This document shows positions 1-64,000 of a DNA stretch of 64,000 nucleotides, in pieces (position 1 is the first letter of the stretch; every line of letters begins with the position of its first letter). This DNA comes from Hymenopellis radicata (Eukaryota; Basidiomycota; Agaricomycetes; Agaricales; Physalacriaceae): the NCBI GenBank assembly GCA_015501595.1, contig JADNRX010000049.1, positions 124,001 through 188,000 on the forward strand, in the 5' to 3' direction. A program made the position numbers and the translations under genes. The notes under the pieces were generated by a model. It was not told where the DNA came from, did not search any database, and saw nothing but the letters and a program-made list of their open reading frames with translations.

Positions 1-399
1 ACTACGTCGACTCCTTCAAGCCATTTTCTTTTTGTCGTTGTCCATTTACAGCCTACTGTGGCCTCGCCGGTTCCGCTTTTCTCCTGCGTGAAAGTTGAGA
101 AATACTTGTCTATTTCCGAGGGTAATTCTGACAATATTTTCACCTAGGGTTCAAAGTTGCCTAGTCGCCATATTTATTTCCGATTCGATCTCGTTGAATC
201 TGATCATGCCTCGGGAAGCACGTTGGCCGCTTCGCGCCCCCAAAACACTTCTTATCACTGAGCACCGTCTGTTCAGGCGTCTCTTCTCGCCGGAACCGTC
301 ACACCAGAACGTCGTTGCCCTCGCCGGGCAGGCTTTTTAGTCTGGGTCAAGGTACGGCCTCTATGTTGATTCTTACCCTATCTGACACGGAAGATCCTT
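1..399. other. no recognised gene
   Basis: Short open stretches only. A reading frame near 190-350 has some likeness to the region just before a midasin AAA module, but it is too short and broken to annotate. Confidence 0.3.
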
Positions 400-3300
400 A
401 GTCCGTTTTCACTCTCGAACTTCTCGAATTGGTTTCGCCGCCCGCCACACCACAAGTCAAGCACTGCCCCACTCGAAACCCGAAATTTCACCTCCTTCGA
501 CGCATCCGTTCGCCATGCACAAGTCTGCTGTTTCGCTTCTCTCGTCATTACGGCCGTCTCTCTTGGAGAGCCGGTGTTGCTCACTGGTGAAACGGGTACG
601 GGGAAGACTAGTGTCGTGACGCACCTGTGCTGCGAAAGCCTCTGGTGTCTCTTGACTTGTCGCATCAAACAGACTCCTTGGATCTTTTAGGTGGCTCCAA
701 ACCTGTGGACGCGCGTGTTCCGGCTTCGGCTCTGCAGCAGCGTTTCCTGGATTTGTTTGGGTCTACATTTAGTCGACGGAAGAACGAGAAGTTTGAGACT
801 GAAGTCAGGAAAGCTGTTAGTGATGGAAAATGACAACGGGCCATGGGCCTGTGGAAGGAGAGCGCGAGACTGGCACTGGACAGACTGCGAGCGAAAGCAG
901 GAGAACCTCCGTACGCTTTCCATCTCATCTTTAACAGATAACTAAGTAGAGTTTAGGGGAAACGAGAGAACGACTTTAGCGCGTCCGAAGTCAATTGGAA
1001 CGCGTTCGAGAATGGCGTTGGAGAGTTCGAAGTTCACCATGTGCTTGGAAAGAGCAAGTTCGCTTTTGACTTGGTCGAGGGACCTTTAGTCAAAGCTGTC
1101 AAAAACGGCGAATGGTCAGCTCAGCCTTGCCATGTGTGGGTTCGTAACTAACGTTGGCATCACCTAGGGTTCTCTTAGATCAATCTTGCAAACTCGGCGT
1201 TTCCCAGTTCTCATCGAAGGTCCTACCTCGAGTAGTAAAAGCAGCTCCGTCGAGTATCTGGCCAAGAAGACGGGCCATCGGTTTGTTCGTATTAACAACT
1301 ATGAACATACCGACATCTAGGAGTACCTCGGTTCAGATCTCATCGCCGGAAAGCTCGTTTTCCAAGATGGTTTACTCGTGCGTGCATTGCGTAACGGTGA
1401 CTGGATCGTCTTGGATGAACTCAATCTTGCACCTACCGATGTTCTTGAGGCGTTGAATCGTTTACTCGACGACAACAGGGAGCTCATCATTCCCGAGACC
1501 CAAGCAGTCGTGAAGCCACACCCTCATTTCATGATTTTCGCAACCCAGAATCCAGCAAGCGATGTTTCATCGCTCCGTCATATGGCAAGAAGATTGTCAC
1601 CGTGTTTCGCGAGCTTCAGAACCGACGCCGGTCTGGACGGGTCTTTGAAAGCAAATTTGGGTTCGCCACCCTCCGAGATCTCTTCCGATGGGCTGGTCGA
1701 GAGGCCATGTCTTATCAGGAACCGCGGACAACGGGTATATGCTGCTCGCCGAGCGTGCGCGCCGCTTGGACGACAAGGTTGTGGTAAAGGAAGCGATCGA
1801 GAAAGTGATGGGAGTTCAGCAACGATGAGGCGGCCTTAGACAGTCTTGAGAACCCCTCCAAGGACATGGAATCATTCGGATGCGGCAAGACTTCCGTGTG
1901 TCAAGTGTTCGCGACCTCGAATGGTCAGAATCTTGATACCCTCAATTGCCAAGGCACGGAGACGGCTGACCTGATAGGTGGCCTCCGGCCTATCCGCAAT
2001 CGCTCCTCCCTTGAAGCCGATGTATTCCGCGATGCTTCGACGTTCCTGCGGCAGATTGGACGACTGCCTGAGCATGTCTCTTTGGAATCCTTGGCTGTCG
2101 AACTCAACACCCTGCGCCATGCGTCCTCGCCATACTCCGAAGTTGAAACCATGTGCCGACGCATTGGACGTCTCAATGCCATTTTTGAGTGGCATAACGG
2201 ACCTCTCGTCGAAGCCATGGAAGGTGGTGACCTTTCCTTCCTGACGAAATATCATTGGCGGATGATTCAGTTCTGGAGCGATTGAACAGTGTCTTTGAAT
2301 CCTCCAGGACGATGGTTTTGGCCGAGAAGGGTGGTGACCATGCGAGCGACGCTGCACTCGCGGCTGTCGACGCATTCAATCTTGTCGCTAACACGAATCC
2401 GGGTGGTGATTATGGCGAGAAGGAGTTGTCACCTGCTCTTCGTAATCGTTTCGTTGAGATATGGGCGCCATCTGTTGACAACCGAGTTGACCTTCAGCTC
2501 ATCGTAAGCCGTACGTGGCAGAGCGATGAGCTTAAGAGATGCACCTCACCCATACTCGACTTCGTCGACTGGTTGTGTGGCGTCGCGGGTGACCGCTCAC
2601 TCATGAATCTGAGGGATGTCCTCGTACGTGGGATTGTGTACGCTCTATTGACTCGTCTCATCCTTTTTCTCTAGGCGTGGGTAGACTTCTCCAACCGTGT
2701 CTTCGCTAATGGGCAAAGTATACCGGGGGATATCATCTTCGTATGTCCTAAGTTTGCGTTGTGTACAACCCTTCTGACTTGACTTCAGCATCATGCCGCT
2801 CATATGACGTATATTGACAGCTTGGCATCCATGTCTCAACTCTCTGGTTATTCCAAGGAGGCGGTAGTACAGCTGAAAGGCGACGCGGAGCGCCTAGTTC
2901 CCGTGTTTGGCAACATTCATGCCCGCATACTACCCTCGACCCCTCCACATTTTTGCAACTCAGCTCCTTCGCGATCTTGAAAGGACAATACGCATCACTT
3001 GGCGTCAGCTTCAACTTCAACGCACCGACCACCCAAGACAACGCTACTCGAGTCATTCGTGCGTGTCAACTTCCTAAACCTCTCCTTCTCGAGGGTAGTC
3101 CAGGGGTGGGGAAGACCAGCCTTGTTACAGCTCTGGCCGCTGCTGCTGGTCACTCGCTTTGTCGCATAACTGTCAGATCAGACTGATCTCGCCGATCTGT
3201 TTGGTTCTGACCTTTCCGTCGAAGGCGGCAGTCCAGGAGAGTTTGCTTGGAAGAATGCCGAATTCCTGAATGCATTTGTGGAGGGACATTGGGTCCTACT

Positions 3301-3660
3301 CAACGAGATGAACCTCGCGCCTCGAGCGTATTCTGTCGGCATCTCTTTCCTGATGTTGATGGCGAAATCTTGGAACGAATGGTCACGTTCAACGCAACCT
3401 TGAACGACGAAGTCGCCACGAGACGTACGTTTAGGAGAGAAGGTGACTAGTCCTTGGGAGTTCAACTTGTCGGACGTCATTCGATGGGGAACTTGCTTCT
3501 CCCATTGTAAACCATTGGACCCTACGACATCGCTGCGTGCAGTTTATCTCCACCGGTTCAGAAACTGGGATGGCCGTTCTCGAGCGCGCGGACTCTATGA
3601 AACCGTGTTCAACACCTCTACATCCTACGTTCGCAAACCCCATCCCTTCTACTTCCCCCG
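400..3660 (+). pseudogene. MDN1: midasin (Rea1) AAA-ATPase, decayed
   Basis: Midasin is the giant six-module AAA ATPase that strips assembly factors from pre-60S ribosomes in the nucleus. Successive AAA modules can be followed in order across several frames. At about 565-615 a Walker A reads GETGTGKTSVV, followed by a LDLSHQTDSLDLLGG-like helix. At 1190-1560 a second module has a degenerate Walker A (GPTSSSKS) and an intact WIVLDELNLAP Walker B. At 1866-2640 a third has SGCGKTSVCQ. At 3080-3310 a fourth has GSPGVGKTSL and WVLLNEMNLA. The segment ends with the conserved stretch containing SDVIRWG. At least five frame changes, an in-frame TAG near 1319 and two internal deletions (after QNPAS near 1560 and after NEMNLAPRA near 3325) make it non-functional. 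A short intron at about 2622-2674 is retained, so it is not a processed copy. The family is normally about 5,000 residues; only a central part is present. Confidence 0.85.
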
Positions 3661-4799
3661 ATCTCTACCATTGACATGCATGCAGATGCTTCAATTCGCA
3701 CCCGCTGGAGAAGCAGTTCCCGCCGCTGCTTCGACGCCGGTGCAACATTCTTCTTCCATACCTACAGCAACTCCCGCAGCGCAAGCCCGGCGTCGAGGCC
3801 CGTCACTTTTGAATAGCTTAGTTTACAGCACCATCAAGCCCTGCAGCGCCGCCACCAGCTGCGCCAAGCCCTAATCTTGACGAGATTATTGACAAGGAGC
3901 GTGAAAAGGAGGCTATTTTCGAAGACGACGATACGGAGATGGCAGACTTTGATCTTTGCAGATACTGGCAGGTAGGTACCCGTCACCCTCGACTGTTCGA
4001 GCTAACCGCTTCGCACCCGCGACACATTCACACGCGAGTGGGATCGTCGCAACCCGACCATCCTAGAGCACCCCTTCGGAGCGCTCGAGCAGAACAGATG
4101 AAGAGGCAGATGGAATACAACATACCGGTGAAATATATACACATGTATCACAACCCGGTTAATGACCACGGGTGTGACTCCGATCGTGGTTAGCGCCACA
4201 TTTAGCAGGCGGTTGGCGTACTGCCACCGTCACGTCACTCCTCCTGGTTAGACGATCAGTACATACTCTGTATTCACAGCCCGCGAATGATTGATGGTAT
4301 TGTTGCTTTTTCCGGCCTCGATTGTTGGTTTTGTGGCCTCAATCGTGAGAAATGTGGTCTTTAAGGGTGTGACCGGGTCTCGGACACTGAATAACATCGA
4401 TTGTGGCTGCCCGAGCCTGAAATGAGCTAGTGTATGACATGACTGTGAACTATGGAGAGGCAAGCCTGAGTACTTGTATCACGTCAAGTCGCGCGTTCGC
4501 CTTCGTCTGACCGAGATACGAGCTATAAAATTCGACTATTTCAATGTTACTTTCCAATAGGTTTCCGGTTTGTGCTGTTATCGTTTGTTGTTTGTTGAAC
4601 CTCCCCGACCTACGGTACTTTTCTTCCTGTATGACTAATCAACGTGAAATATCGCGATGTGTTCACGAAGTTGGGACTGTCGGACTGTCCGGTTAGTAGT
4701 GCGACGAGGAATGACTGTCTTCTCGCATTTTTAACATGATTTATTTTGAAAGGTAGGTATGGTTGATGGTGTAACTCTATATACACCTGGGCTGTACAT
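3661..4799. other. unassigned stretch downstream of the midasin relic
   Basis: Similarity to midasin stops near 3,660. One open frame around 3,840-3,970 is acidic and ends in ADFDLCRYWQ, which faintly resembles the start of a hAT dimerisation domain, but the following residues do not fit. The rest, 4,200-4,800, shows no coding structure and no repeat that I can name. Confidence 0.3.
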
Positions 4800-6519
4800 T
4801 TATGGCATGTTAGAGAGGGCATCGTACTCCGCACTGGATAGCCTATCCGTACCGCGGGTACCATAGCTCCAACAGTCGTCAGCAAATCGCATGCCGGAAA
4901 GCTGCAAGTCAGCCGCATGGTCGCTTAGACCCCAGTTCTCGAACCCGCACCGCCGGCGATAATACTCATTGTTACGCCTCGTCCAATGCCCAGAAGAATC
5001 CCTCGTCCAGTGTGAGAACCTTCCCTGTATAACGTCGAATTCCAGACTGAAGTCCCCGATGACTTGGGAGCCCTCGTCATGGCGAACACCAAGAAGATTG
5101 TATGGAGTGATTCGGACGCCCACTCGGTCACCAGCAGCTGTTCACCACTCTCCCAATCCGCCTGCTTTAAAAAAGCAACTCACTCTGTGAGGGCCATAAC
5201 GCGCTTCCTGCTTGATTCGTTGAGCTCGTCTTGCCTCGAAAATGCGCTGATCCTGGTCCTGGTCTTCATCCACCTCCTTTGCCGCCTCACTGCCGTCGTC
5301 GAAATGGTTATCCTCATCATCCCCGGATCCTCGTTAGGCTGGAAGTGGCCATCGTCTACATCGTGGCTGACGTCCTCCTGATTGCCGTCTGCCGTATCGT
5401 CGGTTTGAATGCCCTCCTCATCTTCGTCCTCCATGCCCTCTTCTTCTTCTTCCTCCTCCTCCTCCTCCTCCTCCTCCTCATCCTCCTCCTCATCCTCGTC
5501 CTCATCCTTATTGCACCAGATAGGGTTTTGAATTGGCACTACATAGGCCGGGTGGACAAATGCAAGAACACGGAGAGAAGGAAAGAGGTGAAGAGCATGA
5601 GCAAAATGAGGGTGATCCCAGTAGATGTCCTTAGGTTTGTGCTAGTCAAAGAATGAGGACCTTGCAAAAGAGCCTGATAATCGCCTTACATCGTACCCAT
5701 GAAACCCATAGCCACTGCCGACCAAACGCAGTTTTCGTAGTTGGCGCAATCCCGAAGTTCGGGGTTCCAAGACAATAGTAATGGTATGATATATTTCCCA
5801 AGGTTTGGGGATAGCGAAGAGTAAGGTCCAGGAGCAGCATGTGCTGGATTGGCTGAATAATGTGGAATTCTGAAGTATGGGAAACGGTCACGTCTAATTG
5901 AACAATATTGGCGAACGTGTAAATGCGAGGTTCCGGTCGAAAACGCAGTGCCACCGGGCGTAGATAAATTTCCTCGCTAGCGGCTACGTCTTTCATGAAG
6001 ACAGCAATCTATTACCAAGATATAGTTAAAACCCAAGAGGCAGTAGAAGAGGATCGTACCTCAGCACCCTCCAGCCCTTTAGCAAAGTGGGGCAGATGGA
6101 CCATGCGAAAGACGGAATACAGAAGTGCTGAAAACTCTGTGTTTCGGTAGACGGACTGAAGTTTGTGTGGGCTAAGACTGCAAAAAACATCGTGATAGAT
6201 AACATCGTATAGTTCCTTCGCGATGCGATCTAGGCAGCCATAAAACTGGAAAAATTTTGGATTCTTGAGGAACAGGGGATCGTCGTAAAACGCCTCGCTG
6301 ACGGCAGGGCGGGGCGCGTTCGGAGGCAACACCGCGTTAGCAACGACCTGCAGAGGTGTTGAGTCTAATCCAATAATAATACATGAAGAACGTACTCCAA
6401 CTAGGGTCATGTTTGGTGGGTGGGATCAATGCGTGGCCGAGGAGACGCCAAGACGTAGAATTTCTAAATTCGAGGTTTGCGAAGGTGGTGGTCAAAGTCA
6501 AGAGGCTCAACTTCCTCAT
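4800..6519 (-). CDS. uncharacterised acidic protein (F-box/LRR-like style)
   Basis: Minus-strand exons can be joined through short introns. The first block lies at 6519-6060. An intron with GTACGA donor lies near 6058-6013. A block at 6010-5690 contains EIYLRPVALRFRPEPRIYTF. After an intron near 5689-5647 a block starts HKPKDIYWDHPHFAHAL and runs into a poly-glutamate tract. The last block runs to 4800. The middle blocks have the alternating leucine/hydrophobic spacing of basidiomycete F-box/LRR proteins, but I see no clear F-box. Near 5335 the frame after the acidic tract must shift by one base for the acidic composition to continue, so the copy may be broken. The last splice phase (about 5190-5140) is ambiguous. 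It is divergent from the WW-domain gene. Function unknown. Confidence 0.45.
5438..5510. repeat. trinucleotide tract encoding poly-Glu
   Basis: Runs of TTC/CTC/ATC on the plus strand read as Glu and Asp codons in the minus-strand gene. The leucine/phenylalanine-rich plus-strand reading is a shadow. Confidence 0.85.
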
Positions 6520-6534
6520 CTGGCGTCGCTGTGA

Positions 6535-7536
6535 TCGACGTCGTCCTCAACCTGCAACCACGACATCAATTGTGATCCTGGCCCTTGGAATGACCGAGAA
6601 ACCCAAAATAGTAGTCAACCAACCTCTGCAAAACCTCTGCTACAAGGGTGGGAGGCGAAGATGACGGAAAGCGGCCGCTGTTACTTCATCGACCATAACA
6701 CTCACACCACGACGTGGAATAATCCCACTTCCCAGGCGAATTCTACTGCCAATGCCAAGTTGAAGCTAGGCCCTTTGTCGACTACGAAAGAAATACCTCC
6801 AGCGTTTCAGGACGCCTGTGCTTCAGACACCACGACTGTCGGCTTCGACTCAGACGAGGCCCAGCCAATCAATCGCGGATATCCGTCGAGGTGTTCGTAT
6901 CCTCAATCGCATTTGTGTCTCTCAGTCTTTAATGCTTTTGTTTAACTTGTAGCGACGTTGGAGGCGTGCCGCCCAGCCGTGACTGCTGACGCGGAAGGCC
7001 ACGATGACAGTGAACAAAAGGCCGCGCTCGAGCTCCAGTTGAAGCAATGCCAGGATGAAAATCAGAAAGATATGATCAAGGGGCTCACAAACAAGAGGGA
7101 AAAGCTGAAGAAGGAAAACAAGGAACTCCGTGCGACAGTTCTGGGGCTACAGAGTAAGCCATATCACTGTATCTCTGTCCGTTTTTTGGCATCTTATTGG
7201 CTATCAGATGCCGAAGAGCAAGCGGCTCAAAAGCAACAAGGCGTGAATGCTGCCGACTTGCTCATCTGGACCATTCGGTCTCAGAAACTGCGTCGTGCTC
7301 TGTCCTGCACTGAGACAGACACCCAGAGCCCAGTGCTGACAGTCGCTAAGGAAATGCTTGGGCATTTGGAGGAGCTTTCGGAACAACTCCAAGAACAGGT
7401 ATCGGGCTCATCATCAGGGTTCTTGGTGGGGAGTCGGAAGGAGGTTTCGGCCAAGTTTGGTACAGTTCTTAGTAAAAGGGTCTCAGAGTCTGAGGAAGCG
7501 GGTAGTCATAAAAAGGCGCGACTGTATGAATTGTAA
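6535..7536 (+). CDS. WW-domain coiled-coil protein
   Basis: A WW domain, a small module that binds proline-rich peptides, starts with GWEAKMTESGRCYFID at 6646. It has both signature tryptophans (6649 and in TTTWNNP near 6715) and the central aromatic pair. After an intron of about 60 nt (roughly 6891/6893-6952; donor choice decides the frame) comes a Lys/Glu-rich coiled coil (NKREKLKKENKELRA). A second clean intron lies at 7154-7207 (GTAAGC...CAG, 54 nt). The C-terminal part is helical and ends with TAA at 7534-7536. The frame is open upstream to 6535 without an obvious ATG, so a 5' exon is probably missing from this model. A protein-protein adaptor role is inferred from the WW domain. The partner is unknown. 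Confidence 0.7.
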
Positions 7537-7704
7537 GAGGCCTGTCTGCATGTTGACTTAGTCGAAGTTGTTACAATTAAAGTGTGCCATACAGTAAACT
7601 ATAATCTTGAGCGGTGTCCTTGTATACATGACTGCGTGTCGACTTAAGGAGGCTGAAGCATCTTGACAATTGAATGCCCAGGACACTTAATGGATAAAGA
7701 TGTC

Positions 7705-8936
7705 CTACTCAAACACGGGGGTGTAACCAAGATCAATATCTACGACGTATGAGCACCAAGTCGAAAATGGTAAGACAAGACTTACAGGCAGCGGACTGCC
7801 TCGAGAAAGGAGACCAGGAGTCATATTGGCCACGGACACGCCGCAGCGGTCGTCGATGTCCATAGTTTCAATGCACGCAAGTTCGGAGCGCGGAGGCCGA
7901 GTCGGCGCGTACACCTGTATCAAATCAACACGGTATAACCCAAGTTCTACCGTAAGACTTACCTTCAAATGAGAACTGACAGTAGGTAAACAGTACTCAA
8001 AGTCAAAGCAGAACGACTTACGGGACGTGTTGTTGGGTGACACTAGGACGAAACCGTAAGTAAATGTCAAACCCGTGAAGACAAGGCAAAGCGACACACC
8101 AGACAGAACGGTCACGCGAAATTCATTAAGTACACTGTAAATGTGTTTCAGAAATGAATTAGAAAAACTCTAGCAAACTCACCGACGAGTTGAGTCATTG
8201 TTCGACGCATGTCAGAGCGAATGGATGCGCTAGACGTCGCGTACCTTCCACACGGTGTTGAGTCGTAAACTGTTGCACACGGGTCAGTGTTACTGCAGGT
8301 CAACAGACAGTTCGAATTACGCTAGAGTGCTGCTACGATCTCTATTCAAAGTAGTCCGTAGGTAGAGACGACAACGAGTATAAACCTGACTGACCGATGC
8401 GAAGAAGACTCCTAGTGAGTTGGACTGAAGTAAGAGGACGGCCGGTCCAGCGTCCAGTGTTTAGATCCATCTCAGAGACAGCATGCCGAGGTCAGGTGAG
8501 TTCCCGGCGCAGAGCCAAGCATAGGTCGTCAACGTCAACCGGTGGGAGTCCGAAGAGAGACGGCGCCGTCGCAGACAAGCATTCGACTGGCGTGCAGCCA
8601 AGTCGACATTCACCGGCATGCAGCCAAGTGATAGATCCCTTGTTAATGCAACCTGACAATCTAGTTAGAAACGAGTAGGTCAAACAATCGAGAAAAGACG
8701 TACATTGAGGCAATAGTGAGGCCACGATAGTCTAAATGAAGAGTCAGTCGAGTAGTAATAAGACATACGGATGTTGAAGGGGCCGATCTTGAGGGAAGTG
8801 GTACTAAATCAAAGTGAATAAAATAACGAAAACAAGCATGAGGACAACCTACTCGCAATATCCACCTAAATGTTCCTAGACTCGCGAATCGTTGGGTCGT
8901 GGGCGCGAATGACAAGCGGCACAGTTTGTGAGGCAT
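7705..8936 (-). CDS. unrecognised multi-exon minus-strand gene, 3' part
   Basis: Several intron-like units follow each other on the minus strand. A 48-nt GTAAGT...CAG intron lies at about 7963-7916 and a 46-nt GTAAGT...CAG intron at about 8021-7976. Others near 8870-8810 and 8770-8735 flank tiny exons. The last open block (8115-7705) starts with a hydrophobic segment of about 22 residues (VSLCLVFTGLTFTYGFVLV), which suggests a membrane protein. I cannot join all exons in one frame, because the 46-nt intron leads into a stop. Either a microexon is misread or the gene is decayed. No family recognised. Confidence 0.3.
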
Positions 8937-9434
8937 AGAAACACTGCGGGGATGGCTCTAAGGACGCGGTGAGTCAATAAGAAGGTCGCGGGACACTGTA
9001 CACACCCAGAGCCGAAAGAATCATCTCAACAAGCAAAAGGCCGAAGAAGACAGTACTCGACGGTCTTTAGAGACTTGGAGAGACTCGGACACGGGTTCTG
9101 AATCTGATTATGGGGAGCAGGTGGAGGTCCAGGTAGCGTATGCGTACAAAGCGCCGCTAGCGAGTCCATTACGCGTACCGCCTCTGCAGCGGGACTGATT
9201 ACACGTCTGGCTTCCCAGTCCCAGTGCCGTAGCAGACGTGAACTGATAGATTTGCGAGAGAAAGCGCAGTAGGGAGACGAGTGGGAAGGGTATGTCGGTG
9301 ATATAAGTAAAGACTTGGGGGCAGGGAAATGGGGAGCTGTGAATTATCCGGTTGTCATGGTTGGCCCAGGAACTCGCCCATCGTCTACACTTCCCAGTCC
9401 CTCTCTACAAGCGGTACGAGCCGAAGAGCGCGGC

Positions 9435-10025
9435 CTAACTTCCACTCCTGAGCTCGGCTGAAATATTCACTGACTGGTAAGGACAGGTGTTAGTTAAATG
9501 ACGACTACAAGAAGAGCTAAGACAAGGACGTACTGACCAAGTTGTATCACCATTTTCGCCGTCACCAACTTTGATTTCTGGTTGGCGCGCGCGAGAGCTC
9601 CGTGAGAGGTTCGACGCGGTGTTTCTACAGCGTTCTTTTTCCGCGTAAGGAAGCAGCACGACTTGACAAAGTATTTGGAAACTGAAAAACACAGCAAGGT
9701 GTTAGTAAGAGGATAAAAATTATAGATAAGGGAGCAGAGGAACGAACAAAGGAGCGCCTTGTAGCGACATCAAACTCCTCTGCCATCCGCCGCTCTCCAC
9801 CACTATCGGTTTTGATGTCGTTCATACGTGACCTGTAGAGGAACCTGCTACCGACGTTGACAGTCTTGAACTTGAGCAATACAAGGCCGTCGGAGTGGGG
9901 GTTGGTAGATCTCGGGGAGAGAATGATAGACGACCACGCCGTCGACAGATCATCGGTTCAAGAAGTCTTTTGCGAAGTCCAATGCGTCTGCGCCTCCCCC
10001 CTCCCACCCTCGATTCGTTAAGCAC
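9435..10025 (-). CDS. unrecognised minus-strand exons
   Basis: Open blocks at 10025-9822, 9879-9745 and 9692-9540 are separated by intron-like sequence. One ends in a branch-point-like CTAAC and CAG at about 9687; another has a GTCAGT donor near 9540. The peptides are basic and polar with no motif I know. They may be the 5' half of the gene at 7705-8936, but the region between (8940-9430) holds no clear exon. Confidence 0.25.
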
Positions 10026-10433
10026 CGCTGGTACTCCCGTTGCACGCCGTGTGTATTTGTTCGACGACGATGACCTAGGCGGACGACGACACTGGAGGCC
10101 GTGGGGACCAAATTAAAACGGGCACGTGCTCGCTTTTCCCCTCCCTATCTCTGTCGTCGCACTTCGATCTCTCTTGTCCACTCTCACCATGTCTTCTAAC
10201 GATCTATCGAATTTAGCGTGTGGGCACCGTCGTCGATGATTCTTGCACGAGGTCCAAATCGACTTTACAAAGCCCATACCTCCCCTGGCCGAGGACTCGC
10301 TTACTTCAGTCTTTTTAGCGCAGTATTCTCCTTCTATGGGTTTGAATCGTGATCATTAGGCCTATTCAGCGATGACTCACCTGCGTCAATGTTGGATTAA
10401 GACCTTTCGTCACCAGTCCTCCGTCCCGTGAAT

Positions 10434-10441
10434 CATATAAA
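10434..10441 (+). promoter_or_regulatory. TATA-like element of the catalase gene
   Basis: An ATATAAAT-type element sits about 65 bases before the catalase ATG at 10504, a spacing normal for fungal core promoters. Confidence 0.5.
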
Positions 10442-10503
10442 TGCTGGTCTCTCGTTGGTTCAGAACGATTCTTCCCCAGAAATTCTCCCAATCTAATCCA
10501 GAC

Positions 10504-12766
10504 ATGACAGCCAAGGTTACGGATCTTCAAAAGGACACCTTTGTGCCCTCCAGCAAAACGGGTCTGACGACCGACCATGCTGTTTTTGTTTCTAACACCG
10601 ACAATTGGTACGTATAATAAGACTCGGAGCCTTGATATTCGCCTTCACTCCACTTTATGCTTTTAGGCTTAAAGTCGCCGGCGATGGCACTGGTCCTTTC
10701 ACTTTGGAAGACCAAATCGGCCGTGAAAAGATTCATCGCTTTGACCATGAGCGTATTCCGGAGCGCGTCGTATGTCCTATTTTCTTGAATAATCACAGGT
10801 TTCTCATAGTGTGTGACAAGGTTCACGCGCGCGGTGCAGCGGCTCATGGCTACTTCAAGGTATTCGATGACCGCGCGAGCAGGTATACGTATGCCTCGGT
10901 TTTGACAGACCCGTCGCGCACTACCCCTACTTTTGTCCGCTTCAGTACAGTACAAGGTTCACGGGGTAGCGCTGTAAGTGACTATACGTTGTTCAGATTC
11001 ATCATTTCTCAATTACTCCCCAGGACACTGTTCGCGACGTTCGTGGCTTCGCCACTAAATTCTACACAGACGAAGGAAACTGGGATATTGTCGGAAATGA
11101 CATTCCCGTCTTCTTCATCCAAGATGCCATCAAGTTCCCCGACTTTGTCCATGCGGTTAAACCAGAGCCGCAAAACGAGGTTCCTCAAGGACAGTCCGCC
11201 CACAACAATTTCTGGGATTTCGTTGGTTTGCAGCCAGAATGTACGTTCTGCACCCTATGCAATGACAAATAGTCTAAACTAGTTCGTCTAGCTGCCCACA
11301 TGGTTATGTGAGCCATGTCTGACCGAGGCATCCCTCGTTCGTTTCGCATGATGCAAGGCTTTGGAGTCAACACCTTTACCCTCTTGAACGCAGCCCGGGA
11401 AATCGTCAAGTTCCACTGGATTCCAGAGCTTGGTGTCCACAGTCTTGTCTGGGACGAGGCATTAAAGATTGCTGGCCAAGATTCTGGTACATATCGCTAC
11501 TTTCAACCTACACCTGTCTCACACTTTCGTGCAGATTTCCACCGGAAGGACCTGCAAGAAGCGATCGAGAACGGTGCTCCACCAAAATGGACATTTGCCA
11601 TCGAGGTCATACCAGAGGCAGATGAGCACAATTTCTTGATGCGACGAAGGTGTGGCCAGAGGAGCTCGTGCCTCTCCAGAGACTGTCAATGAGTACTTCC
11701 CCGAGTCAGACAAGTCGCCTTCTGCACGAGCCATGTCGTCCCCAGAATCGGATTTAGCGACGATCCTCTTCTCCAAGGACGCTAATTCTCGTACTTTGAT
11801 ACGCAGATTACGCGTCTCGGAAACAACTGGGAACAAGTTAGCATGCCTTCTGTTTGACGACAGTCAAGTCGTTCTGATTTGCGTGTAGATACCTATCAAC
11901 CGACCAGTATGTCCGGTAGCGAACCACAACCGTGACGGCCAACAACAACACCACATCGTCAAGAGCGACATAAACTACTGGCCCAACCGCGAATCTTATG
12001 GACCCCCCGTGCCTCCTTCCAATGGCAGTTATGCCAAGCGAGTGCAACAACATCTCCGTGTATTTATTCCAAGCATCTATTAACATGGTTTCCCAGATAC
12101 GCTCAAAGTTACCGGAATCAAGCAACGCGTCCGTGGCAAAAAGTTCCAAGAACCTTTCAACTCGCTTATTGACTATGAGAAGCAGCATCTCATCCACGCG
12201 GTTTCTTTCGAGATAGATCACTGCGATTCCTCAACACGTACCCCAAAGTGCTCGAACAAATCGACTACGACTTGACCTCTTTGATTTTGAACAACCTCGG
12301 CGGGCCTACCTCCGACAAGTCCAAGGTGGTGATGGGAACCCGGGCAAGACGTCCCCGCCTCTTTCTCAAGTGAGTTAGAGCTCATTTAGAGCTCCTTGCG
12401 CAGGTGTTCTGAAGTTGACATGCAGTAAAAGGCTTTACTACGCCCCAAAAACACCCGCCATCAAATCCCGCCGCATCGCCATCCTCGTCGGCGACGGTTT
12501 CAACTCTATGGAAGTCGCCGCCATCCGCGGCACCCTCAACGCAGGCGGTGCTCTGACATTCCTCATCGGCACCCGGCGGGGGAGATCCAGGCTGATTCGG
12601 GTCCCGCATTGAAGGCGGATCACCACTTTGAGGGCATGTGCTCGACGATGTTTGATGCGGTGATTGTGCCGTCGGCTGGCGCAGAATGGGCGCGTTCTCC
12701 AATTTTGCTTATGAGGTCAGTAAGCATCGATGCTATGAACGGGAGCTCGTCGGTTTGGTGTCCTAG
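10504..12766 (+). pseudogene. large-subunit catalase with C-terminal DJ-1-like domain, broken
   Basis: Haem catalase degrading hydrogen peroxide, of the large-subunit (HPII-like) clade. The start at ATG 10504 gives MTAKVTDLQKD. Introns at 10608-10666, 10770-10820, 10974-11023 and about 11239-11291 splice into a normal core: the catalytic histidine in [13 protein letters not shown], the distal asparagine in [11 protein letters not shown], and the VGLQPE end. Then GCCCACATGGTTATGTGAGCC carries TGA where catalases have a tryptophan codon (11309-11311). A frameshift with loss of a few residues follows near 11634, and a TAA lies before the haem-ligand tyrosine in FSYFDTQITRLG (about 11793). Later blocks still match: PVANHNRDGQ, KFQEPFN, and the C-terminal glutaminase-like fold with RRIAILVGDGFN and DHHFEGM, which needs another shift near 12580. 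It ends at RCYEREL and TAG. At least three independent lesions mean no active enzyme. Confidence 0.92.
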
Positions 12767-13389
12767 GTTGGATTTTGAACAAAACATGAACGAGTTAAGG
12801 GACTGTACTCCTAGTCGTATTTCTTGGACAATGTCCTTTGTATTGTTAGCAGCGACGTCTACCCTCAGACCTAAAGGCTTCACTGGCAGGAATGAAACAT
12901 CATCTTGTTATACATGGGAAGGAGAGAACGAAACGGTTTAGAGTAGTAGAGTACATGGCTTCGGTGAATTCGGTGCGTTTGTATGTGTATGTAGGTGAAA
13001 GTAAGAGAGCGGGGAGAGCATACTGGAGAGGAGAGAGAGCGCCAAGCAAAAGAAACGATAGTCCACCTGCTATTTAACTAAACCATCATTAGCGCTAACG
13101 GGTCGGCGCGGCACAAACACCTGCCTCCTCTGACTGCCATAACCAACGTCATAGCCCACTTTCTTCAGAGTGTTAACACCTGCCATCCAAAAGCGTCGGC
13201 TCCCCATTCTCCCCATTACGCAAAGTAAGCTGCTGCATCGACGGCTCAACGCAAGCAAAGAACTCCGGCGCATTGGTCCTTACACCACAAAGGGTGAGAT
13301 ATTGGAGAGGACAACACAAGCGCGAGACGAGGCGCGAAAGCGCTCGGACGGTCGCGCCGTTGTGGGAGTCTCTGGCCAAGTGACTCACA
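12767..13389. other. no recognised gene
   Basis: Purine-rich sequence follows the catalase end. A decayed part of the non-LTR element may begin near 13,160, but no frame is convincing before 13,390. Confidence 0.3.
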
Positions 13390-14080
13390 GATGTATCAGC
13401 ATTCAAAGCCGGCGTAGGGGCGGCGGTATGGAGCGGAAGCATTCCATTAACCGCCCCGAATGGGGAAGTACTCCGACGCTTTTATCTAGGAAAAGAGTCT
13501 GACCACACCGTCTTCGAAGCTGAACTTGTTGGACTCCTCCTGGCACTAGACATCATAGAAAGTACCCCTCGGCTGACGAGAGCAACGATCCTCCTAGACT
13601 CGCAAGCGGCGATTTCAGCGATTATGAACGGGAGAACTGGCGGGGGAGGATAAGGAGGAATTTTATAGACGCCTCAAGACCTTGGCCTCGAGGCGGAGAT
13701 CACTGCGGGTGGAACTGAGATGGATACCAGGACACAGGGGAGATACAGGGAACGAACGTGCGGACGAGGAAGCGAAAGCAGCATCGCAGAAGAAGGGCCT
13801 GCCCGTCACCAACGGCCAATCAATCTGCAATCCAAACTGCCGATCAGCAAACCTGCCGCCATAGCGAGATTCACCAAGCAAACGCGAGAGGACTGTGCGC
13901 ATGAGTGGGCATCATCCACCAAATCCCGCTTCACGAAGATCTTGGACGCGAATGTAGGTGGCATCATCAAGGCGAGACAAAGTCATTATTGTTGTACGGC
14001 GCCCACCTAATGGGTCCTCAGAGAGGAGATGTTTTTTAAAAGTGTGGGGTATGAATCTGCCACGGAGATGAGGTGTTCTT
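13390..14080 (+). pseudogene. RNase H domain of a non-LTR retrotransposon, decayed
   Basis: The RNase H at the end of a LINE-type polyprotein removes RNA from the RNA-DNA hybrid. One frame gives FKAGVGAAVWSG, then the Glu-bearing EAELVGLLLALDIIES and the Asp-bearing ATILLDSQAAISAI. After a frame change near 13650 comes LRWIPGHRGDTGNERADEEA, the classical histidine/aspartate motif of this family. All four acidic-site regions are visible, but the frame is broken around 13640-13680 (TGGCGGGGGAGGATAAGG). The usual cysteine-rich tail after RNase H is not recognisable. Instead the sequence passes into the dispersed repeat described below. Confidence 0.8.
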
Positions 14081-14448
14081 ATCAGATACCGGATTGTGAC
14101 TTCACTGAGCTTGAAGGGCCTCGCGTTTTGAGGGTGTGAGCGGGCGACGAGCGGGTCCTCGGTGTTACTGCAGCAGCTGGGTAGGATGCCTCGCTGAGGC
14201 CGCCAGGTAAGTCAACTGGTGCGCGGGAGATGTTTGGCTGGGGGTGTGGGTGAGGAGAGTCTAGTTGTAGGCTGTGCACAGTGTAGAATTAGGAGAAATA
14301 GGTTCATCGATCTGTTGTTCCCTATTTGTACTCGGTGGGATCGGCCCGATTAAGAGCGGGCGATGAGCGGGCGATGAATTCCCGTCGAGTCATGTGACTG
14401 AGCGTCCGTGCCGTTTGACACGCTTTGGTTAGCATCAACATTCTCTCC

Positions 14449-14456
14449 TATATAAA
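14449..14456 (+). promoter_or_regulatory. TATA box inside the dispersed repeat
   Basis: TATATAAA lies in a pyrimidine-rich context and is conserved in copy 2 (near 46110, opposite strand). It is followed about 30 bases later by CTTTCCTTGG, a plausible start region. This suggests that the repeat carries its own polymerase II promoter. Confidence 0.5.
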
Positions 14457-14568
14457 CCTGCGCCCTTCCCCGACTTTCCTTGGACTCCGAGGCGGTCTGA
14501 GTTGGACTTCCACGCGGAAGGCTTGAGCCTCATCAGCTCTCCCAACTACGACGACCGTAAGCTGTTCC

Positions 14569-14592
14569 AGACTGTGCTCTCGAGCACAGTCT
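14569..14592. repeat. 24-bp near-palindrome in the repeat
   Basis: AGACTGTGCTC and its inverse complement are separated by two bases, and the same structure is present in copy 2 near 45970. It could be a protein-binding site or a hairpin in the transcript. Confidence 0.7.
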
Positions 14593-14854
14593 AACCTCCT
14601 TCACCACCGTCGTCGGCGTGTATCCGACTCTGACTGCGTCTTGGACAAACTGGCCGTCCCGATCAACGTGATACACCCTTCACCTCTTACCATCATTGCT
14701 GCCTCAGAGCCCGACCAAATGCCGCTTATTGGGCCAGTGGGAGCCCTCTCCTGGGATTGACGAGGACGCGCCGTTGTCGTTACAGGTGCGAACTTTGTCT
14801 CGTTTTTGAACTCCCAACTCACCATTTCTAGCCCTCATCACGGACTGACGCTGT

Positions 14855-15035
14855 TAAGCCCTGCCTACGCAGGCGACGCCGGATCTCAGACGACTTTCTC
14901 GCCAAGGTCAGCCCTGCCAACGCAGGCGGCGCACATCTCCACTATGCCCATACCGACCTCCCCGTAAAATTCTCACCCGCAGAGCCGTAAGCCCCGCCAA
15001 CGCAGGCGACGCCCATCTCCACCCCCCATCCGTAA
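14855..15035. repeat. three subrepeats within the dispersed repeat
   Basis: The motif GCCCTGCCTACGCAGGCG and variants (GCCAACGCAGGCG) occur three times, about 50-70 bases apart, each followed by a GAC/GGC GCC context. They are themselves short palindromes (GCCTACGCAGGC). Confidence 0.7.
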
Positions 15036-15499
15036 TGGCGACTGCGCGCCGCGCCGTTCCACCCAGAGATTCTAATGGCAAACATGGTCACAGTACCTCT
15101 CATGCCCCACTTGCAGACAACAACCGTCTCAGTCAACCTGATACTCCCCAGGTGGCGAGGCCTTTCCTTCGGAGAGCGGGAGGATTCTGATGCCCAATCT
15201 TTTCCACGAGGTCAAGGCAACCGATAAGACTTCGCCCAGAGTCTTAGTACGCCAGCCTTCAATACAGTGCATGGGTCTACCGCCTAGTTCGCGCCCCCGA
15301 CACATCAGTTGCCCACACCTTCGTCTGTCAATATTCCACTCGTCGTCCGGATCCTTCCTGTGGTTCCCCATCATATGCGGCTTCCGTCCTCTCCCGTGAT
15401 GAGTACTTGCCCAATCCGCATTACTTTATACGGGAGGAGTTCCCTTCTTTCCGTCATAGAATATTCTAGTTGTCTACGGTACATTCGGACTATGTTGTC

Positions 15500-16643
15500 G
15501 CTGCGGTCCTGTGCTATGGCTCTTTCCTTGCAACCTCGGAGCCCGTCGTCCTGGATCTCATGCCCTTCAGATGCCACTCAGACGCGTCGAATGGCCATGT
15601 CTCCTATGGATCCGTTGAGTGAGGTGCTATGGGTTTGAACTGACTTACATCAATGGTGTGGCGCCTCTTTGAATCCTTGAAAAAGTCTGAGCAAGCCCGA
15701 AGACATACAATCTTCTCCCGTATTGACTTAGTTTGCTTCATCAGATACAGCATGGAGAAAAAATCGCGAGCGAAGCAAGCTCCTGCTGGAAAATGTTCCC
15801 CTTACAAGGTTATCAGATGGATGGCCAGTTGAAGGTCGTTAAGTGAACTTACTACTGTGCTGAAGGACGTGAAATGTCTGAGTCAAAAATGGTCGATCGC
15901 TTGGTTCCAGGAGCTGTTTCAGACGGTCTCGCGTCATAATTCTAGAAGCTTGTCAGAATCCGTCATGTAGGTGTCCAAAGGAGGTACTGACTGCTTTCCA
16001 AAACAAGACCGACAATAACGAATACAAAATGTGAAGTCCGACACAAGGTCGTCAGAGGCGGACATGGTGTGGCATAACTAACGCCCAATTATCTTATTGA
16101 GCACGTCGATACCAATTCCAAAGGATGACATACCGTACAAAGGTCCCCCCAGAAAAGGTGCGCCAAATTGGCGGTGTTGAGGGAGTGATCTTTGGGGAGC
16201 TTACAAGAAGGAGGTGTAGCCATTGTTTGACACCGCTTCCATATGTCTCGAGCAGAGTGGCATAATAGCAAGCGCCGGAAATAGCCATTCACCCTGATGA
16301 GTCGCAACAAGTCGCTGGGATGAAGCATTTGAAGGATCTAGAAGGTGTCAAAGACTAGCAATCTTCAGAGAGGTGTAAGTACCAAGATGAGCACCTCAGT
16401 CGGCAGACTTTCCAGCTGGGAAACCTCTGTCAGCCACATGTCGCGAACCGGAAAGATGATGCAAGAATTGCTGAGCTGTCCGAGTTCCGGAGGAGTGGCA
16501 TCCAGCAACTGAGACACCTCCTCAGCAAGGCCGATGTTTCCGAACCTATCTCCAGCGCCATGGTATCGTTGGGAGTAAGAGGCAGGGCGCGAATAAGGGC
16601 TGGAACGTCCTGCAGCGAAGAAACTTTTGGAGTCGGCTTTCAT
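15500..16643 (-). CDS. basidiomycete F-box protein
   Basis: F-box proteins bind Skp1 and bring substrates to SCF ubiquitin ligases. ATG is at 16643. The F-box begins QLESLPTEVLIL, is cut by a 46-nt intron (GTACTT...TAG, about 16383-16338) and continues MLHPSDLLRLIRVNGYFRRL and SARDIWKRC. The next exons, after introns near 16135-16080 and 16000-15950, carry LCHTMSASDDLVSDFTFCIR with a Cys pair (RYCRSCF), the cysteine-bearing region that follows the F-box in this basidiomycete subfamily. A later block (FFSMLYLMKQTKSIREKIVC) is open to about 15655. The 3' end cannot be closed, because the final frame runs towards the dispersed repeat whose shared part begins near 15460. The gene may be truncated by it. 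Substrate unknown. Confidence 0.7.
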
Positions 16644-16757
16644 GGTGCAAGCGAGTGGGAGTGGTAGTGAAGGTTTTAGACTTTTGCATGACTTTGAGTT
16701 TAAAAGAGGAGTGGCATGAAAATCTGAATGAAAGGGCAGGCAAGTTGCGTGTAGACG

Positions 16758-16823
16758 GATCCTGTTCAAAGGGTGTACAGATCCTGTTCAAAGGGTATAC
16801 AGATCCTGTTCCCAGGGTGTACA
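16758..16823. repeat. 22-bp tandem repeat, three copies
   Basis: GATCCTGTTCAAAGGGTGTA plus two bases is repeated at 16758, 16780 and 16802 with two or three changes. It lies 115 bases upstream of the F-box gene start. Confidence 0.9.
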
Positions 16824-17354
16824 GGGCTCAAAGGGAGAGGAAGTAAGATGGAGTGGCAATAAAGTCTCCGGTAGGTCGTCAAACAAGATGATAATGAGAG
16901 TGCGCAGGCGCTTGTAAGTACCACTGGCGCGACCAGGTGATGTAAACGGTGAACCGGACCGAATCCCGAATCCAACCTACGCGCGATTAAACCAGGGGCC
17001 CTTGGTGGGCATATCCTTGCAATGGTTTTGCCATGAGGTTCCTAATAGCTACAAGGAAAAGTGTCGAAAGCCAGGAGCTTGGAGTGTGTATCATCTGCTA
17101 TCACCGAATTAAAACCGCGATGGGGCGATCAGGGGCCGATCAGGGGGTTTGCTTTCGGATCGGCAGGGCGTTTATTACACGTGATCAAAGGACCACTTTC
17201 AAAAGCATTTATTGGATCCTAACACGCCTTTCAACCTGGATAACTAACGTCTTTTTTTCATTGTGATGGGATGCCTTTCTCTAAATTCTGACAAAGACTT
17301 CATTCTCGCCTCGCCCTGCTAGTATCTCGCAACCCTCTTTTGGCCCTCTGGAGC

Positions 17355-17363
17355 TATATATAA
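17355..17363 (+). promoter_or_regulatory. TATA box of the RING gene
   Basis: TATATATAA lies 58-66 bases before the ATG at 17421. Confidence 0.6.
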
Positions 17364-17420
17364 TCGCGCTCTACGCTCTACGCTATCAGCATTTCGATTC
17401 CTTGAATAGCCCACCTTATC

Positions 17421-17945
17421 ATGCCTCGTCGTCCAACTGGTCCCCCCCGACCCACTCCGAGCAAAGAGGCGGTGGCGAAACACCTCCGGGAGGCTCATTG
17501 CCGTGTAGCTGAACTTGAGACGAAGCTTAAAGTATGCTTCTGAAGTCACCGACTCCTCAATCATTCTGACCAGGTTTAGATCATTCGGTCCAAAATTCAA
17601 GACCTTCGTGACCACCGGGAAACGCAGCACCAGTGTCCCATTTGTCAACAACTAAATACATGCCCTTACATGTAAGCGTCGCTTGCTCTTGTTTCACTCT
17701 GCTTATCTGTATTTAGGAATGTATGTGGTCATGTCTTCTGCGCTTCCTGCCTTCAACGGTGGCAGAAGAGGCGGAAGCGATATGAATGTCCGCTATGCCG
17801 TAAAGTCTGCACTGTCCCGCCACTGCCCTCGTATGCATCGGAAAGGAGAGTGCGTCATCTTGCCAGACGGTCTCAAGGCGGAGCAGCTCCCGACCTGGTG
17901 TCCTGGAGATCCAAACTAGTTCTCGCAGTCTCTACTTCAACGTAA
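17421..17945 (+). CDS. small RING-finger protein (likely E3 ubiquitin ligase)
   Basis: Three exons: 17421-17531, 17580-17671 and 17717-17945, with introns of 48 and 45 nt (GTATGC...TAG and GTAAGC...TAG) that join in one frame and end at TAA. The product is about 143 residues. A short N-terminal coiled coil (LREAHCRVAELETKL) is followed by a RING: CPICQQ, then after the second intron CGHVFCASCLQRW, then CPLCRK. The Cys and His spacing (C-x2-C, C-x-H-x2-C-x2-C, C-x2-C) fits a C3HC4 RING, with the first loop slightly short. A basic C-terminus follows. RINGs of this kind recruit E2 enzymes; the target is unknown. The reading frame is intact, unlike most neighbours. Confidence 0.82.
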
Positions 17946-19795
17946 TACAGACCTTGATACATAGAGTATAGATAGCCGCCTCGTGCCATATTTCACTGGT
18001 TATATAACCACGGGGGTACCCAGCCTGTTGAGAGGCTGGGAGGCCCCAATTCGCCCAATCAAGTAATCCGCGATCGCTCTAGTCCTCCACCTGTCCTCCA
18101 CCGCGCGCGCTCCTGAAGAAGAAGAAGAATGACATCCCAGCGATTGTCACTTCAATCGCTAAGTTGCGAATCTCGCGCCTCGGGACCGTCTTCGAGATTC
18201 TAAAAATCCCGTCAAATCCCGTGGGCAATCCCGTCCCATGTGAGGCGCTTATTATCCTCTATCATCAACGTCCCCGCTGAACGTATTTACACTCTCGCAG
18301 CCTCATAACGCCACTTCGTGCACTGTGGCTTGCTACTGCCAACTGCTCCTTAGTCTCCCGCCCTGTCTGCTCAGCGATAACACATTTTGATAGTCGATAG
18401 TCGGCTTTCTCATCATTATTTAACCTCAGGGTGCGCGTGGAAACTATTAGCACATTCAGAGCCGTCTAACCTCTCCGTCATCACCTCGCTGAGCGCGACT
18501 TCTTCATGCGTCGCTGCTGCCAATATGAGCAGCACCACGTACTGCTGTGGAATCTGCGCTGACTGGTTTTCTCCACCCTAAGCCGCACGGATCGCCGTCT
18601 CATCGATCCTCCGCCAAGAATTGCATGTAAGTGTAGTGTCTAATCTGGTTTACTGCCCATGATTGACTGCCGTTCAGGACGGCATCCAGCGCGGTCGTGT
18701 CGTCACTGCACATTCTAAAGGATCGGAGTCAACGTCGTGAGGCTTCTTTGTCTTCCCAGATCTTGGCGCGCGCGCAGAGAGGAAGTATCGCATGCCGCGG
18801 CTTGGCGTGGTTTGACAAGATCTGCAGTAGCGAATTGTTATACCGAAAGCATATCTTCTCCTCTGTCTTCGAGGCCTATCAGTCTCGTGAATTTCTAGGC
18901 ATGCAAAGTGTGTATTTATCTTGTGTCTAATTATAGCCATTCACCTAATCGTCAGGAAAGAATACGCGCGTTTGTCTTGCTCTTTCTCAGAGCAAGGCAT
19001 CAAGATATGGACTGTAAGAATGTGGGCGAGCACCGCGTGGTTCTTGATCGCTCCCCAGGATCGTGGAGGCGCAGGTCCCAAAAACGCGCTCGACGGACCA
19101 GCAGGAGGACGCGAAGAGGCATACTCTCATGCTCGGGGCCTCGCTTGTCTTGTACGTGGCGCCCGACTCCGTCTATCAGCTAAAGAGGGCACACTATCTG
19201 CCAAACGGGGGCCGACGCGTGGGATTACACATGTAGTCGACGCGTTTCTTTCGGCTGGGTGCCATCCACGTCGTCAAATTCGTGATGACACTAGTTCCAC
19301 TCTTTGGACCTCGATTGCTCCAGGAAGGAAGCTTTACTGACTTTGCGAGTCCAATGACCGGGTCGCGTAGCGGATACACAGCATCCCTCTCTTCATCTAT
19401 GTCACCAGAGTCCATTTCCCGATTTGTTTTGCTAGGTGTCGCTTGACGCCCTTTTCTACTATTCGCATGAAGTATCTCGTTGTGACACTACAGTACGTCC
19501 TTCCTTATTTCCCCTTTGAATTCGACTTTGCGTACCTACGACATTAGTGGAATTCGAATCAGTGACCGGCGGGCTCTGAGAGCTAACGCCTATCGGCGTG
19601 TCCATTCTGCCGCCACTCACAGAAGCTGACGCCTGTCGTTCTGCCGCCACTTACACAAGCTGGCGAGTATTGACCCATGTCGATATCGTAGACGTTCACA
19701 TAACAAGGATGAAAGTTGTATGATCATAGAGAAAACGGCGACTACATCCATTTCATATACAGGCGTTAGTCCTCTCGAAGTTTGAGAACCAACTT
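17946..19795. other. no confident gene
   Basis: Plus-strand ORFs at 18529-18581 (start CCGICADWF), 18820-18930 and 18921-19340 may be exons of one gene with introns near 18630-18678 and 18908-18936, but stops interrupt every join and no domain is recognisable. From 19400 to 19795 I see nothing. Confidence 0.3.
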
Positions 19796-19803
19796 ATTTT
19801 ATT

Positions 19804-20284
19804 CAAGGGGGTTCCGGACTTAGAGTCCGATACACCCGGTAGGTAGGTAGGGTCAACACGGAGGTCTGAAAAAAGTTTTTTGTAGCACCTCAAATATGAC
19901 TATAGAAGACACTTAATCAAGTCTTAGGACTCTGATTGAGTCTTTAACTAGTGAAAATACTATACATGTAACATATTTCCTATGCTAGCTTCAGTACCAG
20001 GTCAAGCCAAGGTTGGGCTAGGTCCCGTAAGTTCTCTGAGATATAATTAGTCCTAGTTTCGATGCTCTCAGTAACTGAATATATCAGCTACAGGTGATTC
20101 ATAAAAGCGTCATAGACAAATTCTTAATTAAAGTAGCGCTTAAGACCCTAATTGGGCTGCCCCGCCAAAGGCGGGATCACGTGCACTTACTATATATGGT
20201 AAGTGAGGTAGGTAGGGTCAAGCTTGAGGGCTGAAAAAAATTAAACAGCCCAGTGTACAAAATTATAATTTTGGAACCCCCTTG
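19804..20284. mobile_element. hAT-type MITE, 481 bp
   Basis: Terminal inverted repeats CAAGGGGGTTCC begin at 19804 and, inverted, end at 20284. Both sides are flanked by the identical 8-bp duplication ATTTTATT (19796-19803 and 20285-20292). An 8-bp duplication and termini starting CA are the hallmark of hAT transposition. Inside are subterminal direct motifs (GGTAGGTAGGGTCAA at about 19840 and 20206, each followed by a run of A), which in hAT elements bind transposase. No coding capacity, so it is non-autonomous. The perfect duplication points to a rather recent insertion. Confidence 0.9.
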
Positions 20285-20292
20285 ATTTTATT

Positions 20293-21379
20293 TTTCGCCA
20301 TTCCTCGAATTCGGTTTACAAACTCAAACAGACAGCATGGAAACAACGACATGACAACTCTTGAATCAGCGCGCCTCGGATGCCAGCAGATACAAGTCCA
20401 TCTCAATTCTCCCAGAACAGAAAATCAGAATTCCATTGCCTTCAAACGGCACAAAATGCGAAGGAATACATCGGCAGCAAGGAGTTGCGCCGCAGGGCAA
20501 AAAGTTCGTGCAATCCGACTTCTTTAGCTGCTGGAATCTGACGTGGTTTTGGTGTTAGTCCTCGGCTACGCTGCAACGATTCTCCCGTCATCGTCGCTGA
20601 CGCTTTAGCCTCTACGAAGGCGTCCAAAGCGTGACCGCTCAGCGCGTTGATGGTCACAGGTTGGTCTTCCTCCTACCATCATCTCACTTCGCTGACGTTT
20701 TACCCGCCTGTTGATTCTCTGGTCCGTTGTTTGACTGTCGGCGATGAGCTTTCTAACACTCTTTGCAGGTTTTGCTTTTCCGATGGACCTGTGCCGGTCG
20801 ACTTCGATGTTTGACGGGCTCTCTGACGCCATCACTCGCCTCGTTGAGACTCTTTCCGATGGCGACATGGATTACCTTGGTGCGTTGTCCATAGCCTTTT
20901 CGTGAACCCTCAACTTACCTCTTGATAGCTTAGTCGACCTGGTTCGCCTACGGTACGTCGGCCTGCTCGTATTCTCTCGGGATTGGTCTCACCATTCACG
21001 CAGGCGCCGTGTCTGACACTGTCCACGCCCCTACCTTGGTCATCGGGATTCTTACTTCGGAGTCTTGACCTCGACTAGTTACTTGGAACGCCCGCGACGC
21101 CAACTATCGCTCCAAAGTATGCTGCCATTTACTTTTCGACCTTACTTATATCGTTGCCGTAGACTAACTCGACTCCCTCAAATAATCGCACTGTCTTGTT
21201 CCCGTTTGTACAGGGACGTTCGACTCGTGGCGCCCACAATTTGCCCTGTTCGCATCTCATCAGCATGTGTTACAGCTCTCGCACTGCAGGTGGAAGACCG
21301 TTGTTTTGGCCTCGGTAAGGGTCAAATATAATATTCCTACTCCTAACGACACCGTTACCCAATTCATCCGGCCGATCTC
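20293..21379. other. no confident gene
   Basis: Open frames on both strands are short and mutually inconsistent. A plus-strand block near 20790-20880 looks exon-like but has no recognised family. Confidence 0.3.
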
Positions 21380-21900
21380 TTGCTCAAGTTATCGCCCTAC
21401 AGGAGGACCTCGTAAAGCTACGCGAAGAGACGAATATTGAGCATGCGCACAAGGACAACTGCATGGAGTCTCCGTGTCGGGGGAGTTTGATTTGGTGTTG
21501 TAGAGGTGGCACAGGCCACGATCGGCATACGAAAATCTGGGACAATCTCGATTCTCGACGGACGTGCGTACTGCCAACATTCGGCTTGTCAGTTCTGCAT
21601 AGTTCTGTACTGGCTTCCTCGAAAAACACGGCCCCCCGCCTTCAGTCCGTACGTCGAATTATCAGTTATATGGCTTTCAAATCGCCAAACATTTCTTTCG
21701 GATTTGAGGTATCTACATCTGCCGCCAGGCTGACCTCCCGAATGCCTATATAGTACTTTGATCCCCACCACTCAATAATCCTACGCCGGGCGCAATTTCT
21801 AATTAGCAAACCTCTGCGTATCATCGTCGGCAATCGAGAGCTCAGAGCAGTACCAGACTCTCCAGCCGACTATTCCTTTCAAGCCTAAACGCCGATCTGC
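21380..21900 (+). pseudogene. possible decayed RING protein
   Basis: A heptad-like helix (LAQVIALQEDLVKLREE) is followed by CQHSACQFCIVLYWL, which has the C-x-H-x2-C-x2-C spacing of a RING core plus the usual tryptophan, and then PYVELS and LPPG-like stretches known from agaricomycete RING proteins. The first C-x2-C pair and the last pair are not found in frame, and stops interrupt. The identification is weak. Confidence 0.3.
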
Positions 21901-22059
21901 GCGCCATCCCGAGACAGCCATCGAACCTGGTGTGAAGGCGCCATCGTTGGGGTTGTGCCATACGTGACAAAGCTTCCGTTGGCAGATATCCCCGTAAACC
22001 TGAAGACCGCTTTGGAGGCCGGGTCGGAGACAGAGGTCAAGAAGAGAATGAGAATCTTA

Positions 22060-22485
22060 CTACCCTCGCGTCGAACGCCGACCAGGGTGTCTACAGCCGG
22101 TTCTTCAAGCACCTGATTTGGCTAGAGGAGTATAAAGCGAGGTTCGTTGTCATTTGCTTGTGACAGTCCGAAGTGGAGGCTAATTCATCATCTTTTTGTA
22201 GCCAGGATCTTGAACATTACGATATAACAGGCGCCAAGTTGACGAACTACAACCAATATAAGGGTCTTCCTACCAAACTCGCTAATGCCTTCGGACTGGT
22301 CGCCATCTTATAGTGTCGATGTTCCAGGTCTTGCGGAAAATTGTCCTCGTCACCTTGTTTTGCCCTTACTCACAACTCATTTAGCTTCTCTAACGACACC
22401 GGTGACTCTTAGGCCGTTTATCTTGAATTTGGTCATGATACCACTATTGATATGGCTTTGACTGCTTTGGGGCTCGCAAAGTAGA
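22060..22485 (+). pseudogene. possible histidine-phosphatase fragment
   Basis: An exon reading DQGVYSRFFKHLIWLEEYKA is followed by a 5' GTTCGT...TAG intron and by QDLEHYDITGAKL. Further on, after stops, comes YLEFGHDTTIDMALTALGL. The HD pair in a hydrophobic strand followed by a small-residue helix is the proton-donor motif style of histidine acid phosphatases. The N-terminal RHG motif is not found. The blocks are not in one frame, so this is at best a relic. Confidence 0.35.
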
Positions 22486-22589
22486 TGTTTATTTCCCTTT
22501 GTATTGTCAGATTTGAACATTTTCTAGGGATGACCCGCTACTGTCTGCGACAGGCCCCGCCCTGTCGCCCTTCATCCACGCCTCCCGAT

Positions 22590-23821
22590 ACAACGTCTAG
22601 AACTAATAGTGATATTACCCCACACAAGCCGACTACGATAGCGTCTGTCCCGACAGAGTCGCCAACCACGTCACCCGGCTCTCCGCCTGCGAGTTCTCCA
22701 ACAGGGCAACCGACGACGGTGACGCGTGTTCCGACAGAGACCTCGACGACTTCGCCTGCTAGCTCTCCGGCTGGTGAACACACCTCTCTCATAATATCAA
22801 CTCCGGTCCCTCCAGTTCTTCTGGTTCGTCATCAGTTGACGTCCCGGGACGCAAGATTTGTCTTCCCGAGTTTCCACGCACACGACAATGTCTTCTGAAT
22901 CGCCTGGAAATGAGTCCACACTTTCCCCGGGTACGACAAAGACGACGAAGTTGACTCGTGATCCCCATACTGAGGAAGAGACGTGTACCGTCCCGGCTAC
23001 CGCACAGTCTCGGTCTGTGTCTCCTACAAGTCCAGTGGTGACTTGAATAGCGGATCCTATCACGCTCACGATATAGTTCACGCCGACGACTATTGTTTGT
23101 GCCCCCGATGCCGGTGTTACAACGAAGCCGTCTTTCAGTCTCATCTTTACTGACACCGTATTGCGAAGGTACGTGAGCGACATGTGCTTGAATGATTAAA
23201 ACTCTTATCAACATTTGACAGTCTGGACGTGCATCTTGCTGTTGACCCCACGCACGATGCATCAGGCACTGATGGCGGTGGGCCAGGCGGTGGACTTCCT
23301 TTCGGCGTCAGCTCTGGTTCGCGTACTTTGGGTGCGATCCCGACGATTGGTGTTGGTCGTGGGCATGATGCAGGTGGACTTCCTGACAATGCGCGTCAGT
23401 AAGTATGCATCATTCATGCGCGTCAGTTTGATAAACATATTTTCCAGCAGTTCCAAGCAGTTCGGGTAATCCTCTTGGGATAATCCTAGGCTCTGTGTTT
23501 GGATTTCTATTCCTCAGCCTGTTATTGTTCTGCGTGTATTGGCGCTGGCGACGGAGGTCGGGCAAAACACTTTGGACTGGTATACACCGCCCGCATCGTT
23601 AGATCAGAGATGGCGCTCATTCGCCTCTGACCATGCGCCCTGGTAACTCGGTCGACGACACGTCGCTGTGGAATCGATCCAGTGGTTTCGTTAGTATCAA
23701 CTCGGAGTCGCGGTACAGCATGACCTCTCTCCTGAGCATGGAATCTGGGCAAGATGTCTTCTTGCAGCCTCCGCGTGAGGACTCGCCCGCCCCTCCCGTA
23801 ACCACAGTTCGTCATATCTAG
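22590..23821 (+). pseudogene. Ser/Thr/Pro-rich single-pass membrane protein, broken
   Basis: The order is a Thr/Ser/Pro-rich repeat region (TTSPGSPPASSPTGQPTT and a second copy), another Ser/Thr-rich block, a Gly-rich block (GGGPGGGLPFGV), an intron at about 23399-23447 (GTAAGT...CAG), one transmembrane helix LGIILGSVFGFLFLSLLLF with basic stop-transfer residues, and a Ser-rich cytoplasmic tail. This is the architecture of fungal wall-stress-sensor-like or mucin-like surface proteins. Stops lie at about 23045 (TGA), about 23072 (TAG) and at 23600-23602 (TAG), the last between the membrane helix and the tail, while the tail frame stays open to 23821. Either it is recently inactivated or the exon model is wrong in places. 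Confidence 0.55.
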
Positions 23822-25243
23822 CTCTGGGATGTGCCGTGTCGAGCACGAGGACGGACTTGTCCTTTGGTTCTGAATCATCTTTTCATTTTGCCCCGCGTTC
23901 GCGGGGATCTTGAGGAGGGGACATTGCAAGTCGTAACGCACGTGCTGCCGTTGGGGTGGCGCAGGGCCTGCTACGTACAAGTTGTTTTCCGAGAACCGTT
24001 CGGAATTGTCTTCGTCACCAGAGAGGGTAAAGAACCCCTTTGAATGATTTGCTGGCGGATCTTTTTGTAGTGAGTTTTATGGTCGTTCCGCGAGATTACA
24101 AGATTGATTAAGGCAATTTAGGATTATATTTCATTCATACTTGAACTTCGCCTTCATAACACTCTTCGCCTTGTATGTATTGGGACGCCATTCTGATGGC
24201 CTGTTCACGCTCGTTACCTGTCTTCATTTGATCGCCTGTGTACACTACCGTACGACTGGTGCCTCGGAACACACTCTCTCGTGGATGCGCCGGACTCTTT
24301 TTTCGTAGAAGCGCTGCAGGCACGCATTCAGATGGATATGCTTCAGTGAATGATGATTACTTGCAGAGTTTTAATAAATCAGTGTTATTCTGTTTCACGG
24401 TTGAAGGAACCTGAGGCTAGCTGTTGGCTTCCGCGGGGAGGCGTCATCGAAACTGGCCAAGGTGAGTGCGTGGGTGGAGGCGTAGGCGTCCAAGCCTTCG
24501 TATGCACGCGCGGAGCCCAAGCACGACCATCATGAAATCTCCCGTCTTGGATATGATGAAGAACAATGTTGAACTTGAAGGGCAGAGAACTTACCGAGAT
24601 GGTGTCGCCTCTGTATGTCATCTCTTACGCTAAACACACCGAACTGCAAGATTTTCAACTACGTAGAGATTTAAAATGTGTACTTTTTAGATCTAGATTT
24701 TAAACATGGACGACAGCTGTACAGTGGGGTGATGGCAGACATGGACATGGGTAACACCGTTAACGGTCACATGGAACGACGGAGGTAGGGGGGCCGTGTG
24801 AACGGCGTTATCCGCGTTATACTGTACTGTCTGAAGACAAAGGCGTGATAGAAACGGAAGGGCTGCAATGAAGGAAGCGCCATAGGAGGTCATCTCTGGG
24901 TCATCTTGGCATCCTCGTCTCGGATTAATGAATGTTTCATAGTCTAAAAATAGAACTCTGCACCCTCCAGCGACATGATTTAAATATTCATGGTATCGGT
25001 AACCAGTGTGCCGAAGCTGCGCGACGTGAATTTGTTCATGTTCGGTTACCTCGAACGACCTGCTTCCATGGATGCTCGCTGGCACTCGCAATTGATTGGT
25101 TGACCGACCACAAAGAAACAAAGAATTTGGAATGCCCTTTATTCATGAGGTTTTCTTGATGTTACGGATTGAGCTTTGTTGGCAAGCCCTTGGTCCAAAC
25201 TACATACCTTTGTCTTTCATAACCTTTGTTCTCACTTCATACT
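23822..25243. other. no recognised gene
   Basis: The longest frame (25121-24693, minus) has no recognisable motif and no supporting splice sites. Nothing else seen. Confidence 0.3.
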
Positions 25244-25251
25244 TATAAAAG
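25244..25251 (+). promoter_or_regulatory. TATA box of the small coiled-coil gene
   Basis: TATAAAAG lies 41-48 bases before the start codon at 25292. Confidence 0.65.
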
Positions 25252-25291
25252 TGGGCCTCAGTCAAAATTCCTCTCATCTCCATTCTGCTAT

Positions 25292-25877
25292 ATGATGTCA
25301 CCGGACCGTACTGCGCACTCGCATTCCGCTGGCGCGAGGCCGTATGACATTGACAAGCGCACCACAAAGAATGTCGACTCCTCAGATTCTGCAGTGGAAC
25401 CGGAGGGGTCGTCGCCTGCATCATTGAACGTAGATTTTCAGTTTTCTTCCTGCACTGGTCTTGTGAACTCATACTCGATACACAGACCAACCCGACATTC
25501 ATAGATGGTTCCATAACCATGCCTGAGGTACCACAAGCCTACGAGGCACAAGCCTACGAGGCACAAGCCTACGAGGCGCCAGCCCGAATGCGCGTCGACG
25601 AGTTACGCCACGTCAGTAACTCACTCATATTGTTGTAACTCCTAATGATATTCCATCAGTGGCAACAACAGTGCTTTATCCTTCTTCAGGAGCGTAATTT
25701 TCTTTTGCATGCACTCGCTCAGCGCACGAAAGAGCGCGAAGAGGCCGAGAAGAAGGTGGGATCTTGAAAGTTATGACCATGATCATTACGCTGACAGTCC
25801 CTTACCTGAAGATGAAAGCGGCGTTGAATAAATTGGCCCAAGACGTGCTCATAGGAATGGCAGAATTACTCAAGTAG
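25292..25877 (+). CDS. small coiled-coil protein with QAYEA repeats
   Basis: Four exons (25292-25429, 25486-25611, 25660-25755, 25812-25877) join in one frame to a product of 141 residues ending in TAG. All three introns (56, 48 and 56 nt) fall between codons. The N-terminus is polar. Exon 2 encodes three tandem QAYEA units (bases 25531-25575). Exon 3 is a glutamine/leucine and charged helix (ALAQRTKEREEAEKK), and exon 4 continues the helix. There is no signal peptide or membrane segment. No family is recognised; a homo-oligomeric helical role is only a guess. The coherent splicing and TATA box make it a likely real gene. Confidence 0.65.
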
Positions 25878-28026
25878 ATTAAGACGGTAATGAGATAATT
25901 TTACATACCATTTGTGGAACGGAGACTTGAATCGATAGTTCTGAATAGAGGAACGCCACTTACAAGATAGGCTATCAGTTCATCGTGGCTGGGAGGAGAT
26001 CCGAGACAGAAGACCTTCAAATAGGCTTTGACTCCAAGCTAATCTGTTGATTCAACTCGTGTCGAAGGCGGTCAGTATCGTTCAGTAAGGTGATGGCGTA
26101 TATCGTAAAGCCTACTTCACGCGAATGTCGACACCGCCTGCTACCTGATGACTTCAACACTAAACACAACTCTCCACCACAACCGGTCCTCTACGGCAAC
26201 AGCCTGCGGAGTTCAAGGGCAATAATCATAGCAGACGAGGGGCCAGTCTGTGAGGCTGAAGTTGACGGGGTGTTGATATCTAACGTGATTTGAGAAAATA
26301 GTCGTATGAGAAGGCGACGTCAACGCACCTAAGGTACTGATCGGGTGCGCAACCAAGAACGCTCAGTGCACACATCTGGAAGCATGACTTTCGTTGCGAG
26401 CATCGACAAGCGGAGGGCATCGAGCCCATCGAACAATTGTATGCATCGGCCCCGCGACGCCCAACGTCGCCGCCTCATCGGGTCGAGATGCCGACGTCCC
26501 AGAGGCACGTCTCCTTCCACACGTCGGACCAGAGCTGGGAGTATGCGGATTAAGATGACGACAAGCGGGAGAGCCTTGATGGCGGGAAGAGGCAGAGCAT
26601 CTCGAGTGTTGCGAGCAGGGACTCGCAGGTCGAGGTGGTGAAGACTTCGCCGATATTCAAGTGCTATATGATTCCAGTCTATGTTCTAAAAACACTTGGA
26701 AAAACAACGCGCACCAGGTTGGTTAGTGAAACGACTCCGTTGGATACGCCGGAGGAGTTGATTCGCACTGTACGCGGTGAGAGCGTGGTCAAGGGGATGA
26801 ACTTGGGGAGGGTTATTGCTGGACTTCAAGAGGCTGCTTGGAAGAGGACTACCACAGTGGTGGCGGGCGTTTCCATGTGCTAGTCAGATGGGTAGAAATG
26901 CCTAAGTAGTATCAGCTTAGAGTCGTCACAATGTGAAAGAAACGAAGATTTATGAGCGCAGGATACGACCGGGTGAGCTTCGCTTTAATATCGCGAGATT
27001 GCCGACATCACCAGAGATGCACTTGCCACCGGAAATGTCGATAATTGCTTGGGATGAGATATCCTGGACATCAGCTGTCCTTGTCAGCAATCTTGTTCAC
27101 TAGAGCAAGACCTAGTCCAGATATTAGATGTATCTGTGGGAGTAAGTTGGGCGTGTATATGATGAAACACACCCATTCATGGCTGAGAAGTAGTAGTAGT
27201 CGGCGACGAGCATTCTCACTGCAAGATGCCGGTCTTTAGTATACGTCTCCCAGAAGGCGACAGGTTGATAAAGCAAGACGCGCCCCGCCCGCGCGGTAAA
27301 GAACCATAAAGTTATTTCTCAGGCTCGGGAGAAGAATTTGCCCTAGTTGTTACCAAGTCGATGCGACGGGACCATTGAATATTGAATCCTCACTGACGCC
27401 GTGTAGTATGATTAGCTCTTTCACTCCGGGCGAAGAAACGCCATCGGCACATCTGGCGACCCGAACAATTGGAGGTCGGTGTTTGAAGCTTGAAGGTCAA
27501 GAAGCTAGTATGCCATAGATGCCACGGTCGAATAATACATACATTTTTACTTCGAGACCGTACACAGGACCTCACGTGCGATGGATATAGTGTCTCAAAC
27601 TTCGTCAATGGTTTCCCGGACGCGACTAAGATGAACCGGGGTTTGCACGATTCCGTGGAAATGAGCCCATACGAGGAGACTCGCGATCTCGTATGCTGCG
27701 GGCGGAGGAGTGTCCCGTGCACCGCTCCGAGGCTTCGAGCCTAGCCTCCGAGTCCTAGATCACTGGTGTATAAGACTTGGAGGATGAATGAAGTAGTAAT
27801 CATGATGTCGTGAAGATGAGCAGAGATTTGCAGCCATGTCTGTCCAAACAGACGACAGTTAAAGAAATTGGAACGAAGCCATATCGGCATCAACGGGGTA
27901 GTGGTAACCTGACTCGAGTTCTGTCGCCTAATTGGGAACTCGGCTGCACGGCATCTACTTGGTCTCCGAAGCAGGACAAGCAGGATTGTACAAGGTAGAG
28001 TAGTGTATACAGGCATTAGAGAAGAA
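25878..28026. other. no recognised gene
   Basis: Open frames at 26090-26293 and 26635-26883 (plus) and 27390-27722 (minus) lack motifs and splice support. The 3' flank of the hAT relic lies at the right end. I could not find its terminal inverted repeat. Confidence 0.3.
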
Positions 28027-31000
28027 TTATATAGCAGTAAATAGCGTAATATATTGGTTAGATGGTGCATCTTGGGCATTAAGAAGCATCTCCATAAGTT
28101 CAGTAATCTTTCCGTGTTGTATAAGGTCTTGGGTGGTATGTCCACAAATGAAAGCTCCTCCTCGGAGCAGACAAGATCCCCAAAGAATGTGAGACGGTCA
28201 TATCGATAAATATACTTTAAGATCTGTAAAACCTCCATCATCAAAGGTGACATCGATGTTCGTCGCAGCCTTACTCGAGGAAAAGACGCGCTCGCACGGA
28301 AAAGCCGATCATCGGCTGTTCCGGTAGGACGTCCATTGACAAATGAAAGAGAAGCGGAAAAGTATTAAGTGATCGAGCTTCATCGCTTTCCCTAACGCCT
28401 GACTTGTGAGGCTAGCGGAAAAGGAGTTTGTAGTTCCTATTGATTGATCAGCTGACGCACGGGACAAGTTCGAAAGAATACATACATCCCAGTAGCGCAA
28501 GATATCGAAGTTGTTGAGTTGTGCCGTGGCCGTAAGCGTAAGCTCATCGATCTCCTCTTGAGAAAGCTCAACTTCCCATGCAGGGCGGTCGGGATTGTCC
28601 TTGATTGCCTGAGCCAAAGCAGCAGCTAGAGCATCGTCGAGGTTACCCAAGCGACCTGCTGCCTCGTATTTGCTCAGCTCGGCGTCTACAGCCCTCTCGT
28701 TACGGCGCTCTTGCTCTTCTGGGCTGAAGACCGTTGGCGTCAAAGGACGAGACACAGATGGGGAAGATGCACCGCGTGCGAGCGTTCCCATCTGCATCAA
28801 GCCGGCGAGGCCAGATGTTTGCGAACGTGATGCTGAGATAGCTGGAGATGAAGCCAGCAATGGAGCCATCACGTTGCGACGAATGGGGGTTGACGTTGAC
28901 AGAACAGCGGGTCGGTGAGACTTTGTGCGTTGAAATGCCAGCATCTATATATCGACCGTTAACGTGGCTCTTCGTCGATCCATGATAAGACTTACCGCAT
29001 CTCGAACATATGTTCGCGCAGCTACCTGATCCTCAGTTCTCCTACCAATCGCAAGATTACAGATCTGTGTTTTCCGGGAGTAAGCCAAGTACTCTTCAAG
29101 CTTGCTGATCGACGCGTCAATGGCATGCTGGAGCTTGGGCAATTCGGATCGGAGAGCGCGAAGTTTCTCGATGAGCTGCTCGTACAGCGGAATAACGAGG
29201 GAGAGGGTCGGAGTTTGTTCCGCGGAGATGAGTTCCTGAACGGCGTGCGGAAACGAGAGAAATGTTCGAATGTCATTGAGAACATTGATCTCAACGTCTG
29301 AGATCGCGAGGTGGTTGAGATCGTTGTGATTCTTGAGGAATTCTTTGACAGGCTGGAGTACTTTAATCAGATGAGCGAACTTGAGTCAACGCCAAATCAC
29401 GTACCAGGTACAATTCAAGAACACGATCAATCATCAGAAATGTCGACGACCAACGAGTGTCGACATCCTTCAGAAGCTGGTGCAGCAGAAGCGGATGCTG
29501 GCCCCAAGCCCCAGTAGCATTGCCCTGAATGATAATCGAACGAAGCTCCTTGCGTCGCCATCGGAGGCGCAACATGCTTGAATAAGGCGGCGTACAGTAG
29601 CAACAGCATCGCCCTTGAGAGCCGCCGCATACTCGGAGTCTGCAAGAAGTTCCGCCGACTCGATGAGCATGTCGTCGAACTGCGCGTCGGTGAGATCAGG
29701 ATCATCCCAAGGTAAGGAAGTGCAGTGCTTGAGGCCATGCTTGACAGCAATGTTCACAACGTGCGGAAAGCAGCTAATTATGAGAAACAATGAGCAATGA
29801 ATGCCGGACGGACTAGCACCCAAAACTTACCGAACACGATTGCCCTCTACACTGAAAGGAATCTTGAGCTTTCCGAGCTCACGAGCCATTCCTTCCATGT
29901 TCGTGTTATTGTTGCTTGCGTTATCCAATGTTATCATCCCAATCTGATGAAAATAAGGAACGGGGTGCAGCAAAGCACGACGTGACTGACCTTGTTCAAG
30001 CAACCGATCTCCTCAATCACCTTCAGGAAAATCTTCGCAATATTCTCGCCAGTGTGACTGTCATCAAGCGCGCGAAACGCGACCAGCTCCGACCGCAGTA
30101 CAAGCTTCCCAGATGATAACCGCATGATATAGTGGGCGGTAATGGCCATATACGACTGTAGCGTGATAGCAGACCAGATATCTGATGTAAACGAGACCCG
30201 CCCAATCGAATTCTTGATGCGGTCGAGCATGGCGGCATACTCTTTTTCAAAGGCTGCGAAGATCAAGTCGGCGAGCTTCGTTCGATGGGGAAGCTCGTCG
30301 TTGGTAAGAGTACCCTGGCCAATGTATAGCAGAAGGTCGCGAAGCTCTGGAGTATCTATGACACGGATGGACTGCTTCAGGTGTGAGTACAGCAAGGGAC
30401 TAGTCATAAAATTATCCCACCTGATCGTCGACGGCGAGCCACTGGATGAGTCGAGAAAAGAAGCCGACAAGGGTGAAGGACTCCTGGGGCTCAGATTCGG
30501 GAGGCTCATCGGTTCCACCAGGACCTTGGGAAAGGATAGTTTGATATCCTTTCAGCTTGAGTGCATATATCGTGTTGCGCTATACGCCGTCGTGACACTT
30601 GCTCAAGTGCTTCGCGATTGCCTTATTTTGACCCTCGGTGTTCTTCCAGACCATCCACTTCTCGCTGTAAAACACCAGTTAGATGCAGAAATCAATATGA
30701 AAAGAAACAGCGTACGTGCACAATCTACATCCAAGATGCGTGTATTCCTTCTTCGATGGACGCTCCTTCGATGTATCTTCAGCCTCTGGGAGAGAGTCTG
30801 GCTGCTCGTCGGATTTCAAACCACGGACAAAGTACCAGATATGAGATGCGCCGTCTGAGCGCTCTGGCTTTGTCGGTTTACGGACAATGGACTCGAAGGG
30901 CGAGCTAGTTGAAAAGGTTCGGGGGATGGAGTTCTCGTTCTGGGGGAGTGGGCCAAACCCACCAGCAGAAGCACCCTCTACAGTGCTTGGCTGGGCATTC

Positions 31001-31416
31001 GTCCGTGCCGTAGAAGTATTCACTCGGCGGCGGCGCTGAGGTGGATTAGCTGAAGCTGTTGAATTATCGGTGCGAGTACGAGTGCGACGATTGGCGGATG
31101 TATTGGATGTATCACCAAGTGGCTGATTTGGTGGGTTGGGCCGCGAAGGAAAGACAATTGTCGATGTACCGGGGACTGGAGGTCCGTAACCAGCAGCCTG
31201 AGGTGGCAGATGATGGACAGATGGAGGAGCCTGCTGCTGTTGGTACTGATACTGATACGGCTGCTGTGGGAGCTGCTGGTAGTAGGAATATTGCGCGTGG
31301 TAGAGCTGCTGGTGATGCTGGTACTGGTCCCATGTTTCGAAAGGACGAGGAGGCGGTTGACGAGGACAAAGACAAGAGTCTGGTGACAAACGGCAAGTAG
31401 CACAGACATCTGCCAT
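28027..31416 (-). pseudogene. hAT-superfamily transposase with BED finger, decayed
   Basis: hAT transposases cut and paste DNA with an RNase H-like DDE core. ATG 31416 starts MADVCATCRLSPDSCLC, then a Gln/Pro/Tyr-rich linker. A BED zinc finger follows: SHIWYFVRGL...HLGCRLC, an intron, then EKWMVWKNTEG and HLSKCH. Next come the core block SFTSDIWSAITLQSYM (first acidic region), ITLDNASNNN (second), CFPHVVNIAVKHGL, DVDTRWSSTF, and the C-terminal dimerisation block with LSPLMMEVLQILKYIY. Defects: TAG at 30580-30582 where a tryptophan is expected just after the finger, and frame changes near 28350-28260 that break the CERVFSSSK-like motif. Introns of 45-55 nt are kept. The element's own termini were not identified. 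It could have mobilised the MITE at 19804, but the termini cannot be compared. Confidence 0.88.
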
Positions 31417-32447
31417 GGATGTTAGGCCCAAGCGGGGCTGTAAATCGTGAGATAACGCACCACTGAACACCCCCTGTTTTTAAGGTTTTTAATGATGGCC
31501 TACACGTGATGCGCCCACCGATGTGTCGGGATCGCGCCTCCGAGAAGGTTGAAAATAATCCAGGCGCAAAATTTCTTTCAGTATACCCAGTATGTTGAGC
31601 GGAGTGAGGACATTCAGGAGCACTTCAGCTAGACTTCTGAGATTCTAAAGGTTGCCAGTGGCGATCCCGGTGATTTACACTCCGCACAAGGCTTTCACAC
31701 CTTCCGTAGGCCTAGAAATCCCAGCCCAGGCTCCATTTACATTTTATAATGGATCTCATGCTCACTGGAGGGTGAAATCAATGGGTTTATGGCCGCTGGA
31801 GATGCAAATTTTTGTGTCACGTGGGACAGCTCGGGTAACTTGGCCAAGAGTTAAAAACCGCGTTAGAAACACCTATATCTCGACCAAATATTTAAAAACT
31901 GTTTGCATTAGCCAGAATAATTATAAGCCAAGCCCTAATCTACTCGAATCTATGCATTTCGAGAGAACGCATTGTGTCGCCGCAGCGGTCCAATTTAAGT
32001 TGGAGCATAGTTCACTGGAGCGTACAAGTTCTCTTCATACGTCCTTACCCCGACCCTTACGACACCTATGACTTGAGGTCATGTCTCCACTAGTTCCTAC
32101 ATCGCCAAGAAGAATTACGACGACGCCCAACATGGAACGACGCGAAAGCGTCAAGGTGACTGTTGTACACGATGTCAGGGGGCAGGAACTTTCTGATGCT
32201 GGTGTTGGCAAGGGAGATGCGTCTACAACTTGTCGATAAGTATCTAGGCCACATCGGATGTCTCAATCTGAAAGTTGACGTTGACATTCTCAAGTTGGAT
32301 GACGGACTTCCGAAGTGGGTGGGCACCAGGAAACCCCATGAGTCTGTACATTCTAATGTTCCAGCAGTCCTCCGACTAAGGACTTCGCTCTACAGATCAA
32401 TATAATACACTCTATTTACTGGCACACATGTACAGTACACCATCTAA
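31417..32447. other. no recognised gene
   Basis: 5' flank of the transposase relic and an open plus-strand frame (32163-32405) without recognisable motif. No terminal repeats seen. Confidence 0.3.
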
Positions 32448-35364
32448 CTAAGGAAGCGGAGCCTTGTAGAATGCATGATGTTTCTGAATGGCCTCCAGCT
32501 CATGCCAGACTATGTACTTGCCGCATACGAGCATCCACACAAACGCTCTCACCTTTCCATTTGTCCCCATCTCGGCCTGTTCAATTAACGACCACTTAAT
32601 CCCTTCATGATCCCCGGCAGCGTAGATGCCTCCCGTCAATTTGTTATCAACAATCCGGGCTTCACCATTTGCTATCAGCATCTGATAGCGTCTGACTTGG
32701 CGGATTCCCTTTCGGAAGCGAGTATCCAGACTTTCGAAGGTCCAGCGCCTGAGCTGTTTGTCGTAATATCGGACCCTTAGGCCATTCCACGTCCGTGCTG
32801 AGTGCCATGAGGGGTATTCTGGGACGCCATTATTCCTAGAGAGTTCTGCTTCTAGGCCATCAACGTATTCTTGATCCCAATGACCTTTGGGAAAGGGAGT
32901 TTTCATGATGGGGTCGACGTGAATGCGAATAAATGCGTCGATTTGGGAGGTAGTCGGGTGTACATCAGCTATCGTTCCGCGGTACGTGCCCTCGGCGTTG
33001 GCATTCTTCAGTTCATATACAGCTCCTTCCTCCGGGTCGTAGACATCCGCGTACAAGTTCCCGGGTTGATCTTCTTTGTCGTCGGGATCACAGTAGTCAA
33101 TAGCCTTCCAAAGGCGAAGCTCTGAGATGCGGCCTATTTGACCAACGTATATGTCGCTAGAATCGAAGCGTTCCAGGACGGAGATGTGGAATGCCGTTTC
33201 GTTTATGTCTTGGATCAACCGGGTTGGCATGCTTTGATAGAAACGCTCCAGACGTTTCCTCAATTCCAAAGGGTCTCCCGGTTGAGTTGGGTGGAGCTTA
33301 CGCACACGGTTTTTGAAAATGTGGTGTACCTGTGAAAACCGAAAGTTCAGAGGCATTCTTGCATACAATGATAGTCATTCAGACAACTCACCAGGTCCTT
33401 GGCTTGTTGGTTTGAAAACACCAAATATGATAGTCCGCCAGTTTTTGGTGTTGCTGCCGTTAGCAGACCGTAGGAGAGAAGGAGGAGCGGCACTGGATCG
33501 GTATGGCCACCCTCAACTGATTGGTAGACCCGTTTATTTTGGATCAGAAGCATCCTGAACAAGCGTCGAGGGAGGTATGTGCTGATAGGAGAACAAAGCG
33601 GCTTTGAGGTCAACCTTCAGTGAGGATGCCTGAGAATGGATACAAAGATCCTCTAGAACGGACAGCTTATCATGCGGACTTCGTGTCAGTCCAATAGCAA
33701 TAGCTCTCGATTGGAGAGCATCAATGCCCATGGACAATGATCTCTGCATGCCGGACTTTATGAGTGTTTGTCGGGGCTTGGCCAGTAATCTCCATGCACT
33801 GTAACAGATGTACTGTGCGAACCTGAAGTGAAGCACGGCACGCGCTTCTTCCCCTTCAACAGCGGACAAAGAGACTCTCGTCAATCGGCTCAGTTCCGCT
33901 TGTCGAAGAGACAAGTCCTGTGCATCGACTCCGTAGATCCAGGCCAGCACGGCATTTCCTTCTTCAACGCGAGGAGAGAAAACATCGAAGAAAGCGTCAT
34001 CATAAGTAAGGTTGAGAATGGGAACCTGCGGGGACTTCAAGCTATCGATGATTCCAGTTTGGCTAGTAAATGCGTAGACTCTGAAGACTACGCTTGACTT
34101 GACCAGTGGTAATAGAACGTTCGCCACTATCCATTGGGCAATGTCATGCTCTGTCGTATCCACAATGACGTTCTCTGCGAGGCGGCGGAGCCAAGTGGCA
34201 TTGGCAAGCTCATCTAACGCAGTGATTACAACCACGACGCGGTACTCTGGGGCAATGGCTTCAACGAATGACTATAGAAGGCCCTTAGAATGAGTTTGCC
34301 AATGGACTGAAAGGTGACGAACCAGAACATCTTCAATCGACGTCTTCACGTTGTTCTCTTTCAACCAGTCCCTCAAATCGTTTCCCCTAAACAGGACTGA
34401 TATTTTTGGCCCGCATCCCTCAATGCTTCAAGGGTACGATGTGCGAACGCACCCAGCACGTCTCTGTCCGAGATATACATGTCATCATACTTGATTTCAA
34501 ACACGACGCAGTTAGAATGCTCAAGCTGCGGGGCAATCTGCGATATAGACATTTGTCCAAGGAGCCGGGGGTAAATGTCGATGGCGTCTACGTCGTGAAA
34601 TCCGATCAGCGTCGTCTGTAGCAACTTCATAGGGTCTATCTCGGGATGGTTGAAGACAACGAATTTGTGTGGCGTTCCGTCGAGGACCTCGTGGATTTTG
34701 CCGATCACCGATGTTCGATCAAACACCACAGCATTCCCCAGATCGAGGCAGCATCTAATATCGGTCACAAATGTAAACTGAGCACTAAAATCAGCCTGGG
34801 ACAATATTTCAAAGCTGAAAGACATACCTGAGAACGTTCTGGTAATCTTTTTGCATAGAAGATGGTGGTATCCTGGCCGTTGGAGTTATAGGTATAAGAC
34901 TGGAGAGTGAAAGGAGAAGAACGCGATGGTGGAGATGGCGATGTATCGCCCCCTGATCGTGTCCTCTTGTGGCCCTTAGCTGCCTGGAGAGACGCTTCAT
35001 CCGGTACTGCAGGGACGACTGTGGGAGGTACCACATTTGACACAGGTACACGTCCATGCCGTGGAACAAAATATATCGAGAGCGTTAAACTGTTTCGAAT
35101 CCCTTGTTTGATTTTGTCGAGGCTTAAAATACCCTTCCGCACATATACGTCCCACTCGCCGGGGCGCCCCAAAGAGATTTCCCTAGACACGGTACGATCA
35201 CAGGAAGGAGATTGACAAAGCATCCGATGGTCTTCCTCTACCAGTGTAAAAAAACCCCCCAGGGTTAGTTCTGTTTGGTAGTGATAGGAAAGGGTGAGTT
35301 CCCGGCGAACAATACTCTGATCATTGGGTGGATGGCCGTGAAAGGCGACTCGACAGATCACCAT
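32448..35364 (-). CDS. large uncharacterised protein, divergent partner of the AAA-ATPase
   Basis: Long minus-strand blocks read in order: 35364-34830, 34797-34380, 34235-33534, 33600-33370 and 33310-32448. The introns visible include one at about 34828-34798 and one at about 33392-33331 (GTGAGT...CAG). The N-terminal block ends in a Ser/Pro-rich linker. The second carries NCVVFEIKYDD, whose E-x-K in a strand resembles a PD-(D/E)XK nuclease core. The third has a strand of four hydrophobic residues ending in Asp-Glu (VVVVITALDELAN) like a Walker B, but no P-loop was found. The C-terminal block (VHHIFKNRVRKLHP...) is about 286 residues of mixed alpha/beta character. Joins near 34380 and 33560 are unresolved and may be frameshifts. 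Nuclease or NTPase activity is only a hypothesis. Confidence 0.5.
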
Positions 35365-35620
35365 GTGTATAGAGAGGAGGATTCTTGCAGTGGATATCTC
35401 GAGACGAAATGCGGGAGTCCGGTCCGATCGTGGTCACGTGTCAGCCTCGGTGTCAAAATTTGTTTACGTTGATCGAACGATTGCTTCTCCTACTTAGTCT
35501 ACTACGACATCAGGCCAGGCTCTCAAAATCTAAAACGGCCGTACTTGACCAACCTATCAACATATTTTGACTTGGCATATCTTGTCGAACCAAGACCTAC
35601 TGCTCATAACTTCCGTTGGG

Positions 35621-37073
35621 ATGGATTCTATTAGCAACTTAAATGATGGCTACTCTGCTGAGGAGGACGGGCGCATCTCCCCTGCCAGTACGTAGTAGCC
35701 CTTGTCAATCTCGATTCAACTGCTATATCTTTGCCTAGGCACGCACTCTAATACATCTGACGAGAGTTTTCACTTATCCAGACCCACAACTCCGACGCTG
35801 TCGTCGACCTCCTCATCAACGTCTCCCGATCCTTGGGCAGAGTCCCCACTGAAATTAGGTTGCCACAGTCTCGCACGCCCTAAAATGGTCCAGCCCCTCG
35901 GGCCCGGTGTAGTTCACGGAGAACATGAAGGCTACGAGTATGGGTTGCCTCCGCCAGTCGTTATGTTCTCTGTGAGTAACGTAGCAACAAGAGCAGTAAA
36001 TGACAAACTCGACCTGGTATGCCCCACGCCTTTCTCCGCCTTGTCGTTCTAAAATGCTTGTAGCTCGTTCCGCGTTTCGACTTCCGCTTCCGAGACATCG
36101 TCCTCGCCAACAATGTCGCCTGGTTGGACAAATCCTCGGTTTTTAGTCATCTCTTCAGTCTGCAATACTCGAACCAAAAGGTTCCCATTATTTGTCGGCC
36201 CTCCGGTTTCGGAAAGTCGTTTGTGGTTGAGATGTTGGAGACCTTCCACAATGTCCGTACACCCGATGATTTGGCGCGTGGTGTCTTCAAGGATTCCGCT
36301 GCAGGACCATTAGGCTGTTGCGATGTCTTGCCGATTAATATGGCTTGTCGGTCGCACCTGGTGCTTACCTTCGACTTGCATGATCTAGATGTACAGTCTC
36401 CCGAGCGATGGAAGATGGCACTCCATGACACCATTGATTTTGCTCTGGATTGTTTTATGACGCGATATCAAGACCTTCTAGATCCAGAGGGCTGGAAGCG
36501 CTTCACCTGCGATGTTTACGGCTCTGACGGCTTTTATGACCTGGGTAAGGCATTGAAGGTGAGTATCCCCATCTCTGAGTCTACCCACTGTCCTGATACT
36601 TCCATTCATAGCTTTGGCTTACCAATGCTCCGCTGCCTGTCTATCTCATTGTTGACGACTATGACTATCCCCAGAGGGCTTCGAACGGCGACCATGCCAT
36701 CACGCATATCACGCTCCAGGATTTCGTTCTTCCTTTGCAAGAAATACGCCGATCATTGGCTATGCCTAGTGTCTTCTTTGGCCAGGAAAATCCGAGCAAG
36801 TTGGCTGCGCGCAGTGGCGGTTGGGATATCTGGAGTGGGATCGGGGTGGACTGCTCCGGAGAATTTCACATTGAGGCCACATTTGGTCTCACGAAGGCTG
36901 AGATTCGCGAGCTATGCAGGGTCCTTGGGGTCGCTGGAATGGAGCGTCAAATTTACGAGACCCTGCTTGCGCAGTGCGGCGACCTTTATGACACACCCTT
37001 ATACAGTACAAGGGATGTCATGGTATTTCTGGCGGAACAGCCAGGTCTGTCTCACGGATCTTTCTCTGGCTGA
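35621..37073 (+). CDS. AAA-ATPase-like protein (PF09820 type)
   Basis: Four exons (35621-35687, 35739-36016, 36064-36558, 36612-37073) join without stops to 433 residues. A Ser/Thr-rich N-terminal tail precedes the domain. The domain starts with WLDKSSVFSHLF, has a P-loop RPSGFGKSFVVEML (Walker A, with the RPxGFGK form typical of this family) and, after the last intron, VYLIVDDYDYP, the Walker B with its Asp pair. A helical C-terminal region follows (FGLTKAEIRELCRVLG). The family occurs in fungi and bacteria, often fused to a PD-(D/E)XK nuclease. That nuclease part is absent here; the protein stops after the ATPase. The gene is 256 bases from the divergent gene at 32448-35364, so the two may share a promoter. 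The biological role of the family is not established. Confidence 0.8.
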
Positions 37074-37379
37074 GTCCATCACTTTGCCCATCTTCGCCGC
37101 TACATTCACGGTAGATATTCCATCGCCATCTCGCACTGTATGAGTATTGTCTTGCCATTGTTCAATGTTTACTAGGTGGAACGTGTTGTGCTGTAAGAGG
37201 CGGTTCCTCTCAGGACCAAGCAAGCTCGACTAAGTGCTATATTCCGTAGATAAGCGCGACATGGTGGTAAGAGAGAAGAACGACTACCGTACGTATTACA
37301 TGTGCTCATTGAGTTGTCAAGTTTATGAATTCCATTTTTGCCGTTCGCTCCTTCATTCCCAAGCACTTGTATGTTTGGT

Positions 37380-37700
37380 ACCAGTAGAATCCAGAAGATT
37401 TTGATGATTGTGCGTTCTCCACAAAGCAGCTGCATCCTCACGCACCTACTTATGGAATTCTGGTCTCTCCATCTATTGATATGCCAGCGCATTACATCCT
37501 CCGCAAACACCCCGCCCACGACAAGCCCTACTCTTATGGCGCAGCTAAGGCAGGCGCTACGGACTTGGATAATTCTTCCGTCATCGGCAAAGCGCTACTA
37601 CTCTCTTCCGCTTTTCTCTCCTTTGTATATCCGTAGCTTTATCAGACTTCGTCCAGGACACGGCAAAGAAAGAGCTCAGGCTGAAGGTATTGGCCGCTGA
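37380..37700 (+). CDS. unrecognised ORF fragment
   Basis: A coherent frame from about 37388 reads NPEDFDDCAFSTKQLHP, then YILRKHPAHDKPYSYG and ends near 37633 at TAG. The next frame continues LRPGHGKERAQ. It looks like one exon of a decayed gene. No family recognised. Sequence from 37700 to 38040 holds no further clear exon. Confidence 0.25.
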   Translation, partial: TSRIQKILMIVRSPQSSCILTHLLMEFWSLHLLICQRITSSANTPPTTSPTLMAQLRQALRTWIILPSSAKRYYSLPLFSPLYIRSFIRLRPGHGKERAQAEGIGR

Positions 37701-38044
37701 ACTTCGCTGCGTACGTTTGAAGCCTCTTCCACCGATAGGTGCTAGCATTCGGAAACCTCACATCGCTTTCCCCAGCTGCGACAAGCATACGCGTTGCGGT
37801 CCTTGAGGAACGAAACTCTCTCCAGATTTCGTATCGAAAGCTGTAATTGAAGAACTTACACACATTCATTTCGTGAGGTGCGTTCTTTTATTAAGCGCTG
37901 TTGTGTTCAGCAACTGATATTGCGGTTAGACACCAGTTCCAGGAGTTATTGGAAGCCGCCCCGGCGTGGCTGCGCGAAGGCTGTGATGCCTCTCGCGCTG
38001 CACTTAGCTGCTATGTCCTTAACTTGTAGACGGAGATGTGGTCT

Positions 38045-38830
38045 GATGTGGTGAACTCATCGCCCACTCATGATCATCGCCGCTCTTGATCGGGCCGATA
38101 CAAACAGGGAACAACAGATCGACGAACGTATTTCTCCTAATTCTACACACTTTGCAGGGGGTAAATAAAAGCAGCTGCTAAATAGATAGCCAAATAGTAA
38201 GCTAAATAGGTCCTTTCATATCTACGAAACAGAAAGTTTATCTGATGACAAAGATATTCTTTGTCATCTGCCAAAATGAATGGCCAAACATGAAATTTGG
38301 CAGACTGGTCATTGGCAGGCGATCAAGATTTGATGGCTGCCAAATTTTGTATTTAGGGCCATTTGGATTTGGCAGACGACAAAGGATGTATTTATCATAG
38401 GACAACCTTTCTGTTTTGTAGATGTGAAAGGACATATTTGGCTTACTATTTGGCTATCTATTTAGCTGCTGCTGTTATTTACTCCCTGCACAGTGACACT
38501 GCCTACAACTAGACTCTCCTCACCCGCACTCGCAGCCAAAAGTCTCTCAAAGCTGGCAGTGCACCGGTTGACTTACCTGCCGGCCTCAGGGAGGCATCCT
38601 ACCCAGCTATGGCCGTAACACCGAGGACCCGCTCGTCGCCCTCAAAACGCCAGGCCCTTCAAGCTCAGTGAAGTCATAATCCGGTATCTGATAAGAACAC
38701 CTTATCTTCGTGGCAGATTCATACCCCACACTTTTAAAAAACATCTCCTCTCTGAGGACCCATTAGGTGGGCGCCGTACAACAATAATGACTTTGTCTCG
38801 CCCTGATGATGCCACCTACATACGACGGTA
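38045..38830 (-). repeat. dispersed repeat, copy 3 (diverged, interrupted)
   Basis: The minus strand matches 13960-14390 of copy 1, including the sequence just left of 14081, with scattered substitutions. A 348-bp element (38148-38495) is inserted into it. The order is the same as in copy 1, which shows that the RNase H end and the repeat belong to one unit. Confidence 0.8.
38148..38495. mobile_element. MITE with ~115-bp inverted arms, nested in the repeat
   Basis: The two ends are inverse complements for more than 100 bases (start CACTTTGCAGGGG on the left, CACTGTGCAGGGA on the right, then GTAAATAA and so on) with about one mismatch per ten bases. It is flanked by ACA on both sides (38145-38147 and 38496-38498). 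Comparison with copies 1 and 2 shows the uninterrupted site, apart from a small deletion at the right junction. CACT-type termini with 3-bp duplication fit the CMC (CACTA) group, to which the Plavaka relic at 46.6-47.6 kb also belongs. Non-coding. Confidence 0.88.
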
Positions 38831-40220
38831 TTCTTTTGTAGGTCACTTTGAGCCCTGGCGGGAATCACTAGTACTCCGCCTCTTGACAATCGTTGGGATG
38901 CAAATTTCGTAGTCGGCCGATTTTCTATGGCAGGCGTAGGTTGCAGAACGACCTTGCGCACTGCGAAGCTCTCTCTCTCACCCTTAATTGCTTGGTTTCA
39001 TTATTCTGTACTCGGCCGTTGATCTGATTAGAGAAGCAGGGTATGTGTATGTTCCTAACCTATGGCACATCCTGACGTTAATGCGGTCGTTGGCTCCGCG
39101 CTCTTTACGCGACATCAGTCGTACCGCCGCCATTCGAAGCTGTGCCGCCTGGCGCAGGAAATTTGTGAGTAATTCCTCGTTTCTTTGGTGGCATTACTTA
39201 CATCCAATTTAACCTTTCAATCCCAGACGATCCACGACACCGAGCAGCGGGACGAACAGCCCAAGTGGCGGACATTGCTGGAAAATTTAGCGATTGGTAT
39301 AGCTGTATTTCCGGCCTAAACACATCCTCCTTCCTAATGACTTCTGTTGTGTTCCACATTTGTTTGTGAGTTTTCCTCTCAGTGTTGCTCGGTTTTCGCC
39401 CGCCATCACTTTCGTCTATGTCGGCCCTGCCTTCCTTAGGGGTTGCCATTCCTCTTGGTCTACTTACTAGCCAACCTATCTTGCCTCCGGGCCTATCATC
39501 GTGCTCGCGCATATATCATCGCCCTCGGGCCACTATTATCGCGGTTGCGCATCTATCATCGCGGTTGCACATATCACCACTCCTCAGGCGTCATCATCGT
39601 GTTCGTGCACCCATTGCGCTGGCGAACCTCTCGCCGGGCACTCATCCTTGCCTTCGCCATCATCTGTGCAACCTATCACTGCAGGAGTGCGCTTAGTACT
39701 TACTCGGCACCTGGATGGGCGACGCCGTGGTGCTCAAGCACACACCGACGTTGCTCACGCTCCTCGGAGGCACTCAGCACTTCCTTAGCAGACTTCGCAT
39801 CTCTGTGTCCTCTCTCTGCTGCTCGTCTGCAACAATCACTTCACATCGCTCTGTTTGGGGTTTCGGGTCCGCTTGTATCAGTATCACCGTTCAGCGAGCT
39901 TCGCCCTGAGAGCGGTGCTCTGTGTGGTGTTAGGGTTCTCCTGATACTTCTCCTTGAACCTGCTCACCTTTCGTACTGGACTCGACGTCTCTGCCTGAGA
40001 TCTCGCCGGGCTGGAGTTCACCGCGCAACAGTGACCTCTGTCTCCCCCCGGCTGAGTGGTGGTGGTGTTGTTTCCCCCCAAACACAACAAAGGTTTCCGG
40101 GACGTAAGCTGAAGGATGCCGAATTACAGCGATTGAGGAAAGACATATAACCATTGGTCAGAAGAGACATATACACAGAGGTGCAACTTGGCAAATTGAT
40201 TCTACTTCTTTATATAAATC
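38831..40220. other. no recognised gene; degenerate short repeats
   Basis: The non-LTR 3' sequence may continue to about 38,960 on the minus strand. Between 39,500 and 39,620 the motif ATCATCGCGGTTGC recurs two to three times, giving misleading ORFs. Open frames to 40,150 are not recognised. Confidence 0.3.
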
Positions 40221-43200
40221 TCATCCATTACCGTGGACTTGCTCATCCCAGTACCTGAGGTTTGGATCACGCGTTCGAACAGCGCGATCGACACGTCGCG
40301 CTGCCAGAACGTTCCGTCGTGGCGCGGCTTGATGATATCCCGTAGTTGTACGCCCGGGTGTACGAACAGGCACCTGGACCCGTCCACCTACCCGTCCACC
40401 TCCCCTCACTCTAGCACCACCTCCAGCGTTCTGATCTGGTGGATTTTGTGGCGGGCGCTGCTCTTGCTCTCGGCGGGCCCTGTCCTGGTCGTGAAATATC
40501 TGCATAGGCCAGCCAGGGCGATTGCCGCGATCACGAGCAAGGGAAACGGGATTCACAGGATTATTCCGTGGTCGGCGAGAAGTTCCCATAGGGTCCATGA
40601 ACTCCTCCGGTGGTGGAAAAGAACCCTTGCCGGGAAGCATAGTCCCATGCATATCTCTCGAGTTGAAAGACCTAGAAACAGTTAATTTTCTAGGATTCTG
40701 GTTTAAAATTTTCGAAATCATACCAAGCAACGTTTGGCCGCGTTCGCAGATAATAGCCCCATGAGGGTTCGCAAAATGAAAAGTCACAGGTTGCTCGATT
40801 GGCCCACCACCGAATTTGACAGCAAAGTGACCAACCCTCATCATCATCCGTATGTTGTGGCGCACAATATCCATCACAACGAAAGATATTGTGTCCACTA
40901 ATTCCAAGGCGATCTGCAGCTTCTACGTCTTGTTTCATTCGTTGTGCCATCGATGAGCAGACAAATCCAGCGACTAGCATTAGGAACATGCCATCCTATA
41001 GCGAATTCAGAAGGAGTTGATGTAAAGCAGGAAATACATACCTCTGCAAAATCGAACGCCCTATGTATGCCTTCCAGGGATTCAACCTCAAAATCGGCGT
41101 AAAATCCATAAGCGTCTCCAGGTGCGCCGCCTTTAGGTTGACGTGCGCCGGCTGCATACATTCCAGACTTCTTTGCCGTAAAGTTCTGAAACTGACTTCC
41201 GCGCTTCAGTTCGCACATGTCTACAACAAGTTAAACATACCAGACCCAGCAAAGAAGTGATGAAAGCTTACAAGAACTGAGTTCCTCATGATCCGCCACT
41301 CTTTTATGAACGTCCTTCGAAAATGCGTTATACATAGCCCAATTCACCTAGTTGTCCTCTATAAAAGGAAGAAAATATATAAAAATTAGACTTACGATTC
41401 GCCGACACCCAATAAGTCTTAGTTCGAGACTAGCAGTCTGAGGTAGTGCATGAATTGGAATATAGTACTTGTCAGAGGAAGGAGAGGCTTGTGAAGCCTC
41501 GGACGAAGTTAGGTTGGCAGATGTGAATGCGGGCGGAGAGGACGACGACGGGAGTGGAGGAGGCGACGGAAGCAGAGGAGGCGACAGAAGCAGAGGAGGT
41601 GGCAGCGGTGTTTCTATTTCGGGATCTTCCTTGCTAGATGACTGCTCTTGTTTTAACCGCCTCTTCAAGGCTTTTTTCTGAGTCTTGGTTAGCCGTACTG
41701 TAGGGGTCGGAGCTGTCGGTGATGGTGCCATATCCGAAGGAAGAGGATGAAGAGGATCCGACTCCTTATCATCGGAAATCAACCAGATGAATCGCCCACA
41801 ACGACGAAGAATCTCTTCCGGTGCATCCAGACATTTGAGTTGAAGATCGTCTGGATGATATACGGTAGTACCCTAAAGAACATTAGTGTAGATCTGTAAG
41901 ATAAACGTTATTACTTACAGACGGAGGATGATCGAGTAGATCTTGATCCATACTAATGCCTTGTCCTCGAAGCTTCTCTACATTGTATCGTTTCTCGGTG
42001 AATAGCATCTGCGAACATTGCTGTTCGGCCGGGAGAAGATAACAGTGGTGACAACTGATAAACTATACCAAAAATCAAAATAGAACTAGACGTTGACATA
42101 TAGGAATACCTGAGGATGGGTAGGCATTTCTCCTAAGGATGCCCTTGCACGAAAGTCTGCAAGATGTTTCTAGATAACGTTCGTCAACATGACAAAGAAG
42201 AGAAAATAAATACCTACCTCCGTAAGCTTATTCTGATGTAGATGCTTATTTTGATGACGGGACCAGCGGTGAAATTCTGCCGTTCTCAGTAAAATGGTAG
42301 CCGTTACGTTCCCGAAGTCTTTGACGAGCTGTTGCCAACGTCCAACTGTAGTTTTGTGCAGAGTCTGCCCATGTAAAACCTCTCGAAGGATGGAATAGAA
42401 CTGTTTCGTAATCTCCAATGACTGTCCGATGGCATGAACACATATACCGGCATTCTGAATAGCAGGTCCTAACCAGCGCCATGAGCGCAGGAAATTATCC
42501 TGAGATAGAAATAGAAATGTCACGTCTGGAACGGCCAAACGTGGAAGGAACTGTGGGCGATCAAGGAGCAGCTTAATAAACTTGGCAGCTCCGGTGCGGC
42601 TACATTCTAGATAGCCCTTCCGTTCCTATGGCAGCGATTAGGAGTGTTCAGAACCTTTAGACATATAACTACCTTGCCTATTAGCAGTCGCGAACGAAAA
42701 AGGTATACATCGGCTTCCCATTCCTCGGCGTTCGGAGCCCAAGAATAGAGCTGGGACAGCAGCGTGTCTTGCAGTCGCCCAAAACGCAACAGCGCCTCTT
42801 GGTGATCCTCCTGAAGACAGGAAATATAGGAAGGCTGAACAACCTGCCTTATCACATCAAACAAACAGGACTCCTATATTCCATATATTCAGTACACGAC
42901 TACTGTATTGCATATGGGAATTAACGCACTCGAAGGGCGGAAATCATCTCCTTATGAGTGTAGTTGCATGGGTCAATGGTCTTAAGATGTTGAATGACGT
43001 GTCCAAGAAGGCCACGTTCTACTGCTCGTGTAACGGACTCACGAGGTTCCAGGAAAGATTCTCGACCTTTGGGAAGAGTTCCTAGCGCGCGTTTCAGGTC
43101 CTCCGGGGTGTAGCGCTCCTTCTGCAAAAGGTGTTGATAAGGTTTTCTAGACCGAAAGGAAATAAAGACATACTCGCGACTGAAAGCGTGTTGTGGATAT

Positions 43201-44059
43201 TCCATGCAGGATAGATACCATGATCTGCGTTAGCCTGGCCATCTGCTCAACCAACGGCGCTTTAGTATCAGGCAGAAGGAGGACAGCCAACTCTTCAGGT
43301 GTGAGAGCGTTAAAGTCACTAGGAGAGCTGTCCACTGATATAGGGCTACCGAGAGCTGAAGCACTTGATGTGGGACTGCTCAGAGGCGAAGGGTGAAGGT
43401 CCGGAACCAGTCCTACTTCTTGATATGTGTCGTCTTCAGCTGTTGGAAAGAAACTACAACTATAATCAAGAATATCGTCACAGTCGGGGAAAGGGTTGAA
43501 CTGAGAGGAGGCATGCTGTTGTCCAGTGGCGTAGTGCTAACATAATCAGTAGGAGCAACAGCGGGCGACCTGACTCACCGTTCGCAGGGCGTGCAGCTGC
43601 CATAAATTGAGGCGTTCACAGGCATCATCCTCGACATCCAACAGTCGAAGGACGTAAACGTAGGTAAAAACCCCTAACGCGAAGTTCATCTCGACGCCCT
43701 TAACACCTGGCGGAAGACCTAGGAGCTGGAAGATCCAGGCTTTTAACGGACGCCACTGTGATACCGTTACCAGACGTGTAAGTCTCTTCAAGGGAATCAC
43801 TTACGTTTTTAAGATCAGCAAAGTGAGTCAGAAGCCTACTTTGTAAAGCGCGAAAGTCCAGACGGGTACGACCCTCCCGAAGAAGGAGAGACTCCCGAAC
43901 GCCATCCGGTAAATCGATCTCTAGAGGGACCTCTGGTGAGGGAAGAGCAACCTCAGATCCTTGAACGACCATGTCGAAGAGGTCGACATAGGGTGAAGGC
44001 TGCAACATGGCGGGAACTGCAGTCAACGTCGTCGTCGTCGACGTGAGGGTAGAATGCAA
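40221..44059 (-). CDS. TET/JBP-family 2-oxoglutarate Fe(II) dioxygenase
   Basis: TET/JBP enzymes oxidise 5-methylcytosine (or thymine) in DNA. Thirteen exons can be joined in frame, e.g. 44059-43805, 43755-43579, 43536-43174, 42873-42673, 42625-42218, 41872-41396, 41220-41042, 40995-40724, 40671-40221, giving roughly 1,090 residues. A second ATG lies at 44008. The catalytic part is C-terminal: MCELKRGSQFQNFTAKKSG, GAPGDAYGFY, then the iron motif H-x-D in APQHTDDDEGW (about 40840), WSLCCQI, and across the last intron WSFNSRDMHGTMLP with the distal histidine. A Pro/Arg/Gly-rich tail follows. The roughly 800-residue N-terminus has a CHHC cysteine cluster and a Pro/Ser-rich linker but no domain I can name. 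TET/JBP genes are expanded in agaricomycetes and linked to transposons. No KDZ transposase was recognised here. The reading frame appears intact. Confidence 0.82.
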
Positions 44060-45107
44060 AGAGCCTTATCGTACCCACATGGTGTTATCGCACGCCATGC
44101 GGACTCACGCTGACGCCAGGATTCCTCAGAATATCCACCAGCATGTGTTACATTGGAAAGCTAGCGAAAACAAATACAGTAGATACTGTGAGTTATACCA
44201 TGGAGGAGCCTAAGGCTTATGGTAAACGAGCTTACGAAGTGGTTGGAGAAACGTCGGACAAGAAAGCAAAAACAAATGAACAAGCAAGACACGGTCCTAG
44301 AGAGATCGTAGTAGCTATGCGGTGAAAACGGAGCAGCAGAATCTGGTAGGAGGAACGGTGGCTGCATCGACAGCGACCCAGTGAAGAAGTCGAAACATCG
44401 CTGAGTCTGCGGCGAGTCGGGCGCCCGAAAACTGGAGCAAGGAATCGGCGTAAGTACATGGAGAATACAATCATCAATGACAGCGCCATCCGAAGAACAT
44501 CGTCGTCTTGGAAAGACCTAAAATCCGTCCTGGCGGCATTTGGTCGTGGTGGAGGAGACAAGTGGTGAGCCTGATACGGACACGAGTCGTAAGTAGCCAG
44601 AATGGTGCGGAATCCTGTGTTATAGGGGGAGGACTGCTCGGCACAGGTCCACTCTCGTCCCAAAACGAAGCGGAGGGAGCCGGTGCCACCGCGTTCAGAT
44701 TCAACCGGGAGACCGAAAACTGAACGGTTATCCGGAGAGCGGAATACTCAAAAGCGGTGCTCGGCCTACCAAAGCTGGACCCACAGAACAAACGCCTGCG
44801 CTGCGGTATCCCACTGCTCGAGCTCCGACGCTTGTCGGGCTGTTCTGGCTTCTCGACGGAGTGGACTGAAGTACTGATTGAATTGATATGCTGGAGAGCA
44901 AGCGGTATATGAGGTACGGGTATGCGCGGATATGAGGAAATGATCGTGGCTTTCAAGGTGTTTTCTCTGGCGTTTCGGACACAGAAAGCGGAAGACTCGG
45001 ACAGCGCCTCTTTGAGAGAGATGGGCTTTTTGAGTGTCCAACTCGGTTGGGGAGAAGAGAGGTGTATAGTGTCGGGGTCATGATATCTCTCTAGAGATGA
45101 GGTATAC
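44060..45107. other. no confident gene
   Basis: Minus-strand open frames at 45041-44766 and 44956-44474 could be exons of an upstream gene, but no motif is recognised. Confidence 0.3.
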
Positions 45108-46483
45108 GACGGAAAGAAGGGAACTCCTCCCGTATATAGTAATGCGGATTGGGCAAGTACTCATCACGGGAGAGGACGGAAGCCGCATATGATGGGGAAC
45201 CACGAGAAGGATCCGGACGACGAGTGGAATATTGACAGATGAAGGTGTGGGCAACTGATGTGTCGGGGGCGCGAACTAGGCGGTAGACCCATGCACTGTA
45301 TTGAAGGCTGGCGTACTAAGACTCTGGGCGAAGTCTTATCGGTTGCCTTGACCTCGTGGAAAAGATTGGGCATCAGAATCCTCCCGCTCTCCGAAGGAAA
45401 GGCCTCGCCACCTGGGGAGTATCAGGTTGACTGAGACGGTTGTTGTCTGCAAGTGGGGCATGAGAGGTACTGTGACCATGTTTGCCATTAGAATCTCTGG
45501 GTGGAACGGCGCGGCGCGCAGTCGCCATTACGGATGGGGGGTGGAGATGGGCGTCGCCTGCGTTGGCGGGGCTTACGGCTCTGCGGGTGAGAATTTTACG
45601 GGGAGGTCGGTATGGGCATAGTGGAGATGTGCGCCGCCTGCGTTGGCAGGGCTGACCTTGGCGAGAAAGTCGTCTGAGATCCGGCGTCGCCTGCGTAGGC
45701 AGGGCTTAACAGCGTCAGTCCGTGATGAGGGCTAGAAATGGTGAGTTGGGAGTTCAAAAACGAGACAAAGTTCGCACCTGTAACGACAACGGCGCGTCCT
45801 CGTCAATCCCAGGAGAGGGCTCCCACTGGCCCAATAAGCGGCATTTGGTCGGGCTCTGAGGCAGCAATGATGGTAAGAGGTGAAGGGTGTATCACGTTGA
45901 TCGGGACGGCCAGTTTGTCCAAGACGCAGTCAGAGTCGGATACACGCCGACGACGGTGGTGAAGGAGGTTAGACTGTGCTCGAGAGCACAGTCTGGAACA
46001 GCTTACGGTCGTCGTAGTTGGGAGAGCTGATGAGGCTCAAGCCTTCCGCGTGGAAGTCCAACTCAGACCGCCTCGGAGTCCAAGGAAAGTCGGGGAAGGG
46101 CGCAGGTTTATATAGGAGAGAATGTTGATGCTAACCAAAGCGTGTCAAACGGCACGGACGCTCAGTCACATGACTCGACGGGAATTCATCGCCCGCTCAT
46201 CGCCCGCTCTTAATCGGGCCGATCCCACCGAGTACAAATAGGGAACAACAGATCGATGAACCTATTTCTCCTAATTCTACACTGTGCACAGCCTACAACT
46301 AGACTCTCCTCACCCACACCCCCAGCCAAACATCTCCCGCGCACCAGTTGACTTACCTGGCGGCCTCAGCGAGGCATCCTACCCAGCTGCTGCAGTAACA
46401 CCGAGGACCCGCTCGTCGCCCGCTCACACCCTCAAAACGCGAGGCCCTTCAAGCTCAGTGAAGTCACAATCCGGTATCTGATC
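45108..46483 (-). repeat. dispersed repeat, copy 2 (inverted)
   Basis: Inverse complement of 14081-15460 with only a few visible differences, for example two substitutions near 45235 and 45210. The match stops abruptly at GACGG (45108) and at GGTATCTGAT (46483). Beyond these, both flanks are unrelated to copy 1. TATA box, near-palindrome and the three subrepeats are all conserved. Confidence 0.9.
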
Positions 46484-46559
46484 TGTTAGGTTCTGACCCA
46501 GCGACCTAATATAAACCTTTAACGTGTTTGCTCCGTACCAGGTAGGACATTTTACATGG

Positions 46560-47640
46560 ACTTCTCTATGTACAGTATCTAACAGGTTTGCTCCGTACCC
46601 GATAAATACACACCGAGTTTAACAAGATCAGAACCCCTCATAGTGCCCTCTGATCGAATGCTATGGCAGCGAGCGTATGTAAACTCTTCGGCAACAGACA
46701 CCGACTTCCGTGAAAAATAGCACTCAGCGGAGGCTAGGATGAGATGGTTTGGACATACGTCGTGCAAGTCTAGGAACGTTTGAAGGGCTCGACTCGACCA
46801 TCGCAATCGTGTATTCGCATTCACCACGACTCCGAGAGAGGTAAACTAAAGGAGTTGATCATCATCGTCAACATCTTACTCGAGGCGCGGTACCCCAGCT
46901 TTACAAAATCAATGTAGAGTCGCTCGGTTGCCTCAGTGTTATATCCGGCTGCAGACGCCGTGGGATTTAATCATTGGGATGTAGTCGAGCATGGAGTGGA
47001 TTTTCGGGATGTTAAAGTGGTCACCCACGCCAGTATCCACGAAGATGTGTTTGTATCCGTGGAAGGTGCGTAGAGCGGTCTCATGGCTTCAAGCGACGAA
47101 TCGGATAATGAACTCGAGGACTGTACTACTGAACGGACGCATATCACCACGTTCTTCGACGCGGCACCTGCTATTACCGTCCAGAAGACCTTTTCCATTT
47201 CCCATTTCCTTGTATTGTTCCTGTCCACTGCGTGACAAACAAGATGCCTTTCTTAAAATGGCGGAGATAAGTGCCTGGAAGCGCTTATCGATATCTGTCT
47301 TGTTCACGTTCGATGCCTCGGTGGCCCGTGACTTCCTTATGTGGTCCTTGAACACACCCTTGTGAAGCTGGTGGAAAATATCGGGGGTAAATTGGGTAAA
47401 ACAGTTGAATATGTCGCAGTGCGGTAAGTCTTTCCACGAAGGCACAACAGATCGCAGCGCTAACATCGTGTATTCGCCAGGTTGGTACCCAGCGGCGACG
47501 GCCTGCAGTATGTCGAGTGTTGTCTTTACCTCACGAAGAGGATCATGGTCTGACCCTTACACATTGGACGTTTCAGCATGGTGGGAGAAGAAAGTCGGTA
47601 AGCTGACACTGACCGTTTATGGCAAGTCAGTCTAAAACAA
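46560..47640 (-). pseudogene. Plavaka-type (CMC/CACTA) transposase, decayed
   Basis: The minus strand contains the signature block LPHCDIFNCFTQFTPDIFHQ followed by LHKGVFKDHI, then KVFWTVIAGA, VICVRSVV, FHGYKHIFVDTGVGDHFNIP and KIHSMLDY. These occur in this order in Plavaka transposases, which are abundant in basidiomycetes. Frames change at least four times (for example near 47180 and 47090) and stops follow the KIHSML block. The 5' cysteine-rich part is missing. Termini not found. Confidence 0.85.
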
Positions 47641-48200
47641 GTCAAGTCAAAGCTCAACGAGTAGTCAAAAAGCAGGTGCTAGGCGACCTCTTTCTCCGGT
47701 TCCTCCGAATTCGACCCACGCTGTGGTTCAGAAAAAGCGCAGAGTCGGATGCGTTCGATTTGGAACGAGACACAGGGGAAAAAGAAGCGTAGGGTCATAC
47801 CCAAAAGGCTGCTGCCACCTGTAAGTGCTCGTACTTTGTCTAATATTAATGTCAGCTTCTTTCTGACCCATGCTAGCGCAAGCGCGTACTAACCATGAAC
47901 ATGCCAACGTTCAGCTGCTGCGCAGAAGGACAGCGCCGCGGCCAAGTACAAACAGGAGAAACACAAATGTGCGTGGATTTCTCCTCGTGATACATTCTAC
48001 GTCTGAATTTGTTTAGGCGACACGGAGCAGGTCATTGTTACCGATAACCATGCACGATGAGTATATTGATGCACATGGTCGTGACCTGCCGCAGGAAGGG
48101 TGTTACCAGCGAGAAGGTGAACGACAGTATCAGTATCAGCAAGAACGCGGACGACTGACTTGAACTGGACTACAAGATGTTTTCATTCGTGGTTTCCAGG
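47641..48200. other. no recognised exon before the EF-hand fragment
   Basis: The first exons expected for a myosin light chain are not visible. The sequence contains intron-like CAG sites but no EF-hand loop. Confidence 0.3.
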
Positions 48201-48427
48201 GGTTCGACAAGGAGCGCAACGGGTTCATCGGTGCCGGAGAGCTGCGCTATATCCTAACACAGCTTGGCGAGAAGATGTCCGATGAGGAGGTGGACGAGCT
48301 GCTAAAGGGTGTGCAGATTGGCACGCACGTTGTCCTATCATCTCTCCGCTTCTTTCAACCTGACTTGTTTTGCAGTGATGGGAACGTAAACTACGAGTCA
48401 TTCGTGCGCACGATTCTGAGCCAGTGA
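48201..48427 (+). pseudogene. 3' fragment of a myosin essential light chain (Cdc4/Mlc1 type)
   Basis: After a CAG acceptor at 48200 the frame reads FDKERNGFIGAGELRYIL, then QLGEKMSDEEVDELLKG and, after a second intron, DGNVNYESFVRTILSQ and TGA. This is the C-terminal EF-hand half of the cytokinesis light chain that binds the IQ motif of myosin II/V. The first Ca2+ loop lacks the full set of acidic ligands, as is normal in this family. The second intron appears to start with GC (GCACGT) rather than GT. N-terminal exons were not found upstream, so this is probably a fragment. Confidence 0.7.
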
Positions 48428-48429
48428 TT

Positions 48430-48854
48430 TCGGTTGTTTCCAGCTCCTTACGACCACCTCACGATCGCCTGGTTCTGTTCTGGTTCTATTTATAACAATT
48501 GATGTTGTTTTTTGAGACAGGACAGCCGATTTCTATGACCGACGAACACTAGTTTTGCCCTGACTTCTTTTGTTGTGGAGGGACGAATGCGATGTGCACA
48601 CAAACGATCTTCGTGTCTGGACGCCTACAGCCGAGACTAGATCTCGACAACGTAGACTCTTCGAATGACAGTTTGCAGCCTTCCCACGGAATGTAAGTAC
48701 CTATGACTGAACATGCTCTGGGGCAGAGTACGATAGACTACTTTCATGGCAAAACCGAAACTAAGTTGATGGAGGACAGAAGAAATTGGAGGCCGAAGAA
48801 TTGGAATTCGTAGGTGCGGTCGGGGATGACAATGTGGTGGATGCAGTATGCTAT
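48430..48854. other. no recognised gene
   Basis: 3' flank of the light chain fragment. Nothing supported. Confidence 0.3.
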
Positions 48855-49015
48855 CCAAGAGGTTATTGCAGTTGGACGAGGAGACGGCTCGCGGCTTGGG
48901 AATTGGCGAGTTCGAGCAGACCTCGTTCGAGGTTCGTTCGGAGCGCCTGAAGATACTGTACGGCGAGATTAAGATGATCCTTGGGGTTGTCAGACGGGCT
49001 CAGACATATTTCTAG
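48855..49015 (+). CDS. single helical exon, unassigned
   Basis: A coherent frame (LLQLDEETARGLGIGEFEQ then SERLKILYGEIKMILGVV) ends in TAG near 49013. The amphipathic pattern resembles the last helices of a BAG chaperone-regulator domain, but the match is loose. Upstream exons are not found. Confidence 0.3.
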
Positions 49016-49125
49016 CGACGGGCATGCTCTGATCAAGCTCTGATAATGATAGATAGGGAAGAATGGAAAGCCCTCGCAGGCTGGGCCGGAACAAGATGAG
49101 ATGATGTATTCGAGAGGTATACATT

Positions 49126-51249
49126 TTAGGACTGTGAAATTGTAATAGTCTCTCTAAAGTATTTACCATTTCCAATTGTGCCTACAAATTTGAAACGGGA
49201 GCAAACTTTGGTGGGCGGACGGGGAATAAACTTGCGCTGATCAGGACACCATACCACCAACTCTCCCTTTTCTCCTCGAGTGGCCTTGCATCCTGAAAGA
49301 TACAGCCAGTCGCAGAAGCTGCATATCACTTCCTGCTCCTCCTTCTTGGAAACGAGTTGCCAAGACTTGAGAGTATGGCACTCAGGGCATCCTAGAGGAA
49401 CTGGAACGCCCAGCTGAATTTTAGTGGGCAAGTGGTAGACATAGCGGTGGTGTTCTTTGTTCAGGAGGACACATATCACTGAGTGAAGAGCGATCCTTTT
49501 GTCCTCCGTTAGAGCATTCGCAATCGACCTCTCGTAGGAATGTCCCAGGATATAGTGTTGTTCTAACACCTCGTTAAGAAAATTGATGGTAAAGGTTGGG
49601 TGCAACTTGTCCCGTTCAAAGCCAATGATGACTTTGAAGAGGCTATGAGAGTTCAGATGACACATTATTACTTGAAGAAGGACACATACTTTTGACAATA
49701 GAAACTCTCCAGAGCCTTCCGAGACTCTGAAATGAGCCATGGCCCGCCGCAGCATGCAAGAACCAACGTCGCATCTGCCGCGCTCAGTGCCTGTGCGATC
49801 TCACTCTGGGGAGCAAAGAGAAATGGCAAGAACTATTGTACATGTAAGCTGAAAGCGGAAGACATCATAAAACAGCCCAACACACCTGGTCGATAGCATA
49901 GGCTCTCGGAGGGCTGTCACCATGACTTGGAGCTCCGTGGAGATCCCCCAAATCAGGGGTAGAGTGTGTGTGGATGAAGACGATGATTCGAGTGAAACTG
50001 GAAGAAGCTGTGAATCACTCTTAGACTACAAGAGACAAGCATACCTGATGGAGAGCAACTTCTGTCCAAGACGGGATAGAGTTCTTGTAAAGGTCGCCAT
50101 TGATGCTGCGTCCCAGACAGGTTGAATGGCACATCACAGAAAACAAGAGCGTTTCGTGGGTCCATAGACTTCATAAAAAAGGTGTATAACCGATTGTAAG
50201 CCGCATCAGCAGGACCACCCTCTACTCGGATTGTAACCAGTCGGAAGTTGATGATAACCAGGCCTGAGCTGTCCGACGGGGCAAAGCTCGTCCACGTTGT
50301 CGTTCCATTGGCAATGGTTGTCGCGTAATTTTTACCATCAATGGTCAAGCCCTTGATGGCGTCAAATATTAGTTGAAGAGATCATAGCACCTCTTACCCT
50401 CCAAGGCTCCTGCTTGGGCTTCGGCCTCTTTTCACCTTTAAGAGAGGATCTGAAAGCAGCCTCGTCCCGATAGTACTGGCTCACATGACAGTGAGCACAT
50501 TTAAAGGTTGCTGCCATTAAATCCAGGTCACAGTGGACAGTGATACAACCCTTCGGCGCCTCGGAATGAGTGCTTGCCCGTTGATAACAATACGCTCTCG
50601 GGCATATATCACATCCAATGAGCTCTCCACCCTCCTGGCACATACAGCACACCTTTATATGAATGTCAGCCAAGAAAAGACCAGAACAACACAAACAAAC
50701 CAGGTTTGAGAGCTGAACATCGGTGGTAGTGGATGGAAGATGAAGGGTAAGTGGATCAAAGGGAACACCCCTCATGGTATACTGTAGCGTTTCAACCGTA
50801 TATTCTCATATCGGGTCACGAAGCCTCATGAACCGAACCTATACATATTGCATATTGCATCACAGAGCCTCCTGGCCAGGCACAGGCATCCAAAAGTGGA
50901 AATTTCAGGTCCTGCCTGCAGCGGGCCTGTCCAAATAAGGGAATTTAAGGGTCTATGAACCTATTGGCTGTAAGTTCACAGCATATCGGGTCACAAGCCG
51001 CGAACCTATGGTTGAAACGCTACAGTACCCACATCTGGGTAATTTGGTTATGTCCACCAAGAGACGCGGTTCTAAGCATCCCAGAGCTCGCGCCCTTCTA
51101 GTCGTCGGCGTTCTTGTGGACCGGGTCACAATGCGAATCGTATCTTGTGTCACTTTTTTTTTGCTGGTGTTTGTGCTGGGAGCAAGAATATTGGCCCGTT
51201 GACCTGGCCCTCCAGTGGCCTTGCGAGCGGTTTGCTTTGTACGAGCCAT
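49126..51249 (-). CDS. histone-H3-tail / zinc-finger fusion protein, split by a MITE
   Basis: The first exon starts at 51249 with M-ARTKQTARKATGG, identical to residues 1-13 of histone H3 except Ser10 to Ala, and continues with a basic linker (TRSTRTPTTRRARALG). The rest of the gene starts at 50775. A PHD-like finger (VCCMCQEGGELIGCDICPRA...KCAHCHV) is followed by a conserved alpha/beta domain across introns: VEGGPADAAYNRLY, SMDPRNALVFCDVPFNL, FTRIIVFIHTHSTPDLGDLH, ATLVLACCGGPW and KLHPTFTINFLNEVLEQHY. A second Cys pair set (GCPECH...CSFC) lies near the end, with TAA/TGA at 49126. Introns of 47-55 nt join in frame, for example the one at about 49692-49646. Between the two parts lies a 244-bp MITE. 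Its CTACAG end could act as a splice acceptor, so the fusion may still be expressed. The family seems basidiomycete-specific; its function is unknown to me. A chromatin role is inferred from the H3 mimic and finger. Confidence 0.7.
50782..51025. mobile_element. Tc1/mariner-like MITE, 244 bp
   Basis: Terminal inverted repeats CTGTAGCGTTTCAACC at both ends are flanked by TA on each side (50780-50781 and 51026-51027), the target of Tc1/mariner transposons. A second inverted pair lies just inside (CATATCGGGTCAC and its inverse at about 50814 and 50981). No coding capacity. It lies five bases from the ATG-like triplet at 50775 of the zinc-finger part. Confidence 0.85.
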
Positions 51250-51426
51250 GAGTGGGAAGAAGTGGACGAATTGGACGAAAGTGGCACTAGACGCGTTGAT
51301 TGACCACGTGGAAGAAAATTTTGGCGCTCCGACCTCGGTCGTGACTCGTCGACCTTTCATCCGGATATCCCATCAGCACCTTGGCCAGCTGCACATCGAT
51401 GGCAGGACGGTCTCTGTCTCAAATAT

Positions 51427-51785
51427 TTCCGATGGTTTTCGTTTCAAATGAACGAACTCGCTGCCTCAAACAGGCGGGACCATCTGGACGTTGCCTCTCT
51501 CTTTCCGATGGTTTTCGTTTCAAATGAACGAACTTGCTGCCTCAAACAGGCGGGACCATCTGGACGTTGCCTCTCTCTTTCCGATGGTTTTCGTTTCAAA
51601 TGAACGAACTCGCTGCCTCAAACAGGCGGGACCATCTGGACGTTGCCTCTCTCTTTCCGATGGTTTTCGTTTCAAATGAACGAACTCGCTGCCTCAAACA
51701 GGCGGGACCATCTGGACGTTGCCTCTATATTTCCGATGGTTTTCGTTTCAAATGAACGAACTCGCTGCCTCAAACAGGCGGGACC
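51427..51785. repeat. 76-bp minisatellite, about 4.7 copies
   Basis: Units starting TTCCGATGGTTTTCG lie at 51427, 51503, 51579, 51655 and 51731 and are almost identical. 76 is not a multiple of three, so the overlapping ORFs with repeated ELAASNRRDHLDV are artefacts. It lies 180 bases upstream of the H3-tail start codon. Confidence 0.95.
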
Positions 51786-52189
51786 GCCGGTTTCGATATA
51801 TCAATGATTTTCAGAAACCCTCGCGCAAAGGTAAAGAACGCGATCTCCTTCATCGGGACTCCTCCAGAGACCCACAGCCCACCGACCTCGACGAGACACT
51901 CATCGCCTTGCGTGGTCGGAACGCAGCGTGCGCGCCCTTTCCCGCTCTCAGACTTTCTGCTCATTGTTTTCCCAGCGCCATCAAACCTCGCGACAGGCCA
52001 GAGCGCCCAGCTCAGTCGGAACGTTCTCCAAAACTCGCGCCCCAGCCATCTTCCAAGCCGTCGCAATCTCTCAGATGGTCAAACATGTCGGTCCAGGTCA
52101 TCGTCTCACGTCCACCACAGGAAGCGGATCCAGATGATTTCTCTCGCCGCCTCAAAATATTATCGTCCCCGTCTCCCCGACTAGCGCAG

Positions 52190-52430
52190 CAGTCGGCAAA
52201 CAGGCCCACAAACTGTTCGATCTAGAGCGGGATCCCATTCCAACCCTTCGCAGGACGGCCGAGGATGCCACCAGCTCTCGTAGCGGACCCACGAGAGACG
52301 CTGCCGCTCGCCAGCTGTTCAATCATCGCAAGGACGACCCTGTTCGCTTTTCAGTCCTTGCACGTCCTCAGGGCCGTCCTATCCCACAACCCCGGATGTC
52401 CCTTCTCCTCTCGCTTCCCAGCCCAGGGCT
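52190..52430 (+). pseudogene. fragment resembling the linker of an Est1-like protein
   Basis: One frame reads KLFDLERDPIPTLRRTAED and then QLFNHRKDDPVRFSVLARPQ. I associate these blocks with agaricomycete proteins having an Est1-type DNA/RNA-binding domain (telomerase/nonsense-mediated decay related). The frame then degenerates and no tetratricopeptide or PIN part follows. The identification is from memory of the motif only. Confidence 0.35.
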
Positions 52431-52615
52431 TCACACAAACGGAAACAGCTGGATACCGGTCATGTTGTCTTTGCTTCTGCCTCGTGGTCTTCACTCCAAC
52501 CTCAGTCCAAACGTACGCGGTCCAAGCACCCCGCGACGGTGGAGGACAAACGAGGATAGGTGATGCGACTTCTTGCGGAGTTGCGATTGACTATTAAAGA
52601 TCTCCTTCCACTGCC

Positions 52616-52634
52616 ATCATCATCATCATCATCA
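52616..52634. repeat. ATC microsatellite
   Basis: Six to seven ATC units. Confidence 0.9.
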
Positions 52635-52639
52635 ATTAC

Positions 52640-53200
52640 ACGGCACGGCTTTCCCTGGAGGAGAAGCTGGGTTTAACGCGGGATTATATTTCGCGACTCG
52701 GACTGACATGGAACGAGGTGGAGTACAGGATGTACGAGATCCCGTCTCGTAGTGAGAAAGCGGGCGGAGAAGCGTGGCATGCAGGCTATCCTGACGAAAC
52801 TGAGGGACGACCCAGTGTAAGTCGTCCGTTTGTTTCATCGTAAAAACCGTCTTGCTTAACCTGATGTTTTAGCTCCTTCGTATTCCGGGCAGGCCGTGGA
52901 CCCCGTCCTTCTAGGCGTTCCCACGTATTTCGATGTCATTCCGAAAAAGCGCGCTCGAGATCTGCGGCTGATCAGAGGCAAGCTGGATTCTGACAAGTAC
53001 GAGACGATAGAGGCGCTCGAGGAGGATATGGCGCTCATGGTCGACAATGCCATAACGTTCAACGGCCTCCAGTCGGACGTGGGCGCTGGTTGCTGTGGCG
53101 TTGCGTCGCATGCAGCAGTGGAGGTCTAGCCAGGACAAGACGAGGAAGGACGTTGATAAGGGTACCCCACAACCGAACAAGAAGGCGAAGTATGTCTGAT
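52640..53200 (+). pseudogene. bromodomain fragment (TAF2-like C-terminus)
   Basis: A leading block SLEEKLGLTRDYISRLGLTW is followed, after a frame change and an intron at about 52818-52872 (GTAAGT...TAG), by a bromodomain end: DPVLLGVPTYFDVIPKK, KLDSDKYETIEALEEDM and NAITFNGLQSDVG, with the asparagine that contacts acetyl-lysine in ITFNG. One base too many after SDVGA shifts the frame; the original continues ALRRMQQWRSSQDK and ends KGTPQPNKKAK. A C-terminal bromodomain of this sort occurs in fungal TAF2 (TFIID). Multiple shifts make this a relic. Confidence 0.65.
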
Positions 53201-53429
53201 ATGGAACTTTGATACAATTATTACATGAGTGATTGGCGAAGGGTATAAGTATGATGAGGATGAGGATGCAGTGGGTAAAAACAGTGTAGTGTCAATCAGT
53301 AATGCGCAGAAGAGAAAAAATGATGTGAGATATGTTAAAAAAAGCCCCGCCTCCTACCTGTCGGGCCCCAGTTCTATTAGAGTATTTGATTCTTCTTCCG
53401 GTGTGTCTTTTTGATTCATCCAACGGTCA

Positions 53430-53960
53430 GGTATCTAGATGTGAGTAATTAGAAATCATGCGTAGGAAGAGGACGAGGACGTGAGACAATACGAGAGGGA
53501 AGTAACGCTCCATGGCGCTGATAAACCTTCGATACTGCCTGGGTGTGACGATGGTGGGCTCGCCTCTGCCAGCGGCTCCGAGGAACGCGGATTCTTTCGC
53601 CCAGCTCTCCAACTTCTTATCCCACGTATATGTGCGAATGTAGTCGACTATGCCCACAACGAGTTCGTTGTTTTCCATGACCAGCAAGTTCATTTGAGTC
53701 GACTTCGCTTTCCCATGGCCTGATCCATGATCGGTCTTTCGGAAAGTGAGCTTGTAGATGCCGAACACTTTCGCGAGAAGGGTGGGTCGCTGGAAGTATC
53801 GTCAGCTTCTTTGCAGGGTCTGTAAAGGATTTCGACGTACATCAGCTGAAACAGCCGAGGTCGAATTAGGCAGGAGCAAATGTCTCCACGGTCTCACCTC
53901 GGGTCGGGACATTTCCTTTGCGATGAAACGGTCGTCTTTGGATAGGTTAGAATTGTGTAG
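53430..53960 (-). pseudogene. FAB1: FAB1 (PtdIns3P 5-kinase) C-terminal fragment with internal deletion
   Basis: Fab1/PIKfyve makes PtdIns(3,5)P2 on endosome/vacuole membranes. The minus strand reads SKDDRFIAKEMSRPEV near 53940, then (frame change) [20 protein letters not shown], then NLLVMEN joined directly to [20 protein letters not shown] and [18 protein letters not shown]. In functional kinases the DLKGS and MDYS segments with catalytic residues lie between LLVMEN and NELVVG. They are absent, so about 90-100 residues were deleted in frame. Plus-strand ORFs here are shadows. Confidence 0.8.
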
Positions 53961-53969
53961 AACAGAACA

Positions 53970-56900
53970 TGTTATGGAAATAAAGGTCGGATATGTGGTG
54001 TGGGTCAACGACGTGAGACTGGATGTGAGATGATGGGAAAGTTGCGTCTGCAGGAGGCTCGGCTCCGAGAGCAGATTGTGGAGAGGAAGAGTGGTGAGAT
54101 AGGATAGGTAGGCCTGTAATGATGAGCTCGTCAATTCGGGCAACATCGAAGGACCAGCTCGGAGAGGCTATTTGTTTCCCCAACTTCGTCCATATCTACG
54201 GGGTTCAATGAGGCACAATAGGTGGGACAGCGACGCGCTCAGTGTCGTCGTTTGCAGTGCCAGCGTCGGCGACATGCAGGAAGGTGAATGGATCCGGAAA
54301 AGAATGTCGGACGTCCTTCAACTTCCGCATCGGGCACCGGTCGATTTCTGCATGAATTTATCTTGTCCTGCAGACAATCGGGCAGTTCCCACAGCGACGT
54401 ACGAGGACACAAGGCGGTGCTATAGAATGTTGCCTATGCTGTGGTTATACCCCTGGGCGGGCCTACGTCGTCTAAGTTTCGGAGTGTATGTTCCGGATGA
54501 TGATCGTGGCACCGACTCGAGGCCATGAGCTTTGGACGGCAAGACGTCGCTCGCCTTGAGGCAAAACTGTCAGTGAAATCTTTGCTGAGATTCGTTAACG
54601 TTCCGAATCTCGAGGTGAAACCGTGAGTTTTACCTCTAGAGTCTAATCGACACGTCGTACCCGCTCAACTTTTCCAGAACCAAGCTCAGTACCTCATGAA
54701 TGAATACAAGCCGGGGTATGCAGTGGAAAACATGAACGGGAGCATAGCGACATTGATGCTAGTGGTCTCGGTAGGTCTCTCTATTGATTCATTGGTCCCT
54801 ACTGGACTCTGACGGTTATTCAGGTACCTGAAATTTGTAGCATTAGTTTCAATGTCATATATCTATCGGGTACCCTCACCTTCTCAGGATGAGAGCGCGG
54901 CTGAATTTAGTCCAGCACGACAAGAAACCCCCAGCGCTGCGAGGCAGCAATTAACGACGACCCCATTCGGACCTGATGAAGATCTGGATCTGTTGGAATT
55001 GACCGTTAATCCCTCGCGTTCGGTTTCGGAGAATTAGGAAAGGACATTACCTTGTAATTCCGCTGCTTCGAAAGTCCTTTTGATTCCAATTTGAAAGTTC
55101 AACATCCAAACAGGGAAATAATCTTCATAGCGGCATCAGCGACCTCGAACACGGGGCACCAACTTGGCCTCACAATTATCTCGTCAGATTCCTCGGTCCC
55201 TTACTTGCCGGTCCAACCTCCACTCCTCGTCCGCTCAAAACTCCCTCTCGACACCCCAGCGAGCGAATGGGTACACATGCGTCACGGTAAGAAGACTCCT
55301 CCTCGCCGAAGAAGCTGCTGAAGTCGCTTTAGGTCCCAAACTCAATCACCAATCCGACGCCACACTTCTTGTCCAAGAACGTCGAGCAACCTCGCCCCAT
55401 TTGGAGAATGACGGGAGATCCAGACCTAGACAAGTTCGGCTTGCCGGTATCCGAGCAGCCACGGAGGACGATGCATGTGTCGAGGTCGACTCGGGGCTCC
55501 AGCGAAGGAGAATTGTGGGAGGATGTCAGACGGGCTGGAATGCGTTCGCTTCAGGACCGGTAGCGCACTCTGTAGAGAAATTAGTGCCCATTCCAGTTAC
55601 AACATTGAACTTGATGTACGCACCTTTTCTCCATTCTGATCTTTCTTGTTCCTGACAATGAAATTAGACGATTATGCGCGCATATCTGCATATGTATGCG
55701 CATGTTCCACGGGTTCGACATTGACGAACTTCTAGTGCTCTTCGGTTGCCGCCAGGGGAACGAGAACGGCGCGCCTTGCGCGCTCGACGAGTTCAGGTGA
55801 ACCTACGGGGCCATGCGGGTTGAGATCTTCGCACCTTAAGCGCACTGTAGAAGACATAGATAGAGTCCATTCTAAAACGACGTAGATACATAAAGTGTAC
55901 CGCAAGGCTGGAGCGGCATGAATGAACTAAATCACCTTGAAAATGACCTTGTATGTATTGAAAACTCACGTTGTGTTACTACGTTGGGGAGGGGTCACCA
56001 TTGCTGCCCGCATCCCCAACATCAATATCGCCTGCTCCTACGAGCACCAGAGGACTCCAGTAATGTGTGAAATCCGACCCTAATGACCACCGAACATCGA
56101 GTCAATAAACCTGCAATAAACTTTACGTGCCACAAAGGATCCGCGCTTACCATTACATGAGGCTCACTGGTTACATCAGTAACCAGGCCTGAGAATTGTC
56201 AATATGCAAGTTCTCGAAACCCTGATTCACGGTGAGCCGAACGACGTTCTGTATCGTTTGAATAAAAGCTTACCTTGAAATTACAACTTCTTCCGGGGTA
56301 GTGCATGCGTACAAGCGTGTCATAATTCATATATTGTCTCTGCGGTCGGCGCTGATTGTCTTGAGATTGTGGTTGTTGTCAAGGCGCGGAATTGCTTGTC
56401 GAACATCGTAGTAAGAGGTCAAGTGCCGGATCAGGCAAGACCAAGTGATCGGCCCCAGCCATCACTCGTTTTGCTGCCCGCCTCCTACTCAATTGTCGGT
56501 CATTCTCCACGCGCTACTGCGCCGGTGACGGTCAAGAAGTGCATCATCTTCCGCGCTGCACGCGATATACCGATGTCTGATGGTGCAAGGCTGGCTACAA
56601 AGGCTTTGGGCTACGGTCTGTGAATACGGGCCGAAAATATTTGGAGTGCTCCGATGTTTGAACGAACCAAGTACCTTACTGCCCCGAGATCTGTGCATAT
56701 CTACCAGCTCTGCGGAGACAATCGGAGTGAGCGATGGTAGGGGTCACATACTAGTACGTATGACTACTCTTCAACCTTCCTGGCAGTGGTTGCCCCCGGA
56801 CTCGGCGCCGCGCTTGTCAACGGCCCAACCCCTTTCGAGCTCCCTGCCGTTATCTGTGTATTCATTGCCTGAGGCTGAAGTCCTCATCAAAAGGAAGGTT

Positions 56901-56989
56901 TCTCAGGTCTTCGGACTCTTAATGTGGTGCTCTCTTGTTAGCAAATAAACCAAGTTTATTGGGAAGAGAGGAAGGGGATGTAGCAGTAT
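53970..56989. other. no confident gene
   Basis: A plus-strand frame at 54852-55037 and others at 55164-55655 and 56369-56948 have exon-like composition without recognisable motifs. Blocks near 55400 (NVEQPRPIW, DPDLDKFGLPV) may belong to a decayed gene. The part 55860-56360 shows nothing. Confidence 0.3.
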
Positions 56990-57051
56990 GGGTAAGGGCC
57001 GCAGGCCCTTAGGCCCCGACGCGACCGTCCTAGGAAAACGCAGACAGCTGC

Positions 57052-57625
57052 GATACCCATAAAAGTAGGAGTGCAACGACGCATGCAGGTGGCTGCACAC
57101 CACGGACATGGCAAAGGCTGAGGCTGAGGCTGAGACTGAGGCCGAGAACAAGGAGGAATGGGGTTGTGTGAGATACCCATATCAGAAGGAGTGCAACGAC
57201 GCATCAAGCAAACCCATGAATGGCTACTGTGCTGTTGGCGCTCACGAGACGGGTGTGGGTGCAGGTACAGGTGCATGGCAGCGCGATGCGGCTGCGGGAG
57301 CTCTGTGTCGCGGGGTTGCGGAGGACGCGACACATATGAGAATGACGGTGACTGCATGACGCGTCATTCCAGTGCAGTGATGGATGCTGGGATGCGGCTC
57401 TGTGAAGCGTGGCTGCAGAGACGCGACACAGAGGGGGTGCGAGAACGACGGGCTGCAAGCATCGTTCGGGTGCGGGTGCGGAAGTGGTGGAGGCAAACAT
57501 GCCGGAATGCGGGGCTACGTGGAGCACGAGAGCAACACGGGTGGAGAGACCATGTCCGGGGGTTATGGTGCATGGGGGAGCGGGCGCTGTGATACCCAAA
57601 CTGTAGGAGTCCAACGACGCATCCA
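57052..57625 (+). repeat. 34-bp motif repeated three times in G-rich sequence
   Basis: GATACCCATA followed by AG-AGGAGTGCAACGACGCAT occurs at about 57052, 57172 and 57591 with few changes, separated by 120 and 420 bases of G/A-rich, weakly repetitive sequence that opens long spurious frames on both strands. The spacing is irregular, so this is not a simple tandem array. Confidence 0.7.
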
Positions 57626-58010
57626 GCGACCGCGGATGCCTAGAATCGAAGGAGGGGGGACTCGGCAGATGCAAGCCAGATGGCTGCAATACAGGGAAGA
57701 CAAAAGAAAGAAAGCAGAGTCTGCTGAGCGCGGCGGAGGTGCTAGCGGACGATGTCGACCACCACGACAAATGGGTCGCGGTGGTCGAAAGCAAAAGGTT
57801 GCGATCACACCACGTGTCGGTCCGAAGACCTCGTTCTGCCGGATGCCGTACCTTACACCCAGCAGAACAACAAGTTTCTCGAGTCAGCGAACTCTTGAGT
57901 TCATTACAATTCAGCATATTTGATATCTAGAGACAGAGAACCAAAACTAAGGCTACCTGGCGAGAAATCTGGTATTCATCAGTGACACTAATAAGGCCGG
58001 ACGGTAGCAC

Positions 58011-58845
58011 TCACCTTGAAACTTCGAAGTCTGGCTGCCCTAACAGAGGCGAGTCATTCTCCAACCGGTTGAGATATTCCGGATGGAAGAACGAAGGAGG
58101 TAGTGGCTTTGTAGGGTCTCTGGTAACAGTCTTAGCAGTCCTGATTCTGCGGAGTCGTCCTCTACCCGATTGGTCGAATAAAGTTACTTCAGTCGAACGG
58201 GTTTCATCCACCCTATCGAACAAATTTTCAAAATCAAAATGCCGAAAGGTTGGAGAAAGTGTGTATTTCACAGGCTCTGCGCAAGCTGGACCGTCCTCTT
58301 CATCAGACATTCCCTCAACACCAAGATCAACCACAGCTCGCAGAACGAAGGACCAGTACTCAATATTCGAGTGGTCCTCCTCTGTGCGTGCGGTCGATAG
58401 CATAACGCTTGCAATTTTTTGCCGACGTTCATACTTCTGGACAAGTAACGATGAGTAATGAGAAGCACGCCCGAAGATTCATTCTCACTAGAACTCGAAA
58501 TGACCGTTGGGTATTCCTCTCGCGCGCCTTTGAGGCCTGAGGACGTGGTATGCTACTGGGAGAACTCGTTTCGAGCAAAGAGGAGGACGTGTTTCTTAAA
58601 GACGGACTACGTGCGGCTTTGCAGTGATCGCGAAATAAATGGACGAGACGGTCCTCAAAAACACGAGTCCAGTCTACCGATCCGTACCAAGACGGGTCAG
58701 CAGTTCTTTCCGCCTCTTCAGCAAGTAACTTTATCACTTCGTGATTCCACGGGGAGGCTTTCATGGAAGACACTGAAGATTTGGCGAAGTCCAAGCTCAG
58801 GCTGGCCAGCTGAGGACCGTTAGCATCTGGATCCTCCTGGAACAA
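58011..58845 (-). CDS. uncharacterised agaricomycete repeat-gene family member
   Basis: The first block is open from 58845 (MFQEDPDANGPQLASLSLDF ... DWTRVFEDRLVHLFRDHCK). After a region with an ambiguous splice (58650-58430) comes RQKIASVMLSTAR, WSFVLRAVVDLGVEGMSDEE, SPTFRHFDFENLFDRVDE and LPPSFFHPEYLNRLE, ending near 58011 or slightly beyond. The W-x4-A-x-LG-x-GMSxEExD and FRHxxFexLFxxVD motifs recur in a large family of agaricomycete proteins that I know only as uncharacterised, often near transposons. No enzymatic motif is visible. Confidence 0.55.
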
Positions 58846-58849
58846 CTGG

Positions 58850-61542
58850 ATTCTTTGGGGAGGTACGGATTGGATGCGCTGAAGTGCAGTGGTGAGAGTT
58901 GCCGCTCTGAAGGTTTTACACAGAATTGTTCTGACGAGACGCTGGGGAACAATTAGAGAACAGTCGAGGAGTGGCTAAGCAATAACGTGCGTTAATGTCT
59001 CTGTGTTGAGGCGCAGACCTGCGCGGCGGTAATGACATGAGTGGCTTTGGTGACTGAAGGGGCCGTGGATTATCTGAGGGTTACCAGGGTTCCGGTGCCT
59101 TTATGTAGATCGCCATTGTCAGTGCCTCTTCAGCTGTTGTGTCACAGAAGCGTGATGGTCATAGACAGATGAGGGCAGCAACTCAGTCTCCAGCAGCATA
59201 TAGTAGTACTTTTTTTTCTCTCTACAGCCAAGCCGAAAGTCCCCAGTAGCGTGAACTTTCACTAGGTAGGTGTTTGCCTCGGGGGAACTCAACAAGTTCT
59301 TATCTATTTTCCTTCAACTTTTACGTGGCATTATAGAATACATACTACGGAGTAGATTCCGCAAAAAATCGAAGTGAAATTCCATCGGATCGACGACCAA
59401 TATCTCTTGGCGAAACAACACCGAAGGACAAGATAGTACAGAAACCCCCAGCATCGCAGTCGTCTTCAACCCTGCAATCACATCAATCCACACTTCCGTC
59501 CACAGACATTCTGAGCGTCCTGTCGAATTCCATGGCATTCTCCAATGAAAAGTGCTGTGTGCTGCGACGCGTACTGTCGACGCTGGGAGTATCCTGGTAA
59601 AGGCAATCGAGACCGTTGTGCATGTCCAGGTCATCCATGACTTAAATCTGGGCAAAAAGGTTCGCGTGTCGCAAGATAATTGTGTACTTCAAGTTGGAGG
59701 CACAGGAAGCTGAGAAGTATATGTGAGCAATAAAAATGAAAATAAGACGGCCTGAGACGCGATAACGAAAATAGGCGCGGAAGATAACGAAAACAACGCA
59801 CATCAGAGTGAAGATGCGGGCCCGTCCATCGAAATCGGCCTCGTACTGCGCCGCCGCGTCTCGCAGCGCTACGCTGCCTTGGGTGGTGTTACGAACCCCG
59901 TTCCAACGCCCCCAGATGGCTCTAGGAGTGGCACGGTCGTAGTAGAACTCGACCATGGAGACATTGTCGTTGGTGGAGGACATGTTGTCGGGCAAAGCGA
60001 GCGCGTCGGTGTTGTCGAGGAGGAGGGATCGCGAAGAATAAGCGCCTGCTGATCAGTGACAGCTCGCGACGCGCGTCATGAAGGAAAATCAGGGAACAAA
60101 GAAGAGTAGGATTTGCGGTGGAGGTATCGGGTCTATGGAAGAATGGAGAGCAGTGGGACATCCCGGATTGAGGTGACAACTAGAAGCCGGACATCAAGGT
60201 CAGAAACATTGTTACGACGAAGGAGGACTCGCGTGAACATGCTACGAGCACGCGTCTCGGCAGTGCACCTACCACGACGCGTCTGTTGGCTTCCTCGGGC
60301 TGTACACCCGAGTACTAGTCCCTTGGGCCACGTAGAGGCCAGATGTGTTTCGACGTACGTTCCCCGTTCTTGCTGCATGTCTTGATCCCTCTCCACTCCA
60401 TCTTTCGTCGTCTGCGCTTGACTTGTGTACCTACCATATATTGTCTGACACTGCATTGTAAGCGATTTCGCCCAAAAGAGCAGTTGAATACCCGTAATAA
60501 TGCGGATAATCTTGGAAATGGTGTGAGTGATGAAACTGAGCAACTATAGGTCTCCGTACCCGAGTTGGTGTATCAAATCATCTTCTGGAAGGTAATGAGA
60601 GGGACTGACCAAAGAAAGGAAGCCATATATCGTCGACTTGTCACTCATATAGGGTTCGGTTACAGGACTAGGCATTGATGTCGACGCCGAAGACGCCTGA
60701 AAAAAAAAGAGTTAGTGTGAGGACTATGGCGAGAGCATCGTGGTGGTGGGAAGCAAGAGGTAAGACCATGATGATGGGCCGGCGTCGGCAACGTGAGCGG
60801 GGACTTGGCGGGGACGATCCGTCGATCCTGCTCCATTGTCCATCCGACGGTCCGACGGGAGCGGAATTGTCGCTGGGGAAGGTAGCTTGGCAAACAAAGC
60901 CAAACCCCTTCCCTCCTTGTCAGCGCCCACCACAGCGACGCCCACGATGATCTCTAGACCACCAGTATAGCGCTTGCGCCTTCTCTCAGTGCTGGTCACC
61001 TCTCATCGTCGCCACTGTCGGCAACGTCACCCTCAACATCGGGACGCGATATGTTTGAAACGCACGCTGAAATTTGCTTACAGACGATGCCTAGGATGCA
61101 GGGGCTTGAATGCCGGGATCCTTGGTGAGTGTTGTCAACATACACTCCTTGACAATGACATTGCTAATTTTAATTGGTCGTCCTTGTAGCGTCGGCTTCC
61201 AGGGATCCGGCACGCTTCCTCCTCTACCAGATTCGCCAGACGACTTTATTTACGTGGAAGATGTACCTTACCGCGACGATGAAGAATTTTACCCTTTGCT
61301 CTTATCATTCTTGCCTACGTCGAAACGATGCCTGGCTCCATTTCTCCTCCCAATACCACACCCGCAGCTAGAGTCTCACGATCCCCTTGTTCTCTTTTTT
61401 CTATTGTCTCCCTCCTTTCTCTTCCCGCCTTGGACGCTCGTTATCGCATATGGGCCCCGCGGATGATCCGGCTGTGGAAGGTTGTACGTTTTTCTGCCAA
61501 TATCATACTAGCTCTTTTGGCTTACCGACGGCCAGGAACAAA
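58850..61542. other. no recognised gene
   Basis: Minus-strand frames 59995-59642 (contains one hydrophobic stretch) and 60543-60133 have no recognised motif. Plus-strand frames 61110-61466 are hydrophobic and proline-rich without splice support. Confidence 0.3.
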
Positions 61543-61697
61543 TGAAAATGCTGCTCCTCGGTGCCAACGAGGCGACAAGGTGCGCTCTTGCATTCTGTCT
61601 TTTTGCCGCCTCTAATGCTGACCTGCTACAGTCCACAGTTCTGATGCACATGAAATTCGTCTACCACGGCGGTCACAATGACCAGGAGCGCGACTAG
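61543..61697 (+). pseudogene. heterotrimeric G-protein alpha subunit fragment
   Basis: EQMKMLLLGANEAT is followed by an intron (GTGCGC...CAG, about 61580-61631) and STVLMHMKFVYHGGHNDQE. G-alpha subunits have LLLGAGESGKST at this place. Here the P-loop glycines and lysine are lost and one base is missing, so GTP binding is impossible. TAG follows at 61695-61697. Only this exon pair is recognisable. Confidence 0.75.
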
Positions 61698-63002
61698 AAC
61701 AAGGATGTATCGGTTGCTTCGACGTGCGTGTAATGACATGCCACGCTCGTTGACATCTCGAACTGACTGGTCTGTTATAGATCGCTCGTGCGTTCTTGCC
61801 TAGTCTCGACTAGCTTATCTCTCACAGACTGCCAGGCAATCGTGTTGCAGACGTTCTCCGTTCTCGTGTCGCGATGGCGAGACCCATGGTGGTCTCCTCT
61901 AGTGGTCATAGGCCTGATTTGGTTGTTCATTGCGCAACGTCGGCATCCGAACTGGACTTTTCAACGCCATCCTCTATAAAGTGACCCGGCCCATTCCTTT
62001 GAGGCCGACTACGGACTTCTCCCAGCCGAACGGTCGTGGGGTTGACCCTCCCCGGTTGACAAATGGAAGTTACGCCTCGCTCCATCACGACCGTGCTTAA
62101 GATGGGCATAAGGTATTGTTCACGTTCTATTTGTCGTGGAGTTGAGGCTGAGGTACTTCAAGTTCTAGGTTATTAGCTTGCTCTGACTCCATGTATAATA
62201 CCAAAGCGCATTCCCTAACACACCTAAATTCCCCGCGAGTCTATTTTCTTCGAAGCCTTATTCGACACGTTGTGAACCTCGATCGATTTTCTGTTTCCGA
62301 GATAACCGTGCTTCGTTGCTTCCCTTTATCAAGGTTGTCTGGACTTCCTTTTTTCATTCAGACTGAGATCATTTCTTCCAACACCATCCAGTTGATGCGC
62401 GCCATCCCGTAAGCCTGTCGGCTCTGTCCCTCAATCCCTCGCCGGCCGACGAGGGCACCAAGTCGACGTCCTTACCCCGCCCCAGCAGCTGCATGCCGAC
62501 ATGCTTAGGCGTGGTCAATGCGCTCAGTGCGGGGAGACAACGCCGTCACCAGCGCAGTTGCGTGCACGCGAGTTCTAACTCAACGACCCGGCAACATCTG
62601 GCATTACCGAGACGACATATAAGGTCGGCGAGCTTACTAGGTCTTCGATGTCGGTAGGCAGCGAAAGGTGATGGCGAGTCTTGTGTCGTCAGTACGTCAG
62701 TACGTCTGATACGTACCCGTCTACCTATTTCATGTGTTGTGGCATACCTCGCTCATACTCACTTTCCTATGTGTCATATATGTTGTTGGCGCCGTAGTCT
62801 GAACAATTCTTGCCCTCAACTCGTGTTCTCCAAGGTATCTGGTTGCTTTGTTCCCAGATTGAGAATGTCCCCTACTGCGCACTGATGTGTAACTTCTATG
62901 ATCTTCCCACCCGCCATGTCATTGTCATTGTTAACGCTGGCGGGTGTGACAGCCGTAAGCCCGCCAGGCACGCGGATTCTGAGCACCGTTACCATAGGAG
63001 GC
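61698..63002. other. no recognised gene
   Basis: A hydrophobic frame near 61850-61980 may be a membrane helix fragment. The remainder shows nothing. Confidence 0.3.
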
Positions 63003-63104
63003 GACGTCAATAGCTAGGTAACCTAGCCTCCTTTGAACATGACCAAGCGTACATCGAGTCTCGCTCATGTTCTAAAGGAGGCTAGGTTTTCGAGCTACGA
63101 CGTC
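63003..63104. repeat. 102-bp imperfect inverted repeat (hairpin)
   Basis: Two arms of about 40 bases, both starting with GACGTC at the outside and containing CCTAGCCTCCTTT, surround a loop of about 22 bases. No target duplication is evident. It could be a very small foldback element or a structured RNA. Confidence 0.75.
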
Positions 63105-63571
63105 AAATGGTGCCGTACCTTCAAGCCACGGATGAGGTGGGAGCGGGTGCTGCGCCATCTGTGGGCTCTGTAGCCCTACCCTAGGTAGGTTTTTTTTCAT
63201 TTTAGTTCCATAAGCCGGTATGCCCACATCGTTCGACGTATAGAATGACGCTGACCGATTTCGTCCAGACCGCTCTCTTCGCAGGGCTCTTAGGCAGCGT
63301 CCTGAACGATCACCAAAATCAGACCCAGGGGAAGGCTCCTTGTGCAGGCGTTCATTCTCTCCTCCGCAACAACGTCCTCTTCGCCGCCGCTCTCCCCAGA
63401 AGAGATCGCATCCCGTCTTATGGCACCCGTATTGGCTCCTCCCGGCCCGATGGATGTCTCCTGGATTTCATGCACGATTGATGCTCCCGGCGCGCCATTG
63501 CTCGGGAGTTATGTCGTGCATGAGCCCCACATCCTTGCGGTACGGGTTGGGTGAGGTCTCGTACCTGACCC
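63105..63571. other. no recognised gene before the carboxylase fragment
   Basis: Several overlapping frames, none with a motif. The carboxyltransferase sequence expected just upstream is not seen. Confidence 0.3.
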
Positions 63572-63895
63572 GTGCCTATCTTCTTCAAGAACGGTGTGTC
63601 TCACCTTACCGCCAGCAGCGATCTCCAAGGTGCTACTCATATTTTGGAGTGGATGTCGTACGTTCCGGATGTCAAAGACGGCGCTCTGCCTGTCCTTAAA
63701 TCCTCTGATTCTTGGGATCGAGAAATCGGTCACTATGTTTCTCCCAAGGGTGCTTACGATCATCGCTAGTTCATCGAAGGAACGGTTGACGAAACTTCGT
63801 CCGAGTGGCTGAGGGGATTCTTCGACAAGGGTTTCTTCCAGAGACGTTGAGTGGGCGGATACAGACTGTCGTCGTTGGACAGTTATACGCATAAC
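63572..63895 (+). pseudogene. ACC1: acetyl-CoA carboxylase carboxyltransferase fragment
   Basis: Acetyl-CoA carboxylase makes malonyl-CoA. The frame reads FFKNGVSHLTASSDLQGA, THILEWMSYVPDVKDG, DSWDREIG and PKGAYDHR, then TAG (63767-63769) in place of the tryptophan codon of the RWFIEG motif. The same frame continues FIEGTVDETSSEWLRGFFDK. One lost base after that moves the ETLSG...QTVVVG block to another frame. Similarity ends near 63,890. The rest of this >2,000-residue enzyme is absent, so it is an isolated, dead fragment. Confidence 0.85.
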
Positions 63896-64000
63896 TCTTT
63901 GTTAACATATAATACACGGGCTCTATCCTTCCTCCCGTCTCGCACTGAAGGAACAGCTCGAGAGCCTTGAGGGCGTTACAGACGACATGGCTGGGAATGT
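63896..64000 (+). other. window edge, possible exon
   Basis: The last bases keep one frame open (QLESLEGVTDDMAGN) up to the window end. It may be the start of a further exon, not identified. Confidence 0.2.

Follow-up and report, generated by a model that had tools for sequence, protein, structure and literature searches.

A nearly exact histone H3 tail ahead of a PHD-like finger and a predicted caspase-like domain in the mushroom Hymenopellis radicata

Results

Organisation of the locus

The window analysed here is a 64,000-nt stretch of the Hymenopellis radicata (Physalacriaceae) genome (C840:124001-188000 of a 75.5-Mb assembly), in which a copy of the histone H3 tail, a linker frame, a MITE, a PHD-like finger and a predicted caspase-like domain follow one another when the minus strand is read (Table 1). 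The 76-bp tandem repeat 5' of the tail exon matches at 98% among its copies. As judged by Pfam, the neighbours are a Plavaka transposase piece (47089-47556, minus strand), an EF-hand protein (48164-48427, plus), a bromodomain (52860-53129, plus) and a PIP5K-type kinase piece (53427-53801, minus).

Table 1 Features of the H3-tail locus in window coordinates
Feature	Position	Strand	Basis
76-bp tandem repeat, 4.7 copies	51426..51785		upstream of tail exon
H3-tail copy, Met plus ARTKQTARKATGG (H3 1-13, S10A)	51208..51249	-	frame translation, H3 comparison
Linker frame after tail, open as far as MITE	51028..51207	-	frame reading
MITE with 26-nt inverted ends, interrupts tail frame (stop 50955-50953)	50780..51027		inverted ends, genome copies
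Post-MITE frame up to intron; P0001 starts at ATG 50775	50701..50779	-	public model
PHD-like finger, eight Cys common to P0002	50482..50652	-	alignment, sequence matches
Predicted caspase-like domain with its introns; His227, 49966-49964; Cys281, 49751-49749	49429..50264	-	predicted model, alignment
C-terminal part, CxxC pair (Cys386, Cys389)	49129..49428	-	alignment

The H3-tail copy and the H3 loci of the same genome

From the ATG at 51249-51247 the minus-strand frame continues as ARTKQTARKATGG down to 51208; it reads MARTKQTARKATGG, then PGQRANILAPSTNTSKKK and onwards. With the Met left out, residues 1-13 agree with the H3 N-terminal tail at 12 of 13 positions, the sole change being S10A. 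The likeness ends after G13, from where the frame diverges, and neither the H3 tail past residue 13 nor the histone-fold core is present; a Pfam scan of a joined model, misframed around the His motif, likewise gave no histone match. Both the thirteen H3 residues with S10A and the subsequent departure from histone had been recognised in the initial annotation, and both are correct. The nearest solved sequences to the window tail are themselves H3 tails (best E 0.0011). On a rough estimate that assumes a 6% match probability per residue, 6e-8 sites would be expected in the whole genome at which any ATG is followed by 12/13 matches or better, and this figure, together with the similar tail of the homologue P0002 described below, rules out a chance origin.

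Exact ARTKQTARK is encoded at 10 genomic sites, eight of which bear an exon 1 of histone H3 type (...STGG), with the H3 core following in six of these eight; the two sites of other type are the window and one on contig C470. The remaining two of the eight, on C503 and C913, look like 5' fragments of H3 in which the core is not visible, that on C503 being without an ATG. DNA similarity between the window and the H3 loci covers 41 nt at five loci (83-88%) and 29 nt at one (90%); the flanks of the window tail lie outside it. A recent H3 duplication as the source of the tail was considered and is ruled out, since the similarity stops at 41 nt. Against each of the nine other ARTKQTARK sites, the 13 tail codons show 4-7 silent differences and one replacement. 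Codon 13 is GGT in all nine, which in our own reading is the start of the intron in the H3 genes, and GGG in the window, where the frame runs on.

A MITE between tail and finger

The element that parts the tail frame from the finger is 248 bp long with TA ends, and has at least 40 other genomic matches over near-whole length (40 of the 261 candidates scored), of which 39 are 90-98% alike and one 72%. It is a MITE, and the closeness of its copies suggests that it is probably young. When its flanks are joined at a single TA, no stop interrupts the frame between the tail and the intron that precedes the finger. At 1009-1258 of locus L049 (C391) there is a related MITE, 79% alike, seemingly within an intron of a histone H3 gene.

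A homologue in Lentinula edodes

A search with the tail-less public gene model of the locus, P0001, returned one other protein among the 5018 scored: P0002 of Lentinula edodes (shiitake, Omphalotaceae), 571 aa in length and 21% identical over 81% (E = 1e-3; 8e-12 in pairwise comparison). The initial annotation had suggested looking for non-histone homologues in which such a tail is followed by the same finger, and P0002, from another fungal family, is one, having both an H3-like tail and the finger. P0002 begins MAKAKGFSGGRMTKQTAQKSTGGPAP; its tail copy is internal rather than N-terminal, with R2 and R8 altered. In the full alignment, 129 of 464 aligned residues are identical (about 28%), and the pair TKQTARKATGGP/TKQTAQKSTGGP (10/12) tops all 12-column stretches, with the His motif behind it at 9/12. 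Tail plus linker aligns to P0002 in such a way that one of 2000 shuffles does as well; the linker motif 'RSTRxP' is not significantly homologous (728 of 2000 shuffles as good). The tail is separated from the first finger Cys by 99 and 111 residues in the two proteins, and both carry Pro at H3 position 14, a point in favour of shared ancestry over two captures. The presence of a similar tail in so distant a relative makes the mimicry look inherited, not accidental, and one homologue thereby places the tail within the family at the level of sequence. Against this count the internal position of the P0002 copy, its altered R2 and R8, and the fact that P0002 is a single homologue.

No third member was found among the 5771 proteins scored with a two-row alignment query (two matches, P0001 being one), and the joined model, misframed around the His motif, matched one protein among 7995 scored, P0001 itself. 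These family searches are word-limited, so absence elsewhere proves little. Within the genome, paralogues of the window protein were limited to its own locus at E <= 0.001 (2 candidates scored, with the query again misframed around the His motif); P0002 found nothing in the genome, a search that must be called insensitive because even the window locus went unmatched.

The PHD-like finger

Eight finger Cys are conserved between P0001 (residues 27, 30, 39, 42, 47, 61, 77 and 80) and P0002. The closest solved sequences to the P0001 finger are the PHD fingers of CHD4 (E 3.4e-4) and AIRE (2.9e-3), with which it has a GGELI.CD.CPRAY-type stretch in common. The P0002 finger matches Mi2-beta weakly (E 0.6), and a two-row profile of the finger places AIRE and Mi2-beta/CHD4 at E 0.27-0.4, with a 6-cysteine protein ahead of them at 0.25. 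Unlike the fingers of CHD4 and AIRE, that of the window has eight Cys and no His ligand, and P0002 carries an insertion. The zinc ligands are hence C8 and not C4HC3, Cys47 standing at the expected His, and Pfam calls no PHD in P0001 or P0002. In AIRE and BHC80 an acidic residue reads unmodified K4; the P0001 finger lacks this residue. The PHD-like finger of the initial annotation is present and resembles CHD4 and AIRE, but its ligand pattern sets it apart from a standard PHD finger, and the silence of Pfam and profile E values of at least 0.25 weaken the match.

A predicted caspase fold

A fold search with a predicted model gave caspase-fold matches in 47 of the 50 titles listed, and a viral fold library returned a weak metacaspase-like entry at rank 2 (E 6.4e-3). 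In the predicted model of P0002, His314 and Cys363 both lie at strand ends, the presumptive catalytic His and Cys following successive strands, and they align to His227 and Cys281 of P0001. A structure model of P0001 alone was of no use (mean pLDDT 36), and Pfam scans of P0001 and P0002 found neither CHAT nor C14 to E 10. The main domain of the window protein is thus predicted to have a caspase fold with a His/Cys pair; it is the domain that had first been described as conserved and of unknown kind.

Other H3-tail copies in the genome

RTKQTAR occurs at 14 genomic sites, against none for the reversed control: the eight of H3 type, the window, C470, an allele-like pair (C455/C1335) and an inverted pair on C940. 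On C470 (77035 onward, plus strand) an exact H3 start, ARTKQTARKSTGG, is followed by what reads as an intron at the H3 position and then by RAPRKQLQAK. By our own reading it splices to MARTKQTARKSTGG-RAPRKQLQAK and continues as a non-histone acidic protein with no Pfam match, so that it looks like an H3 paralogue with the tail kept and the core lost. At C455:56441 and C1335:12847 (both plus) an open frame matches the von Willebrand A domain (VWA_3, 1.4e-27), and RRTKQTARQSTGGKAPRKQLA lies internally in another open frame that overlaps it; we read these frames as one protein, and the near-identical contigs are probably alleles. The inverted gene pair of C940 (150278, minus; 188559, plus) has several diverged RTKQTARK-like repeats in one frame. 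An unsystematic look revealed no likeness among the window, C470, C455/C1335 and C940 proteins beyond the motif.

Discussion

Our leading explanation, to which we give even chances, is that the exon is the N terminus of an Agaricales (Marasmiineae) family, seen in two fungal families, that combines an H3-tail mimic, a PHD-like finger and a caspase-fold domain. The overall interpretation of the initial annotation survives in its tail copy, its finger and the tailed homologue it looked for, but the MITE and the caspase-like domain had been missed. It had also noted that it knew of no described fungal family of this build, and the literature matches listed contain no title on an H3-tail/finger/caspase family in fungi. 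Taken singly, histone mimicry and the caspase fold have precedents; their combination is, as far as we have seen, new.

The most serious competitor, which we hold to be just short of an even chance, is that the gene is now split by the MITE: the sequenced allele would make a finger-caspase protein that lacks the tail, plus a tail peptide of 98 aa at most, and only the ancestor would have had the fusion. The unspliced tail frame stops within the element after 98 aa, the public gene model starts four bases past it and lacks the tail, and the likeness among its copies suggests a recent arrival; on the other side, 17 GT..AG choices, predicted from sequence only, would excise it in frame. In the sequenced genome the tail exon and the remainder of the gene lie on opposite sides of the MITE, and they stay in one product only where splicing removes it. 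Such a split can be compatible with the leading explanation as regards the ancestral protein.

In a different arrangement, which seems to us unlikely, the tail would sit on the finger of the same protein and hold the caspase-like domain inactive until it is competed away by H3 or by its own modification. One predicted protein does hold both tail and PHD-like finger in both species, and CHD4 and AIRE provide the nearest solved sequences, but the finger is of C8 type and lacks the acidic residue of the K4 pocket, and the copy in P0002 has no free N terminus. We consider it slightly more doubtful still that the tail is a functionless relic, an H3 first exon captured by this gene: the genome has H3 5' fragments and many of its H3 first exons end at the same codon, yet the flanks show no H3 similarity though the 13-mer is intact, and the tail is common to P0002, where it is the best conserved stretch of the pair. 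Least probable is a domain that cuts H3 tails and is held by its own tail copy as propeptide or pseudosubstrate, which would suit a predicted caspase fold with His/Cys in the same protein but for which no activity is known and no cleavage motif was identified here, and position 10 differs between the window protein and P0002.

Returning to the tailed finger-caspase family, we tentatively propose that the tail serves as a docking handle, taken as H3 by readers, writers or erasers of H3 tails, and that it would bring the caspase-like protease to this machinery or under its control, while the finger may contribute contact with chromatin or with the protein itself. A bolder version, improbable at present, would see these proteins as chromatin-linked, caspase-like proteases of mushrooms with the H3 tail as bait, acting as a switch for death or defence that responds when histones are tampered with. 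H3-directed enzymes of the cell, a parasite or a mobile element would modify or cut the bait, or free H3 would displace it from the finger, and either event would release the protease; the three other unrelated predicted proteins with H3-tail copies could then reflect the same habit of mimicry.

Histone mimicry is known mostly from short peptides of viruses and of certain animal regulators. What stands out here is a near-exact H3 N terminus, borne by a predicted caspase-like protein, that two mushroom families retain in proteins otherwise 28% identical. If true, histone-tail signalling would be linked to a caspase-type effector in fungi, a proposition that is directly testable.

Compared with histone H3, the window protein shares residues 1-13 bar S10, whereas the histone fold is confined to H3 and the likeness in DNA ends at 41 nt. 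It resembles caspases and CHAT proteases in its predicted fold and in the positions of His and Cys, but there is no Pfam match, and the finger and H3 tail take the place of NLR or repeat domains. Fungal CHAT proteins are described in PMC12881547 as proteases of cell death that act on gasdermins, so that a protease coupled to chromatin is plausible here but unproven. No gasdermin neighbour appeared in a Pfam scan limited to seven neighbouring frames, which falls short of a real gasdermin search. The nearest described logic for how the tail might act is that of the SNAG domain, which mimics the H3 tail and in this way occupies LSD1 (PMC5896174). As in the SNAG-domain repressors GFI1 and SNAI1, an H3-like N terminus is borne by a zinc-finger protein; the window protein differs from them in its 12/13 match and in its predicted caspase-like domain.
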